From a virus, in the IMG/VR virus record IMGVR_UViG_3300047476_000704, positions 62,001 to 126,000 of that record: a stretch of DNA of 64,000 nt; one strand, 5' to 3'. Of this stretch, positions 1 through 64,000 are shown one piece after another. Below the pieces are notes generated by a model that was not told the DNA's origin, made no database searches, and saw only the letters and a program-made list of their open reading frames with translations. Within the stretch, counting starts at the first letter, position 1, and the number at the start of each line of letters is the position of its first letter. The position numbers and the translations under genes are program-made.

Positions 1-181
1 TGCTTGTTTGATTATAGGATACAATTTCACCAACTATCCATCTATCTGCTTCTAACTCAAAAAAATCTTTTTTGGTTATATCTGAAACTTGATTTAAAAA
101 AGGTTGGGATTCCAATAATGATGCAACTACTTTGGCTTGGTACGATTGTCCGAACTTTTGTAGATTGTCTATTGCTTCCAT
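1..181 (-). CDS. N-terminus of probable DnaB/T4 gp41-like replicative helicase (partial)
   Basis: The first 60 codons of a gene that runs off the left edge. It starts with ATG at 181, which overlaps the TAA of the preceding gene (TAATG), with an AAGGA nine bases upstream. The visible protein reads MEAIDNLQKFGQSYQAKVVA and continues through a helical stretch with a 'SLLESQPFLNQV' and 'DFFELEADRWIVGEI' pattern. This resembles the helical N-terminal domain of DnaB-type phage helicases (fl..v...yF....h..I...i..y). The order RecA/UvsX, then helicase, is also found in T4 and cyanophages, which supports the call. The Walker motifs lie outside the window, so the identification rests on weak similarity plus context. 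Confidence 0.45.
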   Translation of the reverse strand, partial: MEAIDNLQKFGQSYQAKVVASLLESQPFLNQVSDITKKDFFELEADRWIVGEIVSYNQTS

Positions 182-393
182 TATTTTTTATCCTTCTTCT
201 TTCTTGCTAATCTTTTTTCTTCAATTGATAAATTTTTATCTACCTCAACTTTTGGTTTGTCTTCTTTCTTTGGACGTAGGGCTTTCCACTCTGATTTGGG
301 AACGAACACCCATCCATAATTTGCTACCTTTTGGTCAGCTTCTAATTCTGTTACTCGGCGGATTTCTCCTTCTTTACTTTTAATGCACTTCAT
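181..393 (-). CDS. Small basic hypothetical protein
   Basis: 70 residues, start ATG with GGAG nine bases upstream. The N-terminal half contains a compact 'YGWVFVPKSEWKALR' segment. The C-terminal third is almost entirely Lys/Arg/Glu (residues about 41-70, ending RLARKKKDKK), which suggests a nucleic-acid- or protein-binding tail. It sits between the RNase H-like exonuclease and the helicase and is translationally coupled to the helicase through a TAATG junction, so a role in replication is plausible. No family was recognised. Confidence 0.6.
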   Translation of the reverse strand: MKCIKSKEGEIRRVTELEADQKVANYGWVFVPKSEWKALRPKKEDKPKVEVDKNLSIEEKRLARKKKDKK

Positions 394-417
394 AGATTTT
401 GTCTCCGTGTTTAATTG

Positions 418-1473
418 TTATTTACTATATTTGTTTATTGTTCCGAAAGTTTTAACCACCCAGCTATTTACATCACCAAGTGCATCAATTACTTTCATAC
501 TCATTGCCTTTTTAATAAAAGATAGTTTATCCAATTTGGATACATTCTCTTGATATTTGGCGTTAATCTTCATTCTTGTATTGGATGATATTTCAGGGTT
601 CTCTAATTGCATCAATCTGAAATTTCTTTCTACAATTGGTTTTCCATCTAAAATATCTTTGTAAATTTTAGGTCCTTTTCCAGCACCCCGTTCTTCACAT
701 AGTTCAAACAATTTATCAAACTCTACCCTTTCCGATTCCACCACTTCCGGAAATCTTTTAATAATTGTTTTGAGACCACACCCACTAATACCATCAATAT
801 TATCAGAGGTATCACCATCAAGACAGCGATATACCATAAAATTGTTGGGATGGATACCAAACTCTTCAACAACCTTTTGCTCCGTATATAATTTCTTTTT
901 GCTTGGAGAGTAAACTTGAACATTTGATTTAACTAATTGTAAAAAATCTTTATCTGATGACATTACTATTGCACCAGCATCTTCCGTAACCAATTGCGAT
1001 GCAATATAACCAATTACATCATCTGCTTCTATATTATCATATAACATAATATCCACAGGAAGATATTCAAGCAATTCTATTAAACCAATCATTTGGCGTT
1101 TCATAGAAACACTCTCATCTTCCTTGGACATCATATCTTCATATTGACGATTTACTCTAAAACGGCTTTTACCTCTATCAGCTTTGTATCCACTAAATAT
1201 CTTTTTACGGCTGTCCGAACCACCTTTACCATCAAATACAATAATACAACGAGTTGCTTTGTATTCTCTGATTGCGTAACCTATACTTTTTAAGAATCCA
1301 GTGATACCACCAATGTGGTCACCATTATCATCCATTGTGGGGTTTACCGTCCATGCTCTGATAAAAGTATTTAATCCATCTACTAATAGAACTTTTGAGT
1401 TTAGTGATTGCTCTACAACTTGTGTATGCTCATCATTTACCTCATCTAATAACCTTTTATATAACTCGTTCAT
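418..1473 (-). CDS. T4 RNase H-like 5'-3' exonuclease (FEN/PIN fold)
   Basis: A 351-residue protein of the flap endonuclease family, expected to remove RNA primers and flaps from lagging strands. Metal-binding acidic positions are visible in order: D32 (VLLVDGLN), D81 (IIVFDGKGG), E149/D151/D152 (NIEADDVIGYIA), D174/D176 (MSSDKDFLQL) and D221/D224 (LDGDTSDN). A helix-hairpin-helix follows (GISGCGLKTIIKRF, about 228-241). T4 RNase H is about 305 residues, so the length is comparable. The start follows the RecA stop (1482) by only a few bases, which makes it part of the gp32-RecA operon. No SD is evident. Confidence 0.85.
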   Translation of the reverse strand: MNELYKRLLDEVNDEHTQVVEQSLNSKVLLVDGLNTFIRAWTVNPTMDDNGDHIGGITGFLKSIGYAIREYKATRCIIVFDGKGGSDSRKKIFSGYKADRGKSRFRVNRQYEDMMSKEDESVSMKRQMIGLIELLEYLPVDIMLYDNIEADDVIGYIASQLVTEDAGAIVMSSDKDFLQLVKSNVQVYSPSKKKLYTEQKVVEEFGIHPNNFMVYRCLDGDTSDNIDGISGCGLKTIIKRFPEVVESERVEFDKLFELCEERGAGKGPKIYKDILDGKPIVERNFRLMQLENPEISSNTRMKINAKYQENVSKLDKLSFIKKAMSMKVIDALGDVNSWVVKTFGTINKYSK

Positions 1474-1481
1474 ATGTTTGT

Positions 1482-2609
1482 TTATTCATCACCTAATACA
1501 CTTGTATCTACTAATAGATTATCTGTATCCAATGAATCTTTTTTGTATTGTAGAATAGTGTATTCACAAATTCGTTTATAGATTTGTTCTTTTACCGATG
1601 GATTTGCTTCCAATATTTCCTGCAACTCTTTGGCTTGGAACTTAAATTCTTCACCAGTTTCAGTATCAACATATGTGTACCACGCTCCACCTTGTTTAAC
1701 AAAGTTATAATCCTTCATTGCTCCCAACCATGCGCCATAGTTATCAATACCCCTATCAAAGAAAATATCAAAATCTGCGGAACGCAATGGTGGTCCTAAT
1801 CTATTCTTAATTACATTGGCTCTTACTTTGATACCAACGATTCTCTCATTCCCCTTGTCATCCTTTGCTTTGATTTTACCAGTTGATGCTAATCTTAACC
1901 GAACCGAAGCATGGAAAGCAATTGCTTTACCACCCGATGTTGTCCAAGGGTCTGAAAATGCCATTGCGTTCATCTTTTGGCGTAATTGGTTTGTGAATAC
2001 TAATGTAATCTTTTGTCTACCAATCACATTTGTGATTTTACGCATTGCCTTTGAAATGATGATTGCTTTATCAGTTGCGTAACCATCTTTATCGTAATCA
2101 GCTTCTAGCTCTCTTTTTGTAGATGCTGCTGCAACTGAATCCACTACGATAGTTACTAACTTATCCTTATCACCTTTTCGTACTTGCTCAATGATTGTAT
2201 CAATTGTTTCAAATATATCCTCAACGGTATCAGCCGTAATATATAATAGTTTGGATACATCTACACCAATTGCATCAAAGAACTCTCTACTTACAGCAGT
2301 TTCAGTATCAATCAATACTGCAACACCACCTTGCTTTTGCGTTTCTGCTAGCACGTGTGCTGATAATAATGATTTACCACTCTGCTCTAAACCAGTGATT
2401 TCCGTAATTCTACCAACCGGAAAACCTCCGAATGGTCTATTGGAAACCGCCACATCCAACATTGTTGCCCCAGAAGAGACCCACCCACTTATATTAGTGG
2501 GTGCGTCCTCCGAGTCATCATCTAAAAAGAACGCAACCTTTTGGTCTTTGTATTTCTTGTTTAGATTATCGGCAATTTGTTGTGCTAAATCCGCTTGAAC
2601 TTTTGCCAT
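1482..2609 (-). CDS. RecA/UvsX-family recombinase
   Basis: A 375-residue strand-exchange ATPase. Walker A is GLEQSGKS (73-80), the catalytic Glu is likely E103 in 'IDTETAVS', and Walker B is VTIVVDS with D157. The stretch 'FTNQLRQKMNAMAFSDPWTT' followed by 'SGGKAIAFHASVRLRL' matches the DNA-binding loop region and the GG.A..F.ASVRL block of bacterial RecA, so this protein looks closer to RecA than to T4 UvsX. It has one of the strongest Shine-Dalgarno sequences in the window (AAGGAG at 2615-2620, six bases before ATG). It lies directly downstream of the gp32-like gene. Confidence 0.9.
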   Translation of the reverse strand: MAKVQADLAQQIADNLNKKYKDQKVAFFLDDDSEDAPTNISGWVSSGATMLDVAVSNRPFGGFPVGRITEITGLEQSGKSLLSAHVLAETQKQGGVAVLIDTETAVSREFFDAIGVDVSKLLYITADTVEDIFETIDTIIEQVRKGDKDKLVTIVVDSVAAASTKRELEADYDKDGYATDKAIIISKAMRKITNVIGRQKITLVFTNQLRQKMNAMAFSDPWTTSGGKAIAFHASVRLRLASTGKIKAKDDKGNERIVGIKVRANVIKNRLGPPLRSADFDIFFDRGIDNYGAWLGAMKDYNFVKQGGAWYTYVDTETGEEFKFQAKELQEILEANPSVKEQIYKRICEYTILQYKKDSLDTDNLLVDTSVLGDE

Positions 2610-2626
2610 TGTAACTCCTTTTTATT

Positions 2627-3487
2627 TTATGAATTGAATAAATCTTCAAATGCCGATGCAACATCAACCTTTGTAGAAGCAGGTTTTTCATCTTCTGCAT
2701 CCCAAGGTAGGGTTGTAACTGGCTCTGCTGATTTAGGTACTGCAACAGGTTGCGGTGCTACTTGCTCCTGAACCGATTGTGGTTTAGGTGATAAAGTTTC
2801 AGATGAAACAGATGGAGCAGGTGCATCCTCATCATCATGCGATGCAGTTGGGTTTAACCAATTTTCCAAAACACCCTTTAATTCAGCGTAAGATAACTCA
2901 CTATAAATGTCAGTAATTTCTGTCTGCTCATTTAATAATTTGTTTTCTAACTCTGCGTTATCAGTTAATTTTGTAATGTTTGGTTTTACTCTGATACGAG
3001 TATCTGGATATGTTTTACCAGCCTCTTCTACGATTTCAATTACCACATCACGACCTTCTGTTGGGTCAGTAATATCACCATAATCAGGGTCTGCAATGAT
3101 TGCAAGAATCTCTTGATATACAGTTTTACCAAATCCCCAAAACTTAACACCTTCGTTTTCTTGTCCACGGATAACCACAGGCGCAAATGTACGCAATTTC
3201 GGCTCCATCTTCTTACCTGCTTTCCAATTTTCAGTATCACCCAATCGTTTTAACTTTTCGGCAAACTCTAAAATCGGGTCAGGACGCTGGAACGATGCTG
3301 GTGATAAATAAGTTTTGTTGTTGATATTGTAATGAAATAAAAGTTCAATGAATGGATTTTCTTTGTTGAACTTATAAGGAACTATGCGTAATACATATTT
3401 TCCTGGTTTTGGTTTCCATAAAGCATCTGTCTTTTTGGAAGTGTTTTGCAACGAATTGAGACGTTGCTTGATTGCATTAATGTTCAT
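2627..3487 (-). CDS. gp32-like single-stranded DNA-binding protein
   Basis: 286 residues. The N-terminus is basic and helical (MNINAIKQRLNSL). The core has the 'LWKPKPGKYVLRIVPYKFN...PFIELLFHYNI' pattern typical of T4 gp32 relatives. The tail is long, Pro/Ala/Glu-rich and acidic, ending AFEDLFNS, like the protein-interaction tail of SSBs. T4 gp32 binds zinc through three Cys and a His; no cysteine is present here, so that zinc site is absent. It is the first gene of the gp32-RecA-RNase H-helicase operon, 68 bases downstream of an ATATTTATA motif and the halogenase terminator. Confidence 0.85.
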   Translation of the reverse strand: MNINAIKQRLNSLQNTSKKTDALWKPKPGKYVLRIVPYKFNKENPFIELLFHYNINNKTYLSPASFQRPDPILEFAEKLKRLGDTENWKAGKKMEPKLRTFAPVVIRGQENEGVKFWGFGKTVYQEILAIIADPDYGDITDPTEGRDVVIEIVEEAGKTYPDTRIRVKPNITKLTDNAELENKLLNEQTEITDIYSELSYAELKGVLENWLNPTASHDDEDAPAPSVSSETLSPKPQSVQEQVAPQPVAVPKSAEPVTTLPWDAEDEKPASTKVDVASAFEDLFNS

Positions 3488-3555
3488 AATGTACGCTTTT
3501 TGTTTTTAAGTTTTATTTAATTAGATTTTAAGATTATCGCGATAAATCTTTCAGG

Positions 3556-3564
3556 TATAAATAT
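3556..3564 (-). promoter_or_regulatory. Phage-type promoter core ATATTTATA before gp32 operon
   Basis: Reads CCGATATTTATACC on the coding strand, 68 bases before the gp32-like ATG and just after the halogenase terminator. The spacing to the start codon is the longest of all copies. Confidence 0.5.
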
Positions 3565-3588
3565 CGGATTCCTAAAATGTTGAAACAA

Positions 3589-3612
3589 AGATACGAAGAT
3601 TATTTCGTATCT
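3589..3612 (-). terminator. Terminator after halogenase gene
   Basis: An AGATACGAA / TTCGTATCT hairpin with a six-base loop, followed on the coding strand by TTGTTT. It lies 6 bases past the halogenase stop and separates the early-type operon from the gp32 operon. Confidence 0.65.
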
Positions 3613-3617
3613 CCAAA

Positions 3618-5153
3618 TTATTTGAGGATAATTTCATAATTTTTTATTTTATCAATAACCTGTTGATGTGAAATTGCAATTGATTCGGCATAGTCTATAT
3701 TTTTTTCATATTGCATAAACCATTCAGCTAATTTATTATCCAAATCATATTCTAAATTTTCGTAATTATATACTGATTCGTCAATTACACCATTACCATA
3801 TGCAACTAAAAACCAATTATATTCTTCAAATTGCGTAAATAAATTATCCGTATCAATATTAGTTGGAGTCCTTCTTTTCCAACTATTCAATCGTTTTTTC
3901 ATTTTTGCACTTAATGAAGTTGTACGATTGTAATCTTTCCAGAAACTCGTATCATTTCTATCGGTGTTATAATGAAATTGTAAAAAATCAGTTATACAAT
4001 CGGATGTATCTGCTATTAATTTATTATAATCTAAAATTTCTTCTTCATTTATATTATGAATAGAATCGGAAGTTAGGTTTCTCAATTGTGTTATTATTAG
4101 CCAAATAGATGTTGCTTCAATCGGCTCCGTAAACATTGAACTTAAACCAACTGCTACACAATTTTTTACCCAAGGTGTAACATATCTACCAGCATCAAAT
4201 GGAATAACTTTGTTAATTTTTATTATTTGGCCAACCATTTCCTCAGCCTCTTTCTTTGCTTCCTCTACATTTATATATCTATCATCAAATACATAACCAC
4301 ATCCCCAACGATTTTGTAATGGTATTTGCCACATCCATCCATATTTCATAGCAATTGCTTTGGTATATGGTGGTAGGGTATCACTTTTTGGTAAAAAGAA
4401 TGGTATGGCTGTATTTACTTTTAGTTTATCCTGATATGATTTCCATTCTACACCAAAGTGCTTTCCAATAAATAATCTTGCAAATCCAGTACAATCAAAT
4501 ACAAAATCCGATTTTACTTCAACATCGCCACATTTAATAAACCCAAGTCCACCACTTTCATTTGAAATAATATCGGTTATTTTACCCTCAATCCGTTTTA
4601 TACCACGTTCTTCGGCTTTCATTCGTAAAAACTTTGCCAATAAACTTGCATCAAAATGATAACTATAATTTATAGTAGAACTTATATTACCATTTTCGTT
4701 TATAAATGATGATTTATTATTGTATGCTAATTTAGAAGCCAAATTAACATCACCAATCATTTCGCCATTTGCTATTGCATTTATATATGCATATTGCTTT
4801 CCATTATCGTTTAACCCAATTGTTAAATTATTATCTTTGGATGTAAATTTGTGAGGACTTAATTTTGATTCCGAAACTGAAAAATTATGTAAATATTTAT
4901 CACCCGTTCCTCTCCAATTTTCAAAACTAATTCCTATTTTGAAAGTTGCGTTGGTATATTGTATGAGTTCGTTTTCCTTAATTCCCAAACCACGCAGTAA
5001 CCAAGGTAATTGTGGAGTAGAACCTTCACCTGCTCCCAATATACCAACTTCTTCACTTTCTATAACTGTTATGGTATCTTTTGGACAAATGCGCTGTACA
5101 TATAATGCAGTCAACCATCCAGCAGTTCCACCCCCAGCTACAACTATATTCAT
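3618..5153 (-). CDS. Flavin-dependent (tryptophan-type) halogenase
   Basis: 511 residues. The FAD-binding GxGxxG is GGGTAGW (7-13) and GAGEGSTP follows at 40-47. The catalytic lysine region aligns as 'ATFKIGISFENW', with K72 in the place of PrnA/RebH Lys79. The signature WxWxIP is present (W273-M-W275-Q-I-P278). A Glu equivalent to PrnA Glu346 is seen in 'FTEPIEATS' (E346). The active site therefore looks intact, unlike a decayed oxygenase. FADH2 would have to come from a host reductase. The substrate is unknown; genes of this family occur in marine T4-like phages without an assigned role. It is the last gene of the operon that starts at 8901, and its ATG overlaps the upstream gene's stop. 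Confidence 0.85.
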   Translation of the reverse strand: MNIVVAGGGTAGWLTALYVQRICPKDTITVIESEEVGILGAGEGSTPQLPWLLRGLGIKENELIQYTNATFKIGISFENWRGTGDKYLHNFSVSESKLSPHKFTSKDNNLTIGLNDNGKQYAYINAIANGEMIGDVNLASKLAYNNKSSFINENGNISSTINYSYHFDASLLAKFLRMKAEERGIKRIEGKITDIISNESGGLGFIKCGDVEVKSDFVFDCTGFARLFIGKHFGVEWKSYQDKLKVNTAIPFFLPKSDTLPPYTKAIAMKYGWMWQIPLQNRWGCGYVFDDRYINVEEAKKEAEEMVGQIIKINKVIPFDAGRYVTPWVKNCVAVGLSSMFTEPIEATSIWLIITQLRNLTSDSIHNINEEEILDYNKLIADTSDCITDFLQFHYNTDRNDTSFWKDYNRTTSLSAKMKKRLNSWKRRTPTNIDTDNLFTQFEEYNWFLVAYGNGVIDESVYNYENLEYDLDNKLAEWFMQYEKNIDYAESIAISHQQVIDKIKNYEIILK

Positions 5154-5512
5154 TATTTACCCCACTTTTTGTTTTGAACAATTTGTGCGATGATTCCATA
5201 CACCGATAAATCTTGGTATGTATCTGTTAAGGATTCACCAACATTATCTTGTGCACCAATAATAATCATTTGTTTTAACCGATTGATTTTATCGTTGATA
5301 CGAAACCATAATCCCGTAAGAGATAGTTTAATATCACCATCACTTCTACATTCAGTTCCTACTGAAATGTTACCCGGTCCGTAATTTGATTGTTTTTTGC
5401 AGAATAGTTCATATTGTTCTACCATAATGCGTTTGTATTCCGCAGTAGTTTCAGGGTATTCTTTTTCCGCTTGAGCCACAATTTGTGGGTCTTTGTAATC
5501 GTTCTGTAACAT
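5153..5512 (-). CDS. Nmad1/DUF1599-like protein
   Basis: 119 residues. The pattern 'FCKKQSNYGPGNI', then 'GLWFRINDKINRLKQMI' and 'NVGESLTDTYQDLSVYGIIA' matches the nucleotide modification associated domain 1 family (DUF1599). This is an all-helical domain often found near phage base-modification genes and reminiscent of MazG-type folds, with E/D pairs that could bind metal (E93, D97, D101 region). It lies immediately upstream of the halogenase with a one-base overlap. A nucleotide-level role for the pair is an inference only. Confidence 0.65.
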   Translation of the reverse strand: MLQNDYKDPQIVAQAEKEYPETTAEYKRIMVEQYELFCKKQSNYGPGNISVGTECRSDGDIKLSLTGLWFRINDKINRLKQMIIIGAQDNVGESLTDTYQDLSVYGIIAQIVQNKKWGK

Positions 5513-5524
5513 ATTTATTTGGTT

Positions 5525-5938
5525 TTAATTTATTTGTACTCCTTCAATCTCAATCACATCAAATACTCTTGTTGTTATCTTTCTAACTCCTTCTGCATTT
5601 GTAAGTAATATACAATTTCTATACTCTTCCCAATCTACCTCATACTTATCATCTAACATACCACCCGTTTTTTCCATTACTAATTGGTTTAGAGCGTTGA
5701 TTGTATATAAGGTATTTGTTTGTTTTTTTCTATGAACTAAAATAGTTTTTAACTCGCTTTCTGGATGCTGTCCTTCCACAACCACATTATAAGTTACAAA
5801 CAAATCGTTAGGGACGTTTTTGTTCTGCAATACATAAATGTAATTATATGCTAATTTATAACTTTTTTTTATAAAATCCAAATTATTCTCAATATCTTTT
5901 TTTGTTGAGAATGTACATAGTAACTGCGTCTTTATCAT
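5525..5938 (-). CDS. Hypothetical phage protein
   Basis: 137 residues, no family recognised. The protein is mixed alpha/beta with no membrane segment; it has a Lys/Tyr-rich N-terminal helix (about 25-40) and a beta-rich C-terminus ending VIEIEGVQIN. The start at 5938 was chosen because an in-frame ATG follows an AAGGAG. That SD is 14 bases away, however, and fits better a three-codon mini-ORF (5935-5946) whose TGA overlaps this ATG (see findings). It lies between the nuclease-like gene and Nmad1 in the early-type operon. Confidence 0.7.
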   Translation of the reverse strand: MIKTQLLCTFSTKKDIENNLDFIKKSYKLAYNYIYVLQNKNVPNDLFVTYNVVVEGQHPESELKTILVHRKKQTNTLYTINALNQLVMEKTGGMLDDKYEVDWEEYRNCILLTNAEGVRKITTRVFDVIEIEGVQIN

Positions 5939-5946
5939 ATCTTCAT
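5935..5946 (-). promoter_or_regulatory. Three-codon mini-ORF overlapping the next start
   Basis: ATG AAG ATA TGA, preceded by AAGGAG (5953-5958) at an ideal six-base spacing. Its stop shares ATGA with the start codon of the 137-residue gene, an arrangement that could couple or throttle translation. Confidence 0.4.
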
Positions 5947-5978
5947 TTTATACTCCTTATAAGTATAATAAAAACGGA

Positions 5979-7571
5979 TTATTTAGTTATATGTCTAAAC
6001 AATAATTTAAGACTTCCAGCATCTTCAGTTTTCATATCTATTTGTAAATATGAATCACCCTTACCACCCATATTAATTACCAATTTAACACCATCAAATT
6101 TAACACTAAAAGGCGGCTTTGGTTCACAATAGTAGTTAGGTGCTTTTATTTGTACATCGCCTGTATTTTTGTTTATAATTTGCGTATAAACATCTTTACC
6201 ACAACCATGTACATCTTTCCACATTTTAACTAATTGTTTTTGTCCTTCTGGACTATTAGCCAATTCTTGCATTTTTTGAGAGAATTGTTGTAAATATTCT
6301 TGCTTTAGTCCTTTCTTTTTAGCTGCCTTTTCCTCATCACTCATAGTATTATCCCAACGATATTTCTTTTTAAGAGCGTCAACTGATGCATCAATTGATT
6401 TTCCAATATCGCCTAAATAAGTAGCTCCAGCACTACCAACCCCAGCATTTTTCATTGTAATATTTTTAGGGTCTGTATATGTTTTTGCTGATACTTTTAT
6501 AATACCCTCTTTACCATTTTCGTCTGTATAGTACAATATTAAATCGGTAGGGTCTACTTTTGGGTCTATACCCAAAGCTTTTAATGCGTTTTTACCAATA
6601 CCACCAACTTGTTGTGCTCCAGTTATTTTAGAACCTTTTGGTAATAATGCTTTTATAGCATCTGCTGCTTTTTTATTTATTTTATCAAATTTAGCTTCAT
6701 CTCCACCTAAACTTTTGAATGTATCTTGTGTTGATTTATATAAATCTAAATTTTCTTTTGTTGGTGATAAGTATGCAACTACACCGGCTTCATTATGTTT
6801 ACCACTCATATCAGCTAACGCTCTATCAGCCGCACCACCTCGCATCGGAACTTCAATACCCTCTTCTTGTATAATTTTGTTCATATCAATTGTAATAGCG
6901 TTACCATCACCAGAAAGGTGTTTATAAGGTAATGCTGTATTAGCAGATAGATAGATTTTTTTACCACCAGCATGCGCTTCTATTAGATTATTACTAGCTA
7001 ATTCTCTAACAGCTGCTACACGCTCTTCACGAGTAGTTGCATTTATGAATTTATTCCAATTGGTTTTTAATATATCAGTTCTTTTTTTAGTATCAGTATC
7101 TGCATTTTCTACAAATTTATCAATTTCATTAATTTTTTGTTCTGTTGCTTTTACAGTTGCAGGTTTATATTGAGATAAACTTTGTGTTGATTTTTTTTCA
7201 GGTTTATCAGATTTTGTTTTTGGTTTTTCTACTTTTGGTTTTTCTACTTTTGGTTTATCACCTTTTTCTTTTGTTTGGTGCTTTTCTATCTCTCCCGATG
7301 TAGCAGCAGTGTGAATTGAATTATCAAAGTTTCCTTTTTGAACTTGATAAATATTTCCACTATCTTTCTTTTTTACCCAAATTTTACCAGCATCATCTGC
7401 CTCACATAATGATTGTATTACTATATCAGAATATGGTGCTAATTTACTTTCCTTTACAATATCATTAAATATTGCAAAATGGTATGCATCTTTAAGATTT
7501 ACTATACCTACCCTATAAGAAAGTTCTTCTAAAACTTCTTCATAAATCTCATCTAAATTATCTAAAATCAT
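5979..7571 (-). CDS. Large hypothetical protein with a nuclease-like core
   Basis: About 530 residues. The ATG at 7571 is preferred over a GTG three codons earlier because AGGTGA lies just upstream; it overlaps the polymerase-like gene by 14 bases. A Lys/Pro/Glu-rich linker at about 97-130, with two copies of the 'KVEKP' unit, separates an N-terminal helical part from a larger C-terminal domain. That domain has 'KHNEAGVVAYL' (E261), 'VDPTDLILYYTDENGKEG' (D343) and 'IIKVSAKTY' (K363). The E...D...K layout resembles the PD-(D/E)XK nuclease core, although no homologue is certain. It is the second gene of the operon driven by the host-type promoter at 8906. Confidence 0.65.
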   Translation of the reverse strand: MILDNLDEIYEEVLEELSYRVGIVNLKDAYHFAIFNDIVKESKLAPYSDIVIQSLCEADDAGKIWVKKKDSGNIYQVQKGNFDNSIHTAATSGEIEKHQTKEKGDKPKVEKPKVEKPKTKSDKPEKKSTQSLSQYKPATVKATEQKINEIDKFVENADTDTKKRTDILKTNWNKFINATTREERVAAVRELASNNLIEAHAGGKKIYLSANTALPYKHLSGDGNAITIDMNKIIQEEGIEVPMRGGAADRALADMSGKHNEAGVVAYLSPTKENLDLYKSTQDTFKSLGGDEAKFDKINKKAADAIKALLPKGSKITGAQQVGGIGKNALKALGIDPKVDPTDLILYYTDENGKEGIIKVSAKTYTDPKNITMKNAGVGSAGATYLGDIGKSIDASVDALKKKYRWDNTMSDEEKAAKKKGLKQEYLQQFSQKMQELANSPEGQKQLVKMWKDVHGCGKDVYTQIINKNTGDVQIKAPNYYCEPKPPFSVKFDGVKLVINMGGKGDSYLQIDMKTEDAGSLKLLFRHITK

Positions 7572-8901
7572 AATTTTCACCTGTTACTATTGTTGCTGGA
7601 AATTCCTTTGAATCTATTATTTTTTCGTATATCTCTTCATATAAATATGTGATTTCGTAATTAGGAACATCAAATACGAATGCATCATAGTTATACATTA
7701 TTAGTTTCCCCAAGCCTTTATACTTTTCTTTTATTTGTTTTAAAATTTGGATGTTTCGTTCTGTTTCGTATGCTTGTATTACATAGTTTAATACTTTTGC
7801 TGGTGGTGGATTATCTTCACCAAACTTTTCTTTTGTGATTTGAATATTATAATGGGGTGTCATTACAAACCCATATCTATCCAAATCTGCTTTATATTTT
7901 AATGCTAATAAATTTACCTCATTAAAGAATGGTAACTCTTGCATTTCAGAACTTACACCACCATATATAGATTGGAATACTAATTGCTTTGCCGCATCCC
8001 TTGCTCCATCTAAATCAGCTACACCACATATAGCAGAAACCCAATCGTAGAAATCTAATTGAGAATTGAATTTACTCATCCATTCTTTAACTCCGATTTG
8101 ATTTTTAATCAATTCAATAAGTAAATGCGGGTGATATGCTGAATAATCTATACTTACCAACTTACCATCTTTGAATCTACTAACGAATGCTTTACGCATA
8201 TCACTCTTTTTTGGTATAGCCGAGTAGTTTACCCCACCATGTCTATTTGATGGACGTAGAGTGGAAGTAAATAGGTTATATTCGGTAAATACTAATCCGT
8301 CTTTATTGATGTGTTTTGATGGTAATAAATCCCTCAACTTTTCATCTACAAATATGCCTGCCTTTTCTATCCATTGGAATACTTCGGTTATTTCTTTCAC
8401 AAACTTAAAAGTTGGGCCATTAAAACCATCTTTTAATTCGTATTGTAATATGTTTTTTATTATACCAACTTGCTTTGATAATGGGATACTATCGTTTAAG
8501 TTGTTTTGATATTGGTTAGGTGTGCTTCGTTTGTAGAATGATTGGATTTCTCTAAATGGTTCTTCTTCGTTTTTTACATTTGTAATGAATTTGTATAAAT
8601 CAATATCAATTGTTTGTTTAAATTCAATCAAATGCCCCACACTCTTACCATTTATAAGAGCTTTGGGTCTTTGTGATTCCTCTAATAGTTTTAATGCATC
8701 TTCTCTTAAACTCAACCCATCGGTATGGTTTATATTGATTACATAGAGTTTCTGCATACAACTAACCACAATAAATGATATACGATTGTTTAACGCATGC
8801 TTATCCGTATCCGAAAGTTGGATGTATATTCTACTTGGACGAGTATTAAACTCTAATAAAAAATCATTGAACGATTGAGAATCTTCTATGTATATAACCA
8901 T
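7558..8901 (-). CDS. Divergent family A DNA polymerase-like protein
   Basis: 447 residues. Polymerase palm/fingers motifs of the PolA family are visible: 'RPSNRHGGVNYSAIPK' (216-231); motif A 'LVSIDYSAYHPHLL' with D252; motif B 'RDAAKQLVFQSIYGG' with R301, K305 and Y313; an O1-like 'LNYVIQAYETERN'; and motif C 'MYNYDAFVFD', where D406 replaces the usual HDE context. The N-terminal 200 residues may be a decayed 3'-5' exonuclease-like domain. Typical PolA is 600-930 residues, so this is a reduced form. T4-type phages normally use a family B polymerase. The -7 element of its promoter ends four bases before the ATG, implying a leaderless mRNA. Confidence 0.75.
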   Translation of the reverse strand: MVIYIEDSQSFNDFLLEFNTRPSRIYIQLSDTDKHALNNRISFIVVSCMQKLYVININHTDGLSLREDALKLLEESQRPKALINGKSVGHLIEFKQTIDIDLYKFITNVKNEEEPFREIQSFYKRSTPNQYQNNLNDSIPLSKQVGIIKNILQYELKDGFNGPTFKFVKEITEVFQWIEKAGIFVDEKLRDLLPSKHINKDGLVFTEYNLFTSTLRPSNRHGGVNYSAIPKKSDMRKAFVSRFKDGKLVSIDYSAYHPHLLIELIKNQIGVKEWMSKFNSQLDFYDWVSAICGVADLDGARDAAKQLVFQSIYGGVSSEMQELPFFNEVNLLALKYKADLDRYGFVMTPHYNIQITKEKFGEDNPPPAKVLNYVIQAYETERNIQILKQIKEKYKGLGKLIMYNYDAFVFDVPNYEITYLYEEIYEKIIDSKEFPATIVTGENYDFR

Positions 8902-8905
8902 TTTA

Positions 8906-8937
8906 CAAATATAAGAAAAAGATTTGGCTTATCCAAA
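8906..8937 (-). promoter_or_regulatory. Bacteroidota-type promoter for polymerase/halogenase operon
   Basis: TTTG (8934-8937), 20 bases, TATATTTG (8906-8913) on the coding strand. This matches TTTG-N20-TAnnTTTG. Transcription should begin at or next to the ATG at 8901. Confidence 0.75.
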
Positions 8938-9294
8938 TTATTCTTTATAAAATTTTGTAAGATTTTGTACATATGTATCTATATTACTTACAGTTTGTTG
9001 AGTATATTCTATTGAGCGTTGATTCATTTGCTCAACTTCAAATTTATTTGAACCAGTTATTTTCCAACGCATTTTTACTGCTATAAAAAATGGACTATCT
9101 AAAAATTTATCATACATTTCTTTATTTATTTCAGAAATAATACCAAATGGCTCGTTCCTTCTTCTTACGAAATACCGATAAATAAAACCAATTTTGTAAT
9201 CTTGCTCATTTGGTTGAGCTTCAAATGATGGAAATTTGGATTCCATTCGTTTCCAATTGGTATTTAATGAATTATATACATCTACACTAGTCAT
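8938..9294 (-). CDS. Hypothetical protein at end of baseplate operon
   Basis: 118 residues, with the start ATG four bases after the hub gene stop. Basic 'YRYFVRRRNEPFG' and Gln-rich C-terminal segments are visible, with no membrane segment. It is the last gene of the tape-measure/baseplate operon, and its stop abuts the -33 element of the next promoter. A baseplate or hub accessory role is inferred from position only. Confidence 0.65.
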   Translation of the reverse strand: MTSVDVYNSLNTNWKRMESKFPSFEAQPNEQDYKIGFIYRYFVRRRNEPFGIISEINKEMYDKFLDSPFFIAVKMRWKITGSNKFEVEQMNQRSIEYTQQTVSNIDTYVQNLTKFYKE

Positions 9295-9298
9295 ATAT

Positions 9299-11350
9299 TT
9301 AGTTATTATCAGGTCTGTATCTAAATTTAATCGTTGTTTGCCAAGTATCTGTTACAGAATGTGTTACTTCTGTAACCTGAAATATTCCTCTTTTTTCAAA
9401 TGGTACTCTATTTACCTTTACTACTTTACCCATAGTAATTCCAGATATACCCAATACTGTCAATTCTAATTCTATTGGTAATAGGGGATTATTTTTATTT
9501 ACCGCATTATCACCAAAATACAAATTTTTACATAAAGCGGTATCTTTTATTATGGCATATGCATCAAGTGTATTATTATCAAATGAACCATAATCCAAGT
9601 ATTTAAATATAATACAATTATCATCAATCAATGCCGTTTCCGTTGAGGATGGTAATTTTATAACGGCACCATATCCTCTACCATACTCATCTCCAGTTGC
9701 AGCGGCAGCGGCAGCTCTTGCAGCAGCTTCTGCCGCTCTACGAGTTGCTCTTCGTTTTCTGGCCGCATCTTTTCTTTGTTCTACTTTTACAGCATCTCTA
9801 TATTTTTTTAAATCCAATATATCATATGCATCATCTTGGTATTCAAAAAATAAATTTTTACCAACTTCTCTACTTTTTTGATTCGATAACATTGCCATTG
9901 CAATAATTTCTTTTGGTAAATCTGCTGTAAAATTTATATTAGTTATTGTAGTTCTCGGTGAAAACAAATTTATTTCAGTAACTGCTTGTACTTCTCTAGG
10001 TACTAACGCATAATCAACTATTGTATAAATCATAACACCATTAACATTTCCTTGAACCTGCGGCGCTAAATCCATTAAACCGCATGCGGCTATGTTTATT
10101 TCATCACATAATTTTTGTACAAAATCATTTATTTTTCCAGCTTCTCCCATACTCTTTGCAACATCCAATACAAAATCAACTTTTAGAAATATATTTTTTA
10201 TATATCCCCACTTACCTGCTTCATATTCGTTTTGAGCACTATTATAAATGTTTGCACCTGCGCTTGATGTTTGTTCTGGAAATTGTTTTCCAGATTTTTG
10301 ACTAAAGTTTTGGGTTTCATCCACACTTAACGCCAAATTTGCACCATCTCCAGATTTTTCAATTAATGGTCTAGCCATTTTTGCGTTTGGAAATACTACA
10401 TTTTCAGAATTACTTAACATATTAGGATGTGCAGCCGCTATTGCGTTTCGTATATCCAATTTATAATCAACTTCGGTTGCACCATATTTTTTATTTATAG
10501 TATATTCTGTTATATATTCCATACTAACATATACATCTTCTGTATATCCATCATGTTCTTTTGTAACCCAATCCCATATATTTGTAAAAAGATGTGTAAA
10601 AAAACTTTGATTTGCATACTGATAGTTTATAACATGGTCAGCTAATTGTGGTTTTATGTTTAAAAATTCTTCATTTTCCAATTCTAATAATCTACACAAA
10701 CGATTATCCAATATTGAATCTTTATTTGATGAATTGGTAGTATCTTTGGTTTGTGAAGTAGTTCCCAAATATGCTGGTATTTCATTTTTTGTACCTATTA
10801 CAAATGTTGCATCTATACTTGCATCATTATTTATAGTGTAACTAAAATCAATAAGTGGTCCTACCATTACATCTTTACTACCATCTCCACAATACCTTTC
10901 CCATGCTGCTATATTATCAGCCAATGATTTTGCTAATGATGGAGATAGTCCTTGTGGTACTACAATATCATTACCAGTAGCTCTATTTTTAGTCCAACCC
11001 CATACAATACCCTTTGGTGTACCAATTCTAAAAAATTGAGTATATTTTTCCATTTGTATCATTGATGCAAACTTAATAGTAATATGACCCTCACGTAATA
11101 CACCCATACTACCACCAGGTTTTACTTCTAAACCAATAACTAATGGTGGAAATCTTTCTCCATCAAGTTTATTGGGGTCGTATATATAACTAGCATCTGC
11201 ACCAATTACGACTTCTTGTTTATTTTGATAGGATACAAATCTAATAAATGTTGTTGCACCTGAAAACTTTGATTGAAATGCAGCAGGTGTATTTGATATT
11301 GCATTAACTTTATCCAATGGTAGTGGTGCAAAAAATGGAAAATGATTCAT
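9299..11350 (-). CDS. Baseplate hub-like protein
   Basis: 683 residues. The C-terminal 80 residues ('LPIELELTVLGISGITMGKV' then 'FQVTEVTHSVTDTWQTTIKF') fit the last domain of contractile-tail hub proteins (Mu gp44/T4 gp27-type), where a v..v.H.....W.T.i.f pattern closes a barrel. An unusual Arg/Ala helix (about 536-560, AARKRRATRRAAEAAARAAA) is inserted before it. The N-terminal half is beta-rich. It lies between the gp53-like wedge gene and a small gene, as expected in a baseplate cluster. T4 gp27 is about 390 residues, so this protein is considerably longer and may include additional hub functions. Confidence 0.6.
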   Translation of the reverse strand: MNHFPFFAPLPLDKVNAISNTPAAFQSKFSGATTFIRFVSYQNKQEVVIGADASYIYDPNKLDGERFPPLVIGLEVKPGGSMGVLREGHITIKFASMIQMEKYTQFFRIGTPKGIVWGWTKNRATGNDIVVPQGLSPSLAKSLADNIAAWERYCGDGSKDVMVGPLIDFSYTINNDASIDATFVIGTKNEIPAYLGTTSQTKDTTNSSNKDSILDNRLCRLLELENEEFLNIKPQLADHVINYQYANQSFFTHLFTNIWDWVTKEHDGYTEDVYVSMEYITEYTINKKYGATEVDYKLDIRNAIAAAHPNMLSNSENVVFPNAKMARPLIEKSGDGANLALSVDETQNFSQKSGKQFPEQTSSAGANIYNSAQNEYEAGKWGYIKNIFLKVDFVLDVAKSMGEAGKINDFVQKLCDEINIAACGLMDLAPQVQGNVNGVMIYTIVDYALVPREVQAVTEINLFSPRTTITNINFTADLPKEIIAMAMLSNQKSREVGKNLFFEYQDDAYDILDLKKYRDAVKVEQRKDAARKRRATRRAAEAAARAAAAAATGDEYGRGYGAVIKLPSSTETALIDDNCIIFKYLDYGSFDNNTLDAYAIIKDTALCKNLYFGDNAVNKNNPLLPIELELTVLGISGITMGKVVKVNRVPFEKRGIFQVTEVTHSVTDTWQTTIKFRYRPDNN

Positions 11351-11355
11351 AACTA

Positions 11356-11634
11356 TTATATTTTATTTGTAATTTGTGTTGGGTCAATTGGTATTCTTAA
11401 TTGTAACCCTGGTTCTAATTTTAAATCAATATCTGTTAAATTATTATATACCGCAATTACCCACCATAATCCAGCATCTTTATAAAATATACCCGCCAAT
11501 ATATCCAATCTATCATCTTCTTGAGTCATTATTAAAATATCAGAATCGGATGCTTCGAAATATGGCATAAGGTTTGAATGATATATCAAACCTTTTGTTT
11601 TTTGTTGAATATTAATATTATCGTATCTTCCCAT
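11356..11634 (-). CDS. gp53/LysM-like baseplate wedge protein
   Basis: 92 residues. The segment 'DRLDILAGIFYKDAGLWWVI' followed by 'AVYNNLTDIDLKLEPGLQLR' and 'IPIDP' fits the LysM-like tail protein pattern seen in T4 gp53 and P2 gpX-type baseplate proteins (D.ld.iA...Y.....WW.iA..N.l.......G..LriP). It is compact and lacks a signal peptide, so it should act in wedge or hub assembly, not in cell wall entry. Short gaps on both sides place it firmly in the baseplate operon. Confidence 0.75.
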   Translation of the reverse strand: MGRYDNINIQQKTKGLIYHSNLMPYFEASDSDILIMTQEDDRLDILAGIFYKDAGLWWVIAVYNNLTDIDLKLEPGLQLRIPIDPTQITNKI

Positions 11635-11645
11635 ATTATTTTATT

Positions 11646-13886
11646 TTATTGAGGTGCCCCACCTAATGCAGTAGTTGATGATTTTGCTTTTGTTGGGTCA
11701 GTTGTTGGTAGTTGTTCACCAAATCCAGTAGCTTCTAAATTAACTCCAGAACTACCCTCACCAAATAGATTAATATTTTTAATTGTTCCATCGGGGCCCA
11801 AAGTTATTGTTCCAGTACCAACTTTTTTAATAATATCAGCATTACCTAACTTTGGATTAAGATATGCCTCAACATCATTTCCATCCGTTTGTTGTTGTAG
11901 TGTTATTGTATCACCACCAGTATCAACTGATAAAAATGGACTTTCTGCTAATGAACCATTAGGAAGTAAAATTTGTGGTGATAATGCCCCTATAAGTACA
12001 TCAGGAGCTGGTTTTTGGAAACTTATACCACTTGTTGTAGATATATCAACAGATTTTATACCAGAATAAGAATTGGATTTAGATTTTATAACCTTATAAG
12101 TTACATTAATTTCACACATAAATGGTGCTTGAGAAGATTTGTGAATTTCCCAAGGAGAATTATCAGGTATACTAACATCAAAACTACTTAAAAATCCATA
12201 ATTTTCATCTATAATATTACCAATTTCCAATCCAATTATCTTTCCTTTTAATCCACCTAAACCACCACCTTGTGGTAAATTAAATGAATGAATTTTTTCT
12301 ATTTTATTCCACAATAATTGTAATTGTAAAGAATTTTTTGCATATAATTGTGCTTTGAATGATATTTCTCTTTCATATGCTTCATAAAAATAAAATTTAT
12401 AAGGAGAACCAATTGGTTTTGCTTCACCCCAAGTTACAGTTGGTGTATCAGTTAAACCAGTTAAATTTGACATTAAAAATATATCACCAATTTTTATGTT
12501 TATTAAATCAGAATCTGTGTTTAATAGTGCTTTAGTTGATAATTCAGCATGAGTTCGTACTCTTTTTTTTCCTCTAGCAGTTACAGTTGCATCATTTAAT
12601 AATCCACCCTCTTGTAACGCATCTTCACCTTTACTACCCAAAGAAGCTTTAGCAGCTTTTTCTATTTTGTCTTCCAATTCAGCATCTGTTCCTTTTAATT
12701 TAGTGGCATCATCGAAAACTTCTTGTCTATCTACAATTAAATCATATTGTATTCCAGCGGTATCTACTTTACGATTTTTGTATATTTGGTCACTAAAAAG
12801 TTTTGGTGCTTTTTTTTCTGCTATATTAGGAAATTTATATACGGGGGTAGCATCCGGTTCGTATGGATTATCTTTATATTGTACATAATCAGTAAATTGT
12901 GTACTTTCCGTATTAGATGTAATTCGTTTTTGTAAATCAGAAGTTGTATTATATATTTTATGATAACTACTAAATGATATACCATTTTGCCTACCATCCG
13001 TAGTTAATTTTAAGGTTTTTAATTCGTCTTCGGCATTTATTCCTTCATATTTTTTATAAAAATCACCACCACTTCTTAATAATTGAATTTGGCCCGTAAG
13101 TATTCCATCTATTTTATCAACAGATGCATTTTCAATTGCATATTGTGAGGGAAATTTTGGTGCCGCATTTCCTATTGTTGGATTATTTAATGGATTATTT
13201 ATTTTATTTACCGATGGATTTCCGCCACCTCTTTTAGCATTTAATCCCGCAGCACCACCAATCGCTTGTAAAGCGTTAAATCCAGCATTTACTGCTAAAT
13301 CAATAGCAGCTCCACCTATCTGAACTTTACCCGTTGGTTGTATGTTTGCTATATTTTGAGTAAATTGAGCAGGAGTTAGAAATGATGTTAATGCATTTGC
13401 TATTGAATTTTTACTATTACTTACACCACCATTATATAAGCTACCATACAAACCATTTTTTGTAGATGGGACAAACCCGGGTAAATTATTTACTTCATCG
13501 CTTGGAAATTGTGGAACTGTAAATGAGTTTAGGGCGTTTCGAACAAAACCACCAACTTTGGTATTATTACCAAATGTACCAGCCAATAAACCTCTTGAAA
13601 GTCTATCTACCCCACGCTTTGCTAATTGTAATGGTTCTACTGCTCCACGAGTTAAAATTCTAGCAGAATCGGCTCCATATATGTTAAGAACATTTTGTGC
13701 CAATTTTTGATATTGTCTATCATATGGCAAACTTACACCTTGAATATTTAAACCAAGTACTGTTACAGGTCCAGTAGTTGGACCAACTTCTTTAGAAGAT
13801 AGCATATCTGGTGTAACCTGTCTTGGATTAAACTGTGCTTCTTTAAATTGAAACTCTCCCAATAAATCTTTTAATGCCTTTGCCAT
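11646..13886 (-). CDS. Baseplate/tail tube junction protein
   Basis: 746 residues. The N-terminal 250 residues are Gly/Asn-rich and probably flexible. The region around residues 480-640 is beta-rich with 'YKFYFYEAYEREISFKAQLY', 'LWNKIEKIHSF' and 'NYGFLSSFDVSIPDNSPWEI'. These features are seen in tube-initiator proteins at the top of T4-like baseplates (gp48/gp54-type), but this assignment is tentative. The C-terminal 80 residues are low-complexity. It sits between the tape measure and the gp53-like gene, which is the expected place for a tube cap or initiator. Confidence 0.5.
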   Translation of the reverse strand: MAKALKDLLGEFQFKEAQFNPRQVTPDMLSSKEVGPTTGPVTVLGLNIQGVSLPYDRQYQKLAQNVLNIYGADSARILTRGAVEPLQLAKRGVDRLSRGLLAGTFGNNTKVGGFVRNALNSFTVPQFPSDEVNNLPGFVPSTKNGLYGSLYNGGVSNSKNSIANALTSFLTPAQFTQNIANIQPTGKVQIGGAAIDLAVNAGFNALQAIGGAAGLNAKRGGGNPSVNKINNPLNNPTIGNAAPKFPSQYAIENASVDKIDGILTGQIQLLRSGGDFYKKYEGINAEDELKTLKLTTDGRQNGISFSSYHKIYNTTSDLQKRITSNTESTQFTDYVQYKDNPYEPDATPVYKFPNIAEKKAPKLFSDQIYKNRKVDTAGIQYDLIVDRQEVFDDATKLKGTDAELEDKIEKAAKASLGSKGEDALQEGGLLNDATVTARGKKRVRTHAELSTKALLNTDSDLINIKIGDIFLMSNLTGLTDTPTVTWGEAKPIGSPYKFYFYEAYEREISFKAQLYAKNSLQLQLLWNKIEKIHSFNLPQGGGLGGLKGKIIGLEIGNIIDENYGFLSSFDVSIPDNSPWEIHKSSQAPFMCEINVTYKVIKSKSNSYSGIKSVDISTTSGISFQKPAPDVLIGALSPQILLPNGSLAESPFLSVDTGGDTITLQQQTDGNDVEAYLNPKLGNADIIKKVGTGTITLGPDGTIKNINLFGEGSSGVNLEATGFGEQLPTTDPTKAKSSTTALGGAPQ

Positions 13887-13889
13887 CTT

Positions 13890-16460
13890 TTAATTATTCT
13901 TTAAAAATTTACGCATTCCTCTTGCAATCTCTCTACCATCTATGTTTACTACCAACTCCTCTCCCATTATTGCATTTGTTAATTTTTTAACTTCTTCAAT
14001 TAATCCAACAACATCTGTACTTCCGCCAGCTGTTTGGGTTGTGGTTTGATTGGTAGTACCATTAACGGATACTCCCGCCATACCCATTGCGTTTAATCCA
14101 GTCAAAATAGGTAATGCTAAAAGACCAGCTGCTGCTACTAACCCCAACGAATACGCCAATGTTGTTAGGGCGGCCGCCATAGAATATATTGGTGTAATAT
14201 TTAATGCAGACATAGATGTTAATGTAGTTGTTATTTCTGCAAATGGTCCGTTAATAGATGATAATCCCGCCCCAAGTAGTAATAATGATGCGCCAAACAT
14301 TGCTATCGCAATAGATGCAATACCTAAAACAATTGCTCCAGGTAAAATAACTTCTGCAAGTAATCCAAATGCAGCCAATGCTAACCCAACCACTACCAAT
14401 GCCCCAGCCATTGATAAAATTTCACTTACACCAACTTCTTTAAATTGTTGTAATGCCAATCCCAATACATATATAGCACCTGCCGCTATCAATAATGCTG
14501 CCGCACCTTTAAGTATAGCAGTTGCATCTATGCTAGAAAACGCACTACTTGTAGCACCCGCAGGTGAAGTAGTAGCTGATGGTATTGTTGGCTTATTTGC
14601 ATTATATCGCATATCAGGTTTACCAGATTTCGTTAAAGGACCTGCCATACTTGTTACAGTAGATGAGCTATCTATTGTTTGTTGTATTCCTTTTGCTTTA
14701 AATAAACTTGCTATCCAATCAAAGGTCTTTTTTGTAAGGTCACCCAAATTAATTCCTATTTGGTTCAATCCCATACCAACTTGTCCAAGTGTAGAAAGAG
14801 CACCACCTAATCCACCAATCCATTTACCCATACCGGTCGTACCAATATAATCAATTAAAGCTTTTGTTGAATTAAATGATGATGTCATTGCATCAACAGG
14901 TTTTAGTGCTTCTTTTTCATTGGCAATCATTTGGGTTAATTCCGAATTTGATACACCAATTGCGGCTGCCAATGCCTTTCTTTCGTATGGTCCCATTGCT
15001 TCTAATTCAGCTAAAGTACCAGCGGAATGTAATGCTTCTTTCATAGCGCCTTGCAAATCGCCAGCATATGCTAACTCACGTGCTTTTTGTAAATTTAAAT
15101 TCTTACCAAGTATAACAGATGCCTCCATTTCAGCAGCAACTGATGATTGATAATCAAGTAAACTATCTGCAACTTTTCCAGCAGTTCCCAAATCTACACC
15201 TAATTGTGCTGCACTTATAGCGGCATCTCGTATATTTTTACCACCATCTTTTGAATATACCGCGAATAACTCCGTATTTTGCGCCATATCAGTAAATACT
15301 TGAGATGATATTACACCGCTAGCTGATGCTAGCTGTGATGTTGCTTCTAATGAATTTAAAGCAAATTCGTTTGATTTACCAGCTAAATTACCAAATTGGT
15401 TTAGTAATTTCCCAGCTTCTTGCCCACTAACACCCAAATGAGTTGGTAGCATTGATAAATCAAAAGCTAAACCATTTGATATTTTATTTACATTACCAAT
15501 TCTAGCACCAAATTCAGTTACTGCACCAACTGCCTCATCCCCTAATAATAAAGATATTGCAGTTAGTTGTGTTTTAAAACCAACTAAATTAGTAAAACCA
15601 CCACCTATTTTTGCATTTATTTTTCCAAATTCATCTGCTATATATCCTGCCGCAAATCCTATTACAGTCATTGCTCCTGTCCAACTACTTAAAAATACTT
15701 TTCCATAGTTAATCATTTTTTGGAAAAGTTTATTTCCGGTGTTTAACTCCTCATGCATTTCTTCATACAAAGCTTTAACATCACCTTGTAAATTCGCAAA
15801 TTTAGATGCTTTTTGGAATGCACTATCCAAATAAGCAGCTTGTGCTTTTAATTCAATCAAAGCTTGTTTTTGGGCTTTACCTTCTTTTGTTCTCCCATCC
15901 AACTTTTGAGCTTCTACTTCTTTAATTATACCAAGCAATTTAGTATATTCACTAGTATAATTGGAACTATATTCGGCAATTTGAGCAGAATCTTCTCTAC
16001 TTAATGCAGATAATGATGTAATTGCACTAATTGCTTGGGCTCCCGCCTCATTAGCACTTTTATATTTATCTCTTTGTACATCTGCACTTTTTGAAATTGA
16101 ATCTGTAAACCCTACTCCTAATTTTGTAACATTTCTTAAATCATCTTTCAAAGAACCCATTGCTGAACTTATTGAACCTATTGATGATTCTACATTTGAA
16201 TAATAACCAATTTGAGTTTTTAATTCATCTCTTTGTTTTTTTATAGATTCCGCATATATTTTTTGTTGGGATGTTAAATCTCCAATTTTTTTATTTAAAT
16301 CGGTTAGTTGTTTCTTTTGTTCTTTTGTTAATTTATTTTCTTCCGCAAGTAATTTAAGCTGCGTTTTTCTTGCAGTATTTATTCCTTCAATAACCTTTTT
16401 TTGTTCTTCTAAAAGATTATTTAATGAAAGAGCATCGGCATTTTCTTGATTAACAGCCAT
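13890..16460 (-). CDS. Tail tape measure protein
   Basis: 856 residues. The N-terminus is a long Lys/Glu/Gln-rich coiled coil (about 10-110), followed by Ala/Gly-rich helices. Hydrophobic segments occur around 225-250 and 655-790 ('AAALLIAAGAIYVLGLAL', 'GALVVVGLALAAFGLL'), and the polypeptide ends VVNIDGREIARGMRKFLKNN. That closing pattern (v.idGreiar...) is common in tape measures. The protein sets tail length and may help form a channel at injection. T4 gp29 is about 590 residues; this longer ruler predicts a longer tail. Confidence 0.8.
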   Translation of the reverse strand: MAVNQENADALSLNNLLEEQKKVIEGINTARKTQLKLLAEENKLTKEQKKQLTDLNKKIGDLTSQQKIYAESIKKQRDELKTQIGYYSNVESSIGSISSAMGSLKDDLRNVTKLGVGFTDSISKSADVQRDKYKSANEAGAQAISAITSLSALSREDSAQIAEYSSNYTSEYTKLLGIIKEVEAQKLDGRTKEGKAQKQALIELKAQAAYLDSAFQKASKFANLQGDVKALYEEMHEELNTGNKLFQKMINYGKVFLSSWTGAMTVIGFAAGYIADEFGKINAKIGGGFTNLVGFKTQLTAISLLLGDEAVGAVTEFGARIGNVNKISNGLAFDLSMLPTHLGVSGQEAGKLLNQFGNLAGKSNEFALNSLEATSQLASASGVISSQVFTDMAQNTELFAVYSKDGGKNIRDAAISAAQLGVDLGTAGKVADSLLDYQSSVAAEMEASVILGKNLNLQKARELAYAGDLQGAMKEALHSAGTLAELEAMGPYERKALAAAIGVSNSELTQMIANEKEALKPVDAMTSSFNSTKALIDYIGTTGMGKWIGGLGGALSTLGQVGMGLNQIGINLGDLTKKTFDWIASLFKAKGIQQTIDSSSTVTSMAGPLTKSGKPDMRYNANKPTIPSATTSPAGATSSAFSSIDATAILKGAAALLIAAGAIYVLGLALQQFKEVGVSEILSMAGALVVVGLALAAFGLLAEVILPGAIVLGIASIAIAMFGASLLLLGAGLSSINGPFAEITTTLTSMSALNITPIYSMAAALTTLAYSLGLVAAAGLLALPILTGLNAMGMAGVSVNGTTNQTTTQTAGGSTDVVGLIEEVKKLTNAIMGEELVVNIDGREIARGMRKFLKNN

Positions 16461-16465
16461 TACTA

Positions 16466-16678
16466 TTATTTATGATTTTGTCTAATTTGTTTTAATAAAT
16501 CACCATACTCATCTTCAATATTTTTCATAGCTTTTATTGCTTCGGGATGCATACCAGCTTTATCAGCTGCTGCGATATAACTATCCGATACACCTTTTTG
16601 TAATGCTTTGAAAAAATTATCAACAATTTTATTTAGTAGTCCTTCTGATAATACGGCTTTATTTTCTTTTAATTTCAT
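16466..16678 (-). CDS. Small hypothetical protein before tape measure
   Basis: 70 residues, first gene of the tape-measure operon. A phage-type promoter motif lies 19 bases upstream. The protein is helical (KIVDNFFKALQKGVSDSYIA and following), possibly a tape-measure chaperone, since such small genes often precede tape measures. That role is inferred from position only. The N-terminus MKLKENKAVLSEG contains an LSE tripeptide, but it does not closely match the capsid-targeting family at 61-64 kb. Confidence 0.65.
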   Translation of the reverse strand: MKLKENKAVLSEGLLNKIVDNFFKALQKGVSDSYIAAADKAGMHPEAIKAMKNIEDEYGDLLKQIRQNHK

Positions 16679-16697
16679 AATGATGTGATTTATCTTA

Positions 16698-16706
16698 TAT
16701 AAATAT
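16698..16706 (-). promoter_or_regulatory. Phage-type promoter core before tape-measure operon
   Basis: GGATATTTATATAAG on the coding strand, 19 bases before the ATG at 16678 and directly after a terminator hairpin. Confidence 0.6.
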
Positions 16707-16718
16707 CCATAAACAGAA

Positions 16719-16744
16719 AAAGTTAGGATTTATCTCCTAACTTT
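16719..16744 (-). terminator. Terminator after gp26-like operon
   Basis: An AAAGTTAGGA / TCCTAACTTT stem with a six-base loop, followed by TT on the coding strand. It overlaps the last codons of the small gene ending at 16730. Confidence 0.6.
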
Positions 16745-16945
16745 ACTGTTTGCTCTATCAATTTGTTCCTTCTCTTCTTTTTTAATTTTAATCAACTGAT
16801 TCACATATAATCTTCGTATATGTAGCGGTAAATTATATACATCCGAAAATGTGAATCCACCACCTCCTCCCATTATCAAAAAGAATATCTCTTCGTGAAG
16901 TTTTAGACTATAATCAATTGGCAGGGTAAAAAAAGCTAATCCCAA
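16730..16945 (-). CDS. Small baseplate-associated protein, start uncertain
   Basis: Up to 71 residues. The only canonical ATG in frame (16873) would lose the conserved-looking 'LHEEIFFLIMGGGGGFTFSD' beginning, so initiation probably lies further upstream. A TTG at 16945 overlaps the gp26-like gene by 32 bases. The core 'GGGGGFTFSDVYNLPLHIRR' followed by a charged helix is typical of small proteins that follow gp26 homologues in T4-like marine phages. Role unknown, presumably in hub assembly. The start codon is uncertain. Confidence 0.6.
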   Translation of the reverse strand: MGLAFFTLPIDYSLKLHEEIFFLIMGGGGGFTFSDVYNLPLHIRRLYVNQLIKIKKEEKEQIDRANSKVRR

Positions 16946-17762
16946 ATGGGATGTCTAGCGCCTCCGTTTCGCCGGTAATTTCGGAAGTGAAATTATATTT
17001 AAGGTTCAAATCAGGTGAAATTGATTTAATATATTCTCTAACTGCTCTTGTATCTCTTGCTAACATATTTTTAGCAAACTTATTGATACTACCTTTATCG
17101 GTATCACCCTCTACCGATGTAATCATATATTTTAAACGTGTAGATACATCCGAAGCATTATCTTTATTTTTAGATAATCTTTCCATTGTTTGGATTTCAG
17201 CATTTATATCTTTTTCATCTTTATGAGTTAATATCTTAAATGTTATTTTCTTTTTAGATGCTGGTAATTCAAACTCATAACGATTTTCCGCATTAAGAAT
17301 TGATAAATCAATATCTTTTGTTTCAATTTCGGAAAGGTCAATTGTTACTTTTTGTTTTTCACCACTAAATGGGTCGGTAACTTCTACCTCATAATCAGGC
17401 CCATATCCTAAAATACGAGTTGCAAGAAATACTGCATTCTTATCACCAATTACTAAATCATCACAATTTACATCTGGTTGTACAATAACAGATTCAAATA
17501 ATTTATCCAACACTACACCTTTACGAATTAAATTTTGAGAAGAAAGAATATCTTCTTCCTTTGCTGTCATATATTTAATTTCCAAAGTTCCTTTACTTAA
17601 AGGATTTGATGGTGGATAACATTTACCTTCCGACGGTAATGAAATAATTTGAGTTGGAAAATCAAATGTTCTCACCGGAGTTGGTTGCGGTGTTTGTTCT
17701 GTTTGAGGTTGTGGTGCTTGAATTGGCTGTGTTCCTCTTGAAATGTTTAAATTTTCTTCCAT
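16914..17762 (-). CDS. gp26-like baseplate protein
   Basis: 282 residues. A Pro/Gln-rich N-terminus (about 10-30) precedes 'LPSEGKCYPPSNPLSKGTLE' and 'IKYMTAKEEDIL', then a helical region, ending with 'ALDIPFGISFFYPAN'. The initial 'lPs.G..y......g.l.ik.mta.EE..L' and the final DIPFG.SFF.P are characteristic of the T4 gp26-type baseplate family. It sits between a small zinc-like protein and the tape measure, as in other T4-like phages. Confidence 0.75.
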   Translation of the reverse strand: MEENLNISRGTQPIQAPQPQTEQTPQPTPVRTFDFPTQIISLPSEGKCYPPSNPLSKGTLEIKYMTAKEEDILSSQNLIRKGVVLDKLFESVIVQPDVNCDDLVIGDKNAVFLATRILGYGPDYEVEVTDPFSGEKQKVTIDLSEIETKDIDLSILNAENRYEFELPASKKKITFKILTHKDEKDINAEIQTMERLSKNKDNASDVSTRLKYMITSVEGDTDKGSINKFAKNMLARDTRAVREYIKSISPDLNLKYNFTSEITGETEALDIPFGISFFYPAN

Positions 17763-17767
17763 ATAAC

Positions 17768-17992
17768 TTATAATAAATTGTTTTTTATTCCTATTTGTTT
17801 AATACAATCGGGTCTTGAACATAGTTCATTTGGTAAATTACCACAAGAACATCTATCCTCATCTATTTTAGATGAAAATTTTTGTACACTATCCAAAAGT
17901 AATTGCTTGTTTGAGCTAGTTTGTTGCTCTTTTAGTAAATCTCTAATTTCAGTTAGTAGATTTTTGATTACTGCAAATTGTTCTAATTCCAT
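17768..17992 (-). CDS. Small coiled-coil protein with a four-Cys cluster
   Basis: 74 residues from ATG 17992. A longer TTG-initiated form would run through the promoter and is rejected. Residues 1-45 form a probable coiled coil (NLLTEIRDLLKEQQ). C48, C50, C58 and C63 (CSCGNLPNELCSRPDC) look like a compact zinc-binding knot. It lies between the tube and gp26-like genes with its own phage-type promoter 18 bases upstream. The function is unknown; an assembly factor is possible. Confidence 0.65.
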   Translation of the reverse strand: MELEQFAVIKNLLTEIRDLLKEQQTSSNKQLLLDSVQKFSSKIDEDRCSCGNLPNELCSRPDCIKQIGIKNNLL

Positions 17993-18010
17993 AACATCAT
18001 TTTTGTATAT

Positions 18011-18019
18011 ATAAATATA
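18011..18019 (-). promoter_or_regulatory. Phage-type promoter core before the Cys-cluster gene
   Basis: GGTATATTTATATATAC on the coding strand, 18 bases before ATG 17992 and 13 bases past the tube-gene terminator. Confidence 0.6.
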
Positions 18020-18032
18020 CCAAAACAAAAAA

Positions 18033-18056
18033 AGTGTGTAAAAAATTACACACTTT
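18033..18056 (-). terminator. Terminator after tail tube gene
   Basis: A perfect ten-base stem AAGTGTGTAA / TTACACACTT with a four-base loop, followed by TTTTTG on the coding strand. Confidence 0.85.
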
Positions 18057-18080
18057 TCTTAAATTACCAATTATTCACTT

Positions 18081-18569
18081 TTAGTATTCTAATACACAAT
18101 AATCCATTGATAAAGTAACCGTAATATTTACGGGGTCATTTGAACTCCAATCCATTTCACCAAATTCAGCTGCTGAAATGAATGCTCCAATCAATTTCCA
18201 CTCTTCTACTTTATCACCAACCGGTCCTAATGCGTAAATACTAATATCTTTTTTATAGAAATCCGCATAACCATCACGACCTGTAATTGATTCGTGTGAT
18301 GTTCTAATCCATTCCATAACCGCTTGTGCGCCAGATGGAACGATTGGGTCATACAATGTGATTGTTAAATCAGACCAATCAGATTTTCCTTTAATCTTAC
18401 GCTTCACGTTGATGTGGTCTAATACTACAGTTTCACTTGTATATTTTGGTCTATTAGCTGCTTTTACCATAAATGATGGGATACCACCCGCTTCCATTAC
18501 GAATCTACTAGCTAATTTGGGTTCAAAATTTTGATAAAAAACCTTATCATACCCTAATACGTCTGCCAT
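18081..18569 (-). CDS. Tail tube protein (gp19-like)
   Basis: 162 residues, close to T4 gp19 (163). It starts MADVLGYDKVFYQNFEPKLA, and 'SRFVMEAGGIPSFMVKAANR' is typical of the family; the C-terminus 'VNITVTLSMDYCVLEY' fits the tube beta-sandwich. It is transcribed alone between a phage-type promoter and a strong terminator, and has AAGGAG (18580-18585) ten bases before the ATG, consistent with very high expression. It follows the sheath gene directly, the classic gp18-gp19 order. Confidence 0.9.
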   Translation of the reverse strand: MADVLGYDKVFYQNFEPKLASRFVMEAGGIPSFMVKAANRPKYTSETVVLDHINVKRKIKGKSDWSDLTITLYDPIVPSGAQAVMEWIRTSHESITGRDGYADFYKKDISIYALGPVGDKVEEWKLIGAFISAAEFGEMDWSSNDPVNITVTLSMDYCVLEY

Positions 18570-18595
18570 TTTTTATATTCTCCTTATATCTTTTA

Positions 18596-18604
18596 TATAA
18601 ATAT
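18596..18604 (-). promoter_or_regulatory. Phage-type promoter core before tail tube
   Basis: GATATATTTATATAAAAG on the coding strand, 26 bases before the ATG, with the SD between them. Confidence 0.65.
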
Positions 18605-18620
18605 ATCGTTTTTTAATTTA

Positions 18621-20903
18621 TTATGCTCCAAAAGTTGCGCCAGTTGGTAAAATATTGAAGTCAATTTGGATAAATTCAGCAGTTTTAGTAGGTTGTAAGA
18701 AAATTGCTCCTTGTAAGATGTTTCTATCAATCACATCCGGTGTGTTATTTGAATCATCCATTACCACTCTAAATGCGTATAAACCTTGTCTTTGTTGGAT
18801 ACCCTCTAAATATGGGTTTACAGTATTTAAGAATCTTCTTCTAGTTTCAGTAGTATTTTGTTCAAACACTAAATAACGAGATGTAGAAGCGATGTATTTC
18901 TTAACAGTGATTAACAATCTTCTTACATTGATTCTATCTAAAGCGGATGGTTTAGATTGTAAAGTCTTTTGTCCGAATGCTACGATACCTTGTCCTGGGA
19001 ATTGAGCGATAGGATTAACTTTTCCTTCGTATAATGTATCTCTATCAGAGTGAGTTAAACGATTTACTACACCAATTGCTCCAGTGATACCACCACGATT
19101 TAAACCGGCTGGTGCGAACCATTCTGCTGCTGAATTATCATTAGCTGCGTAAACTGCTGGCATCAATACTGATGGTGGAACTGATACTAATTTGTTTGTA
19201 TTCAAATCAATTGTCTTAATCCAAGGGTAGTAAGTTGCTGCGTAGTTAGTATCTAATGATTCTGCTACTTCAACTGCTCCAGCGATTGTACCATCTTGTG
19301 CTACTGAATCCATAATATAGAAACAATCAGTACGAGATTCACACAAATCAATACCAGCTTGTGCTACCGATGGGTGTAATGTTTGGATAACACCTGGCAT
19401 AACTACCAAATTAATATCGTATTCGTCTTGATTAGATATTGCATCCAATGCTTTTTGATATGCTACTGAACCACTTTTAGCCGAAGTTGATAAATCAAAT
19501 CCTTGTGAGTTAGTTGCTGTAATAGATGTACCCTTTGTAATTGTTATTGCCGGGCTCATACCATCAAAACCACCTTGTAATGCTATTGCGAATGTTCTTT
19601 TAGCAACGTCTGCTGCCGTAGAACCAGTTAAATCTAAACTAGCACTTACATATCCAGTACCACCGGCATCTAATGCGAAACCAGATGTAGTTGTTGCACT
19701 TGCAGGAATTGGTTTTAAGAATTGAGTGTTATCAGCTGAATATGTACCTTCATAATCAAATCCACTTACATAAGATGCAGTAGTTGCTGATTTTGTTTGG
19801 TAAGAAACATCAACTAATGAACCAGTGTATAAACCTGCCCAAATTGGGTGTGAGTAACCAGCGTTTGCGTAAGGTGCAGCTGTTACTGGAATTGTATCTG
19901 GGTTCGATGGTGTAATGTAGATATAACGAGATTTGTTAGAATAATCACCATATTCGGTAATTTTTCCATTTGCATCAGATGTTACATATCTATCACCAAT
20001 TGCTCTTGCAATATAGTTTGGAGATGTTGGGTCTAAATTTAAGTTAGAGAATGTTTCTAATACATATTTTCTCTTATCAGTATCAGAGTATTTTCTAACT
20101 TGCAATGTAAATGTTGCGTAATCAGTACCAATAACCGAACCAGCAGCTTTAACATCTGAAATTACAATCTTAAATCTTGTGTTTTCAGCGTTACCATCTG
20201 AAATTGTATTTACCTTAAACAAGTTATAACGGCTACCACCAATTAATTGTGATTGGATGTATGGAGTTGAAGCTCCAACCGCATCATCGTTAAAGTTTTG
20301 TGCTGGTAAAATTACAGCCGAAGCAGTATAGTGTGAAGTTCCCAAAATACTTTCAAATGCAGTATATGCATATGCATTTTTAGAACCTAATGCCGATGTA
20401 CCAAATACCTTTGTTACTGCGTATGGGTCTGTTGGTGTAATTGAAAATTGGTTAGAATCTCCAAATTCTCCAATTTGAGAACCACTAATAAACATAACAT
20501 CTTCTCCAGATGGAGTAAATGTAGAACCAGTAAATGATGCAGATGTATTTGAGTTTTCGGTATTGTTTAATGTATAAACTAATTTTTGAAAACCACTACC
20601 AGATGCAATTACACCAATTGGTCCTAATTCTTTATATCCACCCAATCCAGCAACTCTTACGATTGTTACTACACCAGTTTCTCTTAAATAGTTTTGTACT
20701 GCATTTTCAGTATAATAAGTGCTATCAACAACACCAAAAATATCTTCAAATTCAGATTGAGTGTTTACAATTGTAGGTTTGAATGCTGGTCCTTGTTTGA
20801 AAGGTCCGATGAAAGCTCCACCGATTGCACCAACACCCTGTGCTATAAAAGATAAATCATTCTCTCTAGTGAAAACACCAGGTGATACGATTTTTTCAGC
20901 CAT
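18621..20903 (-). CDS. Contractile tail sheath protein (gp18-like)
   Basis: 760 residues (T4 gp18 is 659). The N-terminus 'VSPGVFTRENDLSF' and 'GAIGGAFIGPFKQGPAFKPT' are hallmark sheath features. The C-terminal 'INVRRLLITVKKYIASTSRY' and 'LVFEQNTTETRRRFLNTVNP', ending 'QIDFNILPTG', form the conserved contractile core. The extra length lies in a central Ser/Thr/Ala-rich beta region (about 110-480), likely the surface-exposed domains. AAAGGAG lies nine bases before the ATG. It is transcribed with its own promoter copy just upstream of the tube gene. Confidence 0.95.
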   Translation of the reverse strand: MAEKIVSPGVFTRENDLSFIAQGVGAIGGAFIGPFKQGPAFKPTIVNTQSEFEDIFGVVDSTYYTENAVQNYLRETGVVTIVRVAGLGGYKELGPIGVIASGSGFQKLVYTLNNTENSNTSASFTGSTFTPSGEDVMFISGSQIGEFGDSNQFSITPTDPYAVTKVFGTSALGSKNAYAYTAFESILGTSHYTASAVILPAQNFNDDAVGASTPYIQSQLIGGSRYNLFKVNTISDGNAENTRFKIVISDVKAAGSVIGTDYATFTLQVRKYSDTDKRKYVLETFSNLNLDPTSPNYIARAIGDRYVTSDANGKITEYGDYSNKSRYIYITPSNPDTIPVTAAPYANAGYSHPIWAGLYTGSLVDVSYQTKSATTASYVSGFDYEGTYSADNTQFLKPIPASATTTSGFALDAGGTGYVSASLDLTGSTAADVAKRTFAIALQGGFDGMSPAITITKGTSITATNSQGFDLSTSAKSGSVAYQKALDAISNQDEYDINLVVMPGVIQTLHPSVAQAGIDLCESRTDCFYIMDSVAQDGTIAGAVEVAESLDTNYAATYYPWIKTIDLNTNKLVSVPPSVLMPAVYAANDNSAAEWFAPAGLNRGGITGAIGVVNRLTHSDRDTLYEGKVNPIAQFPGQGIVAFGQKTLQSKPSALDRINVRRLLITVKKYIASTSRYLVFEQNTTETRRRFLNTVNPYLEGIQQRQGLYAFRVVMDDSNNTPDVIDRNILQGAIFLQPTKTAEFIQIDFNILPTGATFGA

Positions 20904-20940
20904 TTTTAATTTCTCCTTTTAATAATAATTTTTATCTTTA

Positions 20941-20949
20941 TATAAATAT
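20941..20949 (-). promoter_or_regulatory. Phage-type promoter core before tail sheath
   Basis: CTTATATATTTATATAAAG on the coding strand, 37 bases before the ATG, with AAAGGAG between. Confidence 0.65.
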
Positions 20950-20978
20950 ATAAGATTGTGATGAAAAGATATATTTGT

Positions 20979-21221
20979 TTATTGCTTTGGTGTAAATTCT
21001 CCAGTATCAATATCTAAATCGCCTTTACCATATTCGGTTTCGATTTTAGTTAATAATTCTATTTCTTCTAAACCAAATTTTTGATATTGTTCTTGTAAAT
21101 ATTTTTCATCTCGTTCTATTGTGGCTTTTTGAATTGCTAATTGTCCTAATGTAATTACAATTTGATTGAAACTATCACGTAATTCAACAATTTTTGTTTT
21201 GTATTCTTCTTTAATTTGCAT
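20979..21221 (-). CDS. Small coiled-coil protein
   Basis: 80 residues, predicted to be almost wholly helical (MQIKEEYKTKIVELRDSF to LLTKIETEYGKG), with heptad-like Leu/Ile spacing. The C-terminal 15 residues are acidic and polar. No family was recognised. It lies between fibre genes and the sheath with its own promoter copy 24 bases upstream. It may be a fibre or tail assembly chaperone, an inference from position and coil content. Confidence 0.65.
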   Translation of the reverse strand: MQIKEEYKTKIVELRDSFNQIVITLGQLAIQKATIERDEKYLQEQYQKFGLEEIELLTKIETEYGKGDLDIDTGEFTPKQ

Positions 21222-21245
21222 AACTTATATTGTTTATTTTATATA

Positions 21246-21254
21246 TATAAATAT
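21246..21254 (-). promoter_or_regulatory. Phage-type promoter core before the coiled-coil gene
   Basis: CCATATATTTATATATATAAA on the coding strand, 24 bases before ATG 21221. Confidence 0.55.
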
Positions 21255-21280
21255 ATGGGTTTATACTCAAACATCAAAAT

Positions 21281-22123
21281 TTAACCGATTTTTTTCTGAA
21301 TTTCTTCAATTTGCTTTTGTTGTTCTTTTATTGCTTCAATTAAAAGTGCTACTATTTTTTCATAGTGAACTGCAAGGTATCCCGAATTTCTTTCTACTAC
21401 AATTTCAGGTAAGATTTCTTGTATCTCTTGTGCTATTACCCCAATATCTTTACCTTTTTGATTGTGTACTTCATCAAATCCTTCTTTCCAATCAAATGTA
21501 TTTCCACTAATTTTATTTATTTTAGCTAACGCATCTACAATTGGTTCAATTTTTTCTTTCAATCTTCTATCAGATGAAAAATATGCGGTAATATCACCAG
21601 TTGCGGTTATTGCTCCTTGTACTGCTATACCTCCCGTAAATGTTCCTCCACCAAATGGGTTTCCAGTTGGTCCAGTTGGCCCCTGCGGTCCAGTTGAACC
21701 AGTTGGTCCTTGATTACCCTGCGGACCGTTTGGTCCAGTTCCACCTTGATTTCCTTGTGGTCCTTGGTTACCTTGCGTTCCAGTTGGTCCTTGATTACCT
21801 TGCGGTCCAGTTGGTCCAGTTCCACCCTGATTTCCTTGTGGTCCTTGAGCGCCAGATGTTCCCGATGTAGCTGCTGTATATGATGTACCATTTATACTCA
21901 AAGGACCTGTAACTGATAATGAACCAGTAACACCCATTGAACCCGTTATACTATGAGTATCATCTAATGAATTACCAAATTTGCTTGAACCTGATATAGA
22001 TGATTGTGTAACATAATATATTGAGGATGATATAATATATTGTTCAGCGGTAAGGTTTCCTTTTACCACCAAACTACCCGTTATATTTAATGAGCCAGTA
22101 AGTGAACTGCTGTGTATTTCCAT
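21281..22123 (-). CDS. Collagen-like tail fibre with S74 chaperone domain
   Basis: 280 residues. A short beta-rich N-terminus with repeated 'SGSLxVTGSLxI' strands leads into a Gly-X-Y block (about 87-150, GPQGNQGGTG type). A C-terminal Peptidase_S74 intramolecular chaperone begins 'YFSSDRRLKEKIEPI' (about 178 on) and contains 'KDIGVIAQEIQEILPEIV' and a final coiled coil. The Ser in the SDRRLK motif is the expected self-cleavage residue, so the chaperone should be released after trimer folding. It directly follows the 1193-residue fibre gene and probably shares its transcript. Confidence 0.85.
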   Translation of the reverse strand: MEIHSSSLTGSLNITGSLVVKGNLTAEQYIISSSIYYVTQSSISGSSKFGNSLDDTHSITGSMGVTGSLSVTGPLSINGTSYTAATSGTSGAQGPQGNQGGTGPTGPQGNQGPTGTQGNQGPQGNQGGTGPNGPQGNQGPTGSTGPQGPTGPTGNPFGGGTFTGGIAVQGAITATGDITAYFSSDRRLKEKIEPIVDALAKINKISGNTFDWKEGFDEVHNQKGKDIGVIAQEIQEILPEIVVERNSGYLAVHYEKIVALLIEAIKEQQKQIEEIQKKIG

Positions 22124-22125
22124 TA

Positions 22126-25100
22126 TTAACTATTTTTTAATTTTTCTATTTCGTTTCTTAATTCTACAATTTGAGATTGTTGTTCTTTCATTGCTTCTAT
22201 CAATACAGCAGTTAAACCTCTTTCTCTCACTGTCAAATATCCATTATCACCCATTCTCACTAATTGTGGGAATACTTGTTCTACTTCCTGTGCAATAACA
22301 CCTATATCTTTCTTAACACCCATAAAGGTTGCATGGATTGCTTTACCATTCCACTCATATTCGTATCCATTCAATCCCATTATCTTATCTAATGCCCCAA
22401 CTATTGGAGTTAGATTATCTTTTAATTGAATATCAGATGGAGTACCAAACGATGCAACATCACCACTTGCTACAATTGAACCAGAAACTTGTAATCTATC
22501 CGTATTATTATCAGATGAAACAGGTCCAATTAAAACATTAGTACCATTATCAGTAATTTGAGTTGCAACTGTAATAGTAGTTGATGATGCGTATTTAACA
22601 ACTTTATTTGTAGTACCACCAGTTATAGTAGTTCCACCGGGTCCTTGATTACCTTGCGGTCCCTGTGCCCCTTGTGCCCCACTCACACCCGATGTACCAA
22701 TTGTACCTTGCGGTCCTTGTGCACCCTGTGCTCCCGTAACACTTAAACCACTCGTACCACTTACACCGGATGTACCCGAAGTACCATTTGCGCCTGATGT
22801 ACCACTTACCCCCGATGAACCAGATGTTCCATTTGCACCACTTGCTCCTTGATTACCTTGTGGTCCTTGATTACCTTGCGGTCCGCTTGTACCCGAAGTA
22901 CCAAAGAATGTACCATCTATACCAGAAGTTCCCGATGTACCCGATACACCAGTACCTACACCGAATGTAAACATTGCATATCCAGCCTTTGCTACACTAA
23001 ATGTTATAGTTGTTTGGTTTATTGAATCTGATTTTATAGATTCAGGTATTATTACATATCCATTTTCATCATATACTTCTATCGCTGGATATAAGTTTCC
23101 TAAACTATGTGTTATTACCCAAGTTGTATTTGCTACGGATTGAGTATGTGTATATGCCGAACCATTTGTTGTACCCGATGTACCAGTTGTACCCGATGTT
23201 CCACTTGCACCTTGATTACCTTGCGGTCCTTGTGCTCCTTGTGCTCCAGTATTACCACTAGTACCAGTTGTACCCGATGTACCACCCGTACCAGATGTTC
23301 CGTTTGTACCATTTGCACCCGATGTTCCGTTTATACCACTTGTACCACTTGTACCATCTACACCAGTTGTTCCCGATGAACCCGATGTTCCAGTTGTACC
23401 CGAAGTACCACTTACACCACTTGTACCATTTATACCGGAACTACCACTTGTACCATCGGTTCCCGAAGTTCCATTATTACCAACATTACCTTGGTTACCT
23501 TGTGGTCCTTGGTTACCCTGTGTACCTTGATTACCTTGCGGTCCTTGATTACCTTGTGCTCCGCTTGTTCCACTTAAACCTTGATTACCTTGCGGTCCTT
23601 GGTTACCTTGTGAACCAGTTGTACCTTGATTTCCTTGCGGTCCTTGATTACCTTGTGTACCTTGATTTCCTTGCGGTCCTTGGTTACCTTGTGAACCCTG
23701 ATTACCTTGCGGTCCTTGATTACCTTGTGCTCCATTTGTACCATTTGAACCCTGATTACCTTGTGGGCCTTGATTTCCTTGTGTACCTTGGTTTCCTTGT
23801 GTACCTTGGTTTCCTTGCGGGCCTTGATTTCCTTGCGAACCAGTGTTACCTTGATTACCTTGTGTACCTTGATTTCCTTGCGGGCCTTGATTACCTTGCG
23901 TACCTTGAACACCTTGTGTACCTTGTACTCCCTGATTTCCCTGCGGGCCTTGATTACCTTGCGGTCCTTGTGCTCCTTGTACACCACTTGTACCAGTTGT
24001 ACCCGATGTACCACCACTACCAGATGTACCTGATGTAGAACCAAAGTATGAGTCTATTTGTTTAGCAGTTACAATTACTGATGGTGTATCAGGACGAGTT
24101 GGTGTTGTTAAACCACTATATGCTACCATTCTTGCAGTATCATCCGCAGATGAAAACGCAAATTCTACATAATCGTTTGCATTCAAATCAAAAAAGAATG
24201 AAACAAATGGTAATATTTCTGCGTTTGCCGATGCAAGTTGTACTATACTTGTACTGCCACTAACCGCTTGTCCATTTACTAATGCCCAAAAAGAAAAATC
24301 ATCTGTGTTTGAACTTGTCTTTGTTATTTGTGGTGATATAGCAAATTCATATGTTGCACTTGTAGATACTTTTAAATGAGAACCACTCTCTATAACGATA
24401 CCATTGGATTGTCCAGTAGTATTAAACGTCATAATTGTTGCTATGTTTGAACCAGAAACAATTTGAGTTTGTGTTGAACTGAACTCGCCAAATAAGTTAG
24501 TTAATACAGGTGCGTTTATACCCGATGTACCAGCCGTACCAGATGTACCGTCTATACCAGATGTTCCACTTGCTCCTTGATTACCTTGTGTACCTTGAAC
24601 ACCTTGTGTTCCTTGAACACCTTGTGTACCTTGGTTACCTTGCGGGCCTTGATTACCTTGTGGTCCAATATCTCCTTGATTACCTTGTGTACCTTGGTTA
24701 CCTTGTGTACCCTGATTTCCTTGTGGTCCTTGGTTACCCTGCGAACCCGTATTACCTTGATTTCCTTGCGTTCCTTGAACACCCTGCGTACCCTGCGTTC
24801 CTTGTGTACCTTGATTTCCCTGCGGGCCTTGGTTACCTTGTGTACCTTGATTTCCTTGCGTACCCTGATTTCCCTGTGGGCCTTGGTTACCTTGTGTACC
24901 TTGAACACCCTGTGTTCCTTGTGTTCCTTGTACACCCTGCGTCCCTTGATTACCTTGTGGTCCTTGGTTACCTTGAAAACCTTGCGTACCTTGCGGTCCT
25001 TGATTTCCTTGTGTTCCTTGTACACCCTGCGTACCTTGATTACCTTGCGGTCCTTGGTTACCTTGTGGTCCTTGGTTTCCTTGTGTACCTTGATTACCTT

Positions 25101-25707
25101 GATTACCTTGAGCTCCACTTGTACCAGATGTAGCCGAAGTACCTGATGTTCCAGATGTTGCCGATGTTCCGGATGTACCATTTGAACCAAATGAACCCTG
25201 CGGTCCAGTTGCACCCTGTGCTCCCTGTGCTCCTAATGGAACAGTCTTATAACCTATACGATTTTGAGAACTTGCATCAATAACCAAATATGTATCAGTT
25301 GATACGGCTGGAATATTTTCTAAATATAAGTAAGTATCTAACCAAACTGAACCAGTAAATTCATGTTTATCATCAGTTGTATTACCAAATCTAGTTGAAC
25401 CTGATGTTTGTAAAACCGATGATGATACATATGTTACATAATATTCATTTGCAGTTAATCTACCACCAACTACAACATTACCACTAAAAGTTGCGCTTGA
25501 TGCGGTTACATTTCCAGTAAAAGATAATGAACCAGTATTACCTCCAATTGTAACTAATGTTGCTTCACCACCGACACCGTCAGTTCCGATTTCTAATGTG
25601 TTCTTTGTGGTGTTTAAGTATGGTTCACCTTGCTCTAAATAGCCAGGAGATGTATTTAGTTTATCACTTTGACTACCACGTCTTATCTGAAAAGTTGTTA
25701 CTGCCAT
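22126..25707 (-). CDS. Giant multi-domain collagen-like tail fibre with S74 chaperone
   Basis: 1193 residues. Domains in order: an N-terminal 'QIRRGSQSDKLNTSPGYLEQ' anchoring domain shared with other fibres here; a first Gly-X-Y block (about 155-405); a C1q/TNF-like jelly roll ('VSTSATYEFAISPQI' to 'DTPSVIVTAKQI', about 408-565); a second Gly-X-Y block to about 850; an 'HTQSVANTTWVITHSLGNLY' beta domain; a third Gly-X-Y block; and a C-terminal S74 chaperone ('SDIQLKDNLTPIVGALDKI', 'KDIGVIAQEVEQVFPQLV'). The GPQGNQGTQG repeats should form a triple helix without hydroxyproline. The domain shuffling suggests a receptor-binding fibre under selection. Confidence 0.9.
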   Translation of the reverse strand: MAVTTFQIRRGSQSDKLNTSPGYLEQGEPYLNTTKNTLEIGTDGVGGEATLVTIGGNTGSLSFTGNVTASSATFSGNVVVGGRLTANEYYVTYVSSSVLQTSGSTRFGNTTDDKHEFTGSVWLDTYLYLENIPAVSTDTYLVIDASSQNRIGYKTVPLGAQGAQGATGPQGSFGSNGTSGTSATSGTSGTSATSGTSGAQGNQGNQGTQGNQGPQGNQGPQGNQGTQGVQGTQGNQGPQGTQGFQGNQGPQGNQGTQGVQGTQGTQGVQGTQGNQGPQGNQGTQGNQGTQGNQGPQGNQGTQGTQGTQGVQGTQGNQGNTGSQGNQGPQGNQGTQGNQGTQGNQGDIGPQGNQGPQGNQGTQGVQGTQGVQGTQGNQGASGTSGIDGTSGTAGTSGINAPVLTNLFGEFSSTQTQIVSGSNIATIMTFNTTGQSNGIVIESGSHLKVSTSATYEFAISPQITKTSSNTDDFSFWALVNGQAVSGSTSIVQLASANAEILPFVSFFFDLNANDYVEFAFSSADDTARMVAYSGLTTPTRPDTPSVIVTAKQIDSYFGSTSGTSGSGGTSGTTGTSGVQGAQGPQGNQGPQGNQGVQGTQGVQGTQGNQGPQGNQGTQGNQGNTGSQGNQGPQGNQGTQGNQGTQGNQGPQGNQGSNGTNGAQGNQGPQGNQGSQGNQGPQGNQGTQGNQGPQGNQGTTGSQGNQGPQGNQGLSGTSGAQGNQGPQGNQGTQGNQGPQGNQGNVGNNGTSGTDGTSGSSGINGTSGVSGTSGTTGTSGSSGTTGVDGTSGTSGINGTSGANGTNGTSGTGGTSGTTGTSGNTGAQGAQGPQGNQGASGTSGTTGTSGTTNGSAYTHTQSVANTTWVITHSLGNLYPAIEVYDENGYVIIPESIKSDSINQTTITFSVAKAGYAMFTFGVGTGVSGTSGTSGIDGTFFGTSGTSGPQGNQGPQGNQGASGANGTSGSSGVSGTSGANGTSGTSGVSGTSGLSVTGAQGAQGPQGTIGTSGVSGAQGAQGPQGNQGPGGTTITGGTTNKVVKYASSTTITVATQITDNGTNVLIGPVSSDNNTDRLQVSGSIVASGDVASFGTPSDIQLKDNLTPIVGALDKIMGLNGYEYEWNGKAIHATFMGVKKDIGVIAQEVEQVFPQLVRMGDNGYLTVRERGLTAVLIEAMKEQQSQIVELRNEIEKLKNS
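23170..24030 (-). repeat. Collagen-like coding repeat block, middle
   Basis: Tandem 9- and 18-base units encode GNQGPQ/GTQ/TSG triplets, interrupted by variable TSG stretches. Such DNA is prone to slippage and recombination with the other collagen blocks. Confidence 0.9.
24540..25210 (-). repeat. Collagen-like coding repeat block, N-terminal
   Basis: More than 80 consecutive Gly-X-Y codon triplets dominated by GNQGPQ and GTQGVQ. Near-identical nine-base units recur throughout. Confidence 0.9.
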
Positions 25708-25728
25708 TATATTTGTATTTCTTTCTTA

Positions 25729-25756
25729 TATAAATATCTATACATTCTATAAATAT
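25729..25756 (-). promoter_or_regulatory. Double phage-type promoter core before the giant fibre
   Basis: Two ATATTTATA copies (25729-25737 and 25748-25756), 21 and 40 bases before the ATG at 25707. This is the only doubled site in the window. Confidence 0.6.
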
Positions 25757-25761
25757 ATAGA

Positions 25762-28278
25762 TTATGTTAATTTAACTCTAATAACCGAAGTATATGTTCC
25801 CCATGTACTTACCAAAACCTGTTTGTTGTTTACAGTAGGTAATCTTAAACTAAAATCAGTTTTTTTATATCCATTGTTAGTACCATGTTGAGTTAAAATC
25901 AATGCCTCCGTACCATCGGCCGAAACTTTGTATGCGGATATTGGTGCATTTCTATTATAGAGATACACTGGATAATTATATTTACCCGTCTTCCACTCAT
26001 TATTCCAATAAACGTGTGGTTTAACCCAAGGAGTATTTGCTTCAATAATATCTTTATGTTGTACAACTTGTAAGTATCCAGCATATAACCAATCCATGCC
26101 ACTATTATCAACATGCGAAGTATCACCATACATATAAGCAAGGTTACCAGTTATACTACCATCTTGACCATTCCAACCATATTGATGCTTCCAATAATAA
26201 TCAGCTCCCTTATCATCATCCTCACCAATCGGTACTTCATTCCACACAAATAATCCATCTGCATATGCAAAGGACCAAACGGCTAACGATTGTAGTAAGC
26301 TTGGGCAAACAAAAAGTCTATCTCCAGGATTACCACCCGTTCCAGGTAAAAATCCGTTATATGCAGTACCTGTTCTTTTGTAATATCCATCTGAACCAGC
26401 AACTGGCTCATGTCTTCTCCAAAAATATCCTGCACACTGCATTGTAGATGCGGTAGCTTCATTATAAACTTCATTTATTAACTTTCGTGCAATATCATAA
26501 TTATGAACCAATGCGTAAATATACCAAGGATTTGATACATCATTTACATAATTTGTTATAAAGGAATATTTAACATACTCACCAAATCCCCTATAAAGAT
26601 TATTTCCAATTATTTGGTCTGCTGTTTTAGAACTACTAATATAATATTCATCATAAAATTTAAATAATTCATAGGTTTCATTTACCGCAGAACCTGTTGG
26701 GAAATAGTACCAACCAGCTCCTTCTGCTCCAAACTTTTCTGCTTTATAAATACCCATAGCGTATATAGACCATTCCAAAAAGTCAGCTTTTGATGTTAAT
26801 TGAGCGGTATTTATTCCATATTCTACTACACTATCATAACAAGCTTTTAATGATTGAGCCACATAATAGTCTTGATTACCATTATAAACTTCATAATCTT
26901 CTTGTAAGTGGTCGAACATATATAGTGAAACTGGGCTATCGTATCCACTACCCTTTCCTAAATAGGTTAATAATTGATTTGCAGGACCCGAACTTTGGTA
27001 TGCAGTTCCTGAGTTCAATTGATATGTCCAATGGTATGGGTTTATATCTTTATATGCAAACCCATAATAAGAACCATTATTCCAAGTTTCATCATCTACA
27101 ATTAAAGAACGAATCAATGCAGATATTTCTTGTCCTGGAGGCCATGCATTACCAATATCAGGCCTAGCTACAGCCATTGCATCTCTTACTGGAAAATCAC
27201 CACCAAAATAAAATTTACCAACATCACCATTTTCTTTGTTAAAATCTTCTTCGGTATTCCAATATAAATTTAAATCATAAATCTTTTTGTTTGTATATCT
27301 ACCCCTTTGAGTTATGCCCTTATTACCTGCTGTTGGTATTCTCCAATCTGTATTTTTAGAATATGGTGGTGTACCATCACTAACAGGAACTCTATCAGCT
27401 ATTGGATATGCCATATCAATAAACAATTTATCTTTTCCCCATTTATCTTTAATACGAGGAATATGAGGCATCCTTCTTATATAAGTTGGTGATTCATAAT
27501 TTTCCAAAGCATACCAATAATCAGGTCTAAACGTGTAAGTTAAACTACCAGTTGTAACTACCCTATCAGGGTCAGCTGCTAAATGAACTACACCTTGAAC
27601 AATACTACCTTCCGCGTATCCCCAATTATAGTTTGGAGTATCGTAATACTGAAAGGCCTTATTACTACCAGTATGATATTCGCCATTTATTACACGAAGG
27701 TCATAACCCTTCATATCAGTAATATCCAAACCTTTTAAAGATTGAGATATATTAAAACGTCCAGCCTCTTGTGGTCCACCACCGGCCGAATGTAAAGGTC
27801 CATTTTCTATATGATACCCCTTAAATCCTTGACCAACCGATTCACGAAATCTTGCCTTTGTAGTATCCCAATAATCATCGGTTAAATATATTCTACCATC
27901 TACGGATTCGGATAGCGATAATTTCATACCCATCCAAGAAATGTTTTCAGTACCATCCCAATAAGATGCCGTTAGGTCCATTTTAGCTGAACCGCTGTAA
28001 CCAGTACAATCTGTCCAGTTTGTATCAAAACTACCAGTCATTAATTCCAATGGTTGCGTTTCAAATCTACCATTAGAACCAATTGTTGCATAATATGTTT
28101 TATAATGAGTTGGAATTACATAATTACCAGCTGGTGCTAGAATTGATTTGGAAACATCCGTATAAAATGTTGTACCTAATGTAAAAAAATTATCACTTGC
28201 ATAAAGAATAGATGAACTATTATCCAATCTTGGATTGGTTACTCTATTTTTTGCTTGTATAAATGATGTATATCCCAT
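25762..28278 (-). CDS. Large aromatic-rich virion protein, possibly carbohydrate-active
   Basis: 838 residues, unusually rich in Tyr and Trp throughout. The N-terminal 170 residues look beta-rich; the middle (about 270-720) has alternating helices and loops with many aromatic and acidic residues ('YYGFAYKDINPYHW', 'AGYFWRRHEPVAGSDGYY'), a composition common in glycoside-binding or glycoside-cleaving folds. The C-terminal 80 residues form a small beta domain ('YPVYLYNRNAPISAYKV', 'VLVSTWGTYTSVIRVKL'). No catalytic motif or named family was recognised. It lies between fibre genes, so a tailspike or depolymerase-like role is an inference. Confidence 0.6.
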   Translation of the reverse strand: MGYTSFIQAKNRVTNPRLDNSSSILYASDNFFTLGTTFYTDVSKSILAPAGNYVIPTHYKTYYATIGSNGRFETQPLELMTGSFDTNWTDCTGYSGSAKMDLTASYWDGTENISWMGMKLSLSESVDGRIYLTDDYWDTTKARFRESVGQGFKGYHIENGPLHSAGGGPQEAGRFNISQSLKGLDITDMKGYDLRVINGEYHTGSNKAFQYYDTPNYNWGYAEGSIVQGVVHLAADPDRVVTTGSLTYTFRPDYWYALENYESPTYIRRMPHIPRIKDKWGKDKLFIDMAYPIADRVPVSDGTPPYSKNTDWRIPTAGNKGITQRGRYTNKKIYDLNLYWNTEEDFNKENGDVGKFYFGGDFPVRDAMAVARPDIGNAWPPGQEISALIRSLIVDDETWNNGSYYGFAYKDINPYHWTYQLNSGTAYQSSGPANQLLTYLGKGSGYDSPVSLYMFDHLQEDYEVYNGNQDYYVAQSLKACYDSVVEYGINTAQLTSKADFLEWSIYAMGIYKAEKFGAEGAGWYYFPTGSAVNETYELFKFYDEYYISSSKTADQIIGNNLYRGFGEYVKYSFITNYVNDVSNPWYIYALVHNYDIARKLINEVYNEATASTMQCAGYFWRRHEPVAGSDGYYKRTGTAYNGFLPGTGGNPGDRLFVCPSLLQSLAVWSFAYADGLFVWNEVPIGEDDDKGADYYWKHQYGWNGQDGSITGNLAYMYGDTSHVDNSGMDWLYAGYLQVVQHKDIIEANTPWVKPHVYWNNEWKTGKYNYPVYLYNRNAPISAYKVSADGTEALILTQHGTNNGYKKTDFSLRLPTVNNKQVLVSTWGTYTSVIRVKLT

Positions 28279-28285
28279 ATTATTA

Positions 28286-29656
28286 TTAAATTCCAGTTAA
28301 TGTAAAGTAAACACCAGGTCCAAATGTATTTAAGCAAGGTACAAAACTACCTGTTGCATCTAATTGTATTGTTACATATACATTTGTATTAGAACCTATT
28401 ATTTGATTTGATGCCCCGCATCCAAATGAACCGCTATTTTCAGTATAATATGCGGTTATATTACTACCACTAACATCCGATGCAAAATATGATAGATTAG
28501 AACCGGATGTAATAGTCATTGAACCCATATTTACATAGGTTGAACCAGTTACAGCCGAACCCGTCATATATCCACTTGTAGTTGATGCATAAACATCACC
28601 AGCCGAACTCCAATAGATTTTAGGATTTGTATATGTTGGCGATGCACTACCACTAACTCTTGCAAAAAATGTAACGGTTTGTTGTGATGGTTTTACAGGT
28701 GAACTTAAAGTAAATCCAAAATCAGTTGTACTTATTGGCGATTGTACAATTACTACCGAACTCGTTATAGTTGATAATTTTGTAAAACTCATAGTACCAG
28801 TTGCTGAACCTGATATTCCATTTATTTTACCACGTTTTTTTAATGCTTTATTATGTAATGTACTACCTCTAAATCCAGTATCAATTACATTTGAACCAGA
28901 ATATTGTACTATAAATCTATCTGGCAATTCGCCAGCACCATATGTAAGTGTAACTTCACCAAATTCAGAACCCAAATTTACAGAATATGAATATGAACCA
29001 GTTACACCAGCTAAATATTTAAGTTCAGCCGTATTTGTTTCTAATGTAGTTAAAGAACCGGTTGCTGGTAAATTATATTGAGATGTATATGTATAAACAT
29101 CATTTGGAGCATCTACATAATAATAATACCCATCGGGTGTGGGAAATGTACCACTATCAGGAGCAACTAGTCCTCCAAATGAAGATGATACCCATCCAAA
29201 ATATGGAACTAATGTACCATAAGATGCACTATATAAAGTCATTGCACCATTTATAAGCATTTCCGCACCTCTTGGTAAGAATGCATCCACACTTGAAGAA
29301 TATGCGCTTGCTATATTTGCAAATCCAAGGCCCGCTTGTTGCTGGCACATCCACCATTTATTATGGAATCGTCTTACTTTGAATGGTACATTTGCTCCCA
29401 ATACATTCCAATATCCCAAAACTAACCCATCATACATAACACCTTGTCCATCAGATGCAGATGTATGATTATATCCACCAAATTCTCCAATTTTTACGGG
29501 ATAAGTATCGTTTGCATTTGGTGCACCTATTATGTTTAGATTTGTATAAACATCATTTTGAGCTGCTGTAAGTGAAAATGGGGCTTGTGAACCAAGTCCC
29601 ATCTCCGTTCTAATGTCTCCTAGTGATATTTTTGAACCTGATGATGTTAAAGCCAT
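28286..29656 (-). CDS. Tail fibre/adhesin with shared N-terminal domain
   Basis: 456 residues. The N-terminus 'MALTSSGSKISLGDIRTEMG' is the same type of short domain that starts the Gly-rich adhesin at 37722 ('MALPSGTISISQINVELG'), suggesting a common attachment to the tail. The rest is Ser/Thr/Gly/Tyr-rich beta structure, with two cysteines near the C-terminus (about 425 and 447). It heads a fibre transcript with a promoter copy 23 bases upstream and is followed by the aromatic-rich virion protein. Receptor binding is likely, but the target is unknown. Confidence 0.7.
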   Translation of the reverse strand: MALTSSGSKISLGDIRTEMGLGSQAPFSLTAAQNDVYTNLNIIGAPNANDTYPVKIGEFGGYNHTSASDGQGVMYDGLVLGYWNVLGANVPFKVRRFHNKWWMCQQQAGLGFANIASAYSSSVDAFLPRGAEMLINGAMTLYSASYGTLVPYFGWVSSSFGGLVAPDSGTFPTPDGYYYYVDAPNDVYTYTSQYNLPATGSLTTLETNTAELKYLAGVTGSYSYSVNLGSEFGEVTLTYGAGELPDRFIVQYSGSNVIDTGFRGSTLHNKALKKRGKINGISGSATGTMSFTKLSTITSSVVIVQSPISTTDFGFTLSSPVKPSQQTVTFFARVSGSASPTYTNPKIYWSSAGDVYASTTSGYMTGSAVTGSTYVNMGSMTITSGSNLSYFASDVSGSNITAYYTENSGSFGCGASNQIIGSNTNVYVTIQLDATGSFVPCLNTFGPGVYFTLTGI

Positions 29657-29679
29657 TTGTAAAAGTATTATTCAACTAA

Positions 29680-29688
29680 TATAAATAT
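29680..29688 (-). promoter_or_regulatory. Phage-type promoter core before the 456-residue adhesin
   Basis: TGATATTTATATTAG on the coding strand, 23 bases before ATG. It touches the last base of the upstream glycosyltransferase gene. Confidence 0.55.
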
Positions 29689-31781
29689 CAGTTTAATACC
29701 TTTTTCAATTCTTTAATTACATCTTTATAGTCTATTGACTTTGAACACTCAAATTGCCTTTCTGTACCTTTGTGGTCAGGACACCAATTCCAATCACCTG
29801 GGTCCAATTTATAACGATTGAAACATCCACTACATTTATCTTTTTTTGCGGTTATTCTATATGTATCCAATTGAGTTTCGGAATATGCTTCGGAAAACCC
29901 TGATATTAAAATTGTGGGCGTTTTAGTTGCCCAACTTACCCAACTCAAACCACTACCTATTCCTATAAATGCTTCACTTTTTTGCAATTCTTCAATTACA
30001 TTTTCTATTGGTCCGTTTGGTAATTGCCATACACCATTTGGGTGTTTGTTACCCATATATCCATCGCCCTCTCTACTTAAAAGAACAACTCTATATCCTT
30101 CCATATTTAACCAATGAACTACTCTTTGCCAACCATCTTCATTATTCCAATACTTTGATTGAGCAGTACCGTGAATTGCAATTGCTACTTGTTTTTCACG
30201 TTTGATTTCTGAATTTAATTTTAGTAATGGCCTTACTTCATTGTATTCTAAATTTAGAATAGATGTTGCGGTTTGTTGTAATGGTGATTGTCTGAAATCT
30301 ATACCAATTCTAGCGGTATCGTATTCTGTACTATTATCATCTTTATAAAACCAACCAATACGATACATAGCGTATAAGTTTGGTACAGTTTCACCAGGCT
30401 TTATAAATTGTAAATTAGGATATTGTTCTTCAAAATATTCATTTAAAAAAGTAGATACAATAACCTCACAATTCCATTTTTTACGGAACTCTTCTGCATA
30501 TGGAAACCAAGCTAATGTATCACCCAATGATTTGGATTCTAATGCAATATAAACTCGTTTACCATTTGGATTAAAATCATGTTCAAAAATAAGATTATTT
30601 TTATCATATACCTCAACTCTCCAATCTACACAATATCTTTTTCCAGTCTTTGCCCAATATCCATCTTTTAATTTAGTTCCAAATTCTACTTCATTTGTAG
30701 ATTTGTTTATAAATTTAATTTCGTATTCATCATTATTTGGTGATTTAACATCAATATATCCACCATCTACAAAATTTACATTAAATGTTGGTTTTGCTAA
30801 ACTACGTCTTTTTATTAAATTATTATAAATAAATTTTTTTATATTTAATTTTCTTACTAACTTTGTTAAATTTTCTTTCTGATTATCACTTATATATGTT
30901 GCAACATCATCATAGTAATCTTCGTAAGTGTGCAGTTTTTTAAGAAATAGTGGTAATCTATAAGATATTGCCTCTTTAACTGCTAATGGGTTTAGTTCCC
31001 ACTTTGATGGAAAATAAAATAAATCAGCTGCTTTGTAAAACTTTTCAGTATCACTTTGTTCTCCCCATATTATACAATTATCAGGTTTATTTTGCATTAA
31101 AGGTCCCCAATAAAATTGAAAGTTACCAGCTTGATTTCCTACAAAATGAAACTTTACTTTGTAGTTTTCTTTTTCACATAACCTTGCTAACTCAAATATA
31201 TCACCTTGATTTTTACCATCGGTAAATAAACCAACATGAAGAATGTGTTTATATTCTTTATCAAATCCAACTATTTCCTTTGCTTCATCTTTATCACCAT
31301 TCCAATACTCAATAGGATACTCCCAAATATCACATTGGATTTCAGTAAAGTATTTGGCGAATTTCTTCCTACTCCATTCACTAACCAATACAAATTTATC
31401 AGCTGTGTATAATAATTCTTCCGGTTTTGTATAAGATGAATGTGTTGTTATTATAATATTATATGTTCTACCTTCATCAAATATTTCATTCAAATATTGT
31501 TTATCTACAAATGTTTCTGGTGTCTCTTGGAAATGAATAATATCAGGTTGTTCTTTACGAACAATACCAACTATATCACTTTTATGTTCCCCAATTGTAA
31601 TTACTTCACATAATTCTTTTATTTTATTTCTTTGGACTACAAAATCCATAGATACGCAATTGTATTCAACAACAACTATTTCAAATTCATCCTTAAATGT
31701 TTGAATTTGTTTTAATAGATATTGAGGCATACCACCCGTTGAAAGATGTGGAACTATGTATAGTAACTTCTTTTTATGCAT
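29688..31781 (-). CDS. GT4-like plus TibC/BAHT-like heptosyltransferase fusion
   Basis: 697 residues. The N-terminal about 330 residues are a GT-B glycosyltransferase ('LLYIVPHLSTGGMPQYLLKQ', later 'FYFPSKWELNPLAVKEAISY'). The C-terminal about 300 residues resemble family GT9/autotransporter heptosyltransferases: 'VYIALESKSLGDTLAWFPYA', 'VAIAIHGTAQSKYW' and 'FIGIGSGLSWVSWATKTPTI'. Four cysteines near the end (C650, C653, C667, C679 in CSGC...WNWCPDH...FEC) match the metal-finger of the TibC family, which O-glycosylates surface proteins. This is the last gene of the sulfotransferase operon. The acceptor may be a fibre, a host surface protein or a glycan. Confidence 0.75.
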   Translation of the reverse strand: MHKKKLLYIVPHLSTGGMPQYLLKQIQTFKDEFEIVVVEYNCVSMDFVVQRNKIKELCEVITIGEHKSDIVGIVRKEQPDIIHFQETPETFVDKQYLNEIFDEGRTYNIIITTHSSYTKPEELLYTADKFVLVSEWSRKKFAKYFTEIQCDIWEYPIEYWNGDKDEAKEIVGFDKEYKHILHVGLFTDGKNQGDIFELARLCEKENYKVKFHFVGNQAGNFQFYWGPLMQNKPDNCIIWGEQSDTEKFYKAADLFYFPSKWELNPLAVKEAISYRLPLFLKKLHTYEDYYDDVATYISDNQKENLTKLVRKLNIKKFIYNNLIKRRSLAKPTFNVNFVDGGYIDVKSPNNDEYEIKFINKSTNEVEFGTKLKDGYWAKTGKRYCVDWRVEVYDKNNLIFEHDFNPNGKRVYIALESKSLGDTLAWFPYAEEFRKKWNCEVIVSTFLNEYFEEQYPNLQFIKPGETVPNLYAMYRIGWFYKDDNSTEYDTARIGIDFRQSPLQQTATSILNLEYNEVRPLLKLNSEIKREKQVAIAIHGTAQSKYWNNEDGWQRVVHWLNMEGYRVVLLSREGDGYMGNKHPNGVWQLPNGPIENVIEELQKSEAFIGIGSGLSWVSWATKTPTILISGFSEAYSETQLDTYRITAKKDKCSGCFNRYKLDPGDWNWCPDHKGTERQFECSKSIDYKDVIKELKKVLN

Positions 31782-32418
31782 TTTGTAAATTTCTTATAGC
31801 TTCTTCGTAGTAGGGTAATTCTTTTTGTATTTCATCATTGTAATCTTTACTTGTTGCACTTAACTCACCCAATGCTTTTAGATTTTCAATAACATATATT
31901 GGTCTTCCATTCTTATCTTTGTTCCACCAATATAAAATATCATCACCAAAGAATATTTTCAATCGTTCATCTATTTTTATATAATTTTCTTTGCGAATAA
32001 ACATCATACATCCAAAACCCAAATATCTACATTCAGCTTCTTTGAACTCAAATACATCTATATTTGTGTTAAAATCTGTACCTAGATTTTTATTTGCATT
32101 AAAACCAATTATTCCAAAATCTAAATTGTTTATTGCATCTAAATTATGTTTTATTGTCTGAAAGTTTATTTCTATATCGTCATTCAATAAGCAAACTATA
32201 TTATTTTTTGCAATATCAACGCCGATATTCCACGATTTATTTACATATAGATTTTCTTTTGCAATTAAAATTGTTAGTTCGGGTTCCAAATAACAACCAT
32301 GATTATTATCAATTAAAATAAATTCTGCATTTGGAATAGCTGCTCTTTTGTAATCATGTATTATATCACGCAATCGCATTGGATTTCTCCACATTGTAGG
32401 TACTATAAAACTTATCAT
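31774..32418 (-). CDS. Family 2-type glycosyltransferase, short
   Basis: 214 residues. A GT-A fold is indicated by 'ISFIVPTMWRNP' at the N-terminus and 'NKSWNIGVDIAKNNIVCLLN' followed by 'DDIEI', in the place of the DxD nucleotide-sugar site. 'RYLGFGCMMFIRKENY' resembles the acceptor region. No membrane segment is present, so it is soluble. The ATG overlaps the previous gene's TGA (ATGA) and its end overlaps the next gene by eight bases, indicating tight translational coupling in the operon. Confidence 0.75.
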   Translation of the reverse strand: MISFIVPTMWRNPMRLRDIIHDYKRAAIPNAEFILIDNNHGCYLEPELTILIAKENLYVNKSWNIGVDIAKNNIVCLLNDDIEINFQTIKHNLDAINNLDFGIIGFNANKNLGTDFNTNIDVFEFKEAECRYLGFGCMMFIRKENYIKIDERLKIFFGDDILYWWNKDKNGRPIYVIENLKALGELSATSKDYNDEIQKELPYYEEAIRNLQNA

Positions 32419-34235
32419 ATTTTAAATATTTTATGTGCGTTGTTTTCATTTTCTCCAATGTTTGATGGTACATCCAATGGATTGTTTGGGTTTAATCTGT
32501 AACAATAATCATCCAAACCCAATTCCTCAAATCGTTTTGCAATTCTCTCATTGTAGTAATACATAATAGTCCTTACTCTTCGTTGAATATCTGCTCTACT
32601 TAAATCGTGTGTGTTTCGACCAGTTGTGTTATTATAGATAAATTGAACATAACACATTCTCGGTATTCTCATCATTAGTGTTCCCAAAAATGTTCTTACT
32701 AACAATTCGTAATCATCTGCTATTGCTAAATCTCTATTGTGTCCACCGATTTGGAAATACACATCTCTTCTCCAAGCTCTAATATGGTTGGGAACACCTA
32801 CAATGTGGCGAATTGTTTTTGGATTTATTGGTGGTGCTATACACGAATCAAAATTAAATCCATTTACATCAAACTTTTCATATTTACCATATCCAAATGC
32901 AAATCCATCAGGATAATGTAATGAGTTCCAGTTCTCATCACATTCGGCATTATCAGTATAAAAGAAACCAATCTCTGGATGTTCCTGTGATGCTTTGTGT
33001 AAGTAATATGTACAATCAGGCGTTAGATAATCATCGTGGTCTAATTCTGCAAGTAAATATCCTCTACATAAAGTTGCTGCTCTGTATTTACTTTCCCCAA
33101 TAATCCCACCACTCTTTTCTCTAAAATCATATACTTTAACTCTTGGGTCATTTTTTGCAATACCTTCTGCAATTTTAAGTGTTTTACCACCGTCCGTTGA
33201 GTCATTTACCAATACCCATTCCCAATTGTTGTAAGTTTGTTCGTTTAATGATTTGTAAGTGTTTAATAATTTCTCACCAGTATTATATATTGGAGTAAAG
33301 TATGAAACAAGTTGTGAATTATCCATTCTTAACATAGTTTCCATAGCACATTGATATGCATCTTGTCCAGTATTTTGATTTATCTCCGTAAATGCCAACC
33401 ATTTGTTACGAACATTTAATGGTTGTTGCGCTAAATTAGGAAACTTTCTCCAATCATCTGCAATTGATACAATTACATCCGGCTTTTTTTCAGCCAAAAC
33501 TTCACTTATATTGACATCGTTTGTTAAATGAATAGTATCTAAATTGGCATCTTCATAATCAGCTGCTATATAAGATTTTAATTCGGATGGTTTATCACTT
33601 ATTAGTAAAACTTTTGGTAATTTTGCTTTTGGTGTTTTTTCCAAATAATTGTAATAACATAATTCTTTTGTTATATACTTAAACCATTGTGGATTTTCGT
33701 TGTGAATTTTTTCTATTAAAAACCCATCACCAGCATAATGACCTGTAAATTGGTATTGATTAAATATACTATGGTGAAATATCATTTGTGCAATATCTAC
33801 ACCTTGATATTTCATATTTTCGGGTTTAGCTTCTCTTACTTCTAAACCGGTAAAATCTTTACCACCCACAAGTTGATTTACCGCAAATATTTTGTGTTCA
33901 CCATCATTTTCTTTGATTGTAGTATCAACCTCATTAAAGAAATGTGGATGAACTATATTATCATCATCTACAACTACTACATATCCATCATTTAATTTAG
34001 ATGCAATTTCACCCATTTGTGGATAAAGATAATCAGTACCATTACTTTCTACAAAGTGTAATTGTATCCTTTCATCATTTAACCTAAACAATAAATCGGC
34101 AGGAATATCTTTTAATCTAGCCGTATCAAATATGATATGCCATTTTATATCTACACCATAATCCGTAAATATGGATTCTTTTACTTTATCTAAATTATTT
34201 AATCTACTACAACGTGTTATTATATGATATATCAT
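32415..34235 (-). CDS. Bifunctional glycosyltransferase (two GT-A domains)
   Basis: 606 residues with two transferase-like parts. The first (about 1-215) has 'MIYHIITRCSRLNNLDKVKE' and 'GYVVVVDDDNIVHPHFFNEV', with a DDDN metal site. A short Rossmann-like linker follows ('VLLISDKPSELKSYIAADYE'). The second (about 310-560) is family 2: 'VSYFTPIYNTGEKLLNTYKS', 'WEWVLVNDSTDGG' and 'LLAELDHDDYLTP', with a DHDD site. It is joined to its neighbours by TAATG and ATGA overlaps. It probably adds two different sugars, though substrates cannot be read from sequence. Confidence 0.8.
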   Translation of the reverse strand: MIYHIITRCSRLNNLDKVKESIFTDYGVDIKWHIIFDTARLKDIPADLLFRLNDERIQLHFVESNGTDYLYPQMGEIASKLNDGYVVVVDDDNIVHPHFFNEVDTTIKENDGEHKIFAVNQLVGGKDFTGLEVREAKPENMKYQGVDIAQMIFHHSIFNQYQFTGHYAGDGFLIEKIHNENPQWFKYITKELCYYNYLEKTPKAKLPKVLLISDKPSELKSYIAADYEDANLDTIHLTNDVNISEVLAEKKPDVIVSIADDWRKFPNLAQQPLNVRNKWLAFTEINQNTGQDAYQCAMETMLRMDNSQLVSYFTPIYNTGEKLLNTYKSLNEQTYNNWEWVLVNDSTDGGKTLKIAEGIAKNDPRVKVYDFREKSGGIIGESKYRAATLCRGYLLAELDHDDYLTPDCTYYLHKASQEHPEIGFFYTDNAECDENWNSLHYPDGFAFGYGKYEKFDVNGFNFDSCIAPPINPKTIRHIVGVPNHIRAWRRDVYFQIGGHNRDLAIADDYELLVRTFLGTLMMRIPRMCYVQFIYNNTTGRNTHDLSRADIQRRVRTIMYYYNERIAKRFEELGLDDYCYRLNPNNPLDVPSNIGENENNAHKIFKI

Positions 34236-35149
34236 TATCTTAAACTAGCTTCAAATCTCCAATTATGCTCTTCCAACTCTTTAAAATCTTTTGTACTATC
34301 GCAAAATGTGCAAAACTCTTCTCTCGGAAAAGTAAAACCATACTTGCAGGTTATAGCAGATTTTGTTTCATACCCACAACCTTTTATTTCTTCAACTACT
34401 TTATCAAAGTTATCATCATATTGCCAATGGTCACAATGAACCATAATACCATTTTTTAACCAAGCTGATTTTAATTGTTTACCCAATGCTTCTGCTGCTA
34501 TTTCAGCTTGTCCCCATTGTGTAGATGTTTTTAATTCAGTTGGATTGCCATCTTCATCATAAAATTCTTTTAGTGGTAATATACCCAAATCATAATATAC
34601 TGAATTTTTACGAATATGTGGATTATTTGTGTAATCTCTTTCTTTTAAAAATACAAATTCATCAGTTACACTTTCAACATTTCTATCAGCAATCCAATAG
34701 CCAAATCCAAATTGCCTATCATCGGTATCGTTTTGGTATTTTCTTAATTGTAGTTGCTCTATACCACCTTCTCCCATCATTTCCAATGAACGATTTAACC
34801 AATCTTTATCAAATCCAGCAATATTTTGGGGTAAAGTAATCCAATCTCCTTCTAAAAATAAAGTATATTTGTAATCTCTACAATAATTATTTAATCGGTT
34901 TATACCAGCTCCAACTCCCAAATTTATATTTGATTGAATTGGGATAATATCTACTTTATCTTTCCATTTAGTACGAAGATTATCACATACATTAAATATG
35001 GATTCACTTTGACCATTGATAAAGATAAACCATTTTACAAATGGAATATTAGTATTTTCTAAAAATGTATTTATTGTAAGCTCTAACTGTGTATCACGTT
35101 TTACACCATCATGTGTTAAAGTTGCTATACAAAAATGTAATTTATTCAT
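34235..35149 (-). CDS. Family 2-type glycosyltransferase
   Basis: 304 residues from ATG 35149. A TTG-initiated form eight codons longer would overlap the oxygenase gene and is not preferred. The N-terminus 'HFCIATLTHDGVKRDTQLEL' and 'INLGVGAGINRLNNYC', followed by 'YTLFLEGDWITLP', indicate a GT-A fold with an EGD in the metal-binding position. The C-terminal 60 residues hold several His and Cys residues (HCDHW and others) of unknown role. It lies between an oxygenase and the bifunctional transferase. Confidence 0.7.
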   Translation of the reverse strand: MNKLHFCIATLTHDGVKRDTQLELTINTFLENTNIPFVKWFIFINGQSESIFNVCDNLRTKWKDKVDIIPIQSNINLGVGAGINRLNNYCRDYKYTLFLEGDWITLPQNIAGFDKDWLNRSLEMMGEGGIEQLQLRKYQNDTDDRQFGFGYWIADRNVESVTDEFVFLKERDYTNNPHIRKNSVYYDLGILPLKEFYDEDGNPTELKTSTQWGQAEIAAEALGKQLKSAWLKNGIMVHCDHWQYDDNFDKVVEEIKGCGYETKSAITCKYGFTFPREEFCTFCDSTKDFKELEEHNWRFEASLR

Positions 35150-35150
35150 A

Positions 35151-35744
35151 TTATTTATATGCTTCTCCACCAACCCAAAGAACTAAACTTCTTCTAACTC
35201 CTTTGGTTATTGGTGTTACTCTATGTAATGTAAATGATGGAAATAATATAGCTGAACCTTTTTTCTTTTCCATTGTTCTAAATTCACCACCATGCCATAA
35301 TTCAAAATCACCACCCTCATATTCATCTGGCGATGATAATTGGATAGTTATACTAATTTTACGATGACTTATTGAACCAGGTCCAATATCAGTATGCCAA
35401 CCATAATGCCCACCATTTGCATAATATTCAGTATATTGGATTGAATCTAAAATACTATGCAAATTAAATTTCCATATTGAATTATTTGCTTCTATTGATA
35501 AATCTCTAATTCTATCATATACCCATGCGGATTTTTCGTCGTGATAAATCCATTTTATATTAGATTTACGAATTTCTTCATTTGGATTGGATTCATCGCT
35601 AACAGTTGTAGCAGTTTGAAATGGATATAACTCCTTTAAGTTGTCAATCCATATCAACTCTTGCTCACTAAAACCATTATCAAACGAATAATAGTTTGTT
35701 TGATTTATTGAATCATCTATATTGTAAATGGGTGCAAATCTCAT
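35151..35744 (-). CDS. 2OG-Fe(II) oxygenase (copy 1)
   Basis: 197 residues of the prolyl-hydroxylase-like dioxygenase family. The iron triad is visible: H117 and D119 in 'YGWHTDIGPG' and H174 in 'FTLHRVTP'. An Arg for 2-oxoglutarate follows (R184/R185, 'TKGVRRSLVLW'). 'EYEGGDFELW' is the usual core strand. Homologues occur widely in T4-like marine phages, with unproven targets. It is a tandem paralogue of the next gene upstream, probably from local duplication. Confidence 0.85.
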   Translation of the reverse strand: MRFAPIYNIDDSINQTNYYSFDNGFSEQELIWIDNLKELYPFQTATTVSDESNPNEEIRKSNIKWIYHDEKSAWVYDRIRDLSIEANNSIWKFNLHSILDSIQYTEYYANGGHYGWHTDIGPGSISHRKISITIQLSSPDEYEGGDFELWHGGEFRTMEKKKGSAILFPSFTLHRVTPITKGVRRSLVLWVGGEAYK

Positions 35745-35754
35745 ATATTATATA

Positions 35755-36375
35755 TTATCTAAAAACACTACCACCAACCCAAAGAACTAAACTTTTGCGA
35801 ACTCCTTTTGTTACAGGTGTTATTCTATGCATTAAATAACTTGGAAACAATACTACTGCTCCTTTTTGACGAGGTGCCTTAATTGGTTCTGCTCCACCAG
35901 CCCAAATTTCCAAATCACCACCTTCATAATCGTTAGGGTCTGATAATTGGACTGTAATACTAATTTTACGATGATTTAACGGATAAGCCCCAACATCCAA
36001 ATGCCAATCATATCCACCTTCTTCCTCACCATTATATTCCGTATATTGAATAGCATCTTTCCAATGTGATAAATCAAATCTCCAATAATTAAAATTTGCT
36101 TCTAATGCCATATGCATCATTTTATCATACATCCACTCTGTTTTATCAGCTTCAGGTGGCATCCATTTAATATTTGATTTACGAATTGAGTTTTCTGATT
36201 TTTCTCCATCGTTTTCTTCAATCTCACTTTGTGTAAGTGCTTCTTGAAATTCATACAATTTTGAAAGACGTAATACATTACGAATTTCTACATTACTAAA
36301 TCCTTTTTCAAACCAGTAATAATCTACCTGATTCAATTCACGATTTATTGGAAAGGTTGGGTAAAGTTCTAACAT
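35755..36375 (-). CDS. 2OG-Fe(II) oxygenase (copy 2)
   Basis: 206 residues. The iron triad is H125/D127 ('YDWHLDVGAY') and H183 ('LMHRITPVTKG'), with R193 for 2-oxoglutarate. It shares long stretches of pattern with copy 1, such as 'HRKISIT.QLS', 'EGGD.E.W' and 'KGVR.SLVLWVGG', but differs in the N-terminal half. Retention of both complete active sites implies two substrates or two positions. It follows the sulfotransferase by only a few bases in the same operon. Confidence 0.85.
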   Translation of the reverse strand: MLELYPTFPINRELNQVDYYWFEKGFSNVEIRNVLRLSKLYEFQEALTQSEIEENDGEKSENSIRKSNIKWMPPEADKTEWMYDKMMHMALEANFNYWRFDLSHWKDAIQYTEYNGEEEGGYDWHLDVGAYPLNHRKISITVQLSDPNDYEGGDLEIWAGGAEPIKAPRQKGAVVLFPSYLMHRITPVTKGVRKSLVLWVGGSVFR

Positions 36376-36380
36376 AATAA

Positions 36381-37202
36381 TTATATTTTATATTTAAAGT
36401 AATCGTAAAACCATTTATAGTTATCAACTATATATTGGCAAGTGTAATCCCCCAAAACTTCTTTAAAATCTTCTTTTGGTGGAGTAAATGTACTTCGTAT
36501 AGTGTGGTCTGCATATGAACCACCCAATTGGTCATTTTCGTATGTTAATTGCTGTATGTTATTAAAGTCGTGTTCGTAGTAAGGTATTTCCAAATAGTCA
36601 TATAACTCTTCCATAGTTTCCATTGGAAATTTACAAAACTCCTCAAACTTTATAAAATGAATATGCTTATCATTTTTTTGTAAAATACAATCCCAAAGAT
36701 TTTCCAAAGGTATATTAAGCATTGGTTGTTGAACCATATGTTGTAACCTAGTTACTGTTGAATTACCAATTGGATTATAATAATCGGTAACATTAAAATC
36801 TTTTAAAGGATTATTTCTATATCGTTTTTCCATTGAAGAAAAAATACTTCTTAAATCCCTAACCATAACAACTATTTTTGGATTTGGGTCATATGAATTT
36901 ACAAAATTATATTCACCAATCCATCCTCTAAATTTATCTATTGCGTATGGTTTATCTGTTAAACTACCATAATATGAATTTATTCCATTTTTTAAAAAAG
37001 AACTAAATGCTGGTAGTAATTCTGTTTGATTTTGTGCTTGAAAATGTATATGATTTGTAAATATTCTGCGAGTTTCCAATAACATAGTAAACATGCCCGA
37101 TGTGGGAGATGGATATATATCTGGATTCTGTCCTAGTATATTTTGTAATAAAGTAGAACCACTCCTTGGAAAGGATGCATTATAAAACACTCTTTTAATC
37201 AT
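36381..37202 (-). CDS. PAPS-dependent sulfotransferase
   Basis: 273 residues. The N-terminal P-loop-like 5'-phosphosulfate site is 'YNASFPRSGSTLLQNIL' (7-23). The 3'-phosphate site is 'VMVRDLRSIFSSMEKRY' (112-128). Both PAPS-binding elements are therefore intact. The protein lacks a membrane anchor and should act in the cytoplasm. It is the first gene of a seven-gene operon with two oxygenases and four glycosyltransferase genes, and has a host-type promoter upstream. An APS kinase gene about 1.5 kb away could provide PAPS. Likely acceptors are sugars or tyrosines, but this is not shown by the sequence. Confidence 0.85.
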   Translation of the reverse strand: MIKRVFYNASFPRSGSTLLQNILGQNPDIYPSPTSGMFTMLLETRRIFTNHIHFQAQNQTELLPAFSSFLKNGINSYYGSLTDKPYAIDKFRGWIGEYNFVNSYDPNPKIVVMVRDLRSIFSSMEKRYRNNPLKDFNVTDYYNPIGNSTVTRLQHMVQQPMLNIPLENLWDCILQKNDKHIHFIKFEEFCKFPMETMEELYDYLEIPYYEHDFNNIQQLTYENDQLGGSYADHTIRSTFTPPKEDFKEVLGDYTCQYIVDNYKWFYDYFKYKI

Positions 37203-37224
37203 AATTTATTTGATATATTATTTA

Positions 37225-37256
37225 CAAATATACCACATTTTTATGTAATAACCAAA
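37225..37256 (-). promoter_or_regulatory. Bacteroidota-type promoter for sulfotransferase operon
   Basis: TTTG (37253-37256), 20 bases, TATATTTG (37225-37232), then a short AT-rich leader to ATG 37202. The -33 context AATAATTTGG is shared with the promoters at 8906 and 39156. Confidence 0.75.
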
Positions 37257-37270
37257 TTATTTAAGTATTA

Positions 37271-37696
37271 TTATTCAGTTGGTGGTGTATAATCCGGTTC
37301 TTCCCATACCCATTCTAACCTCGACTCAGCCCATACCCAACAATCACGTCCGCCAACAGGTGTTTCAGGCTTTGCATATTCGGGTTTTAATTTCCATTTA
37401 TAATCCGTTGTATCTAAATAATGAGATGGAATCTCTGGATTTGCATATGTAGGTTCTGGTGCATAAAATGCATCTGCTTCATAATCATAATTACCACCTA
37501 CCCAAGCATAATTGTATCTTAAAGCAACTCCACCATCTGGCAATCCATCTTGTCCATAGTGTACACCACCATGTGTATTATATGATGTTTGTATCCACAA
37601 AGCAGGGTCACCAACTGCACCAGAATCTATAAAATCTTGCTCTGCTACAATTATTTCCGTTACTATACCATCTACTACTTTTGCAAAATGTGCCAT
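37271..37696 (-). CDS. Trp/Tyr-rich phage virion-associated protein
   Basis: 141 residues. It starts MAHFAKVVDGIVTEIIVAEQ, a beginning common in a family of small tail-associated proteins of T4-like phages. The rest is rich in Trp, Tyr and Pro ('VWAESRLEWVWEEPDYTPP'). It follows the Gly-rich adhesin gene by 25 bases and probably shares its transcript. No enzymatic motif is visible. A role in tail-fibre attachment or assembly is inferred from family context. Confidence 0.6.
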   Translation of the reverse strand: MAHFAKVVDGIVTEIIVAEQDFIDSGAVGDPALWIQTSYNTHGGVHYGQDGLPDGGVALRYNYAWVGGNYDYEADAFYAPEPTYANPEIPSHYLDTTDYKWKLKPEYAKPETPVGGRDCWVWAESRLEWVWEEPDYTPPTE

Positions 37697-37721
37697 ATTA
37701 TATCCTAAACTTTACTATCTA

Positions 37722-38681
37722 TTAAGTCCATCTAATAACAACTCTACCGCTACCACCGGCACCGGCTGGATTTCCACCACCAGTCCAAGCATTTGTTGGT
37801 CCACCGCCTCCGCCGCCGCCGTTATTTGTACCACCCGCTTGTGCATTATTACCCGCTGGGTTATTTCCGTTTGCACCACGGCCGCCACCACCTGGTCCAC
37901 CATATCCGGAGTTGGTGTTGTTAAATCCACCACCTCCGCCTCCGCCGCCGGATGAATATCCAGTTGGGCCGCCGTATGGAAAATAAGGTCCACCACTACC
38001 ACCGGGTCCTCCACCATCTCCTTGTCTTGCATTTCCAGCTGAACCACGTCCTCCTCCACCGGAAGAACCTTCTCCACCGTATCCACCAGGTCCACCAGGA
38101 TTACCCTGCGAACCATTACCAGCTGCCCCACCATATGGTGCTCTACAGCCACCGCCACCTGAACCGCCGTTTCCAGCTGGCTCAAAAAGACCAGCGCCTG
38201 CTCCACCGCCAGTTGCTCCAACATTACCAAATGCTGAACCTTGTCCATTTGCGCCACGACCAGTTCCACCTGAACCTCCACCTCCGCCACCAACGGTAAC
38301 ACCTACTGGAGATGCTGCGTAATATGTAGTTTCAACTACACCACCTGCACCTCCTCCTCCACCTCCAGATGGATTTGAACCCCATCCACCTCCGCCACCA
38401 CCGGCTACCACTAATATACCAAAAGTTTTTCCACCACCAGTTAATAATGTACCACTACTATTCCATTCTGCAAAGTTATGTCCACCTGAATTGTATGTAT
38501 ATGCACCTTGTGCTTGAGCAAAGAACGATGAGTATCCCCAAAACTCACTCATTGAGTCAGGAGTCGTTGTTTTACCTGCTTGCTGCGATAAAGTATGTAA
38601 AGAACTATTTGCCGTAGTTGCTCCACGTCCTAGTTCTACATTTATTTGTGATATTGATATTGTTCCCGATGGTAATGCCAT
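37722..38681 (-). CDS. Glycine-rich tail fibre adhesin
   Basis: 319 residues. The N-terminal 60 residues ('MALPSGTISISQINVELGRG' and on) form the shared attachment domain. From about residue 85 to the end, poly-Gly runs of five or more alternate with short hydrophobic strands, as in the polyglycine-II sandwich tip of T2-type gp38 and related adhesins. The final residues GSGRVVIRWT match the usual end of such Gly-rich phage adhesins. It is probably a receptor-binding tip. A promoter copy lies 21 bases upstream. The long overlapping frame at 37715-38302 is a compositional shadow. Confidence 0.75.
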   Translation of the reverse strand: MALPSGTISISQINVELGRGATTANSSLHTLSQQAGKTTTPDSMSEFWGYSSFFAQAQGAYTYNSGGHNFAEWNSSGTLLTGGGKTFGILVVAGGGGGGWGSNPSGGGGGGAGGVVETTYYAASPVGVTVGGGGGGSGGTGRGANGQGSAFGNVGATGGGAGAGLFEPAGNGGSGGGGCRAPYGGAAGNGSQGNPGGPGGYGGEGSSGGGGRGSAGNARQGDGGGPGGSGGPYFPYGGPTGYSSGGGGGGGGFNNTNSGYGGPGGGGRGANGNNPAGNNAQAGGTNNGGGGGGGPTNAWTGGGNPAGAGGSGRVVIRWT

Positions 38682-38701
38682 AATCTAATTACTTTATTTA
38701 A

Positions 38702-39130
38702 CTATAAATATAAAACTTTTTTAATTTCTCTAAATGTTTCACGTGGTTCACCATCTGTACATATTGAAATGAAGTCTTCCAATGGTTCTTCATAATCAGT
38801 AACAAAGTATGATTCTCTACCTCGTTTTTGTTTAGTGTAAAGATATATCTCCTTTACTTTACAATCACGTTTTAACTCCTCTCTTAACTCTCTATATGGT
38901 GCTACCATAGATATGATAACACTATGATTTTCAGAGTCTAAATAACGAGCTACATCAAATGCCTTTTGGATATTTCGTAATCTACCTTCTTTTGTATAAT
39001 CGGTATTTGGAAATATCGTTCTCATCTTATCACCATCTATGTGAAACATATGGTTTCCAAGATATTTTTTTAACATTCCAGCCATTGTAGTCTTTCCACT
39101 TCCCGGCTGTCCTATGAACAAATAAATCAT
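38702..39130 (-). CDS. APS kinase-like (CysC-type) P-loop kinase
   Basis: 142 residues. Walker A is GQPGSGKT (7-14). 'FHIDGDKMRTIFPNTDYTKE' and 'GRLRNIQKAFDVARYL' match the CysC pattern (LDGDnvR.....dyt..gR.eNirr.aevA). 'ISMVAPYRELREE' corresponds to the ISPfR..R block. Bacterial APS kinases are near 200 residues; here the C-terminal lid region is shortened. The expected product is PAPS, the donor for the sulfotransferase at 36381. It is a single gene with its own host-type promoter, and its stop touches the promoter of the Gly-rich adhesin. Confidence 0.75.
   Translation of the reverse strand: MIYLFIGQPGSGKTTMAGMLKKYLGNHMFHIDGDKMRTIFPNTDYTKEGRLRNIQKAFDVARYLDSENHSVIISMVAPYRELREELKRDCKVKEIYLYTKQKRGRESYFVTDYEEPLEDFISICTDGEPRETFREIKKVLYL
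38703..38711 (-). promoter_or_regulatory. Phage-type promoter core before Gly-rich adhesin
   Basis: TTTTATATTTATAGTT on the coding strand, 21 bases before ATG 38681, embedded in the last codons of the APS kinase gene. Confidence 0.55.
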
Positions 39131-39155
39131 AACTCTATAATTTTAATAATAAACA

Positions 39156-39187
39156 TAAAGTTACGATTTATTCTCCATTTTTCCAAA
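39156..39187 (-). promoter_or_regulatory. Bacteroidota-type promoter for APS kinase
   Basis: TTTG (39184-39187), 20 bases, TAACTTTA (39156-39163). The leader to ATG 39130 is about 20 bases and contains no SD. Confidence 0.7.
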
Positions 39188-39191
39188 TTAT

Positions 39192-40091
39192 TTAAGATTT
39201 TAATGAGTCAATTTCAGCTTTTAATTCTTTAATTGCCTCTATAATCAATGGTATAATTTTTTCGTATTTAACAGTTAAATAATTTTCACCAGTCTTTGAT
39301 ACAATTTCACCACTTTCTAATACTAGTCTATCTATTGGTGCTAATACTACTACCTCTGGTAATACCGATTGAACCTCTTGTGCTGATACTCCGACTTGTG
39401 ATTCATTTGTTGTATAACCCAAAGATTTAGCCACATCACTATTTGTATAATGGAAACCATTTAATTGTTGTACTTTTGATAATGCGTTTTCAATATTACC
39501 AATTCTTACTTTCAATCTATCATCGGATGAATATGCGGTAATGTCACCAGTTGCTGTAATAGCACCTTGTACTGCTATACCACCAGTGAATGTACCACCA
39601 CCAAATGGGTTTCCAGTTGGTCCCGTAGGTCCAGTTGGGCCCGTAGGTCCAGTTGGTCCAGTTGGTCCTTGTCTACCTTGAAAGCCTTGTGCCCCAACTG
39701 CTCCCTGTGGTCCAGTTGCACCCGTTGGTCCTTGGTTACCTTGAAAACCTTGTGCCCCAACTGCTCCCTGTGGTCCGGTAGGTCCCTGTGCACCCTGTGG
39801 TCCATTTGCACCATTAGAACCAGTTGCTCCCGATGTACCTGATGTTGCTGCGGTGTATGATGTTCCGTTTATAGTTAAGTTACCAACTACACCAATTGAA
39901 CCACTAACCTCCAAAGAACCAGTAATTGTTTGATTTGCTATAAAATTATTTGAACCAGTTGTTGCAATTGTAACATCGCCAGCATCTAAACCAACTTGCA
40001 ATGTTTGTAATGTTGTATTTACAAACGGCTCTCCGTATGCCAACGAACCTGATTTTTGTGCGGTTGTCCCACGTCTAAATTTAAGTGCCAT
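39192..40091 (-). CDS. Collagen-like tail fibre with S74 chaperone domain
   Basis: 299 residues. An N-terminal '[20 protein letters not shown]' anchoring domain is followed by strands, a Gly-X-Y block (about 90-165, [10 protein letters not shown] and [10 protein letters not shown] types) and a C-terminal S74 chaperone beginning '[18 protein letters not shown]', with '[20 protein letters not shown]' and a Leu/Ile-rich final helix. The Ser before DDRLK is the likely self-cleavage nucleophile. The collagen block to chaperone join ('[19 protein letters not shown]') is almost identical to that of the fibre at 21281, pointing to recombination between loci. Confidence 0.85.
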
Positions 40092-40121
40092 CTAGTTTAC
40101 CTTTCTTTTAGTATGTATGTG

Positions 40122-40130
40122 TATAAATAT
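40122..40130 (-). promoter_or_regulatory. Phage-type promoter core before the 299-residue fibre
   Basis: TTATATTTATACACAT on the coding strand, 30 bases before ATG, with AAAGG near the start codon. Confidence 0.55.
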
Positions 40131-40144
40131 AATCTTTTTATTTA

Positions 40145-41371
40145 TTAAATGTTAAAATCCAAATCTCCACTATTATTTATATATTTAGCAAGATGCATAT
40201 AGTTAGATGTAATACTACCAGTTGTTACATTCATCGTATTTGCACTCATAGATAAATAAGTTGTACTTGCAATTATTACTTGCATTGAATTTGTTTGTGC
40301 AACTATTTGAGTGTTTGATGTTAAGTCTTCCACAAACGCAACCGTACCCGCTACCGATGGTTCTAAATTAAAATCAAATGTATTATTGCCACCAGATGAT
40401 GCACTTATAATTCTAGAACTTAATGATGAACTAAAATCTGTTAAGTTACCAACGCCATTAAATGTGGATGCTGATATTGCACCAGATACATATACACTAC
40501 CAGTTATGTTTAAGTTTGAACCATCAAATGATAAATTACTTTCAACCGTTACATTTGGAGATGAACCATTTAATGTAACCAATCCATTATCAGTTGTACC
40601 GGATACTGAAAGTGCCCCAGTAGCTCCTTGGTTTCCTTGCGGGCCTTGGTTTCCTTGCGTCCCATTAGAACCATTTGCTCCTTGGTTTCCTTGCGGTCCC
40701 TGTCTACCTTGAAACCCTTGAGTTCCTTGCGTACCTTGATTACCCTGCGGGCCTTGGTTACCTTGTGTACCATTAGAACCATTAGCTCCTTGATTACCTT
40801 GTGGTCCTTGATTACCCTGCGTACCCTGATTTCCTTGTGGTCCTTGGTTACCTTGGAAACCTTGAGTTCCTTGTGTACCTTGGTTTCCTTGCGGTCCTTG
40901 ATTTCCTTGTGTACCTTGAAAACCTTGCGTACCTTGTGTACCTTGATTCCCCTGCGGTCCCTGTCTACCTTGTGCACCAGATGTACCAGATGTTGCTGCT
41001 GAATACGATGTACCATTTATAACCAAAGAACCAGTTAATTGTAAAGAACCAGTTACACCCATAATATCATCCATAGAATCACCAAATTTTGATGAACCCG
41101 ATTGATATAAAACCGATGATGAAATTACATTTATATTAAATTGCTTCGCATTTACCGCACCCAATACAGTTAAATCACCAGTCAATGATATTGAACCAGT
41201 TGTAACGGAATCCGTTGTTACTAATGTTTGTATGGACTCTACCGAACCTGATTTTTTTAAGAATACTTTACCATCGTAAGTATTTACAGCTAACTCACCA
41301 AGATTTAATGATGAAGTTGTAGGAGTTTTACCACTCTGCGAAGAGCGTTTTAGTATAATAGATTGAGCCAT
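40145..41371 (-). CDS. Collagen-like tail fibre without S74 domain
   Basis: 408 residues. The N-terminus 'ILKRSSQSGKTPTTSSLNLG' and 'ELAVNTYDGKVFLKKSGS' matches the anchoring domain of the gene at 41461. A Gly-X-Y block (about 135-250) of GNQGPQGNQGTQG units follows, then a beta-rich C-terminus with 'SLSSRIISASSGGNNTFDFN'. No chaperone or known receptor domain was recognised at the C-terminus, which ends INNSGDLDFNI. It may trimerise through the collagen region or pair with the following fibre. Confidence 0.8.
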   Translation of the reverse strand: MAQSIILKRSSQSGKTPTTSSLNLGELAVNTYDGKVFLKKSGSVESIQTLVTTDSVTTGSISLTGDLTVLGAVNAKQFNINVISSSVLYQSGSSKFGDSMDDIMGVTGSLQLTGSLVINGTSYSAATSGTSGAQGRQGPQGNQGTQGTQGFQGTQGNQGPQGNQGTQGTQGFQGNQGPQGNQGTQGNQGPQGNQGANGSNGTQGNQGPQGNQGTQGTQGFQGRQGPQGNQGANGSNGTQGNQGPQGNQGATGALSVSGTTDNGLVTLNGSSPNVTVESNLSFDGSNLNITGSVYVSGAISASTFNGVGNLTDFSSSLSSRIISASSGGNNTFDFNLEPSVAGTVAFVEDLTSNTQIVAQTNSMQVIIASTTYLSMSANTMNVTTGSITSNYMHLAKYINNSGDLDFNI

Positions 41372-41407
41372 ATATAGGTTCTTTGGGTGCTTATATAAAC
41401 AAAAAAA

Positions 41408-41427
41408 GGAGTAGTATATACTACCCC
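41408..41427 (-). terminator. Terminator between two fibre genes
   Basis: A GGGGTAGTATATACTACTCC-type hairpin (one mismatch), followed by TTTTTTTG on the coding strand. It ends the transcript of the gene at 41461. Confidence 0.75.
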
Positions 41428-41436
41428 TATAAATAT
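41428..41436 (-). promoter_or_regulatory. Phage-type promoter core immediately before a terminator
   Basis: CTTATATTTATAGGGG on the coding strand, abutting the hairpin, 56 bases before ATG 41371. Either this copy is inactive or its transcript begins with the hairpin. Confidence 0.4.
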
Positions 41437-41460
41437 AAGTTTTTTAATAAAAGATTATTT

Positions 41461-42093
41461 TTAGAACTCTCCAGCATCTGAACCAGCTTCTACTGCCGCT
41501 AATCTACTTGCCACCGAGCCAGAAAATGCTAATACATCACCAATTCCATAAAGAGAACCACTAAATCCATTTGTTATTGATATTTCTGCAAACTTTGTAC
41601 CATCGTACTTTATATCAATCGCAGTTGGTGTTGGTGTGATATTGTGAATATGAGAACCACTATTTTCTAAATATCCAACATACCCAGCAGTTGGGTCTGT
41701 ATTAAAATCATAGTTGTTAGCTGCCGATACTACAACATTTGTTAATCTACTACCATCTCCTACAAAGTAGGAAGCGGTAACCGAACCTCCAAAATCAATA
41801 TCACCTAAACCAACAACATCACCATTTACAAATATACTACCAGTTACATCCAAATCTTGCTTCACAACAAGTTCATCAAATGAACCAGTACCCAATACCG
41901 TAATATTACCAACAGTTTCACTATTAGTAGTTACTAATTGTTCAATACTTTCAGACGAACCCGATTTATGGATGTACGCTTTACCATCGTAAGTGTTTAA
42001 TCCAATCTCACCAACAAATAATGAAGATGTAGTTGGTACACTTCCTGATGTATTCGAACGTCTTTGTAGTATTTTTTGATTTGGTACAGCCAT
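41461..42093 (-). CDS. Short tail fibre-like protein
   Basis: 210 residues. The N-terminal domain 'ILQRRSNTSGSVPTTSSLFV' and 'GEIGLNTYDGKAYIHKSGSS' is shared with the fibre at 40145. A run of short strands follows ('ITVLGTGSFDELVVKQDLDV'). The C-terminus ends EAGSDAGEF, similar to the ends of two nearby proteins (see findings). No collagen block is present. A structural fibre or adaptor role is likely. Confidence 0.7.
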   Translation of the reverse strand: MAVPNQKILQRRSNTSGSVPTTSSLFVGEIGLNTYDGKAYIHKSGSSESIEQLVTTNSETVGNITVLGTGSFDELVVKQDLDVTGSIFVNGDVVGLGDIDFGGSVTASYFVGDGSRLTNVVVSAANNYDFNTDPTAGYVGYLENSGSHIHNITPTPTAIDIKYDGTKFAEISITNGFSGSLYGIGDVLAFSGSVASRLAAVEAGSDAGEF

Positions 42094-42130
42094 TTTAATT
42101 GATGTTTTTCGTGTCTATATAGTTTATCAA

Positions 42131-42150
42131 ATTAGCCCCGAAGGGCTAAT
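42131..42150 (-). terminator. Hairpin with UUCG tetraloop after the repeat fibre
   Basis: An eight-base stem ATTAGCCC / GGGCTAAT closed by a TTCG loop, 6 bases past the stop at 42156. The following T-tract is weak, so termination may be partial. Confidence 0.6.
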
Positions 42151-42155
42151 CGTTA

Positions 42156-45100
42156 TTAAAATGAACCACCATCAATTGTATTACTCATCACAAAATCAGT
42201 TCCGTTCCATTGTGCAATATCACCAGCCGTTGTAGGTGCTGCTATAAACTCAATGTTATCAGTTAAACCTCTAAACGCCAATCGTTTAGTTGAAGAACCT
42301 CCCGGCACATTTAGTGATGCCGTTACCGCAGGTGCTATAATATTTACAGATGAACTGAATGATGTACTAGCATGCACATACTTCAATGATGCACTTGCCC
42401 CTGCAATCTCAATACCAGCTCCATCGGATGTTGCTGATGATGTAGAACCACTTGCTAATGTGATTAGTTTGTCTTCTACATAAAGTTGTCCAGTATTTAG
42501 GGATGTAGTATCACCTTGTACTATTAAATTACCACCAACTATTACATCATTGGTTGTTGTTAAACTATTAAATGTTACATTATTTTTAGTTCCTACTGCT
42601 TGGATTGAACCAGAACCTTCTAATGTTACAACTCTACCTGCTAACGATGCACTTAAAGTAGTTTCACCAGCTGCACTTGCAGAGAATTGTGTATAAACTG
42701 AACTACTCAAAGTGTTTAACGCAGTTGCTGCACTACCACTATAAGCCGATGCCGATGCAAATGCTCCAGCAGCCGCTTGTGTAGCTATTGTAATGTTATC
42801 AGTTTGAGTGTTGTTCGTTGTTGCGATTGAACCACTCAAAGTGTTTAACGCAGTTGCTGCACTACCACTATAAGCCGATGCCGATGCGAATGCTCCAGCA
42901 GCCGCTTGTGTAGCTATTGTAATGTTATCAGTTTGTGTATTATTTGTTGTTGCTATACTACCACTTAAAGTGTTGATTGTAGTGTAGAACGAACCACTAT
43001 AAGCGGATGCAGAAGCAAATGCCCCAGCTGCTGCTTGAGTGGCGATTGTAATGTTATCGGTTTGAGTGTTGTTCGTTGTTGCAATTGAACCACTCAATGT
43101 ATTGATTGTAGTGTAGAACGAACCACTATAAGCGGATGCGGATGCAAATGCCCCAGCTGCTGCCTGTGTAGCGATTGTAATATTATCAGTTTGAGTGTTG
43201 TTTGTAGTTGCAATACTACCACTTAAAGTTGATATTGATGTTGCCGTTGCCGATGCTACCGAAGAACTTACTGCAAATCCACTTGCCGCAATACTAGCTG
43301 ATAAAGCCGTTTGAGAAGCGATACTTGCAGAGAACGATGTTGCTGAACTTGCTGAGTTAGCCGTTATTGTTGCTATACTCGCAGAGAACGATGTTGCTGC
43401 ACTTGCAGAGTTAGCCGTTACCGTAGCCGCACTTGCACTAAATGATGTTGCTACCGAAGCACTATCGGTATAGTAAGATTGTGTAAATGCTAAATATGAA
43501 CCAGATATAGTTTCTAAATTAGCAACCCGTGTTCCTAATGAACCACCACCACCAATTGAACTTTCAATTGTATCCAATCTACTACCAACCGATTGTGAGT
43601 ATGCGCTTACATTACCAATACCAGTAATTGTAGATGAACTAATTAAACCAGTTGTATATAAATCACCAGCAATATTTACAAATGCCGAACTAGCTGAAAT
43701 AATTGAGTTACCAATATGGTCATCCCCAGTTGCTACTGGAACATATCCAGCAGTTAAACCAACTTCCTGCCCTAATGAACCCGTATTTTTAGGTCCAGCA
43801 ATAAGTATAGCCGAATTATATGGTGCACCACTATCGGCCGGATGTTCGTATAACCAATGATTATTTACACTATCCCACCAAAGAGAACCCGTTCCACCTG
43901 CGGAGCCAGAGTCTCTAACAGATATACCACCAAATCTAATAGCAGGGGAGTCTGTATTTAGTAATACAGTATTTGTACCAATATCAACTGCAGATGCAGT
44001 AATATTTTGTAATGATGATTCACCTTGTACAATTAAATTTGCACTAACATAAAGAGAACCCGTAATAGTTTGAGTTCCAGTAAAAATATTATCACCAGTT
44101 AATTTAGCGAATGTTGAATATGCACTACCACTATATGAATTTAATGCGGTTGCCGCACTACCACTATAAGCCGATGCCGATGCAAATGCTCCAGCTGCTG
44201 CTTGCGTAGCAGTTGTTATATTATCGGTTTGTGTATTGTTTGTAGTTGCAATTGAAGCAGATAGAGCAGTTACACTAGCCGCACTTGCGGAGAATGAAGT
44301 TGCTACCGAAGAACTAAAATTACCAGTTACACTTGCTACCGATGCACTTAATGCAGTTGTTGTAGCAGTTGATGCGGAGAATTGTGTATAAACCGAACCA
44401 CTTAAAGTGTTGATTGTAGTGAAGAAACTACCACTATATGCACTAGCCGATGCAAATGCCCCAGCTGCTGCTTGTGTAGCTGTTGTGATGTTATCAGTTT
44501 GGGTATTATTAGTAGTTGCAATTGAACTACTTAAAGTATTTAATGCAGTTGCTGCACTACCACTATATGCAGATGCGGAAGCGAATGCTCCAGCTGCAGC
44601 TGCCGTAGCAGTAGATATGTTATCACTTTGAGTATTGTTTGTTGTTGCAATTGAACCACTTAAAGTATCTAATGCAGAAGCGGCTGATGCACTATTTGCA
44701 GTTATAGTTGCTAAACTAGCAGATAAACGAGTGTTTACCGAACCAGAGTATGTACCATCAAAATATGATTGAGATGCTTCTAATGCATCTACTCTCGAAC
44801 CAATACCAGTTCCACCGCCACCAATTGATGATTCTAAACTATCTAATCTACTATCAACTGAACTTGAGAATGGTTGGATGTTACCAACTAAATTGATTGC
44901 TTCGTTTCCATCACTACCAAGCAAATATAATGTAGAACTTCCACTTGCGTAGTAAGGAACACCATTTAATAAACCGTTATATACGGAAGCAGAAAATACA
45001 TTTGGATTTCCAGCACCACGTAAGAATCGGTTAGCTGCTACTACCGAACCACTTTCTGGAACGATAAATGCAATTGCAGTACCATTGGTTAGTGTTAGAT

Positions 45101-45203
45101 TTGATGAACCGGTTGCAAATACCAATTCACCTTTTTGTAATGAACCGGTAACCGAACTCAAGTTCTCTAAACTACCGCGTCTGTGTTTAATTATTTGTGC
45201 CAT
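42156..45203 (-). CDS. Long repetitive tail fibre
   Basis: 1015 residues. The N-terminus 'IIKHRRGSLENLSSVTGSLQ' is the anchoring type. Most of the rest is Ala/Ser/Thr-rich with repeats of 'TLSGSIATTNNTQTDNI' and 'AAAGAFASASAYSGS', predicting a long trimeric coiled or beta-helical shaft. A second 'SSLQNITASAVDIGTNTVLL' beta domain lies near 390-490, and a third near 890-960. The end reads SNTIDGGSF. No chaperone or receptor domain was recognised. A promoter copy lies 33 bases upstream. Confidence 0.8.
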   Translation of the reverse strand: MAQIIKHRRGSLENLSSVTGSLQKGELVFATGSSNLTLTNGTAIAFIVPESGSVVAANRFLRGAGNPNVFSASVYNGLLNGVPYYASGSSTLYLLGSDGNEAINLVGNIQPFSSSVDSRLDSLESSIGGGGTGIGSRVDALEASQSYFDGTYSGSVNTRLSASLATITANSASAASALDTLSGSIATTNNTQSDNISTATAAAAGAFASASAYSGSAATALNTLSSSIATTNNTQTDNITTATQAAAGAFASASAYSGSFFTTINTLSGSVYTQFSASTATTTALSASVASVTGNFSSSVATSFSASAASVTALSASIATTNNTQTDNITTATQAAAGAFASASAYSGSAATALNSYSGSAYSTFAKLTGDNIFTGTQTITGSLYVSANLIVQGESSLQNITASAVDIGTNTVLLNTDSPAIRFGGISVRDSGSAGGTGSLWWDSVNNHWLYEHPADSGAPYNSAILIAGPKNTGSLGQEVGLTAGYVPVATGDDHIGNSIISASSAFVNIAGDLYTTGLISSSTITGIGNVSAYSQSVGSRLDTIESSIGGGGSLGTRVANLETISGSYLAFTQSYYTDSASVATSFSASAATVTANSASAATSFSASIATITANSASSATSFSASIASQTALSASIAASGFAVSSSVASATATSISTLSGSIATTNNTQTDNITIATQAAAGAFASASAYSGSFYTTINTLSGSIATTNNTQTDNITIATQAAAGAFASASAYSGSFYTTINTLSGSIATTNNTQTDNITIATQAAAGAFASASAYSGSAATALNTLSGSIATTNNTQTDNITIATQAAAGAFASASAYSGSAATALNTLSSSVYTQFSASAAGETTLSASLAGRVVTLEGSGSIQAVGTKNNVTFNSLTTTNDVIVGGNLIVQGDTTSLNTGQLYVEDKLITLASGSTSSATSDGAGIEIAGASASLKYVHASTSFSSSVNIIAPAVTASLNVPGGSSTKRLAFRGLTDNIEFIAAPTTAGDIAQWNGTDFVMSNTIDGGSF
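42670..43225 (-). repeat. 129-base tandem repeat inside the long fibre gene
   Basis: About four near-identical units of 129 bases (43 codons) encoding SGSIATTNNTQTDNITIATQ plus an Ala-rich part. The marker GTAATGTTATCAGTTTG recurs on the + strand at this spacing. More diverged copies lie at about 44120-44690. Confidence 0.85.
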
Positions 45204-45236
45204 CTTTGTCTGTTATTCCCAAATTTATTAGTTGTA

Positions 45237-45245
45237 TATAAATAT
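45237..45245 (-). promoter_or_regulatory. Phage-type promoter core before the repeat fibre
   Basis: TGATATTTATATACAAC on the coding strand, 33 bases before ATG 45203. Confidence 0.55.
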
Positions 45246-45275
45246 CATAAAAACCTAATAATAATCATTTTATTT

Positions 45276-45548
45276 TTAGAACTCACCAGAGTCCATAACG
45301 GAAGTTGTAACCTCTAATTCGTAATCAGTTGCGTAAGTAGTGTTCAATGATGCGGTAAATGTTCCGTAATCGCCTGCTGCCATCAATTCAACTTGTGCCG
45401 ATGAGGAAATTATACCATCAGGTAGTACACCTACAACCGATGAACTTACAATTGATATTACCGATTGAGAAAAATCCGAACCGATTTCAGCTGCTGCTTC
45501 TAATGAAGAACCACTTTCTATTTGTTTTAATGCTATAAATGTTGCCAT
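45276..45548 (-). CDS. Small fibre-associated protein
   Basis: 90 residues. The sequence is beta-rich and Ser-rich ('SDFSQSVISIVSSSVVGVLP'), ending TTSVMDSGEF, similar to the C-termini at 41461 and 42156. It lies two bases downstream of the LamG-like gene and before the repeat fibre. It resembles a truncated fibre tail or a small fibre cap; no family was recognised. Confidence 0.6.
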   Translation of the reverse strand: MATFIALKQIESGSSLEAAAEIGSDFSQSVISIVSSSVVGVLPDGIISSSAQVELMAAGDYGTFTASLNTTYATDYELEVTTSVMDSGEF

Positions 45549-45550
45549 AG

Positions 45551-46279
45551 TTATATTCCGTAAGTTGATTTTATTGCGTTGTAGTTTTGTGTTATTTCTG
45601 CGCCTGATAATGCTTTATTATATAATCTCATTTGATAAAATACAGGATAGTTTGCTGAATTTGAGTTATTCAGTTTATCAGTTGCACCCGTTCCTGCATT
45701 AGTATGTCTTGCACCAAATAAAAATTCAGATGTAGCATAAGTACTAGGATTATTAAGTGTAGCAGTTGTACCTAATTGACTTCCATTTAAATATAAACTT
45801 TTACTTGTCCCATTTATAACAAATATCCAATGTCTAATAGCATTACTTGCAGTTATAGTTGCAGCAGTAGTATTTGCAGTTGGTGAACCCCATGTTATTG
45901 TAGTTGCATTTGGCATATAAGCAAAATAACCTCTACTAAAACTGTAAGCTTCATTACCCCAAATTGTTGCCCAATGTGATGTTGGATTAAATGATGCTAC
46001 AATTTCAATAGTAGATGTTGTACTTGCTACATTATATGGAACGCTGATATAATCAGTTCCCGTATATGCAGCATTGTTTAATCTTATACCACCCCCATTG
46101 TTTGATACATAAGTTGGAGTTCCTTGTAATGTAGCATTGTATCCATTTCCACTCACATCAGTCCAAGTTGTTCCAGATGATGGTGCAGTTTGTAAATTAA
46201 AAACCAATCCGCTAGTAACAAATGGAGATGATACTACATTTCTTGTTACCGTATATCCATTATCAAATATCAATGCCAT
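45551..46279 (-). CDS. LamG-like (concanavalin-fold) virion protein
   Basis: 242 residues. 'TSGLVFNLQTAPSSGTTWTD', 'VSGNGYNATLQGTPTYVSNN' and 'HWIFVINGTSKSLYLNGSQL' are characteristic of the LamG-like jelly roll (Laminin_G_3), as is the final 'FYQMRLYNKALSGAEITQNY'. Such domains bind glycans and are common in phage tail proteins. There is no signal peptide. The gene is next to a fibrinogen-like gene, so the two may form alternative or combined host-recognition modules. Confidence 0.8.
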   Translation of the reverse strand: MALIFDNGYTVTRNVVSSPFVTSGLVFNLQTAPSSGTTWTDVSGNGYNATLQGTPTYVSNNGGGIRLNNAAYTGTDYISVPYNVASTTSTIEIVASFNPTSHWATIWGNEAYSFSRGYFAYMPNATTITWGSPTANTTAATITASNAIRHWIFVINGTSKSLYLNGSQLGTTATLNNPSTYATSEFLFGARHTNAGTGATDKLNNSNSANYPVFYQMRLYNKALSGAEITQNYNAIKSTYGI

Positions 46280-46283
46280 AATG

Positions 46284-47063
46284 TTATTTTATATAAACTG
46301 CTAATGTATTAAAGTTTGTTGTAATTGCATTTTGAATTGTTGTTACATTTGCCAAACCATATACAGTATTATTTAATCTGTTTGTCCAACCTCCCGTTCC
46401 TAATGCATTTCCACTTCGACCATAAGGTGCATCAGGATATACATTTGTAGGTCCTGCTACTGTCCACCAGTTTGCCGCATCATACAACCAATCACAAGGT
46501 GCCGCTACATTATATGATGATGCAGTCATAAAAGTATAACCCTTTATAGCAGACCAACTACCAGTTAGTGGAGCCGATAGTTTTAATGTATAAGTACCAC
46601 TACCCGTTGCTAAATCCAATGCGTTTGGATTTGAATAAACAACCGAATGTGCTATACTACAACTTGCCAAATGTGGTTGAACCGATGCGGTTGATGCCAT
46701 TCTCATTACTCTACTACATTGTGCACTACCAGTTGCACTATACCATAATTTTTCAGTATCAGCTATGTGTTTATTAAATGAACCAACACTACCACTAAAC
46801 ATATTTGGATACGGATAACCAACAAATGAAGCATTTGAACCAGATGGATTATATGCTACTAACATCCAACCCCCACCATTATCGGTTTGATTACAATAAA
46901 CTTGCATAGAACTTGTCATCATTCCCGTTTGAATGTAATACCAACCATTTGTAGTTTGCCCATTATTATACAATTGAACTGCCGATGTGGCGGGATTATC
47001 TATTGTACCCAATGTAGTTGTTCTACGAAGTATGTTTACTCCACCTGTAAATGTAATACTCAT
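46284..47063 (-). CDS. Fibrinogen-like domain virion protein
   Basis: 259 residues. After a short N-terminus, 'NGWYYIQTGMMTSSMQVYCN' and 'QTDNGGGWMLVAYNP' match the fibrinogen C-terminal/intelectin pattern (G.Y.i......vyCd....GGGW.lv), with GGGW at 63-66. Several further Cys, Trp and Asp residues ('CDWLYDAANWWTV') lie in the expected C-terminal binding region. The family binds carbohydrates, often through calcium. This is probably a host-surface lectin on the fibre. It follows the C1q-tipped collagen fibre. Confidence 0.75.
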   Translation of the reverse strand: MSITFTGGVNILRRTTTLGTIDNPATSAVQLYNNGQTTNGWYYIQTGMMTSSMQVYCNQTDNGGGWMLVAYNPSGSNASFVGYPYPNMFSGSVGSFNKHIADTEKLWYSATGSAQCSRVMRMASTASVQPHLASCSIAHSVVYSNPNALDLATGSGTYTLKLSAPLTGSWSAIKGYTFMTASSYNVAAPCDWLYDAANWWTVAGPTNVYPDAPYGRSGNALGTGGWTNRLNNTVYGLANVTTIQNAITTNFNTLAVYIK

Positions 47064-47070
47064 AACCTTA

Positions 47071-49968
47071 TTATCCTATATATGCTACCGAAAAATTATC
47101 GTTTGAATCAAATGAAATTTCACCCGTTGCTACTACCATTTTAAGTGTATCACCCACTGCTAATTTGGAAATAGTAGAACCACCCGTATGATTCATAGTA
47201 GTATTTGTACCAAATTCAATCATTACCTGTGGAGTTCCAGTAGTTCCAGTTGTATTATTTTTATATACAATAAGTTGAGATATTGTACCCAAACTATTTG
47301 AGTTTGTTCTACAAACCAAATTAACTTGATATAACCCAGCAATTGGTGCAGTAAAGGTACCTGTTGAATTATCCCAACCACTACCTTGTTGATAATCTAC
47401 ATTTAGATAACTACCCGTTAATGGTGTTACTGCTACTTTTGCTCCACCAGCACCAGTTACCCTAAATGCAGGTCTATTTGGCATTGTGATTGAACCACTT
47501 GCTATACTCAATGAACCTGTTACAAATGTTGAACCAGTTATCAATAATGAACCAGTTATTTGCTGTGAACCACTTAATATAATTGTACTACCACTTGTCA
47601 ATATCAATGATGAGCTTGTTGCTATGATTGATGAATCACTAACAAATGTAGAACTTACAGTCAATGAACCAGTTATACCAACTGAACCACTATATTGAGA
47701 TAAACTAAAAGTTGTACCTTGTACACCCTGTGTACCTTGTACTCCTTGTGTACCTTGGTTTCCTTGTGGGCCTTGATTACCCTGCGGGCCTTGATTACCC
47801 TGCGCTCCACTACCGGTTGCCCCTTGGTTACCTTGCGGGCCTTGATTACCTTGTGTACCATTAGAACCATTAGAACCTTGATTACCTTGAGGTCCTTGAA
47901 CACCTTGTGTACCTTGGTTTCCTTGAGGCCCTTGCGAACCTTGTGTTCCTTGTGAACCTGCTGAACCTGATATATTTCGTATTCTAGTATCTAATGATGA
48001 ACTGAATGATGTTAGTGAACCAGTTAGTTCTGTGAAGTTTGTAGAACCAGATAAAATTAGTGAACCAGTTATTTCTAATGTACCACCATTTTTAATATAC
48101 AAATTACTACCACTTGTCAATGTAAATGATGAAGTGTTTGTTAGTAATGCAGAATCACTAATTCCAATTGAACTTACAGTTAATGAACCAGTAATACCAA
48201 CCGAACCGCTGTATTGCGAAATATTAAATGTTGTACCTTGTGTACCCTGATTTCCTTGCGGTCCTTGATTACCCTGTGGTCCTTGGTTTCCTTGCGTACC
48301 ATTTGTACCATTAGCTCCTTGATTACCTTGCGTACCTTGTGGTCCTTGACTTCCCTGTGGGCCCTGTGAACCACCTGAACCAGATATATTTCGGATTCTA
48401 TTATCTAATGATGCGCTAAATGATTGTAATGAACCAGTTATTTCAGTAAAATTAGCAGAACCAGATACTACCAATGAACCAGTCATAATTTGATTACCAT
48501 CAAAAATATTACTACCTTTTGTAGCTAAATTTGGTGCACCATATACATTACCTGGTACAGTCAAATCACCATTGTTATCAAATTCCCAAGCATAATCACC
48601 ATCTCCGGCATCGGTAGTCAATACAATACTATCGTTGATACCAACTACAATATTTATATTATCACCAGATGCACCAGTTATTTGGTTTATTAACCCGTCG
48701 TGGCTAAACACAACACCACCTACTGATGTGTAAAAATTACCATCATTACCAAATCTATAATTAGAATTGTTTGATGTAACTCTAATATCACCAGATGAAG
48801 ATATATGAATATCATCATCATTTTGATATATTTGAGTTCCGTTATTGAAAATTACACTTCCACTCACATATTGTGAACCACTAAATTGATTTGAACCAGT
48901 AGTTGCTAAATTAGCTATTGATGGTATTGAATTTATTATATTTGTTAAATTGTCTGTAATAGTATAACCCGTTGAATTATTAACCACATTAGTATCACCA
49001 ATAACTCCTGCTAAATATCCATCAGTAATTATACCATTTCCCGCATTAGCAGAACGAAGATAAACATCACCATCTGCATCAAAAACAATATCACCAGAAG
49101 TTGCTACTAATGTTATATCCGAATTTGTAATTGTATCAGTTGTAAAAGTAAAATCCGCAACATCAGCTGCTGTACCACTTGCACCCTGATTACCTTGTGG
49201 TCCTTGACTACCTTGTACACCAGCAGCTCCCGATGTTCCTGATGTACCATTTCCACCTGCAGCACCATCTAAATTAGTTGTCCAATTTGTAAATGAACCT
49301 AATGCATTTATATTCGTAACATTTAATACCAATACACCAGTATTACTATCATAAGATACAACATCACCATGAAAATGTTCTGTTAATGAATGCGCTACAA
49401 TAATGTGTTGAGCTACTGTATATGATAAACCAGCCGATGTTGTTAGTGTTTTATTTACACCCGTATTTAAGGTTGATAAATCAATAGTATCTGTCGATGT
49501 TCCAATATAGATACCACTTTCACCCGATGTACCAGATGTACCAGTAGTTCCAGATGTTCCATTTGCACCTTGATTGCCTTGAGGTCCTTGTACCCCACTA
49601 CTACCAGCAGTTCCATTTATACCTTGAGGTCCAATTGGTCCTTGATTGCCTTGCGGGCCCGTTGCTCCACTTGTCCCACTTGTACCAGATGTTCCCGTTG
49701 AAACTGATGATGAAATTTCGTTTATTCTACTATGGAACGATGCAGAATTTGTATTAAATATTGTGGTAGCTAATTTAGTATCAAGTGAATTACTCAATGC
49801 AGTTGTTACTAAATCCGTTGCAAATGTAGTATCTAGCGAAGATGTTAATTGGTTTATTGAAATTTTATAAGTTGTACTACCAGATATACCAACCACAAAA
49901 GTTGTATCTAATGTAGCAGGACTTAATGCAGGTAATTCCGATATTTTTTTTGTTGGTGTAAATCTCAT
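47071..49968 (-). CDS. Collagen-like fibre with C1q-like C-terminal domain
   Basis: 965 residues. The N-terminal 'MRFTPTKKISELPALSPATL' is a known type of phage fibre start. Collagen-like segments (about 100-150, 245-265, 525-560 and 685-750) separate beta domains, two of which are near duplicates ('QYSGSVGITGSLTVSSIGIS' and its relative). The last about 135 residues resemble C1q: 'FRVTGAGGAKVAVTPLTGSY', then 'GTFTAPIAGLYQVNLVC' and 'AVGDTLKMVVATGEISF'. A C1q trimer would act as both trimerisation and receptor-binding tip, so no S74 domain is needed. Confidence 0.8.
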   Translation of the reverse strand: MRFTPTKKISELPALSPATLDTTFVVGISGSTTYKISINQLTSSLDTTFATDLVTTALSNSLDTKLATTIFNTNSASFHSRINEISSSVSTGTSGTSGTSGATGPQGNQGPIGPQGINGTAGSSGVQGPQGNQGANGTSGTTGTSGTSGESGIYIGTSTDTIDLSTLNTGVNKTLTTSAGLSYTVAQHIIVAHSLTEHFHGDVVSYDSNTGVLVLNVTNINALGSFTNWTTNLDGAAGGNGTSGTSGAAGVQGSQGPQGNQGASGTAADVADFTFTTDTITNSDITLVATSGDIVFDADGDVYLRSANAGNGIITDGYLAGVIGDTNVVNNSTGYTITDNLTNIINSIPSIANLATTGSNQFSGSQYVSGSVIFNNGTQIYQNDDDIHISSSGDIRVTSNNSNYRFGNDGNFYTSVGGVVFSHDGLINQITGASGDNINIVVGINDSIVLTTDAGDGDYAWEFDNNGDLTVPGNVYGAPNLATKGSNIFDGNQIMTGSLVVSGSANFTEITGSLQSFSASLDNRIRNISGSGGSQGPQGSQGPQGTQGNQGANGTNGTQGNQGPQGNQGPQGNQGTQGTTFNISQYSGSVGITGSLTVSSIGISDSALLTNTSSFTLTSGSNLYIKNGGTLEITGSLILSGSTNFTELTGSLTSFSSSLDTRIRNISGSAGSQGTQGSQGPQGNQGTQGVQGPQGNQGSNGSNGTQGNQGPQGNQGATGSGAQGNQGPQGNQGPQGNQGTQGVQGTQGVQGTTFSLSQYSGSVGITGSLTVSSTFVSDSSIIATSSSLILTSGSTIILSGSQQITGSLLITGSTFVTGSLSIASGSITMPNRPAFRVTGAGGAKVAVTPLTGSYLNVDYQQGSGWDNSTGTFTAPIAGLYQVNLVCRTNSNSLGTISQLIVYKNNTTGTTGTPQVMIEFGTNTTMNHTGGSTISKLAVGDTLKMVVATGEISFDSNDNFSVAYIG

Positions 49969-49969
49969 C

Positions 49970-50671
49970 TTATATTACTAATCCTAAATCGTTTTCAGTA
50001 TCTATTATATTTGTATTTAATTCAGTTACAAGGAATATATCATTAAATGCACCACAAATTAAAAAGTTATCTTTCACTAACCCATTTATTAATGAAAATT
50101 TTTCCATTGTAACAACCATATTTGATTTATCATTAAATGAAACTTTATAATCAGTTACATCCAATCGCATTCCACTTACATAAATATCAAAATCTTTTGA
50201 TGTCAAACTATCATATCCTTGCATTGGTGCTTTTGTTGTTATAGTTGCAACATAATAAGTATCATATTCAACTAACAAATCCGGATGTAGTTTAGTATCA
50301 CTTGCTATAAAATCAAACATATCCAATTTATAATCCAATATTTTATCCAAATAATTTGGTTGTACATTTGGTATCGGATTACTTTTTGCTTTTGATGGAG
50401 TTGGTAATGGTTTATCTGCTAATACAGAACCAGTCTCATCGTTCAACACCATATTTACAAACATAGTTGTTTTATCTAATTCTTCATTTTTTATTAGATT
50501 TAATATTGGTGCCGCTCCAATCACTTTTGTTTTTGATGGAATTGGTTCGGGTCTTTCTGCCAATGTAGAACCAGTTTCATCATTTAGAACCATATTACGC
50601 ATTTTATCAAGCATATCACTATATTGATTTGCTTTTAGATTTTTTGCTAATATATTTGGTCTGTGTTTCAT
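49970..50671 (-). CDS. Virion-like protein with internal duplication
   Basis: 233 residues from ATG 50671, which overlaps the previous TGA. A TTG one codon upstream is not needed. Two copies of 'NMVLNDETGS.LA..P.P.P' occur at about 25-45 and 70-90. The C-terminal 100 residues form a beta domain ('DTYYVATITTKAPMQGYDSL', 'GLVKDNFLICGAFNDIFLV'). The gene lies between the neck/tail-completion cluster and the fibre locus, so it may connect fibres to the baseplate or tail. No family was recognised. Confidence 0.6.
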   Translation of the reverse strand: MKHRPNILAKNLKANQYSDMLDKMRNMVLNDETGSTLAERPEPIPSKTKVIGAAPILNLIKNEELDKTTMFVNMVLNDETGSVLADKPLPTPSKAKSNPIPNVQPNYLDKILDYKLDMFDFIASDTKLHPDLLVEYDTYYVATITTKAPMQGYDSLTSKDFDIYVSGMRLDVTDYKVSFNDKSNMVVTMEKFSLINGLVKDNFLICGAFNDIFLVTELNTNIIDTENDLGLVI

Positions 50672-51000
50672 CAATGTGGTATGTGCTTAAACATTCCAGT
50701 TACTCTTATATCATCTGTCCCATCTATTGTAAATGGAAAATTTGCTCTAATAAATTTTAACAATACTGAATTACCTCTATGATTTTCCAAAATGTAATCA
50801 TTTGGCAATACAGATTGTCCGTTTATATCTACTCTACTCTTTTCAACTACATTTGTAAGAGTTCCTCTTAAACTATCATCAACCAAAATATACCCATCTA
50901 TTATGAATATAATATAAGTTTCATCACTTAAATCGTGAACATCTACTCTATGTGTGCTAGTAGTTACAAAAGGTTTTACTAACTTTTGAAAATTACTCAT
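50671..51000 (-). CDS. Hypothetical structural protein
   Basis: 109 residues, probably beta-rich ('ETYIIFIIDGYILVDDSLRG', 'DIRVTGMFKHIPH'). The ATG is one base past the tail-completion gene's region, and the stop overlaps the next start (TGATG). No membrane segment or known motif is visible. Position suggests a tail or fibre connector. Confidence 0.6.
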   Translation of the reverse strand: MSNFQKLVKPFVTTSTHRVDVHDLSDETYIIFIIDGYILVDDSLRGTLTNVVEKSRVDINGQSVLPNDYILENHRGNSVLLKFIRANFPFTIDGTDDIRVTGMFKHIPH

Positions 51001-51001
51001 A

Positions 51002-52093
51002 TTAAGCTATTATTTTACCAACAATAGTAACCTCATCGGTTATAGGGTTTAATCCGTATCCCAATTGTCCACCATCAAATGTAACTACATAGTTATTACC
51101 AGTTTGTACACCACTCCAAATAGTTGGTGCTATTTTAACACCATTTATATAAACTTTAACACCATCGGTTGCTGATAATGATAGTTCTTCCGGTGGAGTT
51201 ACTAATCTTGTGTTTGTAAATGATACTACATAAGTATCAGTTATTGTTCCAATCTTACTAGCATACAAATTGATATAATCAAATAGTAATTTATTATCGT
51301 TGTAATCACTCATCGTAATTCCGGCAGTTAATGCATCTCCAACCGATTTGTTTATATCAGTTTCTAATGTAGTAACAATTGCTCTTGTAGATATTGATTT
51401 TTTAATTGTACTTTCGTTATTTGCAGACTCCGGTAAAAGATATGCGTAAGTTGTTAGTGAAAAATTACTACGAACCAATCTTTCTTGATTATCTGTAATT
51501 TCGGTTAAACCCTCAAACCCATCTATTGTGGTTCTAAACTTAAACCCATCACGCTCTCCCCAATACTCTTGACTAGCCCATTGGAATTGCTCAACTATAC
51601 TATTCATATGTTCTGTATAGTTTGTCCAAATCATAATATCGTATGTAACATTTACATAATCTGGCATCGTTATATCAATGATTTCTTTTCTAGGTTTGAA
51701 ATTATTTAACAAAGAAAATTTATCATATCTATTTTTGTTAGAATATCCAACATAAGATTGGTAATGTAATTGACGATTCGGCATTGCCATCGTTTCATTT
51801 GCAGTTTGACCAGTGCGTTTGAACATAACCAATGGTAATTGTATCTTACCCCTTTGGTCACGATATACACCATCTATTTGTGCTGATTTCCATCTTTCTG
51901 CGTTTCCATATATTATAGGAACTGTTATTTCTTTACCATCCAATTTTAATTTTGGAACAATAACATCTCTCATATACGAAAATATTGCCTCATCCACATC
52001 GTATATACTAATACCACGTTTATAGGTAATACCTTCTCTCGGCATTTGTTCTGCACGATTGATTGGTTTGCGTAGTGGATTATTTGTTGCCAT
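51002..52093 (-). CDS. gp15-like tail sheath stabiliser/tail completion protein
   Basis: 363 residues. 'EITVPIIYGNAERWKSAQID', 'IQLPLVMFKRTG', 'VNVTYDIMIWTNYTEHMNSI' and 'VEQFQWASQEYWG' match the order of features in T4 gp15 (vPI.Yas.e.......lP.i.....y.l.i.TrYeddm.qIvEQ). T4 gp15 is 272 residues; the extra part is a C-terminal beta domain (about 240-363). The protein caps the tail and helps join it to the head. It follows the neck genes gp13- and gp14-like. Confidence 0.75.
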   Translation of the reverse strand: MATNNPLRKPINRAEQMPREGITYKRGISIYDVDEAIFSYMRDVIVPKLKLDGKEITVPIIYGNAERWKSAQIDGVYRDQRGKIQLPLVMFKRTGQTANETMAMPNRQLHYQSYVGYSNKNRYDKFSLLNNFKPRKEIIDITMPDYVNVTYDIMIWTNYTEHMNSIVEQFQWASQEYWGERDGFKFRTTIDGFEGLTEITDNQERLVRSNFSLTTYAYLLPESANNESTIKKSISTRAIVTTLETDINKSVGDALTAGITMSDYNDNKLLFDYINLYASKIGTITDTYVVSFTNTRLVTPPEELSLSATDGVKVYINGVKIAPTIWSGVQTGNNYVVTFDGGQLGYGLNPITDEVTIVGKIIA

Positions 52094-52094
52094 A

Positions 52095-52550
52095 TTATTC
52101 TACTCTTGGTTTAATGTTCAATTGAGATAAACGAGTCAAACGTGTTGTACATTCAATACCAAAATTATTTTCCGATTGCATACCTACCAATTGTGTTTGG
52201 TTGGTATTTGTAATTTCATAAAAACTATCATTGAAATAAAAGAAATCACCAATTTCTGGATAAATATCTTTTACAATACAAGTATCTTGATTTACTCTTA
52301 CTACTACTTCTTGCTCCGTATCTTGTCCAAAACCATCATATTGTTGTGTTTCATCACCATATTGTAAAACCGCAAATACGGATACTCCATCATAGTATGA
52401 TTTATCCAACGATTCACCATATAGATTTACCTTTGTTTCACCCACTATCAGTTTATAAAAGAACACTTGTGTTTGGATTACCGAATCCACAAGCTCTCTA
52501 CTTATATTTTGAAAAAAATTGTAATCTCTTGTACCTATAAAACGTGGCAT
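52095..52550 (-). CDS. gp14-like neck protein
   Basis: 151 residues. 'ELVDSVIQTQVFFYKLIVGE' and 'TKVNLYGESLDKSYY', then 'IYPEIGDFFYFNDSFYEITN', fit neck proteins of T4-like marine phages (NlYGES..K.y, PEvGD...wn..yYEi). T4 gp14 is longer (256), so this may be a minimal version. It sits between the gp13- and gp15-like genes, the expected position. Confidence 0.65.
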   Translation of the reverse strand: MPRFIGTRDYNFFQNISRELVDSVIQTQVFFYKLIVGETKVNLYGESLDKSYYDGVSVFAVLQYGDETQQYDGFGQDTEQEVVVRVNQDTCIVKDIYPEIGDFFYFNDSFYEITNTNQTQLVGMQSENNFGIECTTRLTRLSQLNIKPRVE

Positions 52551-52554
52551 ACTA

Positions 52555-53721
52555 TTATCCTATATAAAATGGCATTGGTATTTTGTTCAACATCTTTTGT
52601 ACATTATCAGCCTCTTGCATTCTGTATTCCATTTGCTTTGGTCTACTCAACTCTTCCAAATTTTGACGAAGTTGTTCGTACAATCTATCTTTATCGTTTT
52701 GTGCTTCTGCTCTTAATGCTGCACCATCTAGCGAAACCTCACCTTCTGGGATTGGAATGGTTGCATATTTCTCTCTAATAGCACCTAATAGTTCCTTTGC
52801 TAATGCTAATGTATATTTCCAAATCCATTGCTTACCAACAGAATTGATTGTTCTATATGGAATAAAATCGTAATTTACATTTGAGTAAGATGATACTGCG
52901 CCTGGTTTCTTTTGAATTGCATTTTCATCTCTATCTTCAACCACAATATAATCAAACCAAATATTAGCAGGAGTTTTATCGGTAGGAACTGGAAATATGT
53001 GTAATTGATTGTTTACTATATTGAATGAATATGCACTTCTACGAACCTGGTCATTAAACTCAATTGCTTGAATACGAAGTAAATCTTCATAAATGGGCAT
53101 CATTACAAATTGTGCTGCTGGGGAGAATGAACTAAATCCAAACTCGTCCATAAGGTTTAGAGTACCTTTCGCAGAAACTGCGTATGGGTCAAAGAAACGA
53201 GAGATTGCAGGTGTGTTTTCATAATACACCTTTTTTATTTCAATTCGTTTACCACTTTCACTTACCTCTGCCCATAGGTGATTCAAATCGTATTTACCTA
53301 CACCAATCGTAGTTGCAAATGAACCTGATTTTTGTGATGTATAACCACCAACTTCTGCTTCTTGCCCATAAGAGTTTGCAATTTTAATTAAAGAACCCAT
53401 ATTAGTTCCCTCTACATATGTGTTTGTAAAGTTAGAACCAGTGGATTGCCCCATCAAATTAGATAGGTTATTACGGATATTAAATTGATTTACTTGTGCA
53501 GAGTATTCACTAATTGCTTCCTCAAAACAAGCGTAAATGTTTTCCGGTAATAGTTCAATATTTTGTATTGGGTAACCCAATCTTTTTGCAACCCAATCAC
53601 CTACGCGAGGTCCATCGGCTTGAAAGTTTATATCATCATCGTAAATACCAAAAGGTGTTGAACCAGAGATTGCAGAACCACTCCCAGGCCAATTTATATT
53701 AGTTACTAAATCTGCTGCCAT
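52555..53721 (-). CDS. gp13-like neck protein
   Basis: 388 residues. 'TPFGIYDDDINFQADGPRVG' and 'GYPIQNIELLPENIYACFEE' lead to 'AISEYSAQVNQF'. These features, followed by a beta-rich middle and a helical C-terminus ('LYEQLRQNLEELSRPKQMEY'), are seen in neck/connector proteins of T4-like marine phages. It heads the neck operon with a promoter copy 21 bases upstream. The next genes are gp14- and gp15-like, supporting the call. Confidence 0.7.
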   Translation of the reverse strand: MAADLVTNINWPGSGSAISGSTPFGIYDDDINFQADGPRVGDWVAKRLGYPIQNIELLPENIYACFEEAISEYSAQVNQFNIRNNLSNLMGQSTGSNFTNTYVEGTNMGSLIKIANSYGQEAEVGGYTSQKSGSFATTIGVGKYDLNHLWAEVSESGKRIEIKKVYYENTPAISRFFDPYAVSAKGTLNLMDEFGFSSFSPAAQFVMMPIYEDLLRIQAIEFNDQVRRSAYSFNIVNNQLHIFPVPTDKTPANIWFDYIVVEDRDENAIQKKPGAVSSYSNVNYDFIPYRTINSVGKQWIWKYTLALAKELLGAIREKYATIPIPEGEVSLDGAALRAEAQNDKDRLYEQLRQNLEELSRPKQMEYRMQEADNVQKMLNKIPMPFYIG

Positions 53722-53742
53722 AATTTGCTGTTATATACCTAA

Positions 53743-53751
53743 TATAAATAT
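53743..53751 (-). promoter_or_regulatory. Phage-type promoter core before neck operon
   Basis: CTTATATTTATATTAGG on the coding strand, 21 bases before ATG 53721. Confidence 0.6.
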
Positions 53752-53778
53752 AAGATTTACAAATTAGGATATAAACAA

Positions 53779-53807
53779 AAAGACTACCCACAAAGTGAGT
53801 AGTCTTT
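53779..53807 (-). terminator. Terminator after the small-gene cluster
   Basis: A 12-base stem AAAGACTACTCA / TGGGTAGTCTTT (one mismatch), then TTG with more T on the coding strand. It closes the cluster at 53848-56758. Confidence 0.8.
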
Positions 53808-53847
53808 AACAACCAAAATGAAAAATCAAAAAACTCAAACTATACCC

Positions 53848-54207
53848 TTACAACCCCTGCTCTCTACGGAGGTCGTATTCTTCTTTATCATACTCCGAAT
53901 ACTCAACCACTTTTAAATAAGGGTCAAACTTTGTTTCATAGTAGCCACGCAGATTAGCAATATCAATCATCGTATCAATAAACGATTTACGGGCATAAGT
54001 CATATCGGATGAACCAAACCCCTGGTCTTCTGGCCAATCGGAGTAATCTTCTGCAACCTCATTCAACGCATCAAATACCGCATCTACATAAGTAATTACT
54101 CGTTTAGTATAACGTCCCTCAACTGGGAAAGAATTTTTAACAACATCAAACCCCTCCACCAAAGAAGCGGTTTCTAAAACGGAATTAAGATTAAAAGGAA
54201 TACTCAT
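53848..54207 (-). CDS. Hypothetical early protein
   Basis: 119 residues from ATG 54207; a TTG start ten codons earlier would lie in the leader. The protein is acidic with Asp/Tyr-rich stretches ('EDYSDWPEDQGFGSSDMTYA'). No family was recognised. It has its own promoter (54245-54276) and a terminator directly after it, so it is expressed as a single gene. Confidence 0.65.
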   Translation of the reverse strand: MSIPFNLNSVLETASLVEGFDVVKNSFPVEGRYTKRVITYVDAVFDALNEVAEDYSDWPEDQGFGSSDMTYARKSFIDTMIDIANLRGYYETKFDPYLKVVEYSEYDKEEYDLRREQGL

Positions 54208-54244
54208 AGTAGAAATGTTTAAATGTTTAACTCTCAATGTTTAG

Positions 54245-54276
54245 CAAAGTTACAAATAATAAATGAGAAAGTCAAG
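54245..54276 (-). promoter_or_regulatory. Bacteroidota-type promoter, small-gene cluster 1
   Basis: CTTG (54273-54276), 20 bases, TAACTTTG (54245-54252). The GACTTGACTTT core is shared with the three following promoters of the cluster. Confidence 0.75.
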
Positions 54277-54294
54277 TCTTTCTCAAATTATTTT

Positions 54295-54882
54295 TTAAAT
54301 ATTTTGTAATGCTTTCTGAATTACTGCTTCGGTGTAAGAATAACCTCGCAACTTTTCTATTGCCTGTTCCAAACTCAAAACACCCCACACATACTCACCA
54401 GCCATCATTGCCTTCAAACCACGTTTTGCTTCCGGCCAAGTACCATAAGGAGCTTTTCCGTTGAAACTTACATACTTTGCATTGAACTCAATTTCAGTAC
54501 CATTATCGGTTTTACCATTCTCTCCATATTCGTAGATGTCATGCATACCATCGTAATGACCACCTTTGAACATATTACAGAAAGAAGAAATCTCTTTATA
54601 CTCCGGAGTTTCATACTCAATCCCTTCACCATTAGGGTAACAAGCATAAAGGTCAGAAGAAGAACCTCCAGCAAAGGTTTGAGATTTACCCCACACTAGC
54701 ATAGTAGGATATTTAACTTTCATAAACTGTTTGAACATTAAAGGAACTTCTTTACGTCCGATACTGATAACCGGGTTGGAAAGGGGCTCTCCCCAATAAG
54801 ATTTAGTTCTTAAACAAGCGGCTGGTAACTCATATTGAATACCTAATAAGTTGAATTTGATTGTTTTTTTAGAAGAAGCCAT
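54295..54882 (-). CDS. Hypothetical early protein
   Basis: 195 residues. It starts MASSKKTIKFNLLGIQYELP and holds 'SQTFAGGSSSDLYACYPNGE' and 'FCNMFKGGHYDGMHDIYEYG' segments, mixed alpha/beta. No membrane region is present. No family was recognised. It is monocistronic, under the promoter at 54919, with no SD. Confidence 0.65.
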   Translation of the reverse strand: MASSKKTIKFNLLGIQYELPAACLRTKSYWGEPLSNPVISIGRKEVPLMFKQFMKVKYPTMLVWGKSQTFAGGSSSDLYACYPNGEGIEYETPEYKEISSFCNMFKGGHYDGMHDIYEYGENGKTDNGTEIEFNAKYVSFNGKAPYGTWPEAKRGLKAMMAGEYVWGVLSLEQAIEKLRGYSYTEAVIQKALQNI

Positions 54883-54918
54883 ATTATTATCGTTTTATGT
54901 TTAACTCTTATTACATAG

Positions 54919-54950
54919 TAAAGATACGCAATTCAGATATAAAAGTCAAG
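54919..54950 (-). promoter_or_regulatory. Bacteroidota-type promoter, small-gene cluster 2
   Basis: CTTG (54947-54950), 20 bases, TATCTTTA (54919-54926). A 20-base-plus stretch downstream (ACTATGTAATAAGAGTTAA) is identical to the one at 56762. Confidence 0.75.
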
Positions 54951-54961
54951 TCTTTTAGCAA

Positions 54962-55423
54962 TTATTTTTTAAAATTTTTTAAATTTTTTATAATTGCATC
55001 CACTCGGAGTTTTGTTTCCAAATTACCATATCCGGTGTAACTTTTTACAAAACAAAAAGTAGTAATATTACCTCCCCTTACAATACAATATATTTCATTA
55101 CCATTGGATTCACCATTATCATTTGTTAAGGATACCACCAATTGCTTTCCATACGATTCGGATTTAGATGCTTCACTATCAAATTTGGTAGTTGATAATG
55201 GGAATTGTGTAACCTTAATACCATAATCCTTATTAGCTGGAAAATTGGTTTGTTCTATATTAGTTACTATTTCCTTAATCTGATTCTTAATCAAATCATT
55301 CAGCTTAATAGTACCCACCTTTGTATAATTGCCGGTAGTAGTTTCATACGATACTGGCAATTCCGATTGGGTTAATATTCTCTGGTCTAATCTTTCACTA
55401 AAGTGTTTTTTATTTTTCTCCAT
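54962..55423 (-). CDS. Hypothetical early protein
   Basis: 153 residues. The N-terminus is Lys-rich and polar; the middle includes 'NEIYCIVRGGNITTFCFVKS', a beta hairpin-like stretch, and the end is Lys-rich (IIKNLKNFKK). Its ATG overlaps the end of the membrane protein gene by 14 bases. No family was recognised. Confidence 0.6.
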   Translation of the reverse strand: MEKNKKHFSERLDQRILTQSELPVSYETTTGNYTKVGTIKLNDLIKNQIKEIVTNIEQTNFPANKDYGIKVTQFPLSTTKFDSEASKSESYGKQLVVSLTNDNGESNGNEIYCIVRGGNITTFCFVKSYTGYGNLETKLRVDAIIKNLKNFKK

Positions 55424-55664
55424 TTGTTTTTGCTACAATTTCCAAATCACCCTGAACAATTACCGTCCTTCCATATACATCATCAAACATAATACCCTTA
55501 CCATAAATCCTAAATGAATTTGCGTAATATCGTTTACCATTTTCCGATGTGATTTCATATTTTGCTTTATCACTTTTACCAGGAATTGCAAATGTAAGTG
55601 CTACTACAATTGATGCTATTAGTAATGCACCCAATCCAGCCAATATATTTTTAAATGTTATCAT
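55410..55664 (-). CDS. Small membrane protein
   Basis: 84 residues from ATG 55664. One N-terminal transmembrane helix (about 5-27, 'FKNILAGLGALLIASIVVAL') is followed by a soluble part with 'VYGRTVIVQGDLEIVAKTN'. The orientation is probably N-in, with the C-terminus outside the membrane. It overlaps both neighbours by 14 bases. The function is unknown; it could be a lysis, exclusion or membrane-modifying early protein. Confidence 0.65.
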   Translation of the reverse strand: MITFKNILAGLGALLIASIVVALTFAIPGKSDKAKYEITSENGKRYYANSFRIYGKGIMFDDVYGRTVIVQGDLEIVAKTNGEK

Positions 55665-55788
55665 TCTTATCAAATTTTTTAAAATCGTTAATTAAATAAA
55701 CCAAACCACCAAGATATAGTGATGCTAGTAAGAATAGATATATTCCGTCTACTACATAATCTATTGTACTATAAATGTATCCTAACAT
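55651..55788 (-). CDS. Very small membrane protein (45 residues)
   Basis: A 45-codon frame starting ATG at 55788 (MLGYIYSTIDYVVDGIYLFL) and ending TAA at 55651. One or two hydrophobic helices are evident, followed by 'NDFKKFDKNDNI'. It is supported by 14-base overlap with the next gene and close packing with the previous one (four bases). Small size is the main source of doubt. Confidence 0.55.
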   Translation of the reverse strand: MLGYIYSTIDYVVDGIYLFLLASLYLGGLVYLINDFKKFDKNDNI

Positions 55789-55792
55789 AATT

Positions 55793-56053
55793 TTATAAAT
55801 AACATTGTTTATTTGTAAGTGCTAATAATTTAATAACTCGCAGATTATCACTATCTGCACGAGTAACAGCTCCAACCAAATCATTGGCACATACTGCTTC
55901 AACGAATCCTCCTCCCGCGTAAGAGGTTTTATCTCGCGTAACCATAATTGACACCATAGTATCAATATTATGCTCACTAACAACAGGAAATTCATTTTTC
56001 CAGTCATTGATAAATTCAATAGCTCGCTCTCTATACTTGTCTCTAATATCCAT
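55793..56053 (-). CDS. Hypothetical early protein
   Basis: 86 residues. The protein is mostly helical, with 'MDIRDKYRERAIEFINDWKN' at the N-terminus and 'YAGGGFVEAVCANDLVGAVT' in the middle. No family was recognised. It is packed between two small genes (four bases each side). Confidence 0.65.
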   Translation of the reverse strand: MDIRDKYRERAIEFINDWKNEFPVVSEHNIDTMVSIMVTRDKTSYAGGGFVEAVCANDLVGAVTRADSDNLRVIKLLALTNKQCYL

Positions 56054-56057
56054 AAAT

Positions 56058-56222
56058 TTATTTTTTAATTAAAATATTTAAATCAAATTGTTTCTGAATG
56101 AAAAAATCTAATTTCCGATGTATGTGGTCTATTTCATAGATGTCTTCGTTTTTAACCGCTTCTACTAATCTAGATGTCCAATACTCAATTTTTTCAAAAT
56201 AACCATTTTTGTAAGTTGCCAT
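56058..56222 (-). CDS. Small hypothetical protein (54 residues)
   Basis: ATG at 56222 (MATYKNGYFEKIEYWTSRLV) to TAA at 56058. The protein is helical and charged, with a Phe/Ile-rich end. It fits tightly between the genes at 56226 and 56053 (three and four bases), which supports it as real. Confidence 0.6.
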   Translation of the reverse strand: MATYKNGYFEKIEYWTSRLVEAVKNEDIYEIDHIHRKLDFFIQKQFDLNILIKK

Positions 56223-56225
56223 ATG

Positions 56226-56417
56226 TTATTTGTTTAGGATTAAAATATCAACTAATAATCGTTCTGTCTTTTTGTAAAATGCCTTTCCAATATAATCATT
56301 GAAATACATTAAATCGTTTTTGGTAATCAAATCAACAACCATAGTACGATTAAGAAAACGGAGTTCTAAACCACCTGTTAAAAACTCTAAATAGTGAGGG
56401 AGATTTTTGAATTTCAT
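56226..56417 (-). CDS. Small hypothetical protein (63 residues)
   Basis: 63 residues, Leu/Phe-rich with 'KNLPHYLEFLTGGLELRFLN' and 'DYIGKAFYKKTERLLVDILI'. No clear membrane segment is present. It is the first gene of a polycistronic run of small genes from the promoter at 56451. Confidence 0.6.
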   Translation of the reverse strand: MKFKNLPHYLEFLTGGLELRFLNRTMVVDLITKNDLMYFNDYIGKAFYKKTERLLVDILILNK

Positions 56418-56450
56418 AACTTTATTATTTTATGTTTAACTGATGTTTAG

Positions 56451-56482
56451 TAAAGGTAAGTATAATAAATGAAAAAGTCAAG
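56451..56482 (-). promoter_or_regulatory. Bacteroidota-type promoter, small-gene cluster 3
   Basis: CTTG (56479-56482), 20 bases, TACCTTTA (56451-56458). The leader includes GTTAAACATAAAA, shared with the promoter at 54919. Confidence 0.75.
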
Positions 56483-56498
56483 TCTTTTTTAAAATATT

Positions 56499-56681
56499 TT
56501 ACAAACTATGTCCAAGTTTTTTGTTGATTGAAATCATATGTTTACAAGGTGAATATCTACGGAACTCTCTAGCTTCACAATTACAGCCGGTAATTTTCCA
56601 ATCTTCAACTGTTACTTTGTAGTATTTTAACTTACCAGTCTTTTTATCCCTACTACCCATTTCTGTATAAAACCATTTCAT
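56499..56681 (-). CDS. Small SWIM-type zinc finger protein
   Basis: 60 residues from ATG 56681; a TTG form would be 17 codons longer. C33-x-C35-x10-C46-x-H48 ('GCNCEAREFRRYSPCKHM') fits the SWIM zinc-binding pattern CxCxnCxH. The Arg-rich segment between the Cys pairs suggests nucleic-acid binding. In larger proteins this domain occurs with transposases and helicases; here it stands alone, which suggests a small regulator or host-takeover factor. Confidence 0.65.
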   Translation of the reverse strand: MKWFYTEMGSRDKKTGKLKYYKVTVEDWKITGCNCEAREFRRYSPCKHMISINKKLGHSL

Positions 56682-56692
56682 ATTTTTATTGT

Positions 56693-56758
56693 TTAGTAAC
56701 CTAACATTTTTAAAACTCGCAAACCAAACCAAATTGAATCAAAAATTAAAACTTTCAT
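56693..56758 (-). CDS. Possible 21-residue peptide
   Basis: ATG at 56758 encodes MKVLIFDSIWFGLRVLKMLG plus Tyr, ending TAA at 56693. It lies between a promoter and the SWIM gene, and its start is overlapped by the tiny frame ATG ATA TGA (56755-56763). It could be a leader peptide or chance. Confidence 0.3.
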   Translation of the reverse strand: MKVLIFDSIWFGLRVLKMLGY

Positions 56759-56780
56759 ATCATTAACTCTTATTACATAG

Positions 56781-56812
56781 TAAAGGTACGCAACAATAAG
56801 CAAAATGTCAAG
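56781..56812 (-). promoter_or_regulatory. Bacteroidota-type promoter, small-gene cluster 4
   Basis: CTTG (56809-56812), 20 bases, TACCTTTA (56781-56788), with an AT-rich stretch upstream (AAAATATTTTAGAAAAGA). Confidence 0.75.
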
Positions 56813-56851
56813 TCTTTTCTAAAATATTTTTAATTATTTTTTGGGCATAAA

Positions 56852-56871
56852 AAAACCCACCGAAGTGGGTT
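56852..56871 (-). terminator. Terminator after the 78-residue virion-like gene
   Basis: AAACCCAC TTCG GTGGGTTT stem with UUCG-type loop, then TTTT on the coding strand. A very strong intrinsic terminator. Confidence 0.9.
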
Positions 56872-56891
56872 TAGATACTTTGTAAGTCCAA

Positions 56892-57128
56892 TTATTCTAA
56901 AATAATTACTGAACCCGTTACATTTATTAAACCAGCTGGATAGCAAGGGAATATTTGATGATTATCAATTGATGCTAAACTAATACTGCCTCCACCTTGC
57001 AACGATATACTACCACTTGGATTTCCTTCACCTCGCATTACTCCCCAACATTTTGGGTAATTTGAACCAGGTCCTAATGCAACCGAACTACTTACGATTG
57101 ATACTTTGAATGCTCTATATTCTGCCAT
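56892..57128 (-). CDS. Small virion-like protein
   Basis: 78 residues, Gly/Ser-rich ('GSISLQGGGSISLASIDNHQ'), probably a beta-sheet protein. It lies 12 bases after the gene at 57141 and before a strong terminator. It may be a minor head or fibre component; no family was recognised. Confidence 0.55.
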   Translation of the reverse strand: MAEYRAFKVSIVSSSVALGPGSNYPKCWGVMRGEGNPSGSISLQGGGSISLASIDNHQIFPCYPAGLINVTGSVIILE

Positions 57129-57140
57129 TTTATTTTATTT

Positions 57141-57398
57141 TTATGATGCTAATGTTACTGCTTTCCAAGCCGTTCCGTTGTAAAAATACAAAGAAGAACC
57201 AGATACTGCCAACGAACCAGTTGTTGCTGATGGTAGTGGGTTTTGTGGTAATAATGTTATTTTATCCAATGATGTATGAATCGCATCCAATGTTGAATAT
57301 GCAAATTGAAATTCATCATCAGTTACCACCATTACTTTGGTGCTACCACTTGGTGCTATAATATCTAAATCGTGTGCTCTATGTAATGAGTTTGCCAT
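57141..57398 (-). CDS. Small fibre-type protein
   Basis: 85 residues. The C-terminal 'GSLAVSGSSLYFYNGTAWKA' is a motif found repeatedly in phage fibre or decoration proteins. The N-terminal part is helical ('ANSLHRAHDLDIIAPSGSTK'). It may be a head fibre or decoration protein, judging by its place beside the capsid gene. A promoter copy lies 24 bases upstream. Confidence 0.55.
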   Translation of the reverse strand: MANSLHRAHDLDIIAPSGSTKVMVVTDDEFQFAYSTLDAIHTSLDKITLLPQNPLPSATTGSLAVSGSSLYFYNGTAWKAVTLAS

Positions 57399-57422
57399 TT
57401 TAACCCTATTGTTTTTATATTA

Positions 57423-57431
57423 TATAAATAT
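57423..57431 (-). promoter_or_regulatory. Phage-type promoter core before small virion genes
   Basis: CTATATATTTATATAATA on the coding strand, 24 bases before ATG 57398. Confidence 0.6.
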
Positions 57432-57436
57432 ATAGT

Positions 57437-57997
57437 TTATTTCTTTTTAATAAATCTACCATTTTCATCTTTTTTAAGATTACGATTTTTTAACCACATT
57501 CTACGCTCTTCGTATTTTGTTTCACCTTCATCACCATACTTATCAACAAACCATTCCAATGAATATCTACCCTTTGCTTTTTCTTTTTGTATTTGTTTGG
57601 TTTCGTTTGAATGAGTTTTACCATACATGCCATTTTTTTCACCTTTGGCAATAATTCTCATTTTTTCAACCCATTCCATATATTCATCCGTATCTCGTCT
57701 ACCTTCCCAATTATCGCCACCAGCTCCTCTGTAAGTATCGTTATACCCACCCTTTACTGAATTATGTGCTAGTATCAATTCTTCTTCCAATTTTTGTGCC
57801 ATAGTTGGTTCTACCTCACAAATAATCTCTTTAATCATATTATCCCAACCATATTTACGAATTGCTTTATATAAAGAATTTTTTTTATTTTTGGTATAAG
57901 CATTACATTTGTGAGAAGACATTCTACAATCAAAATCATTTGTTCTACCAATATACACTTTTCCATTTGGTGAACTTATTTTATATATTACATCCAT
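57437..57997 (-). CDS. GIY-YIG homing endonuclease with NUMOD3 motif
   Basis: 186 residues. The GIY-YIG domain shows 'VIYKISSPNGKVYIGRTNDF' (Y4 and Y14-I-G), Arg/Lys in 'RMSSHKCNAY', 'SLYKAIRKYGWDNM' and a catalytic Glu in 'KLEEELILAHN'. NUMOD3-like 'GEKNGMYGKTHSNE' follows (about 117-130). It is free-standing, just downstream of the major capsid gene, a common place for homing endonucleases that invade conserved phage genes. The capsid gene appears uninterrupted. Confidence 0.9.
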   Translation of the reverse strand: MDVIYKISSPNGKVYIGRTNDFDCRMSSHKCNAYTKNKKNSLYKAIRKYGWDNMIKEIICEVEPTMAQKLEEELILAHNSVKGGYNDTYRGAGGDNWEGRRDTDEYMEWVEKMRIIAKGEKNGMYGKTHSNETKQIQKEKAKGRYSLEWFVDKYGDEGETKYEERRMWLKNRNLKKDENGRFIKKK

Positions 57998-58010
57998 AGA
58001 ATTACTTTTA

Positions 58011-58019
58011 TATAAATAT
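58011..58019 (-). promoter_or_regulatory. Phage-type promoter core before homing endonuclease
   Basis: CTTATATTTATATAAAAG on the coding strand, only 13 bases before ATG 57997. Confidence 0.55.
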
Positions 58020-58047
58020 AAGTTTTATGGAAAAATAGCACAAAAAA

Positions 58048-58067
58048 AGAGAGGATTTCTCCTCTCT
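58048..58067 (-). terminator. Terminator after major capsid gene
   Basis: AGAGAGGA / TCCTCTCT stem with a four-base loop, then TTTTTTG on the coding strand. Confidence 0.85.
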
Positions 58068-58094
58068 CTTTTCAGTTTACCTTTGATTGTTGGA

Positions 58095-59741
58095 TTAGAT
58101 ATTAGCCAAACCTTCAACCAAGATTTTCCCGTAAAATTCTGGTCTCACGAGCTTCTTCGCGTAACGAGTCATAACACCTCTACGTGGAGTAAAGTTATCT
58201 GGGTCGTACACTAATGGAGTTAAAATCAATGGTACATATGGAGCGTAAACCGCACCTGTCTCAAGGAAGTTGTTTCCTTTGTAACCTAACAAGATTTCGT
58301 TAGAAGTCATGTATGGGTTTTTGTAAACAGTGTAGCGATTTGCCAATGAACCTACTTGAGTTACACCAGCTGCAAATTGTTTAGCATCTTTATCAGCGTT
58401 TACAGAGAAAGCTGGGATTGATTCTAAAATAGTACAAACGTCAGGAGAAGCAACGATAAAGTTAGCTCCACCACGCATTGTCAATTGGTGAATCTTGTTA
58501 GATACTTTGTTCAATTTAGTTCCCAAAGTCTGGAACCAAGTGTTTTTAGTGTAAGCACTTGCGTTAGATGAATCAGAATCAATTGCGAATGCTGAACCAT
58601 TCCACTCATTACCAATCTTTGTAGACCAGTATTCAGTAGTCAATGCATTTCCTTTCAATAAATCCAAGATTTCCAAGTCAATCTCTAATGAGATATATTC
58701 AGATAACATAGCAGTCAATTCAGCTTCTGCATCAATTGAGTGGTATGCGTTCAAATCTTGTGCTAATTCAGGAGTCCACACTGCTTTCAACTTACGAGTT
58801 TTAGCAACGATTGCTTCCGATTTCAATTCTAAGTCAACTTGTGGGATGTTCAAGTTAGTACCTGAAGATGGGTTAGAGATTGGGTCTCTATCTTCGAAGT
58901 CACCACGAGAAGTTGCAGTTGGTTGTACAGAGTAAACCAAACCTACAGTTGCAGAAGTTGAACCTGATGCCAATACTGATGAACTTACGATTAACGAAAC
59001 AGTTCCGTTAGAAGAGTAAGTAGTCAATGCTGGGTAGTAAGTGTTGATTGAACCAGAAGTTCCACCTTGTAATGAACCAGATACATAGAATGAACGAACT
59101 GCGTTAGTATCAGCAGATAATGCTGCTACTGAAGCAGATGCTAAAGTAATTTTGTACAAGTTACCAGCAGCCATAGATGCAGATAAAGATGTATCAAAAT
59201 TCAAATCAGACATTGCAGTAACTTTAGCTGCAGTAGCGAAAGATACGATAGCAGATTGGTCATTAACCGAATATGCATAACGACCATCGCCATAAAGACC
59301 GTTTTGAGGAGCGTTAGTTGAACCTAACTTCGCTGCTGATGTTCCACCATACAAAGATGTGCTAGATGCATCACCATATCCTTTTCCAGTTGTACCATAT
59401 TTGAAATCCATGTAGAAAATCAAACCTGATGGTAAGTTCATTGGTTGTACCGAAACAAATTCCTTTGCTGCGATTTCACCGAAGATACGGCGAACCAATG
59501 GTAAAGCTACACCAGACCATTCTTCTGAACCAGCAGAAAAACCTGTCTTTGTAGTCTCATCTAATAATTGTTTTGCTTGGTTTTCCAAGATTACAGCCAT
59601 TCCGTGCTCTTCTGTTGCACCAGCTAAACCTTCCAATAAACCAGTTTTTTCCCACTTGTTTTTCAACCCGCGAGTTTGCTCAAGCATAACCGCAGTTGGG
59701 TTTTTGCCTTCCATAAGCTTGTTTAAATCAAATTGTGCCAT
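58095..59741 (-). CDS. Major capsid protein (gp23-like)
   Basis: 548 residues (T4 gp23 is 521). 'LKNKWEKTGLLEGLAG', 'MAVILENQAKQLLDE', 'VRRIFGEIAAKEFVSVQPMN' and 'PSGLIFYMDFKYG' align well with T4 gp23. A prohead-protease site of the LxE type is seen at L60-D61-E62, near the T4 cleavage position. A Ser/Ala/Thr-rich region (about 190-285) probably forms the surface insertion domain. The ATG has AAGGAA ten bases upstream. It is cotranscribed with the core protein gene and followed by a strong terminator. Confidence 0.95.
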   Translation of the reverse strand: MAQFDLNKLMEGKNPTAVMLEQTRGLKNKWEKTGLLEGLAGATEEHGMAVILENQAKQLLDETTKTGFSAGSEEWSGVALPLVRRIFGEIAAKEFVSVQPMNLPSGLIFYMDFKYGTTGKGYGDASSTSLYGGTSAAKLGSTNAPQNGLYGDGRYAYSVNDQSAIVSFATAAKVTAMSDLNFDTSLSASMAAGNLYKITLASASVAALSADTNAVRSFYVSGSLQGGTSGSINTYYPALTTYSSNGTVSLIVSSSVLASGSTSATVGLVYSVQPTATSRGDFEDRDPISNPSSGTNLNIPQVDLELKSEAIVAKTRKLKAVWTPELAQDLNAYHSIDAEAELTAMLSEYISLEIDLEILDLLKGNALTTEYWSTKIGNEWNGSAFAIDSDSSNASAYTKNTWFQTLGTKLNKVSNKIHQLTMRGGANFIVASPDVCTILESIPAFSVNADKDAKQFAAGVTQVGSLANRYTVYKNPYMTSNEILLGYKGNNFLETGAVYAPYVPLILTPLVYDPDNFTPRRGVMTRYAKKLVRPEFYGKILVEGLANI

Positions 59742-59761
59742 TTGTTTTTGTTCCTTATTTT

Positions 59762-60895
59762 TTATTTAATTAGTCCTGCCAATTTTTTGAATCTATCAGA
59801 GTAAGCAGAATTTTCGCTGATGATTTGTTTTTTAACACCTGTACTTTTTTGTGGTTTAGAAGCTCCTTCTGTGATTCTTTTTACAGATTCTACTTTCTTA
59901 ACACTTCCACCCATTTTCATAGATTCGGCGATTGTTGAGTAAACCAATTTAACTTCACGAATTGTTCCAGTTCTATCGAATGAATCAATAACTTTAGATT
60001 TTTGTTCGTTAGTTAAGTTGTATCCTCTAAATAATTTGTTAGAATATAAAAGTTTAGCGTTCAACAAGTTAATCTCATTGATTGTAGACTTCAAAGTTTT
60101 GATTACAGAAATTGCTTGTGCTAATTCATTTTTCAATGATTTTGCTTCTGCCACTGCTGCTTTCTCTTCTTCTTCTGCTGCTTCTTCATCTTCTAATTCT
60201 TTGATGATTGCTTCGATGTTTAATTCTTCTTCGCCATCTTCTTCTTCTTCCATTGAATCTTCTTCTTCATCTTCTTCGGAGATTGATGAATCTGAATCGT
60301 CAGCGTTCATGTAAGTATCAACATCATCTGCATCCTCTTCCATTTCTTCTTCCTCTTCTTCTTCCATTTTCTCTGCGCCCAATTCGTCTTCTAATTCACG
60401 AATGATAGCTTCTAAATCTAAATCATCGTCAGATGGTGCATCCATTTCGTCTTCACCTTCTTCCATTTCATCTTCGCCATATTCACCTTCTTCCATTTCC
60501 ATTTCGTCTTCACCTTCTTCCATTTCCTCTTCCTCTTCTTCTGTGATTGATTTAGCGAAATCATAATCTTCAACCTCATCCTCTGGCTTACCAGAAGTTT
60601 TAGTTACGTCTGCTGCACCCAACTCATCTTCATCAGCTGCTGAATCTAATGTTGGTTGTGCACCACCCCCAATGTTAGAAGAACCTAATTCTTCTTCCAT
60701 TTTCTCTTCTTCTTCTTCCTCATGCATTTCATCAGCTTCCATATCTTCAGCTTCTGCACGCAATTTTTGAGAAAGAATGTTCTTCAAACGAGGAGTAAAT
60801 GCTTCCTCTAATTGAAGTTTTGCGTTTGCTAATGCAGTTTCTCTAACAGCTTTAGCATCGGCGATTGCTTCTTTTAACAATTTTGAACTTGCCAT
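59762..60895 (-). CDS. Prohead core scaffold (gp22-like)
   Basis: 377 residues. Helical N-terminus, then a very long acidic region (about 52-255) with many Glu/Met/Asp runs, a helical 'ELAQAISVIKTLKSTINEIN' segment, and a C-terminal block 'NLTNEQKSKVIDSFDRTGTI' followed by 'REVKLVYSTIAESM'. The final block matches gp22 homologues of T4-like marine phages (lt..qk.kv...FDra.t.rEVKLVy.tl.es). It acts as the internal scaffold removed by the prohead protease. T4 gp22 is 269 residues, so the acidic region is expanded here. Confidence 0.85.
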   Translation of the reverse strand: MASSKLLKEAIADAKAVRETALANAKLQLEEAFTPRLKNILSQKLRAEAEDMEADEMHEEEEEEKMEEELGSSNIGGGAQPTLDSAADEDELGAADVTKTSGKPEDEVEDYDFAKSITEEEEEEMEEGEDEMEMEEGEYGEDEMEEGEDEMDAPSDDDLDLEAIIRELEDELGAEKMEEEEEEEMEEDADDVDTYMNADDSDSSISEEDEEEDSMEEEEDGEEELNIEAIIKELEDEEAAEEEEKAAVAEAKSLKNELAQAISVIKTLKSTINEINLLNAKLLYSNKLFRGYNLTNEQKSKVIDSFDRTGTIREVKLVYSTIAESMKMGGSVKKVESVKRITEGASKPQKSTGVKKQIISENSAYSDRFKKLAGLIK

Positions 60896-61062
60896 TCTTT
60901 ATACTTGATTTTTCTAAACCTATTGATTTCAGGTTTAATAGAATTTTGTTAGATTTTCGGTGAGTTTATATACGGATAAACTATTCATCAACTAACAGGA
61001 TATTAACCAAATGATATTGGTATTACATAATATACATATATACTTTTTGAAAAAAAAGTAAA
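60896..61062. other. Intergenic region before the core gene
   Basis: A 167-base AT-rich gap. A weak hairpin (ACTTTTT/AAAAAGT at 61042-61059) and a short one (AACCT/AGGTT, 60917-60935) are present. No copy of either promoter motif was found, although a start site for gp22-gp23 would be expected. Another promoter type may lie here. Confidence 0.4.
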
Positions 61063-61305
61063 TTATTTGTATAAACTACGGAATTTTTTTGGAATTTCTT
61101 TTAATTTTTTACCTCTGTAAAGGTCTTTTTGCTGAATTAGTTGTTTTCTTTCAGCTTTTTCCATCATTTCTCTTTTAGTAACCGATGGTTTTGTAAATTG
61201 TTGTCTATCTCTTAATTCTTTAACAACACCAATTGCATCAAACTTTTTCTTTAATTTTTTTAATGCTCCAGCAATATTGCCGTCTTTTACTTCAATGTTA
61301 ATCAT
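61063..61305 (-). CDS. Ribosomal protein bS21 (phage-encoded)
   Basis: 80 residues. 'MINIEVKDGNIAGALKKLKK' and 'GVVKELRDRQQFTKPSVTKR' match bS21, particularly the Bacteroidota form (I.VK.GenI..ALKr.KrKF...G.vreLR.R..FtKPSv.kR). The C-terminus is basic and longer than the usual 64 residues by about 16. R53 lies in 'MEKAERKQ', at the position where, from memory, Flavobacterium bS21 has Tyr54, which helps bury the 16S anti-SD. No SD precedes the ATG. It lies between the capsid-targeted family and the core gene. Confidence 0.85.
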   Translation of the reverse strand: MINIEVKDGNIAGALKKLKKKFDAIGVVKELRDRQQFTKPSVTKREMMEKAERKQLIQQKDLYRGKKLKEIPKKFRSLYK

Positions 61306-61310
61306 AACTT

Positions 61311-61847
61311 TTACTTTTGTTCTACTTTTGTATATCTTTGATTTGTATCGTTTTGGATTCTTTTCTTTGTTGATTTTACTTTATCATAAGATGGAGCACC
61401 ATTGATATATCCACCAGGTAATGATAAACCTACACCAGCTCCACCTGGAAATCCATCTTCCGAAACTACACCCTCCAATCTACCAGTCTTTTTTATTTGG
61501 TCTAATTTAGATAGTGTATCGTTTTTAATTTTAGTATATCTACGAACTTCATTATCGTTTGTAGCTTTTTTTATTTGATTAGTAACCCATTGTAATTGCT
61601 TCATCAATTCTTTCTTCATAGATTCCGCACTTTCTTTAACTACGGATTCAGAGCAACCTATTGCATTATAGAATTTACTATAATCAAATTTGATTCCTTC
61701 ATCTTTGAATTGTCTTACCATATTATCGGCAATAGATTTACGATTTTCTACATCTAATACTTGATTTAGAATATCAATAATTCCGTCTACCATTTCGTAT
61801 TCGTTATTATCTAACTTTTCGTTTAATATAGTTTTTAACTTTATCAT
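61311..61847 (-). CDS. Head-operon protein with capsid-targeting-like N-terminus (A)
   Basis: 178 residues. The N-terminus is MIKLKTILNE|KL, with LNE forming an LxE site. The middle is helical ('KELMKQLQWVTNQIKKATND') and the C-terminal part is Gly/Pro-rich ('GGAGVGLSLPGGYINGAPSY') and basic. No enzymatic motif was seen. It is the last of five consecutive genes with the shared N-terminus. TAATG coupling to the previous gene and a five-base gap to bS21 place it in one operon. Confidence 0.7.
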   Translation of the reverse strand: MIKLKTILNEKLDNNEYEMVDGIIDILNQVLDVENRKSIADNMVRQFKDEGIKFDYSKFYNAIGCSESVVKESAESMKKELMKQLQWVTNQIKKATNDNEVRRYTKIKNDTLSKLDQIKKTGRLEGVVSEDGFPGGAGVGLSLPGGYINGAPSYDKVKSTKKRIQNDTNQRYTKVEQK

Positions 61848-62245
61848 TATCCTATTTTATTTAAATCCTTTAATATAGAATTTACTTCACTATTACTAAA
61901 ATTATGTTCCGATGCTATTTGTGACCTAGTTATATTTTTCCATATGGGATTTCCGTTTACATTTATATCAGATAGTATATCGTTTTTACTTCTACATCCG
62001 TTATAATCGCAATATTTACCATTATACAAAATACAAACGTGAACCATTGCTTTTGTTTCAGGTTCAATTACAGCTACATATTTACCTTTATTTCCTAAAT
62101 ATTTATTTAATGCATCGGCAAATGTATAACACCCACCACTCATATACCAATCTGTCCAATTGGTATCCTTTCTATATTGCTCTAAAACATCATCTAAATC
62201 TGATATAGATTTTACACCCTCTACCAAATCCTTTAACTTTATCAT
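61847..62245 (-). CDS. Capsid-targeting-like protein with Cys-His-Asp protease-like core (B)
   Basis: 132 residues. The N-terminus is MIKLKDLVE|GV, with LVE forming an LxE site. The body has 'YMSGGCYTFADALNKYLG' (C39 at a helix start), 'AMVHVCILYNGKYCDYNG' (H69, D80), in the order and spacing of transglutaminase/papain-like cysteine hydrolases. All three candidate catalytic residues are in place. No closer family was recognised. If the N-terminal peptide works as in T4, the enzyme would be packaged and injected. ATG overlaps the previous TAA. Confidence 0.65.
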   Translation of the reverse strand: MIKLKDLVEGVKSISDLDDVLEQYRKDTNWTDWYMSGGCYTFADALNKYLGNKGKYVAVIEPETKAMVHVCILYNGKYCDYNGCRSKNDILSDINVNGNPIWKNITRSQIASEHNFSNSEVNSILKDLNKIG

Positions 62246-62667
62246 TATAGTTTCTTTAATAAACTATCCATATCAATTTCAAATGCGTAACCTGCTCCAC
62301 TATGTCTCTTATCTACAATGACTTTCAATCCTAATTTCTTTTCCAAATGTTGTTTTAATAATTCTAAAAAATCAGCATCTCCACCTTTACCCATTCCCTT
62401 TTTAGATAATGTATATTGAGTAGCGTTTCCACCTAACTTTTGTTTTATTAAATCAATACCATCTACATCTTTCATTGAGCTAGGAACTAAAATAATTTTA
62501 CCATCTTTTGATGTTGGTGTAAATTTTACATTTCCAGACCAATGTGGGAACTCAAAGCCGGTACTTTCTTTTATTTGCGATTTGAATGCAGTATGATATG
62601 GATTAGAATAAACAACTCCTTGTTCAAACTTACCATGTCCTTTGACTAAATCCGTTAATTTTATCAT
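62245..62667 (-). CDS. Head-operon protein with degenerate capsid-targeting-like N-terminus (C)
   Basis: 140 residues. The N-terminus MIKLTDLVKGHG keeps the MIKLxxLV frame, but has Lys in place of the Glu needed for LxE, so cleavage may not occur. The body shows 'KFTPTSKDGKIILVPSSMKD' and 'HLEKKLGLKVIVDKRHSGAG', alpha/beta with no known motif. It is coupled to both neighbours through TAATG junctions. Confidence 0.7.
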   Translation of the reverse strand: MIKLTDLVKGHGKFEQGVVYSNPYHTAFKSQIKESTGFEFPHWSGNVKFTPTSKDGKIILVPSSMKDVDGIDLIKQKLGGNATQYTLSKKGMGKGGDADFLELLKQHLEKKLGLKVIVDKRHSGAGYAFEIDMDSLLKKL

Positions 62668-63176
62668 TAGTTAATATAGCAGTTAAGTTCGTATCCGTTT
62701 TTCATTCCATATACCTGAATGTGTAATTGTTTGTTTGATGGTTTTCCACCTTTGGTTAATTCAACTGAAACTTTAACAGTCTTTCCTTCCGATGGTTTAC
62801 GAGGTCCCATTCCTATCTTTCTAAATGAGTCATCATCATCTACCATATACCCTTTCTTCAAAGCGTATTCTTTTGCAGTTTGTATTGCTTCCGTATATGA
62901 TTTGTGATATACCTTCAAATCGTTTGCTTCGTTTACCGATTCACCTCTCAATTTTCCTAAATGATTGATAGCTTGCTTTTCGTTCTTCTTAAAGTAATCT
63001 TCAACTTCTTTTTTTGTATCAAATGATAATTGACCTTTACCCTTTGTAACATCATCTACCCAAAATGAATCAGAATCTCTATCAAATTCGTAGTATCCTA
63101 CAAGTTTGCCGTTTGATAATACCTTACCATCTTTAGCAACTACACTTTCGTTTAATAAATCGCTTAACTTTATCAT
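62667..63176 (-). CDS. Head-operon protein with capsid-targeting-like N-terminus (D)
   Basis: 169 residues from ATG 63176; an in-frame ATG 13 codons earlier lies inside the previous gene and is not favoured, because the shared MIKL start is at 63176. The N-terminus is MIKLSDLLNE|SV. The body has 'YALKKGYMVDDDDSFRKIGM' and 'KQLHIQVYGMKNGYELNCYI', a beta-rich end. No family with known function was recognised. Confidence 0.7.
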   Translation of the reverse strand: MIKLSDLLNESVVAKDGKVLSNGKLVGYYEFDRDSDSFWVDDVTKGKGQLSFDTKKEVEDYFKKNEKQAINHLGKLRGESVNEANDLKVYHKSYTEAIQTAKEYALKKGYMVDDDDSFRKIGMGPRKPSEGKTVKVSVELTKGGKPSNKQLHIQVYGMKNGYELNCYIN

Positions 63177-63180
63177 CTTA

Positions 63181-63906
63181 TTATTTACTAATCTTAAAAA
63201 ATTTATTAAACTCATCTCGCATTACATCCGCCTGGTCTTGCTTTGTATGGTTTTGTTTTATAATAAGCTCCAAACCTTTTTTCATTTCAGGTACATTATT
63301 ACTATATTTTTGCTTTAACATTCTAAAAATGTTTTTAGCTTGAATACGAGTGTTTGCCCACTCATCATATTCGTTTATGTTTTCATCCGTTTCTTTACCT
63401 GCTCTTAAATCTGCTAAATCATCTGCTCCAATATCACCATCTTTATCAACATCCAATTTGTGTTGATTACCAACTAAATCTTCACTACGAATACCCAATC
63501 TTTGGTTTACTTCTTCTTCACTCAATTCACTAACACCATAGTATCTACCTATAATATGTCCCATATCTTCGTATAGGTTTTCCATTTGTGAATGTAATGA
63601 TTTTGCTTCGTTTGCAATCTTTTCAAATTGAGCAGATAATTTACCCAATTCATTCATATTGCGTTTTACAGTTGCTTCGTCAAAGTGATTACCAGCTTCT
63701 TTATTAGCAAACTCACTAGCTGCATCTGTAATTGCACCCAATGTTTCAGCAATTTGTGCTAAATCATTTTCATTCTTTAACTTTGGTCCAAATGAACCAT
63801 AAGTAGAAATGATTTCTAAAAAGTGTCTTCTTGCTTCGTTGCTTAAAGTTTGTTTAGGTGCCTTTTTATCTTCACCTTCTCCTAATAATTTCTTTAACTT
63901 TATCAT
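63181..63906 (-). CDS. Head-operon protein with capsid-targeting-like N-terminus and EF-hand (E)
   Basis: 241 residues from ATG 63906. The N-terminus is MIKLKKLLGE|GE. A helical middle (about 20-120) is followed by a calcium-binding EF-hand/dockerin-like loop, 'LDVDKDGDIGADDLADLRAG', with D152, D154, D156, D158 and D163, and then a helical C-terminus. It is the first complete gene of the family in transcription order. The junction TAAG-ATG with the upstream gene is tight. Confidence 0.7.
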   Translation of the reverse strand: MIKLKKLLGEGEDKKAPKQTLSNEARRHFLEIISTYGSFGPKLKNENDLAQIAETLGAITDAASEFANKEAGNHFDEATVKRNMNELGKLSAQFEKIANEAKSLHSQMENLYEDMGHIIGRYYGVSELSEEEVNQRLGIRSEDLVGNQHKLDVDKDGDIGADDLADLRAGKETDENINEYDEWANTRIQAKNIFRMLKQKYSNNVPEMKKGLELIIKQNHTKQDQADVMRDEFNKFFKISK

Positions 63907-63907
63907 C

Positions 63908-64000
63908 TTATTTTGCTTCAAATTGTTCTATAAGTTTGATTGCCATATCAATATGCTTTATTGCTTCTTTACTATAAGGTGCAATGTTGTGCTTAACCTC
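63908..64000 (-). CDS. C-terminal end of an upstream gene (partial)
   Basis: The last 30 codons of a gene entering from the right edge, ending '...APYSKEAIKHIDMAIKLIEQ' and FEAK, then TAA at 63908. It is a charged amphipathic helix. The gene order of T4 (portal, protease, core, capsid) suggests head assembly genes lie further right, but this fragment does not identify one. Confidence 0.6.
   Translation of the reverse strand, partial: EVKHNIAPYSKEAIKHIDMAIKLIEQFEAK

Follow-up and report, generated by a model that had tools for sequence, protein, structure and literature searches.

A phage bS21 with arginine at the anti-Shine-Dalgarno capping position, and a modest excess of Shine-Dalgarno sequences in its genome

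The T4-like phage analysed here encodes a ribosomal protein bS21 with arginine (Arg53) at the site of Tyr54 of Flavobacterium johnsoniae bS21, followed by a long basic tail, and Shine-Dalgarno (SD)-led genes are in modest excess in its genome. From these features we tentatively infer that the phage bS21 may enter the host 30S subunit, loosen the anti-SD and favour SD-led phage mRNAs. The window, a stretch of 64,000 nucleotides, corresponds to positions 62001-126000 of a 194,856-bp record that holds one bS21 copy; the record (G000) has 33% GC and 223 called genes, a single one of which lies on the plus strand.

The plus-strand frame at 61063-61305 is full of stops, and the open reading frame reads on the minus strand from 61305 to 61063, giving the 80-aa product MINIEVKDGNIAGALKKLKKKFDAIGVVKELRDRQQFTKPSVTKREMMEKAERKQLIQQKDLYRGKKLKEIPKKFRSLYK. 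The Pfam profile Ribosomal_S21 (PF01165) matches this product with E 9.5e-15 (54.5 bits, cut-off 27) over profile positions 2-54 of 55, indicating a full-length family match, and its best solved relatives in a PDB sequence comparison are the bS21 proteins of 9i5v and F. johnsoniae (7jil). In the structure prediction (mean pLDDT 77.7; tail about 62), the best fold matches were S21 chains, but weak, and helix 3 probably extends through R53 to residue 66. A sequence-only reading had described a complete Bacteroidota-type bS21 with R53 at the Tyr54 site and a basic C-terminal extension of about 16 residues. The coordinates, the Pfam match and the gapless alignment around R53 bear this out, and the extension comes to 17 residues by comparison with the F. 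johnsoniae tail. The head-gene block runs in the order TerL, portal, prohead protease, small genes, bS21, scaffold-position protein and major capsid protein (MCP), so that bS21 lies among the TerL, portal, prohead protease and MCP genes, as in the phages of Chen 2022. Many host rpsU genes are preceded by an SD, but none was found before the phage bS21 gene, and no gene for bS18 or bS6, which could reshape the anti-SD pocket, was found in the whole record. A GIY-YIG/NUMOD3 homing-type endonuclease gene lies at window 57437-57997, adjoining the capsid gene.

Table 1. Features of the bS21 locus and of SD-led genes, in window positions.
Feature	Position	Strand	Remark
Phage bS21 (rpsU-like), 80 aa	61063..61305	minus	between prohead protease side and scaffold/MCP genes
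Arg53 codon AGA, site of F. johnsoniae Tyr54	61147..61149	minus	from alignment
27-residue basic tail, IPKKF motif	61066..61146	minus	helix 3 predicted longer (to residue 66), with predicted short end helix 73-79
Scaffold-position protein, between bS21 and MCP	59762..60895	minus	without SD here; SD in L020
Major capsid protein Gp23	58095..59741	minus	
SD-like AAGGA of MCP gene (AAGGAA)	59752..59756	minus	conserved in L020 (MCP 71% identical)
Tail sheath	18621..20903	minus	
SD AAGGAG of tail sheath (AAAAGGAG)	20913..20918	minus	in L020's contig with different flanks
Tail tube	18081..18569	minus	
SD AAGGAG of tail tube	18580..18585	minus	in L020's contig too
UvsX/RecA-like recombinase (replication, not virion)	1482..2609	minus	
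SD AAGGAG of UvsX (AAAAAGGAG)	2615..2620	minus	conserved in G003
SD AAGGA of DnaB-like helicase	191..195	minus	gene start at window 181, continues past window edge

The alignment of R53 to F. johnsoniae Tyr54 is free of gaps in this region, and where SD-blind Bacteroidia and the Chen phages have an aromatic residue, the phage protein has arginine. Arg53 was present in 10/10 contigs of the window group, and arginine was also present in two deeper relatives, L020 (53% identical) and L384 (47%). Among related phages, arginine is combined with a short tail in L021/L024, L040, L391 and L395, and with a different, mostly longer tail in L059-L061, L071, L383, L389 and L393's contig. In the capsid-protein tree, the Arg-type phages form one clade, well separated from phages with Tyr/His-type bS21, and arginine occurs in nearly every bS21 of that clade regardless of SD use, although contigs within a clade are not independent of each other. 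The earlier description of a tyrosine replaced by arginine is thus right as to the site, but because arginine is common to the whole T4-like clade, it need not reflect a (recent) replacement of tyrosine. In the survey of Chen 2022 (PMC9723584), 61/61 Bacteroidetes-phage bS21s were aromatic at position 54; the present clade, with several sister lineages, breaks the published rule that Bacteroidetes-phage bS21 always retains the anti-SD cap. L010 (1-1310) holds a mosaic capsid gene, the start of which is near the window type and the rest closer to the short-tail Arg clade.

Past position 54, the tail comprises 27 residues with a net charge of +8 in the phage protein versus 10 residues with a net charge of -1 in F. 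johnsoniae. The motif IP(K/T)K(F/Y) is common to the tails of the window group, L020 and L384. The search for further relatives with the IPKKF tail gave none beyond L020, and L384 surfaced in the capsid scan.

Among Bacteroidota hosts, the 80 closest bS21s were all aromatic in the Tyr54 column (77 Tyr, 2 His, 1 Phe). When 50 host bS21 sequences from 396 sampled genomes of the phylum were compared at position 54, arginine was found in 15, comprising 14/20 of the more distant matches and 1/30 of the nearest, which nearly all had Tyr or His. The Tyr54-column check proposed in the sequence-only reading therefore came out as expected for the closest hosts but not for the distant ones. In 20-kb stretches, 54/288 genes of Arg-type hosts were SD-led (18.8%, control 3.8%), compared with 10/336 of aromatic-type hosts (3.0%, control 5.4%; p=6e-11, L542-L581, with genomes not independent and typed by bS21 alone). 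These results support the view that residue 54 marks SD competence among Bacteroidota hosts. One residue is thereby linked to SD use phylum-wide, and it becomes testable whether residue 54 or the tail sets SD reading and whether phages exploit it.

SDs in the phage genome were counted as SD-like 5-mers at proper spacing, using a single gene caller and motif set throughout; the most upstream ATG was taken as the start, so that SD signals are diluted. In the record, 19/218 genes (8.7%) were SD-led versus 7/218 (3.2%) in a control window further upstream (p=0.024), and the proportion was also higher than that in ten Tyr/His-type phages (22/780 genes, 2.8%; p=0.0004). SDs exceeded both shuffled upstream regions and the control window, and AGGA/GGAG/GAGG peaked at -7 to -14, whereas in one positional control for G000 the energy distribution was not far from that observed. 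In G005, a contig of the window group, SD 5-mers showed no excess (4.8% vs 7.7% control). The SD enrichment in the phage genome is real but modest, and it is absent in G005 alone. The strength of the phage SDs was approximately -5 to -12 kcal/mol; the rpsU SDs, which are known to function on ribosomes of F. johnsoniae, are stronger, at -13 kcal/mol. The SDs reported earlier before the tail sheath, tail tube, RecA (UvsX) and MCP genes are present and the gene identities hold; that of the DnaB helicase gene was absent from the earlier list.

The motif TATTTATA was found 20-40 nt upstream of about 30 G000 starts (33 on the coding strand vs 4.3 in shuffles) and was enriched in related phages too. 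It is probably a T4-like late promoter and, at this distance, served as the marker of late genes. SDs preceded the MCP, sheath and tube genes as well as those for UvsX, DnaB helicase and thioredoxin, and the association of SDs with the late-promoter marker (OR 1.7, p=0.35) reached significance in none of seven contigs. No significant coupling of SDs to late genes emerged: the proposal that SDs favour virion genes keeps its three virion examples, but replication genes are SD-led as well.

In related phages, the proportion of SD-led genes was 10.7% in G003, 26.5% in L020's contig and 13-43% in the L060/L061/L383/L393 group, and it was 2.4% in four short-tail Arg phages and 2.3% in L384. Between G000 and G003, 81% of the SD 5-mers were unchanged versus 57% of the control 5-mers; in the comparison of G000 with L020's contig, the corresponding counts were 3/4 and 10/96 (small numbers), and between G000 and G005 SD and control 5-mers did not differ in conservation. 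The TerL SD is present in G000 and lost in G005. The capsid-gene SD was found in those window-group contigs that include its start, in L020 and in the L060 group; it was absent from the Tyr/His-type phages of the L012-L082 set and from L024, L040 and L384. The MCP, sheath and tube SDs persist in L020's contig despite changed flanks, suggesting current selection for SD pairing.

Arginine alone was rejected as the cause of SD use, and the claim that it brings SD use by itself fails, because L021/L024, L040, L395 and L384 combine a Bacteroidota-like bS21 body and arginine with no SD use. Arginine together with the tail suits most of the clade as a cause, with L384, which has a homologous tail without SD use, as the exception. 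In other T4-like phages (L407, L426, L435, L444, L447 and L454), a Tyr- or Phe-type bS21 accompanies SD use, indicating that SD use mostly tracks another factor, probably the host. The huge phage L260 (LR756501, 735-kb) has a Tyr54 bS21, its own gene with AAAGGAGG, and an SD excess, which contradicts a simple Tyr/no-SD rule. The clade includes matched natural contrasts: Arg-type phages that have the tail or lack it, and that use SDs or do not, and a cultured Flavobacterium relative in which no bS21 is annotated.

The host was recognised from promoters as a member of Bacteroidota, at the phylum level only. Promoters of the Bacteroidota kind (TTG-N17-21-TAnnTTTG) numbered 21 on the coding strand in intergenic DNA versus 0.55 in shuffles, and since TAnnTTTG promoters occur in both SD-blind and SD-using members, they fix the phylum and not the class. 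Two profile models were built from host bS21s after trimming away position 54 and the tail. The phage bS21 body scored 75.3 bits with the model of aromatic-type hosts and 54.3 bits with that of Arg-type hosts, a difference of +21 bits, and is thus nearer to those of SD-blind hosts; for genuine hosts of the one or the other type, the two scores lie 33 to 52 bits apart. The nearest hosts by overall bS21 identity (57-60%) were likewise aromatic-type. The bS21 body of the SD-rich L020 was ambiguous (+3.9 bits), and the SD-rich L060 group ranged from -6 to +9. For the host class, tetranucleotide composition was not informative and a tRNA comparison found no shared anticodons in the sampled Arg-type stretches. 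A tmRNA search gave short conserved-end matches only. This T4-like Bacteroidota phage also carries a GOLLD RNA (RF02032, 293.6 bits) at G000 47287-47695 (L172 7287-7695), outside the window and beside a 25-tRNA array, a phage-encoded tmRNA (RF00023, 83.8 bits) at G000 49281-49670 (L172 9281-9670), and a tryptophan-halogenase-like gene at window 3618-5153 (PHROG 2928, E 3.6e-107).

F. johnsoniae ribosomes with Y54A or tail-deleted bS21 made 3x and 5x more protein, respectively, from strong-SD mRNA (PMC9976891), suggesting that the anti-SD may be partly released where bS21 lacks the aromatic cap. Arginine can stack or form salt bridges, and hence a loss of anti-SD sequestration is not certain. 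Furthermore, the bS21 of the Pelagibacter phage HTVC008M enters E. coli ribosomes (70S) (PMC6375957), indicating that a foreign ribosome can take up a phage bS21. Judging from its homology, the phage bS21 would most likely enter the host 30S in the place of the host protein. With a body of the SD-blind type that lacks the aromatic residue stacking on A1534 and has a long basic tail instead, it would hold the 16S 3' tail less firmly. Ribosomes carrying it would be partly SD-permissive and would favour approximately 15-20 SD-led phage mRNAs, encoding replication proteins (UvsX, DnaB, thioredoxin) as well as virion proteins (MCP, sheath, tube); the effect would be to raise high-demand genes in general and not to switch to late genes. 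The earlier proposal, in which the phage protein replaces that of the host, frees the anti-SD and favours SD-led virion mRNAs, is partly supported: it gains from the contrast of arginine with the aromatic residue of the closest hosts and of the Chen phages, the effect of Y54A in F. johnsoniae, the SD excess and its partial conservation; the arginine of more distant, SD-using hosts, the Arg-type sisters without SD use and the SDs beyond virion genes speak against it. The stricter version, that an uncapped phage bS21 makes SD-blind Bacteroidia ribosomes SD-permissive and that SDs were placed on high-demand genes to exploit this, is rather doubtful; it would amount to a virus switching its host's rule of translation initiation.

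Reprogramming of the host ribosome and matching to the host are about equally likely. Under the latter, which is a real contender yet short of probable, the host would be a member of Bacteroidota outside the SD-blind group with native Arg-type bS21 and SD-reading ribosomes, and the phage bS21 and SDs would follow the host with no reprogramming. The SD use of Arg-type hosts (18.8% vs 3.0%) fits this account, as do the middle of the phage bS21 (DRQQFTKPS, KAERK), which is like that of some Arg-type hosts, e.g. L521 and L524, and the SD use of related cultured phages, which tracks the host (immuto on Flavobacterium, ~2-3%; Mel-JY01 on Microcystis, 26%); the TAnnTTTG promoters, being shared by both host types, cannot separate them. 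However, the bS21 body fits aromatic-type hosts better by 21 bits and its nearest hosts are of that type, the SD use of the phage (8.7%) is below the Arg-type host average, and the closest cultured phage infects Flavobacterium.

It is unlikely that the phage bS21 is a plain replacement that sustains late initiation or evades autoregulation or degradation acting on host rpsU, with mRNA choice unchanged, the arginine inherited, and the few SDs separately tuned or ancestral leftovers from SD-using hosts. Such a role would agree with the arginine found across the clade regardless of SD use, with a phage gene that lacks the SD of host rpsU, and with its location in the head operon, which other bS21 phages share (PMC9723584), but the MCP, sheath and tube SDs kept in L020's contig amid changed flanks argue against it. 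Chance purine runs in an A-rich genome are a very improbable source of the SD-like motifs, since the positional control and the lack of excess in G005 are outweighed by the excess over shuffles and the control window, the -7 to -14 peak and the partial conservation.

The proposed loosening of the anti-SD by the phage protein has its nearest precedent in the F. johnsoniae bS21 mutants (PMC9976891; PDB 7JIL), which concern the same family and ribosomal site and in which loss of the aromatic cap raises strong-SD translation; the protein studied here differs in being carried by a phage and in having a natural arginine and a basic tail, not alanine or a truncation. The bS21 of HTVC008M is of the alphaproteobacterial type and cut E. 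coli translation to ~5% (PMC6375957). Chen 2022 and Mizuno 2019 had already suggested that phage bS21 takes the place of the host protein, in Chen 2022 late in infection (PMC9723584). The lake-phage bS21 genes of Chen 2022 likewise lie in the TerL-portal-protease-MCP region of large myoviruses. They differ in being opposite to the structural genes, whereas that of the window phage is on the same strand, and in encoding an aromatic residue at 54 (61/61), whereas the window phage has arginine and a tail 17 residues longer. The Tyr/His-type phages found here belong to an MCP clade distant from the window phage. The closest cultured relative is the Flavobacterium phage immuto (Immutovirus, NC_055915; TerL 57%, MCP 52%), which has the same head-gene order. 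Unlike the window phage, immuto lacks an annotated bS21 in the protease-scaffold slot, and none of its UvsX, DnaB, MCP, sheath and tube genes is SD-led; the Microcystis phage Mel-JY01 has bS21 in the same head-block slot as the window phage. The Arg-type clade bears on why so many aquatic phages carry bS21.
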